A program made the translations under genes and the position numbers. Of a stretch of 64,000 nt of DNA, positions 1-64,000 are shown in pieces. Position 1 is the stretch's first letter; every line of letters begins with the position of its first letter. The notes below the pieces were generated by a model. The model was not told the origin of the DNA. It worked only from the letters and a program-made list of their open reading frames with translations, and searched no databases. The DNA comes from Styela clava (lineage: Eukaryota > Chordata > Ascidiacea > Stolidobranchia > Styelidae), in assembly GCF_964204865.1 (NCBI RefSeq), contig NC_135263.1:9469426-9533425 (forward strand), read 5' to 3'.

Positions 1-1677
1 TTACAGCAAAAAAAAAGTTGCACTTGAAAGCAATTAGATTGTCGCTATAATTTTGATAGATTTGATTTTTAATCTTTCTCAGATTCTTAAATGACTCTTT
101 TGCGGGTTCGGTTCGAAAAATTAGTTTTTAGTTTGAGCCCAAAACTTTGCTTCAAAACAATAGGTTTTCAACAGCAATAAGAGAAATATATAAAACATTA
201 GATAGAAAAGATTAACCGCATGCCACGTTTCTGTCTCTTTTGAGTTTTGTTCGAACAGAAGTAAGAAACATTCAAGACAAAAACATTGGTACATGCAAAG
301 AAGGTGGAATAAAAAAGATGGTAAACAAATATACACAATTTAACAATAAAGATTCACCGATTTTAACATTTTGGCTTTCATGGCTAAAACAAATTATCAA
401 AATTGCCAACGTCTTCAACACTCCTGTCGCAGAAACCCAAATTTATCTATAGCCTACGTGGGATCCATGTTGATTTATTTGATCGGTTTTGAACTTTTCC
501 AAATTATCTGTCAATTCTCTCTTATTTATTCAAGTTCAAGTGAAACTCTGTTTTTAAAAAAAATGATTGATTTCTTAAATTCGTTGTTATATAATTCAAA
601 GGTAGCACGTAATCATAGCCTGGAACGAATTCAATAATGTGCTACTGATGAGAAAATAATTAATTTTTCGACGCCACTGTATAATTTTGTAGACGGAAAC
701 TATAGATTTTTGCAAAAACTCAAACTACAAAAACAAACAAATAGGGTAAAAACGCATAAAACAGTATCTCTTCAAAATAGTCCTAACGTAATAGTAGTAT
801 GATTCAATACAAAAGTATAATTTCAGAATAGCCTAGATGAAATTCCTACCAGTTTTTTCGCATAAGTTCTCAATCTAAATTAGTTAGTTGCACGCTTTAA
901 ATCTGTAGGCTCAATTCTTTGAATTTAAATTACAAGCAGAAATTGCGCTCGAGCTATATTACAATGAAACAACGATTTGAAGATATAATCTCAATTTGGT
1001 ATCGTAAGATAGATGCTGGTAACAAAATATCGGTTAATTCAAATGCTTCGTAATATTATGCCAAACAAGCAAATTCTTTGTCATCGCTATTTGAATATAT
1101 TTAGACTTGCGATTCAAAACGTTAGCATTCACCTCCATGTTATACTGTTGTACAAGCACACACAGTAGCCAAACCTAAATTGCATTACTACGCATGAATC
1201 CTAAATTCATCTAGCCAATATATGAATGATTTAAACTTGGTCAATCAGATAATATTCAATTTGATAATACACTATTTATAACCGGTAATTTTCAATTTTT
1301 GAATATATAATTATTTTATGATCTACATTTTAATGACGATATATCGCCGAACAAATTAGAAGTTCATAAATGACGACCGAGAAATCGTATTGCCTGTCGG
1401 AGTAACATCGTTTTTTAATAATTATCGCATGTGTGTTTGTTTATTCTGTTGATGCAGAATATTGATAAGAACAAAGAACTGTTTGGCAGAGTTGACGATA
1501 TTTCGCGTTTTAAATCTGGGAGCGTGTCTATCAGAGAATCACACCACACCTTGCGGCAACATTGAACGTCACAGGTCTCGCGTTGTGATTTATGCTGAAC
1601 ATATTTCATAATTATTCCACCTATTAGCTAAGAAAATTGTTTTCGTAGACCTAGGGAAAGAGACAATAATTATCATT
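1..1677. other. No gene recognised
   Basis: AT-rich sequence upstream of the GPCR gene. Only short random open frames are present and none resembles a known protein. It presumably contains the promoter and 5' UTR of the GPCR, but I see no convincing TATA box or initiator to place them. Confidence 0.5.
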
Positions 1678-4600
1678 ATGTCGGGCATGGAAATCGAAGA
1701 GTTAATTCTAATTAACGAATCAACTCATTTTATCAATATGACTACTATGGAGATGACATCAAGTTCACCTCGTTACATTTCGTAAGTACATTTTTATTTT
1801 ATAGATTCGAAGTTAGTTACAACAACTTATACATTACAAACAATTTCATTTGCGTCGAACTGGGCTGGGTATCAAATTTTTGTTATTTACGATCAACAGA
1901 GATTTCGTGTAACATTAACTATTCTTGATTCCATGCTTTATGAGTTTTCAAAATCTTGTTCAGATATTATAGTCATAGCGATGCCGTATAAAGATTAAAG
2001 CTTTTTTGTTTAAATTGTTAATTAAAGTAACATGATTCGCACACTAAATAAACATATTTTATCTCCAAGTAGAATTTATTACAGATTGACTAAATAAAGT
2101 AGTTTTATTGAATAGTGAGGGGGGAGAAAGAGTTCTCAAATAAGAAAATGGTGGAACTTAACAAAAAAGTTTTGGAACTACTAGTTAATATTGAGGAATT
2201 TTATTTTGGGTAATAATGAAATTCCTTCCATATTTCTGCTATATTTCCTGTCAGGAAATGATCGTAAACTTTTTATTTATATATATATTCAGATTGATGG
2301 ATCAAGTCTTTTCAATGGCGCAACTCGTTCCGATTTTAATACTGTTTGGTGTTTTTATGATATTTGGAATGCTTGCGAATGCTGTTACATTTATAGTTAT
2401 ATCAAACAGTAAAAAGTAAGTGGAAAATAAATACTGATTTTACCGGTAAAATACCTAATCTTTGTATTCGAATTTTGTAAAACTATTGCAAATGTTAGTA
2501 CATTTGAATGAAACGAAAAACAACCATAATTTTACTTACTTGGCCATCAGCACATACCTGTGTCTACGGAGGTGGTAATCTGTACGGATCTGCCCAAAGA
2601 GTTGACTTGAAACATATAGTCTTCGTACGTAAATTGGATCAGATTATATGTTCTGATAGTACATGTATAACAGTTTTTGACATATCTTTATATTGAACTT
2701 TGAAAATAAGATTTATGATAAAACCGGTGGTTGGTGCATCAGTTTTTTTTTTTGTAAAATCCACCAACCCATTTTTATATACATATTGTGGTTATACAAA
2801 ATTTTACAGTGATAGAATTATTTTTTAATATGTTACCAAGAAATATATCCGTTTTACACCAATTCAAAATGAAAATCTTTATTTTACTATCGTTTGACTG
2901 AAATGATATTTACATTTTGAAGATACTTCCGGCATGACAGAACCTCATAAGAAAAAATGGTACTCCTGGAATATGAGCACAAAGATGTCGCATAACCTGA
3001 ACCATCACCTTAACCATCTTGGTGCGCATAATTCAGGAGGTCCGAAAATATATCCCGTTCTTTACGTAACTAAGTTTACGGCACCTACCTGATGTTAAGT
3101 TTTGCCTACATAGGACATACTTGTAACAATCGATAATTTACGTGCACCAAGCGATAGATCCTTTTTCATAAATCAAAACTGAAAGCTAGGCATAGATCGT
3201 GAATGGGGCTGTATTTAACAGAGTACTGAAGCAATCCCCTATATTCGTCAACGTCAAGGATTGGGAAACAAAATTCCAGCGTCATAAGAAATTGTACCAC
3301 AATTTGGGGCCACTTGGCGCATATAAATTCTTGAAAATTAGGGGCAATAGTCGACTGATGATTTGGAGAAATAATATATAGTAAACAGTACGAGGGAAAA
3401 TTAAATCAGCACAATAAAATTGTAACTTGAGTACAAATTATTTATGTTTTGCATTCAGTTCCAAATTATTTTCAGTTTACTTTTATTTTGGTATGTTGAT
3501 ATAATTGTCGATCGATCAAAATATTTTAATAGTTTCGATAATAATTAGAAAGTACTTTAATTCAAGTAATTTCAAACTAGCCAATTACAATTACTCAGCT
3601 TAAATAACATATCGCCAATTAAAATAAATTAGTCCAAATTGCCTCACACATCATGCGTATTCCAATCCATAACAAAAATCGTCGCTTTACGTAACTTATT
3701 GACACAGTGAATGAGACGAGTGATCGAACTGCCAGGATGCAAAATAAATATTTAAAAGACATATAACCACGTCGCCACGGATTTCATTTATATTGTGACG
3801 TAAACAATCATAAATATTTATAATCATCACCTCGTTTCGAATCATAGTGACGTTTCGTTTATCTGTCAGCTCAATAAATGATCATTTGAAACAAAATGTT
3901 GTATTCAATAATGCGGAAGGAAGTAAATTTCTTCCAATGGAATTCTAAATTGAATTTGAGGTAATATAAACTTGCTTTTTATTTCAATTTTTTTTGTTTG
4001 CAGGACGGCTTTTAACGTATTCATTATGAGTTTGTGCGTTTCTGATTTTTTATCAGCAGTCAACAGTCCCTTGATTGTCTACAGAGCTTTGAAAGCATTT
4101 GACGATTATCGACTCCCCGTATTTTTTTGCAAGGTAAGATTAATCTCGTTGATATGATAGGATTTTCCTATTTAACCCGTGGGAGAAGAAAGTCGATGAG
4201 ACGGCTTAATGATGTGGCTGACATTACACGGCCTCTCGTCCGGTCACCAGTCCATGTCGGGTATGCAATTAGTTAACGCGGTATTTTTTCAGATGTATTG
4301 AATTGGGTGATACAATATTTAGAACATAACAAATAGCTATACATAATAATGAGGTGCAAATTATGACGTCATTTGAAAGTGAGAAACTATAGTTCATTTT
4401 ACTTTAGCTTATCACATTTTACTTCAATGACGTCGTTACACTATCGAAATTCTTTATCGCTATTTGGATGGAGAAACGAGCCATGTACATGTTTACTATA
4501 AGTTGCAAATGTTATGAACTGAAGACAATTTTTGAACCCCAAAAATTAAATACTTCGCTATCCTCAGTCGAGAGATGTTACTTCGAAATGTTTATTTCGT

Positions 4601-7600
4601 GCCGTTCCCTGATGTAGCATCTCTGTATACACTCTGACTCAGCTTTGTAGAGTGTTTTGTCCAATTTAATTTCTGCATTGTCCATATTTACCATTTTCGT
4701 TTTTTCGTTATATATGAAATATATATAGCCCCGGTTCATCCCTTAAATAATATTTTGCCATAATCATTAGTGTGGTTATAGAGCTAACACTTTCGTGTAA
4801 TATACTTTTATCAGAAGCGAACTAAACTTTTTCCAATTTAACAGTAATTTGACTCTTTTATAGCTTGGATTAAGCATTGACTATTGGACATCAATTTCAA
4901 CGATTCAACATATTTTAATCTTCAGTTTTCTTCGACTTTACTGCATCAAGTTTCCTCATAAATTCAACAGAATAACTGTAAATGGTTCGACGGTGAGATA
5001 TACAAAACGATATAGCAATATAGCAAATATATGGGCACGGAAGTTGCGCACTGGTACTGGGTTCCCATGTTCCATAAAAAGTGTTTCCATGGATTAAAAT
5101 AATACATCAAAACTTTGGGGGGAAATTTGGTCCCGTGGAATTCAGGATAATTCGAAAACGAGAATATCGGTCGGAGACCGAAGATTTCGCGTGCATCTAA
5201 CAGACAGACAAATACCTATCAACATACTTACCGATTAAAATCGATAAGTAATAACTTCTTTCGTATGGTTTATACGAGATCAGTTAATAACTTGTATTAA
5301 TTTATGCCAATCGTAGAATTCAGACTAAACAGAGAGAATAATTAATCAAAATGCTTGAGGTTCGCTGTTGTGCTATCCTCCATTGGGTACTATTTATTTG
5401 CTTATTTGATTCCTCAATTTTTTATTAATTTCACAGATTAGCATTGTTATCATCTGGTTCGAGACATTTTTCGTTGGCTTTCTGGTCTACATGTTGTGGC
5501 CCGATGTTCAATACCTTCCTGATACTATTCCTCCGCGATTCAAATGTGGAATGACACGAGCTTGGTGAGCCCGTTAAACTTATATGTACATACAAGTTGA
5601 TCGCATAAAACCACTTTTTGAAAAATGAATACCCTCTCTAAAGTGCAATTTTTGTATTATCATAGATTCTGTTGGATGTTCTTTTTTAAATTCAGCGACA
5701 AATAGTTTCAATTCCATTCTAAAGTATATGTTTGCTCTCACATATCAAAGTAGCATGCCTAATTTCATATTCCTTTCGGTCAGCTCTTTTCCAAATTCAC
5801 CCTATTATTTGACATATTTGCGACTCAATGTTTTATTAGAAGCCAGCCATTTTTTAAAAGAATATAAGAATGTTATGTCTGACTCTTGGCAAATATCAAC
5901 ACTCGTTTTATCAGAAAAACCAAAACGACCAAAGCATACTTACTTGTACGCTATCGTGACAGGTCATTGCATTCCACTTTTTCATATGACATTCATTATC
6001 ATCCGTTCTATTCTTTCGATCAGTTCAAAAATTTCACGCTTTTCAATATAAGCAACCAACTTACGATTAAAGTCTTCGTAAATAAATCTCGAATGTTATC
6101 GAAACATTTTATTAGTGGTTGGGCTGTTTCTTACTTTAAAAGGTGTGGTAAAAAGTATTAAATTTCATTATTTTAAGACATCCTCTTCCATTTATGACCA
6201 CCTTTAGCACGAGAAGAATGTATTTAAAATGTCTGACAGGTGATGATGCACCATATAAATGGTTTATTTTCATATCAAAGCTCATTTGAATATACGATCG
6301 TAACTGCGATATCTGGTAATTTTGAAAATTTCAAGAAAATTTGTATTTTCCTACCGGCGATAAGGCAGCAATTATTGGGGATTAGTAGTAGATTGCTTTG
6401 CTTATTGCACAAGAATAAATTGTCGACGGGAAATACGCTGGTCGAAATTTAGACGCCCATCACTTCGAAATTATTAGGTTTAGTTTTGACGTATCAAATA
6501 AAATCACAATTTTTTTATTCCAGGGCACCAACCATGTTCCAATACGCCATGATCGCGTTTCCAATTTTCATCTACGCGCCAATGGTCTTAATTTTGCTGA
6601 CATGTTTAGCGGTAGCAATTGTTTTGCTGCAGAGAAGACGTGATAAAGAAATAGGTAAGCCTAAGATTCTCTCTCTTTCTCGTTTCCTTTTTCCACTAAT
6701 TTCTGTCACATCTTTAATGAATGGTATTTCTAGGCGGACGAGTAGGAAGCAAAAAAGAAAGATTTGCATTACTGCAACTGGCACTCATTGTCATCTCGTT
6801 TCTGATCGGGTATTCAGCTGATGCATGTAAGTTTTTAGTAATGTGCAAGTGGCAGGTAACATGTGTAATGTAAAGTTTTGTACAGTTTTTATCGAATTGC
6901 TTTCAAAACTGGGACATTTCATTTATATTGCATATGAATATTTGTAAACACCATAGATTATTAACAGAGTAGGAAAAATAGGAACTGTCATTTTTAGGCA
7001 AATAGTAGTAGTACCTGAACAAATACATTCTAATTGTCAACTTGACTCAATCAATATAATTTAATTTTATATATTCATCAGCTTTCACATGGGTTATACT
7101 TTTTTTTTAATTTATTAAAATATATAGCTTATCGCGTGACTGCAATATCATCAATTCAGAGAGGAAAGCCGATCTCAGCTCGAACAGAATTGATTTACAG
7201 CCTAATATCGCATTGTCTGTTGCGATTATCTGAATGTCTAAACCCGATTTTTTACAATTTTTCATCCAGGTATAATATATATATATAAATTAATTTGATC
7301 CTTTTTGTTAGAGCCAAATTGTACCTACCTATTGTTTTATTTTTGCTGTGAAAAAAGTGCTAATGAAGCAATCGATATCAAATTTTCATCACTTAAAGAT
7401 GGAAGAAGTCTCTAGAAGGCTATCAGTTTAATTTGTTAAGATCTTGTCTGGGTGCTATGGGGCTCGTTATTCACCACGAATTTCGCTATTTTGTGCATAT
7501 TGCGTCTTTGCTATGATAGTGGGTTGTAATTCTCGCTTGAAATATTTAAATGATCAGGTATAAGATTTCCACTGCGGTTAGTCGTTTGATCGTCGTGTCA

Positions 7601-8525
7601 ATACATCTGAGCATTGCTCCATTTTGACGAGTACGGCGCAACAATAAAATTTTTGACAACAAAGCAAAAAAAATGGATAGTGTTCTAAAACTTAGAAGTG
7701 ATTATTTCTATAAACTTTTTCTAATGTATCCAAAAATATGCACCAAAAGAGTCCTATCCATAAAAATCGTTAACGCAAGAATATCAACTATTACAGCGAG
7801 CTACGGAGTGCAACGAAGAAGTATATTCTTCAGAAGTTTGAAACAATTTCTTCCTCCAAAATTGGCCCGCTAGACACAACCAAAAAACACCAATCAAGCG
7901 ACACGGGAACAACTTCGAAACGAATTTCTTCGTCAACATAACGAACGAATGAGGGAATTTTCAGTTTCGTTTTCTCATTTAGTCGAAAGGACTGGAATGG
8001 TTTTACAATTGTTGCTGCAATTTGAAATCGTACAATGTTTTTATTTATATTTTCAACTGTCAACTGCTTTCATGTCAACTGCTGTTACAAAAACATTCTA
8101 GTCAGCTAGGGTTAATAAGTTACATGTAAATATTGTGATTTGCACATTTTGTTGTCGAAAAAAACTTTGTCTATTTGCATAATTTTTATATAATTTCAAC
8201 TACACTATGAGTTGCATAATTACTAAAATAACTGCCGTAATTATAATTTGTGACCAAAGTTGGAAAACGAGCACAAAATGTCATCAATAGCACCAATATT
8301 AGTTTCAAACTCGTACTATCTGTACTGTAGTCACTTACTGATCTACAGAGCACATAAATTCTGGCATGGAATGTTTTAGATCGGTACATTAGCTCGGATT
8401 TTTTAATGTGACAAGAGTATAATATACAATCATTAACTTACACGCGACTTTTGTCGTGAATTCTTTTTTGTAGGTTCGAATTACTATTTAAAAAAGTTTT
8501 ATTACGCTGGACAATAGTCAATTAG
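1678..8525 (+). CDS. Rhodopsin-like (class A) G-protein-coupled receptor, nine coding exons
   Basis: Seven-helix membrane receptor of 343 residues, ligand unknown. Coding exons: 1678-1781, 2293-2415, 4004-4133, 4864-4992, 5437-5564, 6524-6654, 6734-6826, 7128-7269, 8474-8525; all have GT-AG borders and matching phases and sum to 1032 nt. The start at 1678 gives a short extracellular tail with possible N-glycosylation sites (NES, NMT), and its donor phase fits the next exon. Visible: TM1 with ANAV, TM2 SLCVSD, the TM3 Cys118 and ECL2 Cys199 disulfide pair, TM4 Trp169, TM7 NPIFY (318-322), and a basic helix 8. Odd: the DRY position reads LRL (142-144), and the TM6 CWxP position reads GYSA (274-277), so Pro6.50 is absent. 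The first and last exons are short and less certain. The subfamily cannot be named from sequence alone. Confidence 0.85.
2955..3052. repeat. Foldback element, diverged copy A
   Basis: Diverged member of the foldback family whose arms read like CTCCAGAAGTATG...CACCAAGATG. Here the arms are at about 2960-2992 and 3010-3044, facing each other, with an AACCTGAACC core. It lies in intron 2 of the GPCR. No TSD is readable. Confidence 0.5.
5157..5254. repeat. Dispersed repeat, internally deleted copy
   Basis: Shares its first part (AATATCGGTCGGAGACCGAAG) and its last part (GCGTGCATCTAACAGACAGA onward to CGATTAAAATCGATAAGTAAT) with 38288-38609, but lacks the middle of that copy. It sits in intron 4 of the GPCR and looks like a short interspersed or MITE-type repeat of unknown class. 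Confidence 0.7.
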
Positions 8526-10677
8526 ACTGCTCATTTTGTCCATTTGGAGTTAGACAATTGTACAGTGTCCTATTTTGCACAATTTATTTCTCTGTTGTGG
8601 TCAGACTTCGTAAACGTTCTCTTTTATTGTGAACATTTTTTTTTCTGTTGTGGTCACACTTCGTGAAAAGAAGCAGTGCTATTTCAGAAGCCGTGCTAAA
8701 TCATCAGTAACTTTGCCAACGTCGGTCACTGATTTATTGAATAGTCTTAATTGCATTACAAAGATTCGGCTGATTCCTCGTAAAACTACCGTTTTTTTCG
8801 ATAACTGAAAACATGTTTAAAAACATTTAGCCCGCGCATTTTATTAGAAATCCGTGCCATAAATTTTGATTCCATTTGTTACAGTTAGTTCAAATCCTAT
8901 CTACGGCTCTATTTATAACTTTCTTTTTGTTTTTAATTGATATTTACTATTTTTTACTTGTTGTTCATGGAATGGGAGTCCGATATCTTCATGCATCTAT
9001 GTGCTTTCCTATGAGATTCTTGCTGTAAGCTAACAACGAATTACTAACGTGAATCTAACTGGAAAATTTCAACGAGTTCAAGTTTTGGTATCTTGATGTT
9101 GTACCTTTGTTGTATTCTTATTTTAAAATATAATTGTCAAAGATATTACATATATATATACTGTACTTGTTTTTTTGTTTAAGGGTAGACCCGAGTAATG
9201 GTTGAAAACGCATCAACAAATTTCCTAATGTTTGATAAGTTATAGTATTATATGTAAGCTTTCCCCTCAATAATTTCCGTCAAAAACTAATTTTTAAATT
9301 TTCGTTTTAGCATAAAGACGGCAGTATGCAATAATAAATCATTATATTTAAACCCGCCTTGTTTAATGAGGCGAACGCTACGTTGATGGCAATGGGATAA
9401 CTATTATAACTACATCCTTCTACTGGGTGATAATAGGGTAAGGGATCATTTGTACAAATCGGTTTACTAATTGCAAAACATTAGAAAATATAGGATTAAA
9501 TCGAAGACGAGATGATAGTATCATTCTTTCAAAATTATACATAAAGTAAATAATTGATCCTAATTGCAATACATTAGTGTCGTGTACAATGTTGTCACAT
9601 TTTAGTTAGATATAATTCCAAATGCATTTACCAAGAAATCTGGGAAGCGAGCGACTGAAAGGATAGTCGACTATTCAAATTTTACCAAAACCAGCCTAAA
9701 AATATCAGGAAAAGCCCCTTTCAATCTAATTTGAGTTTCTTTTACCAGATGTTTCGACTTTTTTTAAATATTTACCTAGAAATGATTAATGCATTTCAGC
9801 TAAGCTACGATTGCGAGATGCTTGGCTTTTAATTATATTGAAAATACTGTATTATTATAGCATTAGTCAGTATCCGGAATTTATGATAAACTTTACAAAC
9901 CATTGATGAGGTAAAGCCGAGGTAACGGAGGTATTTTTGCACAACCAAGAAAGGATCATTTTTATGAAAATTATATTAATTTACCTCGTCCAACATGTGG
10001 AATTTGTAATTAACTTTTAGCTAGGTTGCGTACTTCAAGTATATAGCGTGTACGTGACATGCTACAGGCAGGTCTATCTATTGTCGTTGTTTGTCAAGGC
10101 AGTTCAAGCGAGGCTAAAACAAACTACTGTCTATCGGCATATTTCTGATTACGGTTTGTCTTTAGCAAGCGTTTGAGACAAAGTCCACCCGTGCTTAGTA
10201 TTTAAACAAGTCGTGCGTGTCGGTTGACAAACTAAACGAGTGTGTAAAAGCTAGCCTACATAGTAAGCTGTTAGCTGAGATGGTACCCACGCGCAGTATA
10301 GATATAGCCTACTGAGGATACGGCAAATACATAATATTTCGACAATATAAAAAGAGTTAGAGTAGGGCAAAGAGGGAGGTTATATACATATTCCGCACAT
10401 TAGCATGTTTACTTGAGAAATTCGTTTGCCGCAGCGATTATCATGCAGATTGAAATCATAAAAGGGGAACCCGCGCTACATGCAGTTAGAATGAAATAGC
10501 CTACATTTGCGAACTTCCAAGTACCAAATGCATGTATATCAATAATCTCATTGCTCAAAAAGCTACTGTCTCGGTTTTCATTTTACGTGGTGAGCTGTGA
10601 GTGTGAACCAGCGTATAATGCATTACGACCGTCAGTGAGTATTATTACAAAATATCTCTTTTGTAATAATGTAGAAA
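8526..10677. other. Intergenic, no gene recognised
   Basis: Contains the 3' end of the GPCR transcript and the upstream region of the TMEM135-like gene. No open frame here resembles a protein family and I see no RNA gene. Confidence 0.5.
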
Positions 10678-12294
10678 ATGAAATTCACGTGCGCAAAAAT
10701 TCGCGGGGTTAACAACTTTTTAAATTACAGTATTAGTGACCAATATGCCGTTATTTTGTGTGCAGAAAAAGCTAGTCTAGTGAATAGCATAAATATTTTA
10801 GAGAGCTTAGCGTCTGGATTTATCGGGCGAAACTTTTTTAGACACTCGAAGCTATCTGAATTCATATGGTTGCAAATGTCCGTCATCAGCAAAATTGGAA
10901 GTGATAAAATACTTGGACCACTGGACTCTGTTCACTATACATGTTACGAAGTGGGTCATACATGGAATAGTTCTTGTCTGTTAACCTATCTTGACACGTT
11001 TCATAAAGCCTTCGCATATTCTCTAAAGCTCTATGCACCATTCTATGCGCTTAGTGCTTTGTGGAAATTTCGAAAAAAGACAACAGACAAAAGAAAATTG
11101 ATGAAAAATGCTCTTTTATCAACTTTGAGATCAAGTTTTTTTCTAGCAATGAATGGAACCTACTTCATAATTGTATTCTGCTGTTATGGTAAGATCGTTG
11201 GAAAGTATCACGGCATTGCCGGTTTTATCGTTGGAGCAGTGGCATCATTTTTAAGCATAATTTTAGAAAGAAGCTCGAGGAGAGGAATGCTTTCAATTTA
11301 CTCGTTGAATCTCGCCCTTGAAACTTTGTTTAAAATGTCTGTATCAAGAGGGTTTGTTTCTCGTATTAATGGGGGTGAAGTTTATCTATTCGCGTTCACA
11401 AATCTTGTATACATGCGCCTATTCAGATCATCGAATTTACCACCTGTCATTCAATCTGTTGTTGAAAAGATAATGGGCAAGGAAGAAACCATGACTATTT
11501 TACCAGGAGAGAGGAGGTTGTCATCTGATACTTTAGTTGACAATACCAAGCTTTCACAATCTTTCCTTCGTGCCAAAAAGCTGCACGATTTTGTCTTGAA
11601 GAACCTTAATAGGCTTGGTCCTAATACGCCCTGCTGTAAACACAACAGCAGTTGTTCCGTGTATGTAATTAAAGGGACATTAAAGTATTTTTCTCTTGGC
11701 TGTGCGTTTCATGTACTTCTTAAGTACCGGACAATACTACAATCAATACTTACCAGAAACACATCACTATTAAAAAAAGCATTTTCTGATCTTTCTTTAG
11801 CTAAATTTTTTTGTGCGTATGTGGCCCTTTTCAGAGTAGTTAATTGTTCTCTTAGATGGATGACATCCAGTGATAATCCTAAACTTTTCGGAAGTATTGC
11901 AGGCCTTATATCCGGATTCAGCTCTGTGTTTTATCCCAGTACCGGCATAGCAATGTATGTTTTTACCAAATTACTTGATATATTATGTATGAAAGCTGTC
12001 TCTGCAAACTGGTTCCCACGTATCCCCAATTTTGATATAGTGGTGTACAGCTTTAGCTTAGGAATACTATTCCATGCTGCTGTATTCGAGCCTCACAACA
12101 TTCGTCCTTCTTATTGGAGTTTTTTAAAAGCGTTGAGCGGTTATAAATTTCCATTAATGTTCAGAAAATTATTAGATAAATTTGGTACTGAAGCTTCAAG
12201 AATGTATCCAGACTTTGTTCCGGATTTAGACCCAAAATATGTGAAAACAGAAGAAGTCAAACGAGTTTTGGCGCAGTTTGGCAAATGGCGATGA
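10678..12294 (+). CDS. TMEM135-like multipass membrane protein, intronless
   Basis: Single open frame of 538 codons matching transmembrane protein 135, a peroxisomal/mitochondrial membrane protein linked to organelle dynamics and lipid metabolism. Family landmarks in order: CYEVGHTW with a following Cys (residues 89-100), the LKLYAP helix, AMNGTYF, ERSSRRGMLSIY, ALETLFKM, a Cys pair near GPNTPCCKH, RWMTSSDNPKLFGSIAGLISG, MYVFTKLLD, and the near-C-terminal RPSYWSFL and LDKFGTEAS...PDLDP blocks. Vertebrate TMEM135 has only about a dozen residues before CYE, so Met67 (10876) may be the true start; the upstream 66 residues have no family match. The vertebrate gene has many introns but this one has none, suggesting a retrocopy or wholesale intron loss. 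Coding constraint looks intact. An AATAAA lies at 12480-12485. Confidence 0.88.
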   Translation: MKFTCAKIRGVNNFLNYSISDQYAVILCAEKASLVNSINILESLASGFIGRNFFRHSKLSEFIWLQMSVISKIGSDKILGPLDSVHYTCYEVGHTWNSSCLLTYLDTFHKAFAYSLKLYAPFYALSALWKFRKKTTDKRKLMKNALLSTLRSSFFLAMNGTYFIIVFCCYGKIVGKYHGIAGFIVGAVASFLSIILERSSRRGMLSIYSLNLALETLFKMSVSRGFVSRINGGEVYLFAFTNLVYMRLFRSSNLPPVIQSVVEKIMGKEETMTILPGERRLSSDTLVDNTKLSQSFLRAKKLHDFVLKNLNRLGPNTPCCKHNSSCSVYVIKGTLKYFSLGCAFHVLLKYRTILQSILTRNTSLLKKAFSDLSLAKFFCAYVALFRVVNCSLRWMTSSDNPKLFGSIAGLISGFSSVFYPSTGIAMYVFTKLLDILCMKAVSANWFPRIPNFDIVVYSFSLGILFHAAVFEPHNIRPSYWSFLKALSGYKFPLMFRKLLDKFGTEASRMYPDFVPDLDPKYVKTEEVKRVLAQFGKWR

Positions 12295-12479
12295 CATTAT
12301 TCAGTTGTATTTTGTGACTTATATTCTGATTTATGACGTTTGCTTTGTCCTGTTTTTTTCCCAATCCGTAATGGACACAAAATTATGAATCCGATATTGT
12401 AATCAATTAATTATATGATATTTTTGCATTGTTAATATTTACGAATTACAAATACTATGCATTTGGGTTTAATAATTAT

Positions 12480-12485
12480 AATAAA
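12480..12485 (+). terminator. Polyadenylation signal of the TMEM135-like gene
   Basis: AATAAA hexamer 186 bases after the stop codon, in AT-rich 3' flank. Placement is typical for a 3' UTR end. Confidence 0.5.
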
Positions 12486-13037
12486 TCTCGTTTGTCTTTT
12501 GTAGTGATTTAACTGAATGTACTGAACTATTACAATAGATGTTGAAAATCAGCTTGTGGCATTGCACCTATTTCATTGTAATTACGAATGAAAATTCAAA
12601 CCGTGTATTCTGTTTGTGTTTCTGATACCTCACTAAACTATGAATTTCTATTAACACTGGTTTGAAAAGTCAGTTGGGACTCTTGCCGCATTTCGTCATG
12701 ATCACAAAAAGATACAATAGGCTCAGCCCAGCGATATATTTCCAAACTTACTAAAATTTTACATAAGTTAATCTCTAAGCTCACTAAAATAGTACATTGG
12801 TTAGCACAATTCTTCGCGTATTGACAATTAATTTACCAATGTTCTAGTAAAAGCGTACTGTTTATTTACCAGTCCAGAAAGCAGTCAATTCCTACGGAAT
12901 TTGGCCTGTTTGTGTTTGTCATCTGACTGTGTATTTTAACCTTTTTGACATCACAGCCTCACACAAACATGTAAAAACCGGAGCATCACAATCGTAAACC
13001 AACCGAAATCTTTGGCCCATATATATAATAAACTCCT

Positions 13038-13068
13038 ATTGGACACGAAATGTACATATGGATCGTTT
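13038..13068 (+). repeat. Short dispersed repeat ATTGGACACGAAATG, copy 1
   Basis: ATTGGACACGAAATG followed by a GATCGTTT-like stretch. Similar copies are at 25003-25027 and 34491-34525. The shared core is short, so it is probably the end of a larger degraded repeat. Confidence 0.5.
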
Positions 13069-14693
13069 TGGTATCATCATTTTTCGTTCTCGCATTTTTA
13101 CTTCCCCATTTTTGATAATGTCGAAATATTCAATTTGAAAATGAGATTTCTATATGTACAACTTCGTACTATTTGCTGTTAATTAGATGTTCATGCATGG
13201 CCACATCTTTGTGCAATTACTAAGTTGTAGACGGCACTGGGTGCTGAGTCTGCGCTGTACAAACAACCACATTCTAGTGCTGATATGTTTCTTAACATGG
13301 CAGACTTACCCAAAGTAAATGAATTCACCTTTGAGCAAGAAACTGAAAACGCACAGAAGTATGGTGGTACATTACGTGGCAGTAAAACCTGACTGACAGC
13401 AAAATTTTTGGAAACTTTAGACTTTTAGTAGTAATTTACCCCAATGTCTATTTCATATGCATGTAAACCCTTCTTTCGGAATGAGCAGTTGATAGTGATA
13501 AGATATATACTTTATTATATATATACGTACTTGTACTTCATGAGTATGATCGAGTACCAATATGTATTATGATGGATGGTGAAAGTGATTATGAGAATGT
13601 CGGCTGCATATAGAAAAAAGGTAAGAGCCTGGGATTTAAGGGTTACTCTGAGTAGCATAGTGGAAATATATATATATATAACATCTTGCAAAAGTATCAT
13701 GTCTTTTTGAAACATCTGGGCTGAGGAAAAGTCACATTGTCAGGAAGGCCATCACCATTCAGTCAGATTCCGTATCATATTTCGATTTCTGGTAACCAAA
13801 TTCAATCCGGAATAAACTTCTAATCTATATATACAAGATGAACGCAGTTTGACATCCATGAAGAGTTATGTACATTCAAGTTATTCGTGGAATCCGTTTT
13901 CACAGACGCATCACAATCGATAGGAACTGTAAACAATTGTACCGTTATTAGATTATTAAACTCTTCAATTGTATGGTTAAGTGAGTCAGTCTTCATATTA
14001 TTATACAAGTAATAACATTAGAGTGTAGTTCACGAAAATGGAATATCCATACTATCGAGAAAGCACCCTACAGGATTAAGCAGGGGGAAATAGGGATGTT
14101 AGCGTTTTCGATTCAAACTATATAATATATATACAGACACCACACTATTGGTCAGAAGAGTGGTATGTATTTGACTAATTGGAAACCTATTTTGATTTCC
14201 AACTTCAATCAAATATTTATATTGATACTCGTGCGTATTTTGCAAATAGCAACTTTAAGTCAAATTGAAAAACGTTAAAAAAATCATTCCCACTGACGTC
14301 AGATATAATAAATACATTGCATTGCATTTTGTATCAAAATATAAAAAATAAAAATATATTACGTCGTCCAAGGTGAAAACTGCTTTTCCGTAAGTCGCAC
14401 TGGGACCATTTACGTCGGTGTGCTCTTTGAACTTTTCTGAATCCAATAATAAAATATGCATATAATATATAACTACCGAAATAAATATGTTAAAATTATT
14501 TTGATATCCAGTAAAACACTTATATATTTTAAAGTTTTCAAAATAGGAATGATCATAAAACAGACGCTCAACTATGTGTATTAAGTATAGAAGTTCCCTA
14601 AAATTAGAAAATAAAAAATCACGCGGTTCTCAAAATTATGGACATATACAGCGACATACATCTCACTAAATGGTAAACTAGTTATGATTACAA

Positions 14694-17600
14694 TTAAATA
14701 AAAATATGTGTCTTGTGCACATTACCCATTGTTTTGGTCAGTCTACTTGCAATCATTAGAGCGTTAGAGAAGGAGATTTTATTTTTGTTGTTTCTAAATC
14801 CCAAGTAGATTGAAGACAAAGTTCCGTTCGACAAGGAAATGCCAGCTGTTTCAACAAAATAAAAAGTATATTTGTTACATGAGTAAACTGTTATTCAAAT
14901 AAAATTTAAAAGTCTAGTTTCAGCTCGACAAAAGATGTACGGAAAGCTACACGTACACAGATAATCGTTTTGCAGTCATTTTACACATATACATCAACAT
15001 AGGACAGCGTTAAGTATAAATTTTCGGAAATAGTCTCATTCACCTGCATCCCGCACGAAATCTCTCAGTTCGTAGACATCCAAGTCGTTACTCTTGTCTG
15101 GATCACGCTTTTCACAAAAGTACTAAAATTTCAAACAATAAAAACAATAATCAGTTGGATTAAAAACAATATATATATATTACTCGTCGGCTCCTGCTTG
15201 ATACAAGCCGAGTGTATAGGTCATTTTATTTTTCATTTCAAATAGATTGAAAATTCTAGTTCGTGAAAAGATTGGAAGTGATAAAATAGTTAATTGAATT
15301 ATAATTCAAGGGTGGCCAACCTGCTTTCGACTAAAATCTTCAAAATAGCTCGCGATCGACTGATTGGTAATAGGGTCATACACGAAAACGAATAGGTACT
15401 GAATATGCAGATAACGACACACACACGTACAAAAATTCCTTCGCTGCCAATAGGCTCGGGTCTGTGGGTGCATTCTTAATGAAATCGCCACAAAAAGCAT
15501 CATCCATTCAAGATTTATTCAAATAATACAATTCAGATATGAGGTCTGCCTACTTCTTAGTCGTAAGTGTTAAAAATTTACTAAAAAAAACTTGATAAGT
15601 ATCCATGTATCATCTAAACAGCGACATATAACTATTTTCAAAAATGTAACATGACTGATCAAACTTCAGTATCTAATTTACAGTTTCCTCCAAGTCCGAT
15701 TCTTCGCTCGCTTGGAATTTAAAAAAATGTGTGACTTTCGACAATTACTTTCGCACACAGCAGAAGTTATTGTAGGATCGTTCGCCAGTCAAGACCAGGC
15801 TTGCCAGATTTCAGCGATTAAAAAAAGTCAAATCAAGACATGAAAAAGCCAGAAAAAGTCAACAATATTACCAAGTACAAAAGCCCAATGATTTGTCAAA
15901 GTTGAAGCCCTTGGCACAATAGTGGATTTATACAGCTTGCAATATGCTGATTTAGAGCCATCAGTTCATTTAGTGAGTGAGTCAAATAAATTTCTTGAAA
16001 GTTGTATTTTCGGTTGCTATCATGCCGATTTCCACTTCAGCGAGATGCATGGTTTAAAAGTCACGCCCAACGTGTTTGAAAAAAAGCCAAAAATGGTAAA
16101 TTTGGCATTAAAAAGGCGACCCCGGTCAAGACACGCGCTATTTACTATACGGCTCATTCATTCCTAAACTTTGGCAGCGACGGAACTTGCATTTGTTACG
16201 TAATAATATGCTTTATCGGATTGGCCCAGACTCAAATAGTATACTGTATTTTGCGCATGAACAGTACTGTTTCTTGTTTTAAAACACACAATAAGCTCTG
16301 CATGTAAATGGTTCAAGGCAATTTTTAGGGTATGTCATTAAATTTTCTCAACATTAGACGCGATCAACCACTCGAGACATGGCGATTGACCTGTCGGCGC
16401 GATCACGTGTTGGCCACCCCTGAATTATATATTTAAAAGTAATTTGAATTTAATTTAAAAACCTGCCTCACTTAAAGATATTTTATATGATTACTTTACT
16501 AAACATCAACAGTTGATGATGGACTGAGAATTTACTTTTCACCGCACTACACGATGGCCTCAATCAAATATATATAGCTAAGTACAATCGGACAATGCTC
16601 ATTTGGATTGCTATACTTACAATCCACTTTCTAATGTTCGTCCATAATTTTTTAAACTCTTCAAAGTCCAAATTGACGTCCTCGTCTTTCTGTTTGATGG
16701 GCGGTCAAGGAATAAATATGTATTGACTTTAGTTATCACTTCCTCGCATTCGCTTACACAGAATTAGAGGGGAATTTGCATATTCAATAAAATTCAAAAT
16801 AAATTATTAAATAAAGACAAAAATGTTCATGGTAGCAAATAATGCATATAATCCATAGATTTCATTAATTAAGTATTTGCGCATATTATAAAGCAGTATT
16901 AGCTGTGAGTATTAAAGCAGTCCTAAACGGTTAAAGCATTTTTGCTGCAAATATTTGCTTTAAAAGGATACGTCAAATGTTGCCACCAAAGCTCTCACAA
17001 CTCCGATATCTACGATAACGTTTTCTGAAAAAAGAAATCAGCATTATCGAGACTTATATATTAGGTGATAATCAACCTATTAGGCACACTGCCTTTTCAA
17101 AATAAATACCTGCTTTCAGAGTAGTAGTAAGAATTTCTTTCAGCTCAAACGCATCAATTACTCCATTCTGAACATAAAAACAAGGTAATAAATGGGATAC
17201 GTCATTTTCCACTTGGCTAGAGGCAATCGAATTGGGTAGTACTCAAAATCTTTTTATTGCAGATTGCCATTACATTTCGAATTAGATTCTTCAAATGAGT
17301 AAATGACTATTAACTGACAAACATCAATTCCAAATGTATACATTCATATTACCCCTCCGGCCAAGCTCTCGAAACGTTTTCTGAATTTTTCATCGACTCT
17401 CGAATTTTCCTCCTTAATACAAAATTAATGTTATATAAAATAATAATCAATAAAAATACCGTACATTGTTGACATTCTTTTTCATAATTGATGAGATCAA
17501 AACACCGCATGGTAGTTATAAAATCCACGTTTTTCGAAATTAAAAAATTTAAATGATGCCCGTATTAGAAATATTAAAGCCTATATCAGAAATGGTTGAT

Positions 17601-20600
17601 TAATACAGATTTTTAACTCGAAAATTTTTAATTTTAGTATAAGAAAGAAAATCGCACTTTTGTCTCAATACCAATTCAGAAATCTAATTCGTATCCAACA
17701 AGAACTGTGTTACAGTATAGTTACAATTGATATTTATAATATATGAAATAAAATATTTTACCAGATTAAAAAAAACGTTCTGCGATTTAGGAAAAGCAGT
17801 TGGTAATTTAAATGTATTTTATTCTAGTTCACTCGAAATATTTTTTTTTATTTAGTTCATTTTTTATATTCACTACGAATGAGAATGTAAACCAACCTCG
17901 GTAACCATGGTTCCTCCAATAGGCTTTGTTTCAGATGTATCAGCTGATACCCTATAAGGAACGGAACATAATTTTCATCATTTTGAATCCCATACCAGAT
18001 AAATTATACCGGTACTAAGAAGAATGAGAGCATGTGGACTCGATACGATTATACCACTAAGTCAGATTTAAATTGATTGAAGTGGGAAATTTATTTTTTA
18101 TAGAGTGTACCACTTATTTCAAAAGGTCTGGTAGAAGATAAGACGCATTTGTAAAAACAGAATGAGCAGAATTATTGGCATAGGGAAAAGAGAAAAAAAA
18201 TTGATTAAGAGCTAAAACTGTTAAAATTTACAAGTTTCTGTTTGCTGTGCTTTGCATTATAACCACAAATTTATACAAATATTCAATCAAAACTAGATTT
18301 TTTTTATCCTATAAATGCATATATATTAAAATGGAGAATTACCGAGCCTGTGTTTCTGTAAAAATACGAAGCAAAAATTTTCCCTCAACATCCGGATCAA
18401 GAGTCGAAGGAACAATAACATATTCTCCTGGAGGAAGTGAAAATTCTTTGGTAACTGATCTGCTACTCAAGAAGTCTGATTTTTCGTTCGATTTGTTTTT
18501 CAGAAAAAATTCTTTGTCCAGTTTTTCATTAGCCTGTGAAAAAATATCTTAAATCTTCCGACAGTGCGTATTACTCAAATAACAAATACAACAAGCATCT
18601 GATGAAAGTGAATAAAACATTAAAAGAATGCTTAATTTTTATTCAATATAAAATTTAAAGAAGATTGACGTTGTACTTGGAAAAGAGTACAAATTTGGGC
18701 GCTCCAGAAGTATGTGCACCAAGATGGCGCACAACCTGAACCCTAACCTGGTACACATACTATGTTCAGGATGTGCGCCATCTTGGTGCACATACTTCTG
18801 GAGCTCCCAAATTTGGGGAAAAGTATTCTCATGCGCTATTTTAGCATTAATGGGCACATACAGCTCACCAACAATCATCAATTTCCCTACCTCTTTTCCA
18901 ACCACCAAATTTTTCAACAAGGTTATTTCTTTTTTAAGACCTACTGTATGATAAATTAAATTATATCGAAACAAAATAAGATTACAACTGAAAATACAGA
19001 ATATGCGAACATATTATTGTTGCAACGTGATTAAAAGCTGATCACTTTATTTAAAGGATTCGGATAACAAATCAATATATAAAAAATAATCGATGGAGAG
19101 TAGAACTAACCTTGTAGATTTCAAATCCGATAACGATATTATCCAGTCCACGTATTTTTTGCCATCTTCTGTCTTTCTGCACGAGCGATATCACAACAGC
19201 ACATGTATCTTTTTCACTGTCTTCTGGTACATCCAATGATAGGAAATATTGGGGATTTGTGTGGAACGTGTCTGAATAATAAATATTGAATATACAATTC
19301 TAGTAAAATAAAAATAAAATTTATAACACTATAAAGAGTAGTAAAATTCACGATTGCGACAGTTCTGCAAAACAACTCAAAAATGATATTGAATAGTAGA
19401 TATATCCGCAAAGCTGTTATAGCTACATCACGTATCTTTTTATCGGTTTCTAAAAGCCGGTCATCAACCAAAACGACTAAAATAGTTCGCTGTAGAATGA
19501 TAAACACCAGTTTTGGATCAGTTGATAAACGTTTTTATCAACCAACATTCAATAACATTTTCATTACTAGGCCCAGCAAGGAAGATATAATAATATTCTT
19601 CAACACAATTAAGGTTACAAAATATTACAAATTCAATATTTTGCGATTGTAGCATTCATTTATACCTTTGGAAGATCTTAAACAATTGATAACATTCATT
19701 TATTAACTTCGCAACACATCTGAGTCGTAACAAAGCCAACAAGAAGAGGAAATAATGAAACGTTATATATATGTGTAGTAGTCGTTTCACGGCTTGAACC
19801 ATAAAGAAAATCTGAGTAAGCGTATATTCACGAAAATTTTTCTTTTTAAAAACTACATGTTTGCAAAATTTTTTTGGAGACCAGGTTACTTTTGCTCACC
19901 CCTGTTACCTGTCAAACGAATTTTTTTCACTTGGTTCGAGCACAAATCTCATTACTCCAATAATAGTTTGTCTACATCATGCATGAGGTGCAGAAAATTA
20001 AAATTCTAGAAAAAATAATCACCTGGAAAGTTACTGTTTCCACCGGCTGAGAATCCCTTGATCCACTGTCCATCTTTTTTTTCAGTCTTCCAATATCCTT
20101 TCGGGTTATCGTTTGTAATCGGTTCCAGTCGGCAAATCTCAAGAACGGTGAAATTAGAAGTGAACTCTTCAAAAGACATCCTTAAGAAATATACAAATTC
20201 TTAAAGTATTTTGTCAAAGGTTGAGATTACGAAGCATCTCAATATTTGCTAAAATGGATATATTTCATCACTGAGGAGAACAGTGATAATAAGAAACTGT
20301 TTCATGAGTTATAGAGGTAATCTCTTTTTTTATAAGATGTTATTTTCTCATCAGTCACGCTAATGAAATTCGTTATTTTTAGGACGTAATTTCTATTGGT
20401 TTTTAGTAAGGCCAATGCAAATACATTTTGTAAATTCACATATAATACATACAACCGCAAAACACAAAAATAGCAAATTTTCTGGTTTTTGATTATTTCA
20501 AGCATCTAACATTTTAATTGGAGTTTTCAATGAAAGCTTGTGAAAAGTTGGGTGAGCATAAATACAGTAGCTCAAATTTGTGATATGTCTTGTTCCTAAC

Positions 20601-23600
20601 TCACCAAAATTCTCCGTCGCTATCAAATGCTAGTTTCATTTCCCTTTTAGCAGAGTCAGATAAAAGCCTCCAATTAGCTGCTCTGTAATAAAAGAACACT
20701 GTAAGGAGACGAGTAAGTCGTCAAATTATGACGAAGAAGTTGAAAAAGATTAGAAAGCGCGCTTTCAGCTCATACATACTCGTCTGCCCATTCTCCTGTC
20801 CATTTATCCTCTTTACCTCCAGGATTACGAACTCTGACAAGCTGCACTGTTGCATTTCTCTGCAAGCGGGTAAATGAAGATAATTACATCCAAAAAAATG
20901 AACAGAGGCATTAAAATAGCACTCGAAATATAGAATTGACTTTTATAGTATCTATCATCACGTATTATCATGAAAGACGTTCGAATTTATGAAGTATTTA
21001 CATTTCACATTTTTATTGCGATTCTTTTTTGCATTCAAAAACCATAGAATATATATATATATATATTTCTCGCGATATTTCTCGCTCATGTGTCATACTT
21101 GAAGTAAAAATTCATGATTATAATAAATTTAACAAAATGGAAAAAAGAGTAAAATTACATACAGCCGTTTTTACTTGAAATTCACCAGTTACAGCAAAGT
21201 AGTGACCTCTTTTTAATCCATTCCTAGTATCAGATTGGTTTTCTCCGAAGTGCTTCAAAATATTGATATGTAACGTTTAAAGTATACGTGCCGATACGCA
21301 AATTTAATTTAGATTTGTCCAATTTTTGTTGAATTGCAAACCCCATGAGCGTTTGGAGTTTTGCTGAATGAGTCAAACAAATTCGACGCTGTTGTTGCTC
21401 AAAATCCTTCCACAATGAGACGATAACCAAAATTTATTTTAGACTTCTGCCAGATTTTATTACAGTGAAAAAAATGTGACTAATAGAGTCTAAAAAGTTT
21501 GATGTTGTTTCAAATTATTAGTTGCCCGCTTTTAGTAAAATACCAAAAAATTGAGATTCAAATTGATATTTTTTTTTTTGGTGTCTAGTGAAGTAAAAAC
21601 CAAGTGTTTGATATCATTTTATGTTTCAAATATACCTTGATCAAGTAGTACGATTAAATCATTCACAATAACATTAATGGATGGCTCAGTGAACGTCTGT
21701 TGGTATAAGTGTGGGCATTACTATTGTAAGTATTTCACTAGCTAAAAAACATTTGAATATGTATAAATATAACAATACTTCTGCTGCACAGCACATCAAA
21801 GCGTTCCTATGAAAACTCATTTGCATATCCTTGATGACATTATCAGTGGATTTCCTTAAATCAATCTTTTGAGTGATTCCACCGGTAAAATCTTCCATTG
21901 CTTCTGAAGCAGTACCTTTTTCAAGAGCTCCATATGTCATGAACAGTCTTAACAATATTAAAACGATTAACAGTGTTGGCTTGTACTAATAAACAGTGTC
22001 ATTTAAAAACTGGTTGTCTTCAAAAAAAATGATGTATCAGAGAGTCCTTAGACTTTGGTATTTCTGTTCTACAATAATCAATCTGTTGTGCATGGTTGAT
22101 GCAACAGATTATGTATCATCCACATCTGAATCGAAAATTTCTCAGATTTGGTTTAATACAGATAAAACAAGGTTCAGACAGAACTCGAAAGCGAACATGA
22201 AAATTTATCGTTTACTTCTTACTTACTTTGCATAGGCTTTCTCTAGCAGTGCGGGCCAGAATTCATTCTTTTCAGTTGATTGTGTGGATAGCAATCTGCC
22301 ACGAAACACAGGCAAACGATCATCTATCAGCACTTCAACCCATTTACCGAACTTGAAATATAAATAAAATTTTGTTTGATTTGTCATTTAGACATATATA
22401 TAGAGATAAATAATTACTCAGATGAATTCTAGAACTTATTCAAAATTCATATTTTTCAGAACTAACGTAACGTGACACGATTTTAAAATATATAGATCGA
22501 GTGTTTGGGTAGTTTCTATTTGAAAGAAATTCAACGTCTAATCTGTCGTCCATCTCCAAAGACGCATCCTACCACAAATGCGGACTCCTGTGTATTTTAC
22601 CTGCCAAAATTGGAAATGAAATATCCCAGCATATTCTTTTTGTGCAAAAGACTGATCCCCAGGCATCACTCGTCTGAATAGCGCGTAATTGGTCGCAAGA
22701 CTTGTAAGGGCCGCTGAAAGCCAAGTATCTCCTGTAAAAATAATTTTTTGTATTTGTGTTGCATAGGAAAAACTGAAAAGATAGTTATTTCAGGATTAAA
22801 ATTCGATAAGGGGAAAAGGTTAAAGTACTTCAAGTAAAGTAGCTTCAGCAAAACTACTACAACCAACGCAATATTTGAAATAATAAATTATATATTTTAT
22901 GCAAATATTTCCATGTAATTTCTTGAATTGCTTGCAGACGACTTATTACATACTATCGTTGCATTGCATATACGTCACATGCTTTATCACTTTGTATGAT
23001 AGAAAAGAAAAAACTGTAGCGAAAATCAAGACAACAGGCCAGATAGGCACACAAGTCACGCGTTATAATTTCCAAATTATTCGTTGATTTGTAAAAATTT
23101 CGAAAAAATTTGTATTTCCGATATCGGAAAGTGCGAAAACCAAGTTTCTACAATGGGGTTCATGAAAAATACTTTCGGGGTGAAAAAATTTGATATATAC
23201 ACTTTTTTCTGTCATATCTGTTTAAGTACTGACCCAAAAATCCTTGCTTAACGTCGAGTCTACTCGTACCGCCAATGAAAAGCTTCGGATTGTCACAAAG
23301 GTCCTGGAAAATATTAGGCATCTTATATTACTTCGACAGTAACCAGCACTAATTGCAGTAGCACAGTCTGCTCGGTAGCCTAAGCTCAAAGCGAACCACA
23401 TACCCTTTCTCGTGTACTTATTTTTCAAAGATGCATTATGAGGGATGATTAATGTCATTGTTACAAGTAATTCCATAACCCTGGTGCAAAGTAACACAAT
23501 ATGTGAAGGAAAACAAAAAGTATGAGCTTGTCCAAAGTTTTGTATTGTATTACTTAGGACATATCATATATAGTTTATGTGAATAACATCACCATGAATG

Positions 23601-24041
23601 TTTACCCTACAGTGAAGTATTAGAATCACATAATGAAGAGAGGAGTCATCGAAAATGAACAAACACCGCAAATATGAAAACATTTATTTGAACCGAAGAT
23701 TATTGGGCAGTAAGTAATTATTAACACAAAAATTACCTTTGGGCGTTTCCATTCTACTGCACCCGGTAACTGTTTTTCAGAAGCCAAGGAACTGTCTGTG
23801 GCGGGGAACTCATCATCCTCAAAGAGCACTTTCTTCTCAATGCATTCATTTCGAATTTGTTGGAAGGTTTTGTCTTTAGTAGTTACAGAAAATGAGCTCA
23901 CGTGCATCTTTCGTGATTCAAACCTGCATGTTGTGAAAAGGAAGGAACATTGTATGATTCAAATTTTCACCATCTTCCAGGTCGAAGAAAAAGATTGGTT
24001 TATTCATAAAAAAAAGTATTTACATACCTTACAACGTTCAT
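14694..24041 (-). CDS. Calpain family protein, 19 exons, catalytic Cys replaced by Thr (pseudoprotease)
   Basis: Calpain with the classical layout: short N-terminus, two-lobed papain-like core (about 25-310), C2-like domain III (about 325-460) and penta-EF-hand domain (about 500-655). Exons, 5' to 3' on the minus strand: 24041-24028, 23923-23737, 23303-23234, 22731-22601, 22351-22227, 21947-21779, 21252-21163, 20859-20780, 20682-20605, 20180-20023, 19271-19111, 18533-18343, 17951-17897, 17412-17353, 17167-17110, 17024-16972, 16689-16621, 15122-15044, 14845-14694. They sum to 1980 nt (659 residues) with every phase matching. Triad positions: GDTWLSAAL carries Thr93 where calpains have Cys; His249 ([10 protein letters not shown]) and Asn274 (RVRNPGG) remain, but the Trp after NP is Gly. 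EF loops [12 protein letters not shown] and [12 protein letters not shown] look Ca2+-competent. It should bind Ca2+ and partners but not cleave as a Cys protease, as described for mammalian CAPN6, which has Lys there. Confidence 0.92.
15307..16422. mobile_element. hAT-like DNA element inside a calpain intron
   Basis: Inverted ends CAAGGGTGGCCAAC (left) and the complement of CAGGGGTGGCCAAC (right), 13 of 14 matching, bound a 1.1-kb segment in the calpain intron between exons 17 and 18. Such CAGGGGTSGCCAA ends are typical of hAT elements. Flanks both contain AATTATA but no clean 8-bp target duplication can be set. Inside are unrecognised short frames (15922-16167 +, 15306-15503 -) and no complete transposase, so it is non-autonomous or decayed. 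Confidence 0.7.
18691..18815. repeat. Foldback element, copy B
   Basis: Almost perfect inverted repeat: the AAATTTGGG...CTCCAGAAGTATGTGC arm at 18691-18735 is mirrored at 18770-18815, with a CCTGAACCCTAACCTGG core. It lies in the calpain intron between exons 11 and 12. It is too short to code and is probably a MITE. Confidence 0.85.
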
Positions 24042-25002
24042 CCTCCAGCCTTTTATTCAAACTTAATTTTATACTAATAATTATATAATTAGATTAGATA
24101 AGGTAATTTTACGTAAATATAAAACACCTATCTCAATAATATTGGGACCAAATTCACTTGAAATACGTTAATGGAATCTTAATGTTTCAATTCGCGTGCA
24201 ATACGAAATACTGTCAGCTACAACGAGGTAAACACCACTTTATCTCCCAATCCATGCTACTAAATATATATACCTAATTTGAATTCAATATCGCTATAAA
24301 TACATACATTAATTGATTAATATACAGGTATTTTAAAACGTGAGATCAATTGCCGATTTCCGTTGTAATTCTGTCACCTAATAAGTTATTAATCGTTGTA
24401 CTAGCACGGATAAGTGAATGAATTAAAAGTTAACATTTTTATATGAAAAAAGATAATTAATCAAGTTTTGTAAGAATTGCAGCACGCAATTTGCAATTAT
24501 ACTTAATTGATGAAATCTAGAAAATGAATGAAATTGCTTTTGTATTTAGTAACTTTTATTGTACGGTAGTAATTTCAAATACGAATAAATTGTACAGGGC
24601 CGACATAAAGTTATCGCATTTGCAGAAATGTTATTACAATTGTAGAGTACACCTTAACTGCAAAATTTTCCGGCTAACGCACAAACTCGAATTTTTCTGA
24701 TCACAACCAAACGGCAATTCTTTTGCTTGTACTGTGCATTTATGTGCGCGTCTTTACATATAACGCAGCTAAATGTTTTAAAATAGATTTAATGAGATTT
24801 AATTGAAATTACACTCATCGTGTAAGCCATACAGGAAGAGGCAACTCTGCTATATGATATTATGGTATATTTAACATTTTTGTTCGTGCAAATTACAGAC
24901 CTCTTGCGATTAAACCACTGATTTTTATATAGGTATTTATTTAAAATACGTCTTTGATGACATTATTTCCTGTTTATATCCTGGACTATTCATAGACACG
25001 AT

Positions 25003-25027
25003 TATTGGACACGAAATGTGGATCGTT
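25003..25027 (+). repeat. Short dispersed repeat ATTGGACACGAAATG, copy 2
   Basis: Core ATTGGACACGAAATGTGGATCG, nearly the same as 13038-13068 apart from a short insertion there. Confidence 0.5.
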
Positions 25028-28000
25028 TCCTTATTATTTTCATTCATGATATGAATACTTTGATTCATTTTTGGAAATGAAATTATCACACGCCTTGTGC
25101 CGAATACCATGAAACTTTTCTCTTCTTTCCTTTGCTTAGTATTTATTTTGGATATATACCTTGCAGCTAATTGAGTTGCAATATATATATATGTTTTAAA
25201 GCCCAGCACTATTTTAGTGTTGGATACGAGTTAGTCATGTCAAAGAACCATCGAATACCAAGCCAAATTGAGTATATTTTGTTCGATACAAATATTAAAT
25301 ATATTTGAAGTTTGATTAAAGCCATTTCGTTGGAATAGTTCGAATCTATGAAAAATATGACAAAAACCAGGTATGCGACTGAAACTATGTGTACATTTAT
25401 ATGCTCCATTGAATCAAATATATATACATATATATATATTTCTATTTTATCGATTTGGTCGACAACCCGGAGTTATTTTCGCTGTATTTGGGCGACGGGA
25501 ATTTTCGGGCCACATTTTGTTGTCGCCCAAATAGTTTGGGCTTTATTTTCTACATAAATTCCTCAAGCAAAAAGTCTGAAACTTCTCGTCATTTTCAACA
25601 TTACCCTCAACTATCACCACATAATGTTGGATTTGAAATTCAAGCAAAAAAACTCTGGTTTTTGCCGACAGTTTCTAGGCCTAGCTATATCCCGTTTTGC
25701 TATTTTTGCTAAATTGTGGCTACAAAAATAAATCATGATTTTCTCGTTTCTAACCCGGTTATCTTTTGGCCAGAATTGGAGGATTAACAAGAAAAATGTT
25801 TCGCTATCGTATGGTATTCCGATACTTCACCGGAAACTTATCTGGGACTTGCGACACTGCTATGGTATATTTCACTCTGACAAAATGTGCAAATTGCAGA
25901 CGAGACATATGACGTCATATATGGTCCGCGTCTGCTCTGTCAGGAGCGATGAGAGAAGTTGGTTTTAGTTATCGTTTTGAATCAAAGGCAATTCAGTTTG
26001 TACATAAGGATGCGGGACATGTTATCATGTAAAACAAAGGCTCTGAGATATTGTATGCAAAGAAATTGTTTGAGATGATGTTATCACCTCGCTACCTAAT
26101 TATGGAAGACATAATTATGACTAATTATGGTGCGACAGAATAGGATTTCGCAGTTAATGTAGTCTAGTCCAATATTTTTTTTAAAAAGAGAAAACTTTAT
26201 ATTATTTTGTAAAATAAATTTATGTTTTGTTTTCCTAGTCACAGATTTGGGAAAAAAAAAGAAGCTGACAGAAGATCATTGAACGTGTACGGAAGTCTGT
26301 CAAAGATCAGGAAAAGGAAAACTTTCCAAGCAAACTCGAGAACATTAAAATAGAAAGTTTATAGTATATATATATAAGATAATTTTGAGTCATTTAAAAA
26401 CATGTGGAAGGAAAACTGTTATTTGAAGAACAAAAGGTTCAATGAGGATAAGACAAGTGAATATTGTCAGAAAAGCGTATAAGGTCAATCTGGAAAAAGG
26501 TAGACACAGTAAATATGGGGAAAAAGACAAATTGGTTGCATCTCTAGAAATTTGTTTATAAGCCAGAACTATTGTGCACTAGAAAAGGTTATCTATTACA
26601 ATCCATGAATATAAATATAAGTTCATTAAAATTTCGGCTGGAGACGCACGCACCAATCGAATTTTGTAATCTGTGTATTGGGTTTCTCATGTCTTAAAAT
26701 AGGACTGACCGGATTTTGAAACCCATGCCTATTTTGGCAAAAAAATAGGTTATTTTATAAAAATTCTTCTAAATACCTCCATAACGTTTCTGGATATTGA
26801 ATGGATGACAACGGAATATTAGAAAAGTTTGATGCATGATATATAGCGGTTATTGTAATATATATTCTTGATTACTATGTACTTTTCGCATGCAAATGTA
26901 CTTTGTTCGAACACAATTTTTTGGAAACAATCATGTGTGACCAGGTGTATATCACCGTGCTTATTTTAGCCGGAGATGTTAAAATACAACGCTGAGTTGA
27001 ATTGTTTGTCGGTCAATGGTACAAAACAGTCACTATAAACTGCATGGTCAGCGTAGGTCATTTTGCTGTTACCGATTTTGAAAGACTGATCTTGGGGTGG
27101 GGGGTGGTAATGAGACGTTATAACAGTTGAAAAGCTGGATTGGTCGTGTAAAGCTGGGCGATTTTACTTCTATATAAAGCAACGATCAGCATTGCGTTGC
27201 TAACAATATTGCCATATCACCTTTATTGAACATATCAAGAAATGCGCAGATACGTTTTAATATTACTCCTACGCCCCTCTCTTTGAAGTCCCAGATGAGC
27301 GATTTCATAAAATTACAAAGAGGGTAAGATTTGGGTAAGTCCCTGCACCCTTGGCACAAATAGAAATAGCTACTATGACTTCAAGTTTACTGGTGACGCG
27401 GTTTTTTAGTTTTTTTTTTTATATTCAACTTATTATCCAGTATACTTGCGTGAATAACATACGGATCTTCCGTACAACGGCAATTTTCGTATTTTGCGAA
27501 ATTTTTTATATTAATTTATGACATCATATCACATGAACATCTCTGCTATGACGCCAAAATTAATTTCACTCAAAAAAAACGTATGACGTCACTATAATTT
27601 TCCACATTGTCGGAAATACATAATACTAATTACATTAACTGGTGTCACTAATTTCCGACTATCAAATAAGCAAATGAGTTATGGTAACCTCTTGTACATT
27701 GTTGGCTATTTTGGACGCATCTCACTCGGAAAAATACATTATCTGAAAATCGGAAATCGAACACTGCGCAGTTGAAATTCAGATTACAAAGAGCTAATTA
27801 GCCCTAAAATCTTTTTTAACGAACAGTGGCATATTTGAAACATCTGTGATCCTTTTAGCAACCGTATTCCTAATTAACAAATGGGATACAAATTGTTACT
27901 TAGATTAGCGGAAATGTAGGAATTAGAAAAACTTTCTATATCGGAAGTCTAGGTCGTTCATGCCGATGGCGGGTTATTTCGTTTTCCACTTTCATTCCCT

Positions 28001-29724
28001 TTGTTCTCCAGTTTTAATTATATGATTAAGCACGGTCATCACAACACAAAACATTGAATTAAATGGGAAACGTTCTTTGCTTTACTAGACCGGGCAATTA
28101 GATTTAATTCTGCGGGAATTTGAGTTTTCATACATCGCCGATTCTTCTTCTCGTTTCCGAAATGGTGACTATATTTATTTAAAAAATGGTTAATTATTCA
28201 GGTGATGGTTTAATTTAATGATGTGAAGTACCATAATACTAGGTACAGTTAAAACTTGCTTATATAAATGCTTTTGATTGTTAATACAACATATTATCGC
28301 CAGAAAACTTGACAATTACGGCGAAAATTGCGTTTTTGACAACATCGCCATAAAGGAGCGATATTTTCGATATTTTTGCCTAAAGTTGATGAAAAGCACA
28401 TGCAATGCACTTATTATATTCAAATATATTTGAATAAAACAAAAAAAACGACATCGAAGGCGAAATATTAAAATAATCGATGAAACCCTAGTAACGACGA
28501 TATGTAATGACGATATCATATGTTTCCGAACTGCATTTATTTGGAAATTTCATAATTTTGAATTATTTTTCTAGCCATCCAATATCATTGAACAATATAT
28601 CGCCGAATGCGTCTCTAAAATACCAACTGAACGGTATTAACATTTTTGTTTTTTATTAATTATATCAAAAGTTATAACCAAAAAAACAATAAAAAAAAAA
28701 TTTTTTGAACCCAATTTTCTCGAAAACTATTAAATGAATTTTAATAATAAAACTATTTTTAGTTTTGTTTTATTGAAATCTATCCAAATATATTAAAATT
28801 TTCAATACAACTACAATAGAACAAATTTTCAAGTTTGGGGTTAAATGACAAATAATTAATTTAAACCACTCCCTGAAAAGATAAAAACAAAACTTCCGCA
28901 TAGACTAGTGAAAATTTTTTCAAATTTGACCTAAAATTCGCTGATTTATATGTGTTCGAATTTTAACTCGTGATTTCGTAAATTTCAGCAATATGTCACA
29001 TCTCAGACAATCCAATTTATGAAATTATGGAAGTTTTGTCATCTGCTATCTAGAATCCACTATGAACAACTTTCAAATATCGCCATTGAATCTATTTTCA
29101 GGTTACACTTTGGCCTACGTAGATACACAATATATATATATACAGTATACAGTATATACACAATTACTCTTTATACTTTCGTGTGAGGGCATGGAGAATT
29201 GAAGACACAGGCAGTCAGAACGAGTGGGCAAATCGCAACAATATCGTTCAGCGAGCGATCAACCGTGACGCCAAAATAACAACATATCACGCTGTAAATA
29301 GGGCGAGGCGACAAGCCTCAGGCACACCTTAAAACATCCAAAACCACTGTTTTTGGCTATTTCATGGTACGATTGTAACTGGTGTTTAATTTACCTTGCA
29401 AGCAAAGCATTTAGCCGTAGCTGTGAACGTTTTTAATGAAGGACAATGATTATATCTATTCCATGCGGTGTCGACCATATCCAATAATGTTCTTCATTTC
29501 CGCAAATAGGCTAAAAAAAGCAGTCCCTCGGAATTGGGCGACGACGATTGTGCACCAACTCGACTATATTTTAAACAAACTGTATTACTTGCGTGAAATT
29601 TTGTCAAAACATTTCCCACTGAAAACCACCAAAATTAACGCTGTGAGTAGCTCACTATATGCCACAGAAAACGAGTGGCCCAAATGCAGCAAAAAATAGT
29701 ATGTAACCTCAATGCAGCAAATAG

Positions 29725-29749
29725 ATATATATATATATATATATATATT
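29725..29749. repeat. AT dinucleotide microsatellite
   Basis: Run of alternating A and T of about 24 bases. Many shorter ones occur through the window. Confidence 0.8.
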
Positions 29750-30478
29750 ATATAACTAGCGAAGTTTGGCACAAAAGCATATTCATAGCACACCACAAAA
29801 GCCCCAGTCATTCAGGCAAACAGGTTCACATTTCAAGTAAAGCATGTACCTCATTTAAAATTTATAGTGCGTATTTTCTTGAATCAACATGCAAGTGCGA
29901 ATTTGAAGTCATATAAATATAAAAAATAGTGAGACTTAATTGTCTAACAAGCCACGATACTCTGCCACGTATGACATTTGCAGAAACGTAATACATTATA
30001 TTAATATTATAATACACTTGCAGTAATCAGTAATCAGTAGTTTATTTTTTCACCACACATGAAATACACTGAATGCATACGGAATGTAAAAGGAAGCAAA
30101 AACGGATAATTCGAGGTGAAAGGAGTCGCGAAAACCAAAATTGGTTATCGAGCGGCGACACCTGAGCTAAAGTCTAATAAATGAAGCATAAAACAATGAA
30201 AAAAAGAATATAAAGAAGTGAAAAATCGAGACGACCTGAATCCAAGAGACGCTCGAGACACAGAAAAGCAAAACCAAAAACGACGAAGCACATATGTGCG
30301 AGTAACTATGGGAACGGCAGCAGGAATGCAGTACAGTGCGATGACAGGATACCGAACCGATATCGCAGCGTTATGGAATTGATAGTTATTTAAACAGATT
30401 TTAAATATATCCCGGTAGGGATATTATGCCGATAACACGGCGTAATCATAGTTATAAATGTTTGCCAAGAGTTCGAAT

Positions 30479-30548
30479 AAGATTGCAAGTGCTGGGGTGC
30501 AAGAAGATTGCAAGTGCTGGGGTGCAAGAAGATTGCAAGTGCTGGGGT
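30479..30548 (+). repeat. Three tandem copies of a 25-bp unit
   Basis: The unit AAGATTGCAAGTGCTGGGGT plus GCAAG is repeated from 30479, 30504 and 30529, the last copy running straight into GTAAGTCG, a strong donor-like site. An ATG at 30459 reads open through all three units up to that donor (30 codons). Whether it is an exon cannot be told. Confidence 0.85.
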
Positions 30549-31723
30549 AAGTCGAATCGTCATTAATACATTACAGATAAAAATTATTCTAATCTGTGAA
30601 AAACAGGTTAACTCAACAAAGTAGATGGGTGTGACAATAAATAGCGTTGTAAATTAGTAAGCATACCGCTTGGAATCGTAAATGTAATGTATGCAGAAAT
30701 GCAGAAATGTAATGTATTATAATATTTACTATATGGACATTTCGCCTCAATGTGTCTCCGACTAGACGTGTCACGTTATATTTATATTAATTAATATTGG
30801 GGTATATTTAATTTCACAAATATTGTTACCTGAAATGTTATCAGTATAGATTTTTTTACCATTCAAAAGTTTTCTTAAACCGTTCCAGGTTGTCAAGAAT
30901 GCTAAAGCCCTCATTATTAATGAGACAATGTATGCATGTTTTTCCCCTCATGTTTGATAGATTATTTTTCGAGTGTGATTTATCACGCTGTCTATACAAA
31001 TAGGTCACGGTTTGTTAAAATAAGTCATTTTAAATCATTACTTTTGCAGCTAAATATACAGGTTCTACGATATTGCTTGCAACAATTTTATCATTTTTCT
31101 ATTGGTATATCTCCCTGCATAGTTGCATAAATTCATTAACATCTGCAAAGACACAGCAACTTCTTTAGGAAATATTGGAACCCTTATACGGCTGACTTAC
31201 CAAACAAATATACCTGCAGGGCAATATATCTAAATTAACAACAAAATAGTTACGCTATTTTAATCTAAACTGATAAGACTTGCACTGTCTTCTATGCTTC
31301 TCATTCATCTTTATTCAATGATTTCCTTTTGAGTCCATTTACAAAAACGTTTATATATATATAACAAGTGGATTTCAATGTCGATTCAAAAAACGAAACA
31401 CGCAAACTTTCGCGGTAAGTGTGGGGGATGCTTCATATATATAAATTGATTGATTATTTTTTTGAATTCAGCAACTGGTATTTATAGCGTAATAATTTCA
31501 TTCACCTTACGAAGCATAACCCTTAAAATATATCACGGCCTGCTCAAATGAAGAAAACAAACTATGCGGGAAGAAATGAAAGCTTTTTGATTTCTGAATA
31601 TTTATTCTTAATAGGGTAATACTTTTGAAATAGTGTCAAACAAAGCAAAGTTAAATCTTTGTTAATGCAATAATAATAAATGGAAACTCTATCTATGTCA
31701 ACGTAGACTCAATGCTGAAAAAA

Positions 31724-31825
31724 GGCGCTCCAGAAGTATGTCCACCAAGATGGCGCACAACCTGAACCCCAATCTGATACACATATTATGTTCAGGTTGT
31801 GCGCCAATACTTCTGGAGGTCCGAA
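31724..31825. repeat. Foldback element, copy C
   Basis: Arms GCTCCAGAAGTATGTCCACC at the left and ATACTTCTGGAGGTCC at the right around an AACCTGAACC core. It is slightly shortened in the right arm, where the CATCTTGG block is missing. It is adjacent to copy D, downstream of the SLC23 gene. Confidence 0.8.
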
Positions 31826-31839
31826 AAAATCTATCACAA

Positions 31840-32037
31840 CAAATTTAGCAGTGCGATTAAAATAATGTATACACATTCCAATGGGTGCTCCCGTAGTATG
31901 TACACCAAGATGGCGCACAGCCTGAACTCTAACCTGGTACACATACTATGTTCAGGATGTGCGCCATCTTGATGCACATACTACGGGAGCGCCCATTAAA
32001 ATGTGTATACATTGTTTTAATCGCACTGCTAAATTTG
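31840..32037. repeat. Foldback element, copy D, with extended 88-nt arms
   Basis: The arms 31840-31927 and 31951-32038 are inverted copies differing at only a handful of bases. The inner parts are the usual foldback arms; the outer 45 bases (TTTAGCAGTGCGATTAAAA and so on) are absent from the other copies. It ends 40 bases beyond the stop codon of the SLC23 gene. Confidence 0.85.
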
Positions 32038-32079
32038 TTTATATCACAATTTATGCTTTAGGAATGCCTGTTGTCCATT

Positions 32080-35000
32080 TTATATTCTTGTTCTTGGTTT
32101 TAAGAAGTTGGGGCAAACTGGGATCCACTTTGTCCATTTCCAGTCAGTTTTAAAAGGAAGTTGGTACACAAGTCCGGATGATTTAGTACCGGACTTTGAT
32201 GCATAAAATCCGACCAATCCTCTTTCTTCTCTTGTTCCTGTAAGGGGTTTTGCAATGATATAAAATGTGTGGTACCACTTTATATAAATATTACACATGT
32301 ACGTACCAGGTGCAATATTATCTAACGCAAATCCAACAATGCCTCCGACGAACATGGGACTGCGAATCAACACGCGAATAATATTATTGAGTTCTTCAAT
32401 ACCAACATCTACTCTGTCTCCATGTCTTACTGCGTACATTGGAAGAACAACTCCGAACAAAATACTGAATCCGAAAATGAATAAGTTCCTGGAAAGAGAA
32501 TACTTTAGAAACAAAACGAAGAAGGCTAGAGAATATGAATATAGACATAGGTAGAGACTGGACGTCGAAATGATAAAATTTGGCAAGTGTGTACTGCCAC
32601 ACATAGATGTCGATCTATTATACTGCTTTACATACATATATATCAACTAAAATGACTCAAAAATTTCATTACGAACAATCAGCTCGATTTAAGTATTGGC
32701 TTGGGATGTATATAATTTGAATTCGACTCCAATTCAGAGAAAATCAAATTTTGATAGCAAAGGTATTTGAACCTACCTCTAATGCCAACCAAAAAATACT
32801 TTATTAGTACTTTTAAAACATTCATTTTTATTCTGAAATCTAACCTGTTTTTACTCATATCCACGTGTTTCAAAGTATCAACCCCGATTGCCAAGATCAT
32901 TCCCATTGTAGCACATACAGTTCCACCAAGTACAACCACAGGAAGACTTGAAAATACACTCAAGAATTTTGTGAAAAGTCCAAAAATAAACATTATCAGT
33001 CCAGTTACTTGGAAAACCTGAAAATTAAATAACAAAATAAATTTGTGAATTCCAATGTTTTATTTTTATTTTAAATAGGCTTGGTTTAGGTGGATAAGAA
33101 TTTGATATAAAAAATATAAAAAGTAATATGTCTGTTATAGTGGAGAACTTTTTTTTGTACATGCGGCGCGTGCGTGAAGCACCTCGATCAAAATTCACTT
33201 CAAAACAGCGGTTAAAATGAGTGGGTATGTCATAGAGTTTTTTAATATGCTAAAGAGGATGAAAAAAATTGAGGGACATTGTATAATACTGAATAACAAT
33301 GACATGAATGGAACATTTTTTGGACCTCCTGAAGTATGCGCACCAAGATGGCACACAACCTGAACTCAGGTTGTGTACCAGGTTAGGGTTCAGGTTGTGC
33401 GACATCTTGGTGCGCATACTTCAGGAATACCATAAAATACAAACAAACACTTACCCTGCGACTCGCGACTTTTGACACTCCAAGCAACACTATGTTGTGA
33501 CTCCAAGTCGTTGTAGCGTTGCCGGTGCCAAACAGACCAGATAAAAGAATACAGATTCCTTCCATAAACACGCCTCTGATCAAAAACAATTTTTAAAGTA
33601 ATAAAGAGAAATGCGTCCAAGAAAAGCACCAAGATTCCTGAAAAGATTGTCTGACGATGCTTTACGGAGGCGGTCAAGCGTGACAGAACAAAAAATTGTT
33701 TTACTCCAATGAAAACCGGAGGAGCAAAATTAGAGATGAAATATCGGGTACCATAAGACTCAGGAAAAAAAAATAGGAATATTGAAAAGACTTCTTGCGC
33801 CATAGAGTATTGAACATTTGAAATTTGTTGTTCCATTAGTAAAGTCATTTTTCACAACACTACTCACCCGAGCAACAACAACAACAACAGGATGAACAAC
33901 AACCATTCAGCAAAACGAGTTATAGACCTACATCGCGATCAGTAATTAAAATAAAAGGCCAGAATAATCACATTGAAGGATTGAATCTTGGACAATGATT
34001 TAGGTATACCTATTTATTTATAATGGGTCATTTATTTACTAACCGATTAACAGCATGTTTCGGTGGCGATGGTTCGTCACAAACAACAGCAGTTGCATTG
34101 TAATCCCCTATTGATTCCAATATTCCTGGCAATACCGCCGCCATCATTCCCAGAATGCTTCTTGCTGTAAATATTGGAAAGCCAAACTGGAACGGGTAGG
34201 GGAAGCGAATCCTGAAAAAGAAGTATCACTTAATAAATTGGGCAATTAGTTGGCGATATGCACTATACACAACGCCGGATTTACCATTAAACAATATAAG
34301 CACGTGCTTAGGGTAACAAGCAAAGAGGGGCACCAAAGAAATTTTAGAGCAGAATTTTATATAGTTTATCGGTGTTTAAAAATATTACGAGTTCACCAGA
34401 CGACTCAAACCTCAAAATGTTCGCTTATTTTTTTCGTCTTCAATTATCATATTAACCTACTATATTAAAAATAAACACTGAAACTTATTTATTGGACACG
34501 AAATGGGCCTATGAGTCGTTTTCTTAAATTGTTGTTGTTTTTTCTTTCTAGTATTCACTTTGTTGCTGCATTTTTGTTTTAAAAAAAGTTCTTTTCTCTT
34601 CAACAATTGGACCAATGAACTATTTACACTATGTGGCGGTTCCACGATCGCATTTCAACGATCTAGTGGTCAGCGAAGTCGGAAGTTTTTTGATAAGGTA
34701 GACCAGGGTGGTCCAAACCCTGTCATGCTGATACATTCCGTGCGGTTCACAGAACAATTTTAGCGTATATTTGTATCTAATGGAGGAACGTTTTTGAGTT
34801 TTTTTTTAGGTATTCCAACTGGGGTCGAGATCCCGAGATTCAAACCCCTTTTCCAACGCTTTGTGCCTTTATTTTAGTAAAAACACTCCTATATTTACAA
34901 GCGTCGGCCATGTGACAGTAGTGACGAAACGCAGAGCCGACTTAACGCTGCGCAATCCAGTTTTTTTTTTAGCTAGGTCCCGAAATACTTAGACGGACTT

Positions 35001-38000
35001 GGTTGGTATTTGACAATGGCTCTTAGCTTGCTCACGCTGCAAGTTTTTAAATTACTCAATATAACAATTCGTAATAAAATGAGTGTCGAAAGAAAGGTGA
35101 CATAAGGAAAACACGGCGGAAACGTATTTCCTTGCCCATCACACAGTGCCTGGTTTCATTTCAAGTAATATCTGTCACGAAAGAATATAAATTGAAGCTA
35201 CATTAAACGCAAGATGGGCAAAGTACAACGGTAATTCTCGGGAATTAACTTTAAAATAACTGAACGCTATATATATCTTATTTAAAAGAACGCCACCCAT
35301 GCAACATATTAATAGTCTGATTAGAACGGTAAACTCTCGTTGTTTATTAAATTCAAAGTAAGTAAACTCGCGATATTTCGATCACTTGCGGCCCGCGAGC
35401 CCTCCTCAAAAGTTTTTGCGGCGATATATCGGTTGAGCTCTAATCCTGAGGGAGTCACAACTATAGTTTGAAATTTTACCGGTGACTACTAGGTACCGGT
35501 AAAATTTCAAACTATAGTTGTGACTTGTATCATTTGGTATTTCGATTCACGTTGAGACTGGAGACATGAATCTTTATTGTCACACTCCCTCAGGATTAGA
35601 GCTCAACCGATATATCGCCCGGTATTGCGTGTTTGCCGATATTGAAAAACCTTAAAATGTTCGTAAAAGTTGTTTTATTTACTGTTGGTTGTGATTATTT
35701 TTAATGAATAATCCACTTTTGAGGTTTATTGTTTTTGTAATTAAATTGCACATGAGGGGTCACCAAAGTCTTCAGTGCTTATAGGGCACCAAAGGGGCTT
35801 AATCCGCCCCCGACTATACATTTGACTTCGTGTAAACAATAGAAATGGTCAGCTGAAAATTTCTCTGCTAACAATAAAACTAAACCAAGATGAGTGACGC
35901 TAATTTACAGTTTCGAATTTCGTGAGATGATATCGTTATGAATGTTTCCCCAAGCATTAACGTGTTTTGTTTATTTTCGTTACATTGACTAACAATAATA
36001 TATCAAAGGTGACGCAACGATTGAAATTCTGAAAGTCGCTTAGAGACATTTTTAACTAAGACAGAGTTTCAGATTTTTAGGCATTATCTAATACTTTTAG
36101 CGGATATTTGTCAGTTTTTAGTTGCATTTCCGAAATGTGGATATGCAATTTATGGTCATTTTGAAGATTTTGTTTTCCCTAAAAAAAAATCTGATATATA
36201 TACTATAATAAGCTAAAATTATTTATCTTTTGAATGACAGGACTATTTTGAATCAAAATGTTAGTTATGAAACAGGGTAACAATTTGTAAGTGCCAACTG
36301 GCAAAAATCTATTAAGAATTTTGTAATAGTGAAATATAGGGAGTGATTTTCTGAGTTCAAGAGTCAGAGGAAACTCATTAATCATTTTATAAACAACCAA
36401 AACATTTGAAATACATATCATACAACCCATTAATTTTAATTATATATTTCACACTGGTAATAACGGGGATAATGACATACAATTTAAATACGAAATTTAC
36501 ATATTTTTTATAATAATGTAGATATGCATTGTAGATGCTATAAATATCTATAGTACAAAGCTGACAGGTTCTTACCACGGGCTTCTCGAAATTGCATTAG
36601 ACCCGTCAGTGCGAGCATTATATGATGGATCGTTCGGATCATCAGAAAAACCACCAGCGATTGTAATAACGTAGCATACAAACCAACCCAACAACGTCGC
36701 TAGTAGTATCTGAGTGAAAAAGAGGTCTGTTACTTAAAAACCAGATTATATATTTGAGCTATTCACTACATAGCCGCCAGAAAACAGCAACTGTAGGTTC
36801 TGTACAGCATTTTAATTTGCTTCGCTCGATCTGACTGAAAAGCACATTTATCGTTCTATAGCGTTTCCCATAAACATATCAATAGTAAATATTTTCAGTA
36901 AAATATTTTGAATTTTTACTGAACTGATAAAAGTAAGTAGGTCTGCTTTATTGCTTTAATCACTTGCAATAATTATATTTTAAGAAGTGAGAATTTATGT
37001 ACTTCATATAATTATTTTACAATCAATCTCACCGGGAACATGGAAAATAAAGGCAATTTCGATTTTGACGTAATCTTCAATTTGTTTCTCTTGAACTCGC
37101 AATTAGGAATCGGTACAAGTACTTTTTCCATGCATATCGCAAATATGAAGAACAATGCAACAACTCTGTAAAACATTTGCTAAAATAATCGAACATTCAG
37201 AACATAGAGCGCTTATGCACAAGCCGTATATAATCCATAATAAATAATCAAATATAATCTTAAATTTAATTGACGAATATAGCAGCAATATGTTTATAAA
37301 AACAACAATTGTGCGATTTACTTTTATGACGGATATTTTGCAAATGTTGATTGCCTGAACGGCTTAAACATATTAGCTTGTCCCCAATTTTATGATGGAT
37401 CAGCTTCAACCAAAATCCATCAGCGTTTCAAACAAGCTAATAATTCCGATAACAATTTTTTGAGTATACTATTTTTTGAGTCTTTCATTGGCTCAAAAAA
37501 ATAATCAGTCCGAATTAGTTTTTGAATTTTCAGACCATTATTAATTAAAGATGCCATACACTCATACTGAATTTTAAATAATCTACATTATATTTTCAGT
37601 TTTTACTAACACCAAATCTTTGTTTCGCATATTTGCGATGTTGATTTGCTGTCGTTGTAAACATTGTTGAAATATTTACCGCAAACAGTCATGGACAGAA
37701 CACACATGTAAAACAAACATAAATGTATCACGGTAGCAATGTTAAGTTCATACAAGAGAGAGATTCCCCATTGATCACTCGATATCTGTTCGGCTGTTTC
37801 AAATATACCATACGAAAGCAAAACCAAGGTAGGTGCAATGGTGAGCGGTCCGATGAAACGTAGTAAGAATCCCATGGCACCAGTCAAGCCAAGCGCCAAC
37901 TGTAGAAACGAAGCGCAAATGATGCCGCCCTGTATCTGTAAAATAGCAATCGTTTTCAAATTTGCATTAGGAAAATCATTGATAATATAACAAAATAATA

Positions 38001-40143
38001 TTGGCGCAAATCAAATAAACTGAACATCTTGCATCTGTCTTTTTGAATGAATATATGGATCCTTAAACATTGAACAATTTTGCATGAAATATTAGGAAAA
38101 AGACTGAAAGTCGAAATATGGCAAATTTGATATATTTTTTGCATAATCGTTATATAACTTTTTTTAAGTGTGTTTGCAATAAAGAAATTTATTTACTATA
38201 CGCCTAAGAACTGTGGCAACTAATTGAGGGCTCAGTTACTTTTGCATAAAAATTGTAACCTTGTCACCAAAATTAAACAATTTCAAAAACGAGAATATCG
38301 GTCGGAGACCGAAGACTTACCGATCGAAGGTTAGGGGATTCCCCAAAACAGCTTCGAGCAAGTGACACCGTGTGTCCTATCACTAATTAATTAAAAACTC
38401 GCTAATTATACGACATAATTCATCTAAAATCAATAGGCTTCTGATCCGAGCTATGATGAATGCACATGCAAAATTTGAAGATTCAACCTCGCTTTCGTGA
38501 GATATCGCGTGCATCTAACAGACAGACAGACAAACAGACAAATACCTATCAACATACTTACCGATTAAAATCGATAAGTAATTACCGATTAAAATCGATA
38601 AGTAATAAGTAACATATTAATTACTTCATGTAGACGAAGAAGCCAAAGTTCATTGCTACTTCTTATAATTCCATCGTTGTCTCTGTAATAATTTGATTCG
38701 TCATCTACATTTATTGTTTTGTTCATCAGGTTATCATGAATTGTTTTGCTTGAATTTTGACCCAACTCGACCGAAAAGTCGATGTGAGAAGAATTTGGAT
38801 TCAAGTCCAATTGTGCCGGACATTTGAGGTCGGGTGAACTCATTATACTTATCTGAGATGATAAATAAGCTGCGGTCAAACTCTCAATCAGCGGGAGTCT
38901 GAATATAGAGTAAACTGTTTCAATTTTGAAGGTAAGAAAAGACAACACACTATTAATACATAGCCATCCATACCACGCGGTTCGGATTAGCGTGTAATGC
39001 TTGCAATACAGATGAAGAGTTCTAGATCAATGAGCATCAGCTATCAGTCACATTCTGTACCTTTGCGTAATTTTGTTTCGGAGTTGCCTATATATTTACT
39101 GTGTCTTACTGTTGTAGTAACATTTGTATGTATTTCATTGCCGCAAAAGTGTGGCGAACTGATCATTAGTACTATATTTAATTCTAAGATTTTGAATTAA
39201 TTTGTATTGAGCATAATTCAGCCCAGTAGGTAAAGTGGATCTTCTGTAGAAAGCACCCGCCAATAAAAAAAACCGGCCGCCGCTTGAAATAATAATCTAG
39301 TGATTATCTAGTTGCAATTTTCATTGATTGATGGAATGAAGCTATGTCAGTGTTAGCGAACGCGCAATTACCTAAAACGTGGCGACCGCAATCTGCAGAA
39401 CTTAAAATGCGACTGGGTGTTTTTCTCAAATCTCATATTTTTTGCATCAGTGGCAGGAGCTTTCTATACAAAAGATCCGTGGACGTTTTGAGGTCAAGAG
39501 TTTCATGTACATCTCACCGTAATCCGAATGTTGTTTGAATGAAGGTAGAAATCCCGGAAACCACAAAAACAGTTCCAATCATATATGTTTTGTAATCAGT
39601 CACGGCTTCTGAATTATCAGCACACATGACAGTCATAACGATCAAAGGAAACGTTACCATGAGGCTGATACATAGAAGAAATTGCTGAAATATAAATGCG
39701 CAATGTTTTCTATTGGTTATAAAAAGGGACGCTCCCGAAGTATGTACACCAAGATGGCGCACAACCTGAACTCTAACCTGGTGCACATACTATTTTCAGG
39801 TTGTGCGCCATCTTGGTACACATACTTCTGGAGGTCTAAAAAAGTATACTGTCTACTCGATTTAGATTTTCCTCATCTGTTGAAATGCTAAAATAAGCCG
39901 AAAATTATTGAATAAGATAATATTTATTCCCTTGAGCTTAAACAATACCTGGAAACCGAACAAGGAAGATGTATACCATGGAGGAGATTCGTCTACTCGA
40001 TAAAGCAAAGAGTCGTTTGATTTGTCTTCACCACTTTCAGTACGAATATCACCATTGCTGCTTAACGTGACTGTGGCCACAGATTCCTCCCGTGTATTAA
40101 CACACTTTGAATCATCTTGGCGTTTACATGATTTGTTTCCCAT
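32080..40143 (-). CDS. SLC23/nucleobase-ascorbate transporter family protein, 11 exons, degenerate signature
   Basis: Multipass membrane transporter of 638 residues in the family of vertebrate SLC23 ascorbate transporters. Exons on the minus strand: 40143-39949, 39684-39518, 38898-38625, 37935-37680, 37121-37033, 36709-36576, 34211-34044, 33575-33455, 33017-32845, 32488-32307, 32237-32080; sum 1917 nt, all phases match. Family blocks in order: ESPPWY before TM1, QTTFGLRLP (TM3), a loop with LKCPA and several N-glycosylation sites (NSS, NKT), GLTGAMGFLLRFIGPLTIAPT, FRFPYP-like block (IRFPYPFQFG), ESIGDY (404-409), PKHAVNRG, GLFGTGNATTTWS, PVVVLGG, and GTREERGL near the C-terminus. Odd: the family signature [QEP]-N-x-G-x4-T-[RKG] reads HNIVLLGVSK (454-463), the TM1 QH is QQ (65-66) and the TM3 QGxSFAF block reads ESLTAAY. 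Substrate therefore uncertain; transport activity not assured. Exon 5's acceptor is weak. Confidence 0.9.
33321..33426. repeat. Foldback element, copy E
   Basis: Arms CCTGAAGTATGCGCACCAAG and the facing CTTGGTGCGCATACTTCAGG. The core contains a second small inversion (CCTGAACTCAGGTTGTG). It sits in an SLC23 intron, 29 bases past exon 8's donor. Confidence 0.85.
34491..34525 (+). repeat. Short dispersed repeat ATTGGACACGAAATG, copy 3
   Basis: Core ATTGGACACGAAATG followed by GGCCTATGAGTCGTTTTC, resembling the other two copies. It lies in the SLC23 intron between exons 6 and 7. Confidence 0.5.
35421..35618. repeat. Nested perfect inverted repeats (hairpin within hairpin)
   Basis: Outer arms 35421-35455 and 35584-35618 are perfect 35-nt inverted copies (GCGATATATCGGTTGAGCTC...). 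Inside, 35453-35483 and 35495-35525 form a perfect 31-nt inverted pair with an 11-nt loop (AGTCACAACTATAG... TTTTACCGGT). A 58-nt unpaired spacer lies between the inner hairpin and the right outer arm. It is within the SLC23 intron between exons 6 and 7. Probably a foldback or MITE-type element. Confidence 0.85.
38288..38609. repeat. Dispersed repeat, fuller copy, with a tandem 24-bp tail
   Basis: Shares both ends with 5157-5254 and has about 220 additional internal bases. The 24-bp tail TTACCGATTAAAATCGATAA plus GTAA is present twice in tandem here (38559-38606), once in the other copy. Its end lies 15 bases from the donor of SLC23 exon 3 (minus strand). Confidence 0.75.
39729..39834. repeat. 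Foldback element, copy F
   Basis: Arms GCTCCCGAAGTATGTACACC and ACACATACTTCTGGAGGTC around CCTGAACTCTAACCTGG. It lies in SLC23 intron 1, 45 bases before the exon 2 acceptor. Confidence 0.85.
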
Positions 40144-41161
40144 TTTTGCTTGTAGTATTCTGTCAATAGGTTTAGTACCGAATCGTTGAAGATGGAATTG
40201 CGATATCCGTAAAAATAAAATATGTAGTTAACATAATATACATGTATCTTTCAGGTACAAGTATCTCAATAAATGCTTGAGTAGACTAGTAGTAATATGG
40301 ATGAAGTCTTCTCCCTTATCTGAGTAATAAATCTTCTATAGCCTATATTCTCGAAACACTTATCATTTACGCTTCATCGGATAAAAACCTAGAGATATAT
40401 TATGCTCGAAATATAACACTCATTCTCACACGCAATACAAACGTTTTGATAGATAAGATTGATTTTAGAGAGCGGATGACAAGTGGAAATGATGTAGGCC
40501 TGCCTATTCGCTGTGATTGATTCGTTTTTGTTTTGTATTTCGAGATGTACTGATAAACGTTTGGTATATATACATAAATGTTTGAAATCTCATACGAGAC
40601 TTGCTAAGCCATTATTTCAGGCCTCACACACCGCTAATCGACTGATCCTCATGTGGGCTATTAAGATCGCATATAAAGTTCAGGTTTGATATTTTTTAAG
40701 GGTTCGCAACAAGATGTGTATTACCAATTACGCGTCAAATATTATTCGTATATTGTGGGCAAATGTGTTTTGAGATTTTTTATTTGTACATATATATAGT
40801 ATTCAAGAATGCGTTTTGGTATCGGAGCCACTGTTTTCGACAACAATGCTATACTTTGAACTAGAGCGGTTTTCACTGTTCTCTCTTTTTCAATCCGTCC
40901 GTGTTTTCTGCTGCATAATAAAGTTCTTCGCCTGCGTCATCATGCCATTGAAGCTATTGTGAGGGTTTGCAGCACACGGAATCACAACGAGTATATATAT
41001 ATATACTTAATTGCGAATCCGCTTCTGTTAATTTGGCTTTGCTAATACAGACAGGGATATTTAAAATGCACCAAATTCCCATTTGTCTGTTTTGGCATTC
41101 AACTGAATTCAGTCGGTTTGAAATTATCGACGTTAAATTGTTCAAGCCAACAAAGCTGGTA
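40144..41161. other. Upstream region of the SLC23 gene
   Basis: No coding frame recognised. It should contain the SLC23 promoter and 5' UTR, but no element can be assigned with confidence. Confidence 0.4.
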
Positions 41162-41169
41162 TGCTAGTT
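41162..41169. repeat. 8-bp target-site duplication, left
   Basis: TGCTAGTT immediately before the hAT terminal repeat. The identical octamer follows the right end at 44112-44119. Confidence 0.9.
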
Positions 41170-42159
41170 CAGTGGTTCCCAACATTTTTATCTTAATTTC
41201 CCACTTTCGATTCAGGCTGAGTTTTCATTCCCCACAACATACAACACATCGACTCCCTTAAAAAAAGATAATTTCCCGTCAATAATAATTGATAAGATTT
41301 TCTTCAGTAAAGAAAGTTCTTTGCAATTGGTGCAGAAGTTGAAACCCCGCGAGAACAATCAATGCCCTTTCTAGCATTCCAAGACAGTGACGATCCGTGT
41401 AAAAAAAACAGTGTTATTCATCGAATAGAAAAATTAAACGCATACGATTACAGAGAACGCATAAGATTACAAAGAACGCATCAGAGTTTACATTACACCG
41501 TCATGTTTTTTTAATATGATAGACCGGATGTCGGGATCTATTTTTGAAAATGGCATTTTCAAAATGCGCATCATTGTTATTGCACAAGGCGACTTGCTTA
41601 ACGCCGTAGACGTGCTCGGCAGAATATCAGCACACTCTACCAGACAAGTTTTATCAATATCTCACGATGTTATGGGCCCTTTTGGTCATTGCTATTTGCA
41701 GGACAACTGCATAAGATACATTCACTATCGCCTTTAAACTTATCTGAAATTGTCCCATGCTGTCGAATTTCATCTTTTTCACTCGACTCGCCTAAATGTT
41801 TTCAGCCAAATGAGAATAGATCTTTGAAATATGTTGCTTCAGTTGAGGAAGCTTCATAGAACAATTGGAAAGGGGCTTGAGGCAAACAACGCATTGCGGA
41901 AGTTGCTCAAAATTTCTCTTTACAGATCTGAAACCGTAGCCGAGATAACTATGATCGTACTTTCATTTTACGGTGTTCGTACATTTGAACCCATGTGTAT
42001 ATCGCGGGTTCAATCTATATGCGGGTGCTAAAACCCATGGGTTAGGGTTAGTATGGGTTCAAATATCTGTAATACAAACAAAAAATGTACATAGGTGCAA
42101 TAGTATGCAGGTGCAATTGTCGTGGGTTCAAATGCACGTGGGTTCAATTGTAATGGAAC

Positions 42160-42335
42160 CTCATTTTACATTAGCCATTACCTTTTATAACAGTTTATCA
42201 GAATGACGTCACGGGCCAGAAAATTTCTCTTTACAGACCTGACACCGTAGCCGGGATAACTATGATCGTACTTCCTTTTACATTAGCCATTACATTTCAT
42301 AACGGTGTAGCAGAATGACGGCACGGGCGTATTTC
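42160..42335 (+). repeat. Local duplication inside the hAT element
   Basis: TTTTACATTAGCCATTAC followed some 25 bases on by AGAATGACG-CACGGGC occurs at about 42166 and again at about 42276, a period near 110 bases. The intervening AATTTCTCTTTACAGACCTG block has a further copy at about 41910. Confidence 0.7.
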
Positions 42336-43745
42336 CGGGAAATGTGATAATAGACTGTCGCCATTTGCGGCAACAAATAACTTTTTACGTAACCTTCAGA
42401 TCAGGGGTCGCCAAACTGCTGCCCGCGGGTCATATGCGGCCCGCGAACGCCTTTTTTGCGGCCCTCGAATGACTTTTAACTCATAAAGCGAAAATTGCCC
42501 CAAATGTATTGTATCCACATGGATTTATTTGGTAACAAGTACCGCTTGTTTTATAGCAAGTAGTGTCAGTTGTAGCCTATGTCATATGTCGTTTACTTAA
42601 ACGTCCCATCGTTGGTTGTAATTATAAGCTAAGTTTATTTTGATTTTTAAAATTTGAAAATGTATGGGAAACGGAGGAAAGTTTGCGACGAGGGCCGAAC
42701 ATTCCAAAGTGGAGAGGAAAAATATTTTTCTTTTTCGCGCGTTTCAAAACCAGTTTGCTTGATATTCTAGGTCGGCATCGCAGTTAAGGTATTTAATGTT
42801 AAAAGTGTCATTGCAAAAACGAAATTCGACCCCGATCTGCTCATCTGAGCGACAGTGTAAAACGTGAAGTGTGCACGTTCGAAAGCACAATATTGCCGTG
42901 AGCAGCACTATCTAAACGGTATTACACTAAGATTAAATTTCGTACCCGCTTGTCAGATCGTCAATTGATTTTAACGCTTTGGCCATGACACAGAAATAAA
43001 TTTATCCTTCACACTGTTAATAACTAAATAAAAATATGTATTGTTCGATAAAATATATAAAAAGGTACACGTACAATATATAAACATACACGTCTCATTG
43101 TGGCAGCCTTTTAATAACACAGCAATAGGTGCGAGTGCGCCATAATTTGAAGTTAAATGTGGCGATTGTTTATAGCCGGAAATTTATGCGGCCCGTACGC
43201 TACCGGAAAAGTGGATATTCGGCCCGCAAGTACATAAAGTTTGCTTTAGTTTAGTGCTTTAAACTGCTTTAGTTTAGATAGGGCATGGGTCGGCAACCTT
43301 TTGTCGCTACATGAGCAAAACGCGATCAGAATATCACGGCCAACAACGTTATTTCACCAAAATTTCGAATGGCTTATATTGAACTTTTTCCGTTTTATGG
43401 CATAACGTCAAGGACCCTAATACCGCCACCCCCGCAAACTCTGCCTGCCCACTTTCAACGCACGGTATCTGAAAAACATGAGGACGCACACAGTTTCAAT
43501 CAACACAAGCATGTTCGTGACATCTAGTGGATTATTTTTGATTTTTATTATAAAGTTTATTACTATCGTGTATTTTGTTTTTTAAGTTTGGCCCAAGCCT
43601 CATTTAATTGGGCTTGTGTTTTTGTGTGCGTGCTGGTGGGCAGGCACATGAGATACTTCATGTTTTAAACTTTTTTGTAGGTTTTGCTTGCCCTCCAGAA
43701 TTCTCCATTTTAAATTTAGGTTTGTTATGGAGTTTTCGAAATAAA

Positions 43746-43765
43746 CTATCTATCTATCTATCTAT
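43746..43765 (+). repeat. TATC tetranucleotide microsatellite
   Basis: About five CTAT units in tandem. Confidence 0.85.
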
Positions 43766-44111
43766 TTTATTTCTCACCGAAGGCCATTGCCAGATTGAAA
43801 TGGCCCTGACCCAAAAATTGGGGCGGTATTGGGATGTGTTTTTTACGCTCGGCCAACTTTGGCAGTTTGGCGGGAAACGGTCGTCTGCCAAAGGGTTATA
43901 GCCTGGCAGGGACGTTTGTTTTTTGTTGTCGTTCTTGAAGAAGGAACTTCCACTACGTTAAACCAAAATATAAGCTGAAAATATGAAATATTGTGATTTT
44001 CATTTTGTAATATTTGTTAATTGAGTTATTTTGCGTAAATTTTTATATGAGCATTCATTTCCCACCAGCAATCCCCGAAGTGGGGAATTCCCCACCGGTT
44101 GGGAACCGCTG

Positions 44112-44119
44112 TGCTAGTT
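44112..44119. repeat. 8-bp target-site duplication, right
   Basis: TGCTAGTT directly after the right terminal repeat, identical to 41162-41169. Confidence 0.9.
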
Positions 44120-46148
44120 TCTAATTAATAACAGCTGCGATTTTGATAGACATTGATGTAAATTTGATAACCGGTCATAGTATTTTCTAAGTGATCATGG
44201 TGTAATTGAAATGAGGTCGTTACCCAGAAATTGTAGTTTGTCACACTGTTATATCTGTCATTCAGATGCTGATGAACATTTTCTATGTGTCGCAATTAAT
44301 TAAAGCAAAGAATAGACCGAAACTGATATAGCTGAGTCTGCAACAATATGGTCGACTGTTAGTTGTGATTATTAGCCTACTAGCAAAAAATAATGTGACC
44401 CAGTGTAAAACCAAATTATTTTTATAGCTATTAGAATTGATAAGATTGCACATAAATATGTCGGTAAATGAAATTTCATAAGGTGATCATCAGAAATGTA
44501 TAAAAAAAAGAGTTGTTCATAACATGAGTTCTGATTTTATGAATTTTTCGTGTCGTGTTGATATATTTGATTTCTGCAAAAATATCCATAGAGGAATTTT
44601 AGAAAATGTTTCATTTACTGATTCAAGATAACATGGAACATTGTATCTCTAAAATCTGAACCGAAAACAAAATCTATTGCAGGAAATGAGACTTGGGATT
44701 TATGATTATATTTATTACTACTTTATAAGTTGTGTACATGCATAATGATGGCCATAAGTCAGTAAGTAGACAGGAGTATCAAAGTGCTTTACAATTAGAT
44801 GCTTTGCTATTGTACAGCTATTGTCACAAAATGTAGAAAAGGGTATAAGAATGAATATTGTGAATGTTTTTATTATGAATGCTTTTGCTCAAAGAAATAA
44901 TAGATGATGTTTTATAATTTATTGATAATGATAACATTGTAATGTATTCATTTACTAATTGTTGTTTTTGATTCTTACTCTAAACCTTTGTAAATTTATG
45001 ATCTTTATATAATAACTTAAACACACACCTTATAATATTATCAGGATGGATAATGCAGTAATGTGCATCTTACTGGATTAACGTTTCATTGGAATGGATA
45101 ATATTGATGCTAAATTCATGAAATATACGATCATGGGAATTACTATGTTCAGATGTTGGAGGTTGGAACTAATGTAACATGATGAATTTTCTTATATAGT
45201 GATTTAATACCTATGGTACCGTTTGACAAAGGATACAAGATGTCGGTGTGAAAAAGGGATCTGAGCAGCTGCACAAAATTACATTCAATTATTAACATAA
45301 ACTCATTACTGATCGATGTTGAACAACAGAGCAAGAAATAGACAAACCGACTGCAGTGAATAAACTCTCATAGCAATCCCCATGATTTGAGCGCTCTACT
45401 ACCAGACCAGGAATAGATGCAACGCTTATATCAAGACTTGGTGATTTCCGGTAGATTTTATGAAATTCATGTGCAAAAATACAGTATCGCCAGCATATGC
45501 ATTTTAAACAAGCCTAGTGATGACGATTCAGCTATTTATTGGATATTTCGTCTGTTACTCAAGCATTATCATGCATTCTACTTTTTATTTATTTTGAGAA
45601 ATAGTCAAAATCATATCAGCAAAGTTGTCAAAATAATCACATTGTTAGGGTGACAGGTACGGTACATTGTTTAAAACAAAGCAATTTAAAATATAAAAAG
45701 TTTATCAGGTTGGTTAAGTTTTATTGTGAAAAGCGCAAGATTGTTATTCCTCCTGCAAATAATAGCCAGTGTGACACATTTGCAGAACAGCAATTACAAA
45801 ATAGTGTTTATTTTCATTATGACTGGTATATTATGGTTTTAAAAGTTTTACAAATAGTGACTAATTGGGTAGATGACAGCTGTTCAATGGTACAGTAGCA
45901 ATTATCATAATTATTGATAAATGATCATGCTTTATGTGAATAATAAATGTGTGTTACTCATTCTTCAATAAATCAAGAAATTAAAAACTAATAATATCAG
46001 CACCCTGGTTTAGTTATAAAGGTTAGAGTGATGGAATATCATCCGAGTCTTGAATGCAGTTAGACTGTTGTTTGTGAGCTGGAAGAGTTTTGGTATGAAA
46101 AAAATAATAAGCAGTATTGGATTATAATTAGAACAAAGTACAGGAGAT
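44120..46148. other. Intergenic, upstream of the phytochelatin synthase pair
   Basis: AT-rich; no gene recognised. Short open frames at 45417-45898 have no family match. It must hold the promoter of the first phytochelatin synthase paralogue; I could not pick out a metal-response element with confidence. Confidence 0.4.
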
Positions 46149-46871
46149 ATGGCTAGTAGGCTGAAAACATGTTACAGGAATGTTCTACCACCATCTTGCA
46201 TTCCATTTACATCTGACAAAGGTAAAAAATATTTTAAGGAAGCTTTGCCAACGGGTCACATGAACTGCTACTTTGTGATCGGTTCTCAGTATAAAACACA
46301 AGAAGAACCTGGTGGTTATAGCGGTTTATCATCTCTTGTAATGGTTCTTAATGCATTTCATATTGACCCTGGAATTGTTTGGAAATGGCCATTTCGTTGG
46401 TACCATGAGGATATGTTGCATTGCTGTACTCCTCTTGAGGAAATAAGGAAAAATGGCATTTCTATTGAGAACCTGCTGCGTTTGGCAAGATGTAATAACC
46501 TTGAAGGCCATGTTAAACGGTTTTCCGTTGAATCCAACATTGATGAATTTAGAGATGTAATCAAAAATGTAACACTGAAAGAAGATGTAGCTATGATTTT
46601 ATCATACAATCGTTCTACTCTTGGGCAGATAGGATCTGGCCATTTGTCACCAATTGGAGGCTACAATCCTATCGAAGACAAGGTTCTTATCTTGGATGTT
46701 GAAAGGTTTAAATATCCACCACATTGGGTTTGTTTGCATGATTTATGGAATGCCATTAAGAGCATAGATGAATCGACAGGACTTCCTCATGGATATGTGA
46801 AACTGTGGAGGGCTGATACCATCATAGGGGAGAAATTATCCTGCAATTGTTTGGAAAGAAAGAAATTTTAA
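46149..46871 (+). CDS. Phytochelatin synthase paralogue, catalytic domain only, Cys to Ser at the nucleophile
   Basis: Intronless 240-residue protein covering only the N-terminal catalytic domain of phytochelatin synthase, the papain-fold dipeptidyl transpeptidase that makes metal-binding phytochelatins from glutathione. Landmarks: FTSDKGKKYFKEAL, HMNCYF, TQEEPGGYSGLSSLVMVLN, IDPGIVWKWPFRWYHE, HCCTPLEEI, GHLSPIGGY and LDVERFKYPPHW. The family nucleophile sits in PxYCGL; here it is Ser58 (codon AGC at 46320-46322), with one extra Gly before it. His165 and Asp183 of the triad remain. The protein stops after the catalytic domain, where the downstream paralogue runs on for over 200 residues; no C-terminal domain remnant is readable downstream. 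The frame is intact, so it is not an obvious pseudogene. It probably lacks thiol transpeptidase activity; a regulatory or Ser-based role is speculation. Confidence 0.9.
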   Translation: MASRLKTCYRNVLPPSCIPFTSDKGKKYFKEALPTGHMNCYFVIGSQYKTQEEPGGYSGLSSLVMVLNAFHIDPGIVWKWPFRWYHEDMLHCCTPLEEIRKNGISIENLLRLARCNNLEGHVKRFSVESNIDEFRDVIKNVTLKEDVAMILSYNRSTLGQIGSGHLSPIGGYNPIEDKVLILDVERFKYPPHWVCLHDLWNAIKSIDESTGLPHGYVKLWRADTIIGEKLSCNCLERKKF

Positions 46872-47813
46872 ACTGGATCTAGTAGATCTTAAACTATGAA
46901 CATATTAGGTTTTTTGAAAATGAATTGAATAATTAGATTAGAGAGTCTAATTATTCAAACCTTTATTAAATGTTAGAAATTTCATTGAAAGTCTGGTTAC
47001 CTTGCCTTGTTCATGTGTAACCTACAACCTCACTTTTGCATTTTATTATATTTATCAATTTTTATAAGAATCTATTAATATGCGGGTTCGTACATAATTA
47101 GGTCATGATAAGTTATGGAACATAATATATTTCATCTTGTATGCTATTGTATATGACTGGGTGATTTGTAGTTTTTCAAATCTTGCCTTTCTGTTCTCAA
47201 TGTTTTTATTATTATTTCCACCTCTGGTAAATATTTACAAGTTTCTGACACCAAACTGTTAATTGCAGTTCTTACTACCTCAATCGAAAAATTTTAAAAA
47301 GCTAAATAATACAACAGCAATAAGAATTATTGATATTGGAAATGTGACTTGAAAATATCAGCAAGTGTTTCATGTGAATTTCCCAAGGATATTCTAAGTT
47401 ATTTTTATACACTTCTGTAATGCCCAATTTAACTCTTAACTCAATCATAACTGTTATTTCCTATTCATGTCAACTAATCCGAACATTGTTCATGAATTAG
47501 ATTCTAGCACGAAAATTCTACTTCCCTATTTATAATACACCAGGTGTTGACCTCTGTATTATTTGTATATATGTTTTCTGTTATAAGAGTTTGTAGTGGA
47601 GTGTGTAATGATTGACGAGTCGACATATGCCATTCTTGCATCATTTTTTATAATAACTGTTATTAAATTATTCAAAGTTATCGATTTCATTTATTCTATT
47701 TTTTAGGAAAATTTGAATTTGTTTCTAACTATAGTTGATACATATTCATGTAACTATGCTGAATAAAATAACATTTGCATGTGGCCAAGGTTGAACAGCC
47801 TGTGGTTTGAACT
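46872..47813. other. Spacer between the two phytochelatin synthase genes
   Basis: 942 bases of AT-rich sequence without a readable remnant of a phytochelatin synthase C-terminal domain. Holds the 3' flank of the first gene and presumably the promoter of the second. Confidence 0.5.
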
Positions 47814-49238
47814 ATGATGGCTGCTACTGCGAAGAAAACATTTTACAGGCGAGTTTTGCCTGACATCTGTACCGCATTTGCATCTGAAAGAGGCAAGCAA
47901 TTGTTCAAAACTGCTCTTGCCACTGAGCACATGAACTGTTACTTTCCACTTGCTAGTCAGTTCAGAACACAAGAAGAACCAGCATACTGTGGTCTCTCAT
48001 CTCTTGTCATGGTTCTTAATTCTCTTGCAGTCGATCCAGGTGTGGTTTGGAAAGGGGTTTTCCGTTGGTATCATGAAGACATGCTTGATTGTTGTTCTCC
48101 CCTAGAAGAAATTAGGAAAATAGGTGTTCCTATGGACAACCTGATGTGTTTGGCACTGTGTAATCAACTTGACGGGGAACTAAAACGGGTGTCTGACACT
48201 ATGAATATTTCAGAATTCAGAGAGGATGTGAAAAATGCCACAAAAAGCACCAAAATAGCTATCATAGTATCATATGGAAGAGGGGTTTTAGGTCAAACTG
48301 GCACAGGACATTTCTCTCCTATTGGTGGATACAATTCACAGGAAGATATGGTACTTGTTATGGATGTGGCAAGATTCAAGTATCCTCCATATTGGGTTCC
48401 TTTGACAAAATTATGGGAAGCTATGCTGACTAGAGATGTAGAGACAGGACTTTATCGTGGATACATGGTTCTATGGAGGGCTGATGAAGGAGATATATCC
48501 AGCCAACCACTGTTAATTTTCAAAATTGCCCAAGGCCTGAATGCCTTTAAACCGATACTTAGAGGCTCTGGCAGTTTCTTTTTAAAAATCAAGTCATTTC
48601 TCATGGAGAGAGTAAAAGAACAAAATGACAAAGATATTCTGCGAATGATTATCACAACTTTGCTTGATCAGTCATACAAGCATACAGAGAGTAATGATGC
48701 AAGAGATTCTCCGAACCTTTTGTCAGTGCGAGCCACTGATGACGAAATAAAAAACTCATTTCCCAATCATGCTAAGGCAATAGGTAAGTTGATCGGGGCA
48801 ATTAATGAAACACCTTTATATAAAAAAATTGTGCAGCTTTTCCCAAAAGGAATTTGTTGCAGGCAAGCGTTATTCATAACCGAAAATGGAGAAGATATGG
48901 ATGACTATTGCCAAAATAATGATTGTGTTATATGCTTGCCTCATTTTTTGACAGTATTTCTGTTATCTTTTCCGACGGACGATGTAACACGTTACGAGGG
49001 TTGTAGCAAGAATTCAACAAAGAATACGAATGTTGTGGAAGGAACCTATCATGCCTTTTTGAAAAAAATGATCAATTCACAACTGGTGGATGGTGGCTGT
49101 GGTTTGTGTGGAAATGTGACAAAAGAACAGGAAGAAGGTCATGTATTATTAGTCAACGAAATTACCCAACTGAGAAGACAGTTTGCTGCTCTGATTAATT
49201 TGGAGTTGCAATCAAATAAGTCCAGCCATGGATCATAG
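47814..49238 (+). CDS. Phytochelatin synthase (glutathione gamma-glutamylcysteinyltransferase), full length
   Basis: Intronless 474-residue enzyme that joins gamma-Glu-Cys units from glutathione into phytochelatins for heavy-metal binding, acting in the cytosol. N-terminal catalytic domain (about 10-225) has the complete triad: Cys59 in EEPAYCGLSSL, His166 in GHFSPIGGY and Asp184 in MDVARFKYPPYW. DCCSPLEEI carries the conserved CC pair (93-94). The C-terminal half (about 226-474) is the metal-responsive domain, with Cys clusters in CQNNDCVIC and GGCGLCGN; these are plausible metal-sensing sites. The frame is in tandem, same strand, 942 bases after a catalytic-Cys-less paralogue. ATG doublet at the start: either Met is possible. 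Confident by family motifs; enzyme activity is inferred, not shown. Confidence 0.95.
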   Translation: MMAATAKKTFYRRVLPDICTAFASERGKQLFKTALATEHMNCYFPLASQFRTQEEPAYCGLSSLVMVLNSLAVDPGVVWKGVFRWYHEDMLDCCSPLEEIRKIGVPMDNLMCLALCNQLDGELKRVSDTMNISEFREDVKNATKSTKIAIIVSYGRGVLGQTGTGHFSPIGGYNSQEDMVLVMDVARFKYPPYWVPLTKLWEAMLTRDVETGLYRGYMVLWRADEGDISSQPLLIFKIAQGLNAFKPILRGSGSFFLKIKSFLMERVKEQNDKDILRMIITTLLDQSYKHTESNDARDSPNLLSVRATDDEIKNSFPNHAKAIGKLIGAINETPLYKKIVQLFPKGICCRQALFITENGEDMDDYCQNNDCVICLPHFLTVFLLSFPTDDVTRYEGCSKNSTKNTNVVEGTYHAFLKKMINSQLVDGGCGLCGNVTKEQEEGHVLLVNEITQLRRQFAALINLELQSNKSSHGS

Positions 49239-52130
49239 TGCTGTTTCCTGCAGGAGTTTTTTAGGATAAATGGTGCAGTTTGCCTTCAAGGCATTTTTTT
49301 ACATAAATAATCAAACACTTTTGATTCATGTCTTTATAAATAGATTTAGAATATGCAAAAAAGCACATCTTTGCTGTGCTATTTTCTTATTTTTATCTTT
49401 TGACTGTAAGCCTTGGGCGTTTTAATTAACACATCAATTTTTTTAACAATCATCCATACATATAATATAAAGTTCTATGAAAATGGCATTGTGATCAATT
49501 GCCGGACGTGCAATACTCCCGTAACACTTTCAGGTCAGCGCATTCCATCATGATGCGCCATACCACTCAACTTACAACTTTTTATTGAGGGAAGTGTTAC
49601 CGGTATTTAAACATCCAATTTAATTCAACAGGCGCCTTCGTGATACTTATGGCGACCAGAATAAGCCGATATATTCAGCTTTTTAGACTGATCTAGAACA
49701 ATTCGAACAGCAAAATAGTATACGGTGGGATGATCATGTTCGTGACATATGCGTATATATATTCAAAACGTTACTATTGGATTTTCCGCTGACGCCATGA
49801 TGTCTCAAAATCCGTACGTCACTCTGCGAAGGATAGATAAACATTTACCTATTTCACAATGAATAAATATAATCTTCAAGACGCTCCAATGATATGGCGA
49901 ACTTGGCCTCTTGAACATCCGATAATCAACAATTTCATTTTGAGATACGCTCAGACGTCCACGGCGGAGGATACCATGGCCGAAACGTAATCGACGGGGC
50001 CTTATTACGACAGCAGTAAACCCAGCATTATCCTCGCCCGTGATATTACTCCGCAGGTAGAAAAACTCGCTCTAACGGAGTGTATCACATATAATAGTCC
50101 GACCAGAGCCATATATAGCCAGCTATTTTAAGCTTGACCTTGTTTTCAGACAAAGTTTTATTTCATTGGGGTTATAGCGAGTCATTTCCACACGGGTGTG
50201 GGTTTTGAGCAATTTTTTAATTAGTAAAATACCTAATAGCCTTTTTCTTCCTATTTCGTTCAAATTTTCTGGATATACTTGAACGGGAATAAATAATACT
50301 TGAATGAAAATATCAAAATCTAAATGGGCATGTCCTGGCGCTCCTCCGTATCTTGTGGTTAAAGAGTGTCAGGGGTGACTTTGAGCCAAATTGTTTGATA
50401 TTCATAATGTCAGCGAGCGATTGTAAAATTATATTTAAAGCAAAATATAGAGGGTGGTAAGAGTCATAACAATAAATTTCCACAACACATAAATAAACTT
50501 ATAGAACATGTATAAGCAAAAAAGGCATTAGAATCAGTATCGACAACATTTCAGAACTACTAGCTGCCATATCTTCAAAACTTGATAGGTCATTGCCAGC
50601 TGCATTATTCGGCAATACTGTAACCAGTGCAATAAACAAATGTGCAACTGACCTCCAAATCGCACTTGGTATTTTTTGAAAACTTTAACTAGCCATATGA
50701 GGGACTACTATGTAGCATGCTCATATGATGAAATGCTACGTTTCAGAAAGTATACGGACATGTCCAGTTCACCTGTTTCATTGCTGTCACCAGAATTCCA
50801 GAACAACGAAAAATTTCACAATCGAGAGCGGAGGATATCGATTCCATGTTTTTTCGCGATGTTCTCACAGATGAAAGCCCGGAAAATGGGGTATATATGA
50901 CCAACTTATGACGAGAACAGGGTAACAACCTGCAACCTAGAACAAATATTGTATATTTACCTCTATTGGACAGAACCCCAACGGATCCGACTACGATTAT
51001 GTTAGCAATGGTGAAGGCACAAAAAATCTTGGAAAATTGATCGAAAGTATGTTGTATTTACAGTAGAACAGCAGTTGTACCGAATAACATTACATGTAAA
51101 ATGGGAAAACCAAAGACAATCCAACGATATGTATTTGAGACTTGATGGTATGCATCTGCTGATGAGTTTATGTGGTTGTATCTACAAAAAATGGCGCCCA
51201 TGGCAAAGTCTAAAAATGCGCCCCCTTGATTGTTGTTTGGCAATTTATAATGACTATTATTGAATCGAGATACTTGTACGTTATTATTTGACTAAAAATA
51301 CGAGTTTCAGTTATTTCTAATTTTGAATTATTTCATTGAAACGTTTTTAATATTGATACTTTTCGCCGTTTTTGCGCCCCTGTTCAAACGGCGCCCATGG
51401 CACGAGCCATGGCTGCCACACCCTAGATACGCCACTGTGTATTGGAACATTAATAGCCGAATCGTAGATGTACTTACCGAAGCTTTTGGAGGTGTTCTGA
51501 AAATGTTGAGTGGGAAAAAGTTCCCACAAAATGTCAGGGCTTTGAGAATGCTTATAGCAACTAACACCCAAATGTACCCCATTTCATGTTGAAATCATCA
51601 AAACAAAGTTGATTTTTCCCAAAATTCGAACAAAGACTTTCGTAGGAATCAAATTACACCAGTTTTAGGAACAGAACATGTTCCACCCAGTCATTATCAA
51701 ATTAAAATTTATATTCTCAAGACCTTTGGCACTGATTGAAATAATTATATCTAAGTTCCCATCCGTACGATGTACATAATTACCCTTATTTAGATAATAG
51801 GAGTTTTGTTTATAACGTGAATCACGAGCTCACGTTTACAGCATTTAATTAGATTTATGATCGACGTATAAATACGACTCGATAGCTTTCAATGTTAAGC
51901 TAGTGTGGATGCAAACCATTGGAAACTAGTGTGGATAAATGTTTTTTCTGTGTGTTGTGGAAATTTACGAATAAAAACATATAGAGATTTTTAACGCATC
52001 TTCATTAACGTGGGCATTGAAGCTGAAGGGTGAACGGGCGACTGTCAGTTCTGAGACGATCTACGAAATAGCAATATACGGTGACAACACATTCATTTAC
52101 CAATTATACATGCTATAAATGGAATTATAT
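49239..52130. other. Intergenic with repeat debris
   Basis: No gene recognised. A DNA-transposon-like end reading, on the minus strand, CAGTGGCGTATCTAGGGTG lies at about 51417-51436, with a GGCGCCCATGG block just inside it; a similar GGCGCCCATGG occurs at about 51191. The other terminus was not found. Confidence 0.45.
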
Positions 52131-52137
52131 ATGATGC

Positions 52138-52640
52138 TTGTCGAAGAATTACTACGACCTGTTCTCTCTAAGCATGCAGTTCATGACACGGCTGAATCTC
52201 CAAGAGATATTGCTTACATTATCCGCAGAAAGTAGAATTGCAAAGATGTGGATTAATTGTCTTGTGAAACCAATGTTCGCAATTCTTAAGTATATTCGGG
52301 CTGAGCGGGAAGCAGACTGGTATCTCCACCTGCACTGTGTGGGGGAAATGGAGCCTATTTTCTTTGCAGTCAGTCAGTGCAATCACGTGAACTATGCCAG
52401 ATACGCACTGTAGGCTACTATCTAAGATCAATGCACGAATTGCCTAGTGAAGTTTTGTAATTTCTCAAGAGACAGCACACGATGGATTGATTGTCATTGT
52501 CACTGGGGAACTTTTCACCCATTCTTTCATCAATGTGGGCGACTCTGTTCAGATTGGAGGAGCACAGATGGTTGCATTCAAACGTATTTGGCCGGATGGA
52601 TTCCACAACTCGATATCTGGTAAATAACCTTGACAACAAC
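52138..52640 (+). pseudogene. Fragment of a repeat-associated protein family, broken
   Basis: The 91-codon frame 52138-52413 contains SRIAKMWINCLVKPM, YIRAEREADWYLHLHCV and NHVNYARYAL, which follow a conserved block (xRAERxGxWxLHL...NYARxxxxYL) widespread in invertebrate repeat-associated proteins. Right after the stop, other frames read on with similarity to the same family (YYLRSMHELP), so at least one stop and a frame change have disrupted it. The element class is not certain. It lies 0.6 kb from the LTR retrotransposon but is not part of it. Confidence 0.5.
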
Positions 52641-53262
52641 GCGGAGGCGCTTGGTAGAGGATTCGAAAGTCATTGACACTGAGACTCCTTATGCTTCAGC
52701 CTTCAATGTTTGACGAATTTCGACGTATGAGATTTGCAAAAACAAAGGGAATCTTAAAAATATGGGTTGTCCCTTGGTCCTCAGGCGCTATTGGAAATTA
52801 CGGTATATATATTAAATTGTTCTGTAGACACATCCATTTGTATTTGGAAAAATCTGATGTTTATTTAATTTTTGATCGGTGAGTATGTGAAATGTTCATT
52901 GCATACCGTAGAGCAGGGCTACTCAACTGGCGGAGTATTTTTTTTATTTTAGATCATTAGCCCCACTTTACAAGTTTCATTTTATAAAATACGTTTTATT
53001 GTTTTGAATATATATATATGAAAAGAACTATAACATCATAATAAACAATCTTGATTAGCTGATAATCATTAGCCGGTCGAGGAAGTGCGCGTTTAAAGAT
53101 GCTGAAATATAATTTCTGGAAACACCGGACCCGAATAATTTTCAAGTTTTGTATGCGGATCTTCAGTGAAATTAGTTGAGTAGCCTGATGTAAAGTACGA
53201 AGTTAAAGAACAGTATATAATTTGGTGGTAAAATATGTGATAGGAGAGCATAGTCAGTAAGC

Positions 53263-53268
53263 AGCAAT
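53263..53268. repeat. Target-site duplication of the LTR element, left
   Basis: AGCAAT abutting the left LTR; repeated at 58403-58408 beyond the other LTR. Confidence 0.8.
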
Positions 53269-53401
53269 TAGATAGGATTGACAGTCCATTTGTTACACTT
53301 TTATTAGTAAACAATGACGGAACTCAATAATAACTGAAAGGAAATAAAGAACAAGAGTTAACATTAAATCACACACTGCACAGTCTACATAAATATTCAC
53401 T
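53269..53401 (-). repeat. 3' LTR
   Basis: 133 bases; on the minus strand it starts AGTGAATATTTATG and ends CAATCCTATCTA. Contains an AATAAA signal (CTAATAAAAGTG) and the GAGTTCCGTCA stretch that is complementary to the primer-binding site. Differs from the other LTR by one substitution and one indel. Confidence 0.93.
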
Positions 53402-53411
53402 CTCCCCCCAA
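53402..53411 (-). promoter_or_regulatory. Polypurine tract
   Basis: TTGGGGGGAG on the element strand directly upstream of the 3' LTR, as expected for the plus-strand DNA priming site of an LTR element. Confidence 0.8.
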
Positions 53412-53430
53412 GTCTTTTGTGCGCCGTTTC

Positions 53431-56400
53431 TTAGGAGTAGCGGGGTATGAAAGACTGAGTATATACAGTAAAATGTTCATATTTTTGAGGATAGTCTTTT
53501 TGCCATCTAGGAGCATTTCGAGCACGATTCGAACGTCGGGGCATCCATTCAGGTGACGTGTCAACATCTATGTCAGCGTCCGTAGGCCATGAAGGATATT
53601 CCACTCCTGCTTTTGTTGGCGGGCTGTTAGGATTTGTGACTTCAGCTTGTGTTTTGTGATCGTTGCCTTCGATCGGTTCGTCGTGTTCCCCCGATGGTGT
53701 GACGTCGTTTCCAAAAAGGCTCTTTCCTCGTGTATTGTCTTCGAGCAGGTGGGAGCTTATAGAGGATGTCGATGACGCATCGCGGTTGAGGTCCAATAAC
53801 GGGTGTGTATTTACGCAGATTTCTGTTACGAAGTGTCACTCTTCCGGATCCGTCGACTTTTACGGCGTATCGATCAAATGGCCTAACTTTAATTATCAGT
53901 CCCGTTTTGTCCCATTTTTTCGGTTCTGGGCCGATCTGATTTTGAATCCTTACGTGATCTCCCTTTTTGTGTGTTCCGACCATCTTTCTGCCGATCTCAT
54001 ATGCCGGTTACGAAGAGCTTCCTCTTTGGCTGCCAAAGTTTCACGCCAAGTGTTGTGCGGTTTATATCTTCCAAGAAGAATAGGATGAAGTCTTTAATTG
54101 CGCGCCCGAACACGCACATTGCTGGTGACATTTTGGTGTCCGGGTCCGGTGCGTTTCGGTATTGCAGGATGGCCCGCTGAAAGGAGTCTGTGTCCAGTTC
54201 GCCGTTAGGCCCAGTGTTGTTGCAAATAAGTCGTTTGACAGTTTTTACTCCGTCTTCTGCACGGCAGTTACTGTGTGGGAATGCCACCGATGATAGGCTG
54301 TGATGTAAGCCCCATTCTTTCAAAAACTTCTGTGTTGCAACGGAGGTGAATTCAGGTCCTCCGTCAGAAGCCAGTTCATCTGCAATACCAAATGTCACGA
54401 ATGTTCGTCGTAGGCTGCTGATAAGTTCTGTCGCACCACCCGCACCACCCTTTCGACTATTGGCCAATTGGAGTAGCGATCAACGATAACTAGGTAATTG
54501 ACACCTTTGTAGTGGAAAAAATCGGCACAAATGCATTGAATCGGATAAGATGGTGTATATGGAGATGTAGGCGGAGCGCATGGCTGTGATGGAGCCATGC
54601 GATTGCATTCTCGGCACTTGTTGCGTGTTGTTAAGATCGCTGCTGTAATTCCTGGCCAGAACACGGATGCTTCTGCCCTTGAGGTCATTGATGAAACTCC
54701 TTGGTGTGCGGCGTGAAGGGCACGTAGAACGTCTCCGCGTAACGTGGGGGGGGGGGGGGGTTGGGTGACGATTCGGTCTTTGTAAATTATCACCCCGTCC
54801 ACAGTGTAGAGGTCGTTCCTGAATCTGTAATACTCTCGTAGCGGTGTTGGAAGTTCAGTTCGCTTATCTGGCATTCCCGACTCAATTATTTCGACTAATT
54901 TTTTGTTCATGTGATCGTCGCTAGCAGTGGCCAACTTTACCTTTTCCCATGTGACAGTTTGCAGAGCAGCAATTGATGAAGCTGCTGCCTCCATGATTGA
55001 GGTCTCAAAAGTGCTCTTGTGATTCACGGTAGTGCGAACTTTCTCCATTAAGGTTGATGAAAAAATCGTAGAAAGCTGAGAGGTTTCGTTCACAATCGAT
55101 GCAATGTCGTCTGTAAGATGCATCATCTCAGGTTGCCCTGTGGGATGTCGAGAACAGCCGTCAGCAGCTCGGTGTTTTACGCCTGGAATGTGGATCATGC
55201 GGAACTTGTATCTTAGGGTCTTTTCCTTGAGATTACGGAGGCGTGTATTTGATATTTTGTCGAGTGACCTGTCGCCAAAAATTTTTAACAGCGGTTTGTG
55301 GTCTACGGCAATCACAAGGTCATCGCAGCCCAATACGAAGTAAATATGTTTGTCCAAGGCATCGACTACTGCAAGAGCATCTCCCTCAATTGGGGCGTAG
55401 CGTGATTCTGCACTATGAGTGAATCGACTGCCGACTAAAGTTGTTTTCCATCCACTGGGACAGCAAAACGGCTTTGAGTTTATAAGGGAAGAGCAATGCT
55501 TCTGAAAAAGCCAATACCCGATGTCGTTCTTCGACCAGTCGGTGGCGAGGCATGTTGGCTTCGTTTTGCCGAAAATCTTTACCCCTTCTTCGATCTCTTT
55601 TGCTATGGTAGTTTTTGACTCCTCAAATATACTGTTCAGGTCGTTGTCCCAAACGAATTATGATCCGGGTTTCAGCAGTTCGCGGAATGGCAGCATGCGT
55701 TTCGTCATGCTGAATGCGTAAGACACTTGGTTAATTAATGATGGCGTTTAGGAATTCCGAGCAGGGCAATTTCGAGCATTTTCCATTGTTATTTCAAACC
55801 CAGCAAATTCTACGGTATCTTCGGCAAACACGAACTTTTCCGGATTAAGTGTGATGCCATGTCTCCCACAAATATCCAGCCATTTGGCGGCTTGAAAGAA
55901 GCTTTCTTCTATGCTGTCGGACCAAAGTAGGGTGTCGTCAATGCATTTTGTTTTATTTGGAACGTCAGCCACAATTTCATCGAATCTACGCGAGTATCCG
56001 TCTCCTGAAGCAATGTAGCCTTGTGGTGCAGTGCGGTACCGGTAGCGGCCCCAGGTTGTGATGAAGGTAGTCAAGTGCCGGTCTTCCTCTCGTATATGTA
56101 CACTCTAATACCCGTTCCACGCATCAAACATGGTCTTCTTTTTGCCGCTTGGGACTGAGCGTGCTTGATGGAATGGGGACTGCGTGTGGTGGGTCTCCCT
56201 GGTGACGTAGGCGTTCAAGGGTTGCAGATCCACTGTGCGACGTGGTTTCCCATTCTTTTTTGCACAGACTACCATTCGGTGACACCAAGTGACTGGATCG
56301 CCAATAGGAACTGTTTCTATCACGCCAAGTCTGACATCCTGGTCGAGTCCAGCCTTCACTTCGTCCTGCCAGTGCAATGGGACCGGTACAGGGGTGTGAT

Positions 56401-58072
56401 GAGCAACTGGGTCGGCGTCTGATTTGATCATCAGTTTCATTGGCGGCCCTTCCATCATGGGCAAAGGCTGGTGTTCACACGTATTAAACGTGCTGGCTCG
56501 GTAGTGTTCAATGAAAAAGTTCTTAAGCTGTGCGAGGTTGTTTGTTGTGGCTAGAAATGGGAGTTTGGTGGGCAACGTAGGAGGTAGTTGGCGGCGAGGA
56601 CAATCACATTGCTTTTGTGTCTGGGCGCTTGTGTGTTTTGCTTCCCTGTTGCTATTTGCGACGGATTTGTCCAGTGAAGCCGCGCCAGACGCACAATAGA
56701 TGCTTTGTTTTATGTCGCCTATTTTGGGAAAGTTGTTAGAGATCATTCCCAAGGCGGTGCAAGCTTCCCTGCTGATGAACATTTTATCGGTGCTGTCAGT
56801 AACGTATGTTATATGCCTAGTTTCAACCGCATCGCCCCTTTCATCATTTCCAGATATTCGCAGGATCGCGGCGCCAATTATGTTGATACGTTTGTTGTTC
56901 GCTGCATGCATCTTCATAATGACTGGTATGAGATCCTTGTCCTTCAGTCCACTGCGGCGGATAATCTTGATGCTCGCAAGGCAACTTTGACATCCCGTGT
57001 CGGCCATTGCCGTGACTCTGGCGACACTGCTGTTGGCCTTTAGGCAGAATCCGAGCGCTTCGTAGTCCTCTTTGACAGCTCTTATGGCAAGGCCTATGAA
57101 TGGTTGAGGTTTCGAAGGCCTCTTGGTCCATATGTCATAGACATTGTCGTATAGATGGTGATCCAGTGATATGCTTTGGCTTGGCAATCGTTTGGAATTA
57201 TTAGATCGGATTGTGCCAACGTTCGCGCTTACTGAACACATCGCATCAAAAACGGCTCCTTCGCATTCAGCATCTTTGTTTGGTTTGCTAGTTCCCGTTC
57301 TTCTGGAACTATTTTTCTTCCTGCACATGTGATCATGATGGTGTTTGAGACCGCAGTGTCCACAAGTGTGGTCATATGCCGTACATTCCGCTTGCCTGAT
57401 TTTTGGGACTGCCCTAGCGCCATGGCCGGGTTCGCCGCAGTATGAGCATTTATTTTGAACATTCCTTTTATCTCGTCTGTAGGAACTGCTACGCGCAGCT
57501 TCCGCACCCATCGAGTCGAACAGGCGTGTAGCTGATCGTTTTCCAGATTCCTTAGTTTCCACGAATAGGAAGACTTCTTCGAGTGTCATGTCCTGATTTC
57601 TGTCGCCCAAAAGATCGAGTTGTATTTCCTGATCAGCTATGCCTCGCGTGAGCACGTCCCGTAAGATAGCATCTGTATAATTGACAGTTGCTTCGCAAGA
57701 AGGGCATTTAATCTGGAATTTGCATATTCCGGCTTGTCCACGTAGGCGGGCGCCAAAAGATCGGACAGTTTCATCTCTGTCCTGTCGCATGTTATGCAAT
57801 GCCACTCTTGCAACCATTGTGTTTTCTTCGCGGACTGCCAGTAGTTTTATGGCAGCTACAACGTCATTTTCTGGTTTACCTGCCAGACTGCCACCCGCTG
57901 CCTGCGTGATGTCTTTTCGAAGGGCTTCGTCGCAGCATTCCAGTAGCTGCATTACTCTATCGCTACCCTCTATTTTCGTTGCGTCAACATATTCCTTCCA
58001 TCTCGTTTCAAAGTATGCCCATTCCTCTGATGATCCAGCCATGGTGATTGTTGGCCTACGCACTTTTTCCAC
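53431..58072 (-). pseudogene. gag-pol of the LTR element, interrupted
   Basis: The first open stretch (58072-56105, 655 codons) covers gag with a CSYCGEPGH zinc knuckle and a second Cys/His cluster, the aspartic protease (ADTGCQ) and the start of RT (TVDLQPLN). Then come an in-frame TAG at the NGY position (56105), more RT with CIDD in place of the YxDD motif (open 56074-55748), and two further in-frame TAA stops near 55750 and 55660. RNase H (VDHKPLL), the integrase HHCC finger (HAAHQ...CREC) and first catalytic Asp (ADFFHYKG) are in the same frame (55357-54395). A frameshift near 54440 precedes the SDGGPEF integrase motif (54467-53997), and further shifts lead to the C-terminal frames (53983-53642, 53796-53431). 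The CIDD residue and stops make it inactive as it stands. Confidence 0.9.
54746..54760 (+). repeat. Homopolymer of 15 G
   Basis: A G15 run within the integrase region of the LTR element (C run on its coding strand, encoding prolines in a PPPPPP stretch). Prone to sequencing and polymerase slippage. Confidence 0.9.
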
Positions 58073-58259
58073 TTTTGCAACCGGCGATGAGTTGTGTGTG
58101 ATGGAATGTGCTGTTACCTGTTATCAAGGCAGCCACGATGGCATCGCTTTGGTCTGGTGTTTGGTATGTACGGACGACGGGCATGATGATTGCAAGCACT
58201 GGTGCTAGTAAATAGTCACGTTAGCCAAATGTTGATAACGATAACTAGATATTAAGCTA

Positions 58260-58270
58260 GAGTTCCGTCA
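58260..58270 (-). promoter_or_regulatory. Primer-binding site, probably self-primed
   Basis: TGACGGAACTC on the element strand, immediately inside the 5' LTR. It does not look like the usual TGGCGCCC type tRNA-complementary site. It is the exact 11-nt complement of GAGTTCCGTCA within the same LTR (58327-58317), the arrangement used by Tf1-type elements that prime on their own RNA 5' end. Confidence 0.6.
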
Positions 58271-58402
58271 TAGATAGGATTGACAGTCCATTTGTTACAC
58301 TTTTATTAGTAAACAATGACGGAACTCAATAATAACTGAAATGAAATAAGAACAAGAGTTAACATTAAATCACACACTGCACAGTCTACATAAATATTCA
58401 CT
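58271..58402 (-). repeat. 5' LTR
   Basis: 132 bases, nearly identical to 53269-53401. The element's promoter and RNA start must be in here; the GAGTTCCGTCA stretch sits 42-52 bases upstream of the AATAAA-bearing end on the element strand. Confidence 0.93.
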
Positions 58403-58408
58403 AGCAAT
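58403..58408. repeat. Target-site duplication of the LTR element, right
   Basis: AGCAAT, same as 53263-53268. Confidence 0.8.
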
Positions 58409-61172
58409 AACTGAATTTTTTTCTCTGGCGTGTAGATTTCAGTGTACAATTTTCAAATTTAGATCAGTATTAGATTTTTGCTGATTTTAAACTTGGATTG
58501 GTCAATTTATAGCAGATGTCACCAAACAACGGCCCGCGGGCCAGATCCGTTCCATGGTTTCCTTTCATCTGGTCTGCAATAACACGAAAAAATGGCGAAA
58601 TATTTTTCCAGGGGATGTTTCCCAGAGCGACTTCCTTGTTTATTTTGTAACACTGGCCAATCAGCAAGATGCAAAAGTTGCCATCTTAGGGGTTGTAGTT
58701 TAATTGCAGTAATCACAAATTAGCCTAGAAATATTTGTTATAAAATAGGCTGAAATTCTCTACCGGTACGCAACGATCACGCAACGTTTTCTGCGAAAGA
58801 TACACTCGTGGCGCGTGTTTTCGGCAAGACTGTTGCTGTGTACTACGTTTCAGGTTGTCCAAAACTCTAGAAATATTGTATCTATTTGTTTTGCTTTGAT
58901 GTTCTTGATCTATATTCTGCGTTATAAAATTTAATATTCAAGACTTCAGAAATGTCGAATTTATATTGGTGAATAAATTGAATGGATTTTCCAACTTTTG
59001 TGAATTTATTATATTGCATTGACAAAAATATTTGTCCGGCCCGTTTCCAACACAGTTTGAGTCATACCGGTCCCTGATTTATAGGATCGTAGCATTTTAT
59101 TTCGTGACAATCCTTGGAAGAATAGTATCTGCACATGTACATACACTAAAGTAAACTTTTTTGCAAATATTTTTGATGGTAGTACTAAAGAAATGACACG
59201 ACGAAGTCGGCGCGAGTCTTCTAGCACCAAACATACACTGGTATACACTAGCCCTCTACCTTGGCAAAACGTAATACTGGGCGGAACTTAAAATAAGATC
59301 CAATTGATTCGAAAATTCAAAAGCAGTTCGTCACTACCTTGGCAAAACGTAATACTGGGCGGAACTTAAAATAAGATCCAATTGATTCGAAAATTCAAAA
59401 GCAGTTCGTCACACCGTCAAGGTCGCAAACTTTTTGTCACTGGCAGATCTTCGATACCAACAGAAATCAGATGCGAAATGATAAAAAACGAGACCAAATA
59501 TATGTGGAAACCCCACGCGAGGAAGCGGACTGGTTAAAGGCCAAATTATGATTAAATTACATATTTTTTAAAAATAGTTTTCATACCTATGACCATATAG
59601 GATGATACTTAAGAAAGAAATACAAGCGAAATTTATTTCGAGCGTGCCAATACGTTTGAATCGCCTGGTCACTTAGAGTTAGACCAATCATTCCATTAAA
59701 TGCTAGGGCACTATTGAAAACTCGGCTATGAAGATTGCTGTGGCTCCCCTCTTACTTGATGTCCTAAGCACGGGGTTCTTAATAATGGTGGAGGAATAAA
59801 TGTAGTTAGTGTCGCCTTAGAAACCCAAATTAATACAATATCTCCATACAATATTCCTTTACCTCAGCATTAGAGCGATTTAATTATACCGTTAAACTAT
59901 TTTCTGTATTGGATTATGTTCATAATAGTGTTGACTTTGTATTTTTGATGGTAATTATAAAAATATTGTAATATTTGTGATAATAAATTTCTCTTTCTAT
60001 ACTTACCTAAAATGGGATAAGATTTTCATATTCCTCTCGGGGGAACGAACGTCGTGGTTCAATCACGTGACGGCCTATTTTCCGGTTACCATTCGACGTG
60101 GGAATGGGATTAGTTTCAGACGCATGGACTTGATGGGGGAAAGAGTCGTTGCCGACCAGTAGTTTTCCAAACTAATCAACGACGGAGGGGGTCCAAACTT
60201 GCACATAATTATTCCCCACCTGATTCTTACCCGCGCAGGGTAATAAGCGGAGCGTTTGCACCAGTACCGTACTCCGTAGTATGATCTGGACTCCAGTTTG
60301 GCCAGATATATAACAAGTGAATGAAAACTATTCATGCATCCAATCTGTGACAATTTTGGTTGGACAGTTTGAAATTAAGACTGACATGCGTCTGCTTACC
60401 CATAAAAGGTATATATGTTAAAATGTAGACCACAAAACGCAACCATTCGCTTACACACCCAGTTAGAAAATACAGGAACATATTAGAAAATGATCCAAGA
60501 CCATGAACCAATTTGTCATGACACAATGGGACTTTTTTGAAGGTGGAATTTCAGCTTTCAATACCTCCCTGAACAATTCCAAAATTTTTCACTGTAGAAT
60601 ACATCTCAGATTCGGACATATATTTGTAAAAAATTGACCAAAAGTCTGATATAAAAATTTCAATGTCTACCAACTCCTGATTCGAAGAAGTCTACTCAAA
60701 AAGCAACATACACAAGGTCTGGTTAAACATATCACATCAATCCAAAACAGACCATGGCAATATTCCTGAAAATATTCTCAATCATGACTTGAGATTAACC
60801 AAAGCAAACCAGTTCTGGTAGGCATATGCTATCACGGTTACATTCTATAAAACAAATTGTTTCATGGTGAACTAGGCGAATCTGATACTGTTTTAATTTT
60901 TGATAGCAGCTACTACCTGAAACTAACAATGTTGAGAAATATGAGACAAATGTTCAAGATTAAGAGCAGGGAGTAGTAATGCAATGGAATGTCCTCCCTT
61001 CGATTGCAACAAGATAGCCCTCCCAAACTATAAAAAAACACCACCTTTATCCCATGCGAAGTGATAATTTTCAAGTAATACAAGGAGCGATTCAGGAATT
61101 GGGTATTTCATTACCATCCGCCAAATTCACCAATGCAGATCGAGCAAGTTCTATTTGCTCATTTTGACTTCA
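58409..61172. other. Intergenic with DNA-transposon remnants
   Basis: No gene recognised. Around 58515-59060 there are CGGCCCGCGGGCC and GTCCGGCCCGTTTCCAACACAG stretches like the subterminal parts of hAT elements, without clear paired ends. A 78-bp tandem duplication is at 59257-59412. Confidence 0.45.
59257..59412. repeat. Exact tandem duplication of 78 bp
   Basis: Units 59257-59334 and 59335-59412 (TACCTTGGCAAAACGTAATA ... CAGTTCGTCAC) appear identical base for base. Confidence 0.9.
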
Positions 61173-64000
61173 CTATGTTGCTGGAGTTTCCACTTTAATA
61201 AAAGCAGCACCACTTGCGAAGTAACTCTTTTTACCGTCAGCTAAAGCTTCTTCATCCACTCGTTTCTCCGATGCACTTGGATTTACAATTTCAATTCCTT
61301 TCAAAGGAGTGAAAGCCACAGATGATGCTGTTCCACTCCCCCTGTCTCTTATTGATGTTTTCCCTCCCCAAGTGCTTGCAGCACCTGCTCGATTTGCCTT
61401 TTGAATCTTTTGTTGTAATGTTTTTGATACTTTCACTTGAGTTTTGTTGTCAACCTTCAAAAAATATTAAGAAAATAAACTATCCCTCAATCTAGCTTAT
61501 AGATACATGGATAATTTTAAACTACTAACAAATACAACAAGATGAATACAGAATAACATGCGAATATAAAATGGCTCCATTATCATTTAGTGCTATTCGC
61601 TGCAATAATGTTCTAAATAACGCAAAATAAAATAACATGGATAAAAGGAATCTTATTAGAAGTTTTATCAATACGAACTCCCGTCGGAGGTACGGTGTCC
61701 TAATCACTCACACATTATAATATGTAAAATAAAACAACGTACTTGTGCGGCTCTTATTCTCCCAGTTCCCTTCTTTCCAAGCTGACCGAGTGAAAATCCC
61801 AAGTTTTGTTGATAAGCTTCATCCTCAATTTCACCAAAAGTCATTCTATTGGCCTGTTTCCTCATTTCTGTCATTCCAAGTCTTTCTTTCATTTTTCTAT
61901 ACCTTCTACCTCCTCTCTTCTTCCGTCCTGGATCAATTGGAGCTGGAAGAGCTTTAATCTAAATATAGCGTTGTTTTGAACTTTGCTCAGTATCACTCGC
62001 TTTTAAGACCTAGATTTGATTAAATTGCTCAAAAAATATTCAAGTACCTGTTTAACAGGAGGTGGCTCTTGCCATTTTTCTAACTTTCTTTCAATTTCCT
62101 CTTTCAAATTGAATCCACTTTTGCCATCTGGTGCTTCATGAAAACTGTCAATTCGAGCGGCTAGAGTTACCTAAAAAGAAGCCAATTCACAACTCAATGA
62201 GCCAATTTGAAAATATATGCTAACATTGGTAACATTCTCAATAATTCCTTACTTTGGCAGAAACAAGTCTTGCTGCTTTTCTTCTTAAATCCGTAGGAAT
62301 GTTCTGAACTAAGTCACTGTAATAAATATATCCTAGGAATTAAAATATGAGCATTAGTTTTGTTCTTTTGAAATCTGATAAAAGGAACACCTATATAATT
62401 GTATAATGAGTTCTTATAAAAAGCTGTGCTTTCGTATTCATACTGGAGCTGGGAAAAATACAAATGATCTCATTATTTACCCATCCTAAGATCCTATGTT
62501 GTAACTACAAAAATTACCTGTATGGGGATTTATAGCAGTGCTAGAGAATCCAGTTAATGTTTTCTTTTGAGATCCAAGTAACATTATATTACATGCAGGC
62601 ATCTTTGTCAAGGCAATAAGACCCCCTGCTGCTCCCATTAACTTGGCAGCTGTCGAGGCTCCTAAAGACCAAAAGTAAAATTTAGAACTACATGTGATAC
62701 TCATGAATGGAAAATAGACTGACAATAAGATGCAAGCTGATTTTGCCAAAATTACTTTAATCAATTTTTATATTACTGTTTATTTTATTATTGCTTGCCA
62801 ATTTTCCACTGGATTCACAAGTACGGTAAATTATATCGATTCTATATCAATTATTTACTAGAAGATTCTTTAAAATTGACGGCCAGTGCATGGTAACACT
62901 AGTCTGACGAATACCCTGTGAATTCGCTGCTTTAAATGCACCGTAGGATGGTTTATGTTGAACAGTAAGGGCTTTCTCCACCATTAAGTCTGAAATGAAC
63001 ATCTGGTTAATTCCTGAAACGGTGACAGTGGTTCCATGGTCTGCCATTATAATTAGGCTTCCCTCCCCCCTCAGATACTATGAAATGCCTATATTTCTAC
63101 TGCCAGTCCTATTTTTTATTACTCACTATACGCTTACCGACAATGATTGTGAGGTTTGGTGCAATGAAAGACATTCTGGCTTCAACATATTCTAAAATCT
63201 TCATTTTAGCCAGTATTAAATCCTCTGACATATGACACGCTTCCAAAATTCTTTTTTCTTCGTATTCATCTAACTGTTTTCCTTGGGTCGTAGAAGCAGT
63301 AACGCTCACAACCATAATTGTGGCATTTGATAATACCTGAAAACAAATATATTGTAGTGAAGCTACCACGGGAAACCTGTAAAAATGGTAGTTCCAGTAG
63401 CAAGATATGTCCCCTGGGCAGAAAAATCATGCAAATTGGAGAAAAATATTTATAACCCAGGAGTCAAAAACGAGGTTATCAAGTGCTTACTTCCATCAGC
63501 CATCAGCAGCTGACCACTGGTCACGAATGGATAGTTGACTTTAAATAACTTGATTAATCAAAAAAGTTCAATGCAAAAAAACGAATCTTTAACATTTAAA
63601 TTTGTGACAAGATTACCTGTTGTAAAACTTCATTGTTTTTACATCTCTCCAAATCATTTCCTAATTCCTTTACGGTTCGAATATACTCTAGAGGTGTTGG
63701 AACAAGAGACTCAAGTTCAGGAAATCTTTTCATATAATTATCCCTGAAATAGATTGATGTTAATTGGCTTTGTATAAACAATGCCTCAGCATGATCAGAA
63801 ATAAACTGTTGGTATTGTACATTTTGTAGTGATTTACAAATTCTTCTACAGTTAATTCATTTGAATAGTTCAACATATAATGTGATGTATTACCGGTAAC
63901 TAATGACAGTTCGAATAATAGAAATGTTTATATAACTGTCCGTCAAATAAACAGTTGTGTGATGCAAAACAAACGTACCTGCAAAATTTATGTATAATAT
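61173..64000 (-). CDS. PRPF31: PRPF31, U4/U6.U5 tri-snRNP splicing factor (partial, N-terminus beyond window)
   Basis: Nuclear pre-mRNA processing factor 31, which binds the U4 snRNA-15.5K complex through its Nop domain and bridges U4/U6 to U5. Exons seen, 5' to 3' on the minus strand: >64000-63979 (cut by the window edge), 63743-63617, 63336-63138, 62661-62518, 62332-62253, 62170-62048, 61958-61743, 61454-61173. All phases match, giving the last 396 residues; the family is about 500 long, so about 100 are missing. Family blocks: [58 protein letters not shown] (Nop domain), [81 protein letters not shown], and [24 protein letters not shown]. No residue oddities seen. Confidence 0.95.

Follow-up and report, generated by a model that had tools for sequence, protein, structure and literature searches.

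Eukaryotic phytochelatin synthases (PCSs) of the AtPCS1 type (PF05023, peptidase family C83) combine an N-terminal domain, which carries a Cys-His-Asp triad and an oxyanion-hole Gln, with a variable C-terminal half, whereas prokaryotic half-molecules such as Nostoc Alr0975 (PDB 2BTW/2BU3) have a single N-domain architecture. In AtPCS1, the second substrate site is described as shaped by Gln50, Glu52, Tyr55, Arg152, Gln157, Phe184, Lys185, and Tyr186, phosphorylated Thr49 has been hypothesised to touch Arg183, and Cd binding by the C56A mutant is reported at the wild-type level (PMC3855540), suggesting that loss of the nucleophile does not prevent a PCS from binding metal. Substitution of triad residues, on the other hand, is reported to abolish activity (PMC11314372). 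Reports on the C-terminal half are divided: removal of 100 C-terminal residues from the schistosome enzyme abolished yeast tolerance (PMC3101182), whereas a later paper describes this domain as seemingly dispensable and gives the recombinant protein as a homodimer, with the comment 'data not shown' (PMC3561135). The 26-kD SrPCS1, in which the triad is present, conferred cadmium tolerance on yeast (PMC2812823), indicating that much of the C half is dispensable for N-domain activity. In these sources, natural PCS products devoid of catalytic residues are splice forms, namely Schistosoma SmPCS-2 (PMC3101182) and Sesbania SrPCS2 and SrPCS4 (PMC2812823), which lack the full triad and gave no cadmium tolerance in yeast. 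Replacement of the nucleophile Cys by Ser with retention of His is known from silicateins and other papain-fold proteins (PMC6233156, PMC10318531), which belong to families different from PCS, and the Ser cases described in the text consulted from PMC10318531 include no named PCS. In the open-access literature searched, no paper combined 'phytochelatin synthase' with 'pseudoenzyme', and a nucleophile-less PCS gene appeared in no title among the matches listed.

A tandem pair of PCS genes was analysed in a 64,000-nt stretch of DNA (hereafter the window; C18:9469426-9533425, GC 35.5%) from a 376.6-Mb assembly of 379 contigs. The upstream gene (46149..46871, + strand), hereafter the short copy, is a single open frame of 240 aa that runs from ATG to TAA, with no stop in its 240 codons and no frameshift relative to its full-length neighbour, and consists of a nucleophile-less N-terminal PCS domain only. 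PF05023 matches residues 9-216 over profile positions 2-210 of 210 (Pfam, E 4.9e-73), with a bit score of 245 against a cut-off of 24.9, and a chance ORF was rejected on this E value. The full copy lies 942 bp downstream on the same strand (47814..49238, +) and is a single open frame of 474 aa with the triad Cys59-His166-Asp184, in which Cys59 is encoded by TGT (47988..47990, +); its C-terminal half (48489..49238, +) is found in this copy only, with a decayed remnant beside a third copy on contig C4. The two proteins share 133 of 222 residues in a pairwise alignment (60%), and the DNA agrees at 68% of bases across the domain. The blastn alignment of the copies stops at 46817, and the 17-residue tail of the short copy (46818..46871, +), which replaces the start of the C-terminal half, is unrelated. 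A hidden C-terminal exon was rejected, as a tblastn search of the window with the neighbour's 250-residue C half detected no remnant on the 3' side of the short ORF, and a search of the organism's own genome with the same query returned the full copy and the C4 remnant. An in-frame stop lies 8 codons 5' of the short copy's ATG, and both proteins align from near their start codons. About 40 bp past the stop of the short copy, an inverted repeat (46913-46970, 25-nt arms, 80% complementarity) overlaps an ATTAAA poly(A)-like signal. Metal-response-element cores, of which the window has 22, were uninformative and are absent from 43.5 to 49.3 kb; an NCBIfam search with three window proteins gave no match, and no relatives were found in the viral contigs and phages searched.

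The window has the look of animal DNA and also contains pieces of a PF00860 permease, which we take to be SLC23-type, and a TMEM135-like gene (10678-12294, +) with one 538-codon open frame, showing that PCS genes are not alone in this region in having long single open frames. Retroelement remains occupy 53431-58072 (- strand), with an integrase zinc-binding domain above its cut-off and an integrase core below its own. Elsewhere in the genome, a cellulose-synthase match (C9:16177457-16177855, E 2.2e-4) and a GH6 match (C9:16179895-16180164, E 1.5e-6) lie on one strand, separated by about 2 kb. Linkage of cellulose synthase to GH6 in an animal is a hallmark of tunicates, and the genome is therefore probably that of a tunicate.

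In the short copy, Ser58 (AGC, 46320..46322, +) stands in the column of the nucleophile Cys, for which the neighbour has TGT. Between the oxyanion-hole Gln and this position, Gly55-Gly56 (GGT GGT, 46311..46316, +) provides one residue more than the neighbour's Ala, the loop reading Q51-E-E-P-G-G-Y-S58 in the short copy and Q53-E-E-P-A-Y-C59 in the full copy. By residue alignment, the triad His165 (46641..46643, +) and Asp183 (46695..46697, +) are kept, giving Ser58-His165-Asp183 in place of the Cys-His-Asp triad of the PF05023 family. The CC pair (Cys92, Cys93) is intact, one Cys of the CxxxC pair has become Arg111, and Ala is replaced by Glu185 two residues past the triad Asp. When AtPCS1 numbering was matched to the short copy in this analysis, with residue roles as given in PMC3855540, 15 of the 17 residues checked were identical, the exceptions being Cys56 (Ser58) and the one CxxxC Cys (Arg111). 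The substrate-site-related residues together with His162 and Asp180 are identical at 12/12 positions (Thr49, Gln50, Glu52, Tyr55, Arg152, Gln157, His162, Asp180, Arg183, Phe184, Lys185, and Tyr186), including all five of a second-substrate set (Gln50, Tyr55, Arg152, Lys185, Tyr186). The preliminary description had reported a 240-codon PCS frame without a stop that keeps the fold landmarks, the catalytic His and Asp, and the CC pair, but has Ser58 with one extra residue at the nucleophile and no C-terminal half; the frame boundaries proved exact, and each of these features is confirmed by the profile, tblastn, and alignment results, the loop change also by comparison with bacterial sequences.

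The short copy therefore resembles AtPCS1-type enzymes in its complete N domain, triad His and Asp, oxyanion Gln, second-site Arg, Lys, and Tyr, and CC pair, and differs in its Ser, the loop longer by one residue, the lost CxxxC Cys, and the missing C half. The last feature is shared with prokaryotic half-molecules, and the short copy matches five distinct Alr0975 chain sequences with E values of 1.4e-26 to 2.9e-27; native Alr0975, in contrast, has Cys and no extra residue. One chain, 6tjl, aligned with Ser in the nucleophile column, presumably as an engineered mutant. Like the splice forms, the short copy is a natural product that lacks a catalytic residue, but those forms arise by splicing and have lost large parts, whereas the short copy is a gene of its own whose domain, complete in other respects, carries a replacement. 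In bacterial PCSs, the loop ends in P-x-aromatic-Cys-Gly and has a fixed length in 24/24 rows and the extra residue in 0/24; these rows represent 23 distinct records, two rows coming from plasmids (4 of the 15 plasmid records found were taken) and 22 from a genome scan whose search patterns did not include the nucleophile loop. Two more distant plasmid rows (L003, L004), which entered one alignment only, also have Cys in this column. Three bacterial eukaryote-like PCS frames (L025, L016, and L026; 231, 267, and 246 aa) have little or no C half, and all have Cys.

Comparison of the short and full copies by NG86 gave dS 1.27, dN 0.32, and dN/dS 0.25, and GY94 gave an omega of 0.13 over 216 codons, with values of 1 and 0.5 rejected (2dlnL 87 and 37, respectively); for two equal lineages of which one evolved neutrally over its whole length, a mean omega of about 0.5 or more would be expected. 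In a 25-row tree built without the C4 copy, the two copies join (100/99) with branches of 0.71 (short) and 0.39 (full), both flagged as long. The tree and the constraint counts used 23 bacterial rows, L006 being dropped as the same record as L001. Among 68 columns invariant in these rows, 53 are kept by both copies, nine are changed in the short copy only, one in the full copy only, and five in both, a contrast that weakens to 15 short-only against 9 full-only changes in a looser set (>=80% conserved in bacteria). At positions where the full copy's residue occurs in bacteria, the short copy has changed 9/62 invariant positions against 51/108 others (p=1.3e-5), the second fraction being somewhat inflated because the full copy's residue is possibly derived at other positions; the reverse test on the full copy gave 1/54 against 38/95. 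Branch codon models (three- and four-taxon, eight runs, with five and then three bacterial rows used one at a time as outgroups) estimated a short-branch omega of 0.29-0.36, but omega=1 was rejected in 0/8 runs (2dlnL 0.6-1.7 in five outgroup runs and 0.74-1.16 in three runs), with synonymous sites near saturation, remote bacterial outgroups, and the outgroup branch at its upper bound in 5/8 runs. An omega of 1 on the short branch would require 0.17-0.19 neutral changes per site under the branch model, which ignores stops. Neutral frames simulated with substitutions only, starting from 217 codons of the full copy, stayed open at these levels in 28/4000 and 16/4000 cases (<1%), which makes a wholly neutral history unlikely, and at about 0.08 changes per site in 306/4000; a recent neutral phase of the latter extent is compatible with the open frame. 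These comparisons support past purifying selection on the domain of the short copy, apparently relaxed but present. Such constraint may predate the loss of Cys; its continuation past that loss is a tentative inference.

A useful control is provided by a third copy, which is located outside the window and does not figure in the preliminary description. In the 377-Mb genome, a six-frame search gave PF05023 matches only for the short, full, and C4 copies (three candidates, three scored), the last with a domain match at C4:15226761-15227375 (- strand) within a 233-codon frame (L028:1456-2157, -, 233 aa). Its similarity is highest to the full copy (188/230 identical residues; dS 0.38, dN 0.085). 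It keeps the Cys, with the nucleophile loop one codon shorter, but ten bacterial-invariant positions are changed, including an RW pair and the second Cys of the CC pair, and its C half is a frameshifted, gapped remnant. Its changes ignore conservation, affecting 10/61 invariant and 19/107 other positions (p=1), and the invariant/rest test is thus able to come out flat; as a null it is imperfect, its branch being shorter and its branch omega about 0.25 (omega=1 at 2dlnL 2.5-3.9). The C4 copy, too, may have been under some constraint. Relative to the full copy, its N domain differs at 85/663 bases and its C remnant at 57/207 aligned bases (p=2.6e-6), a difference to which faster evolution of the full copy's own C half could contribute. 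Strong similarity between the C4 and full copies begins just past a splice-acceptor-like TTTTTTAG (window 47700-47715), about 107 bp before the ATG of the full copy, a hint that the C4 copy derived from a processed transcript. In both the short and C4 copies, the sole indel within the aligned domain falls in the loop before the nucleophile, one being longer and the other shorter; with two cases, the shared site may be a coincidence. Since the frame of the C4 copy remains open despite the loss of invariant residues, openness of a PCS frame does not by itself demonstrate function.

These results qualify the proposal in the preliminary description that the short copy was retained after losing thiol chemistry. 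Past purifying selection and preserved substrate-site residues agree with it, whereas that selection is not placed after the Cys loss. A dN/dS near 1, named there as evidence against retention, is rejected for the pair but not for the short branch. The open frame, taken there as a sign of retention, is seldom expected from a wholly neutral branch but loses weight from the 233 codons kept open in the C4 copy. The roles put forward there, as a regulator or decoy of the full-length neighbour or through Ser chemistry, are hypothetical.

Several readings of the short copy can be weighed on this evidence. With the probability standing at about even, it would be a PCS domain retained without its nucleophile, either binding glutathione or metal-glutathione or acting as a partner of the full enzyme. 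It is also possible, with a probability well below even, that through most of its past the gene encoded an active N-domain PCS, which would account for the observed constraint, and that it lost its nucleophile recently and is drifting towards a pseudogene. The faster short branch, the nine invariant residues lost in this copy alone, the failure to reject omega=1, the simulated frames surviving about 0.08 neutral changes per site, and a sister copy on C4 whose open frame masks an ongoing loss of conserved residues are all in keeping with recent disablement. It accords less well with several separate loop changes (the extra codon, Ala to Gly, and AGC for TGT) amid intact surrounding substrate-site residues, and with an invariant/rest contrast unlike that of the C4 copy. 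It is highly improbable that the Ser reflects an error in sequencing or assembly, or that the frame is one exon of a longer gene with the Cys elsewhere: no support for either was found in the one assembly used, divergence from the neighbour (60% identity) is much too large for error, and the alignment from near the start codons, the upstream in-frame stop, and the lack of a further PCS piece nearby speak against an exon.

Ranking below recent disablement, itself placed below retention as a pseudoenzyme, is the unlikely case of an active serine enzyme, in which Ser58, His165, and Asp183 would catalyse slow acyl transfer or hydrolysis with glutathione conjugates or some other molecule as substrate, as has been proposed for certain other papain-fold proteins with Ser. 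The triad partners and the oxyanion Gln are kept, natural Ser-for-Cys papain-like families exist, two C-to-S mutant enzymes are reported as partly active, and Glu185 adds negative charge of a kind that may favour Ser function (PMC10318531). Sponge silicateins have Ser for Cys, one of them also differing just before the Ser, but the same report argues against triad catalysis in these proteins (PMC6233156). The extra residue alters the Gln-to-nucleophile spacing that is fixed in all 24 bacterial rows, which speaks against an unmodified oxyanion hole; moreover, the pocket Arg and Lys remain, and the abolition of AtPCS1 activity by triad substitutions (PMC11314372) also counts against such an enzyme.

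Under the favoured pseudoenzyme reading, an ancient PCS gene duplication would have produced two tandem copies, one of which lost its C-terminal half and its Cys nucleophile and gained one residue in the oxyanion loop. The loss of the C half need not have been fatal, given the divided evidence on its role, while the loss of Cys very probably abolished thiol chemistry. The encoded protein very probably adopts the fold of a PCS domain but would be unable to form the gamma-Glu-Cys thioester and, judging from its residues and the published AtPCS1 mutants, would not be expected to produce phytochelatins at any useful rate; it was most likely kept as a pseudoenzyme. One possible role, favoured by the preserved substrate-site residues, is to bind glutathione or Cd-bis-glutathionate without turnover; another is to pair with the full-length enzyme, which the schistosome homodimer makes conceivable. 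Either binding or pairing could tune metal sensing or phytochelatin output.

Such a gene, which encodes a separate and complete PCS domain with intact substrate-site residues and no nucleophile and is located beside the gene for the full-length enzyme, would offer a natural test of PCS roles beyond phytochelatin synthesis and of how animals control this pathway. A more far-reaching proposal, which we regard as doubtful, is that a metal-detoxifying transpeptidase gave rise in this lineage, through remodelling of the oxyanion loop, to a neighbouring sensor or partner subunit that lacks the nucleophile and is under selection, and that PCS half-domains have been remodelled repeatedly, as the C4 copy might illustrate. 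The C4 copy, with its own separate reduction to the N domain and an indel in the same loop, would, if this is true, point to repeated remodelling towards non-phytochelatin functions.
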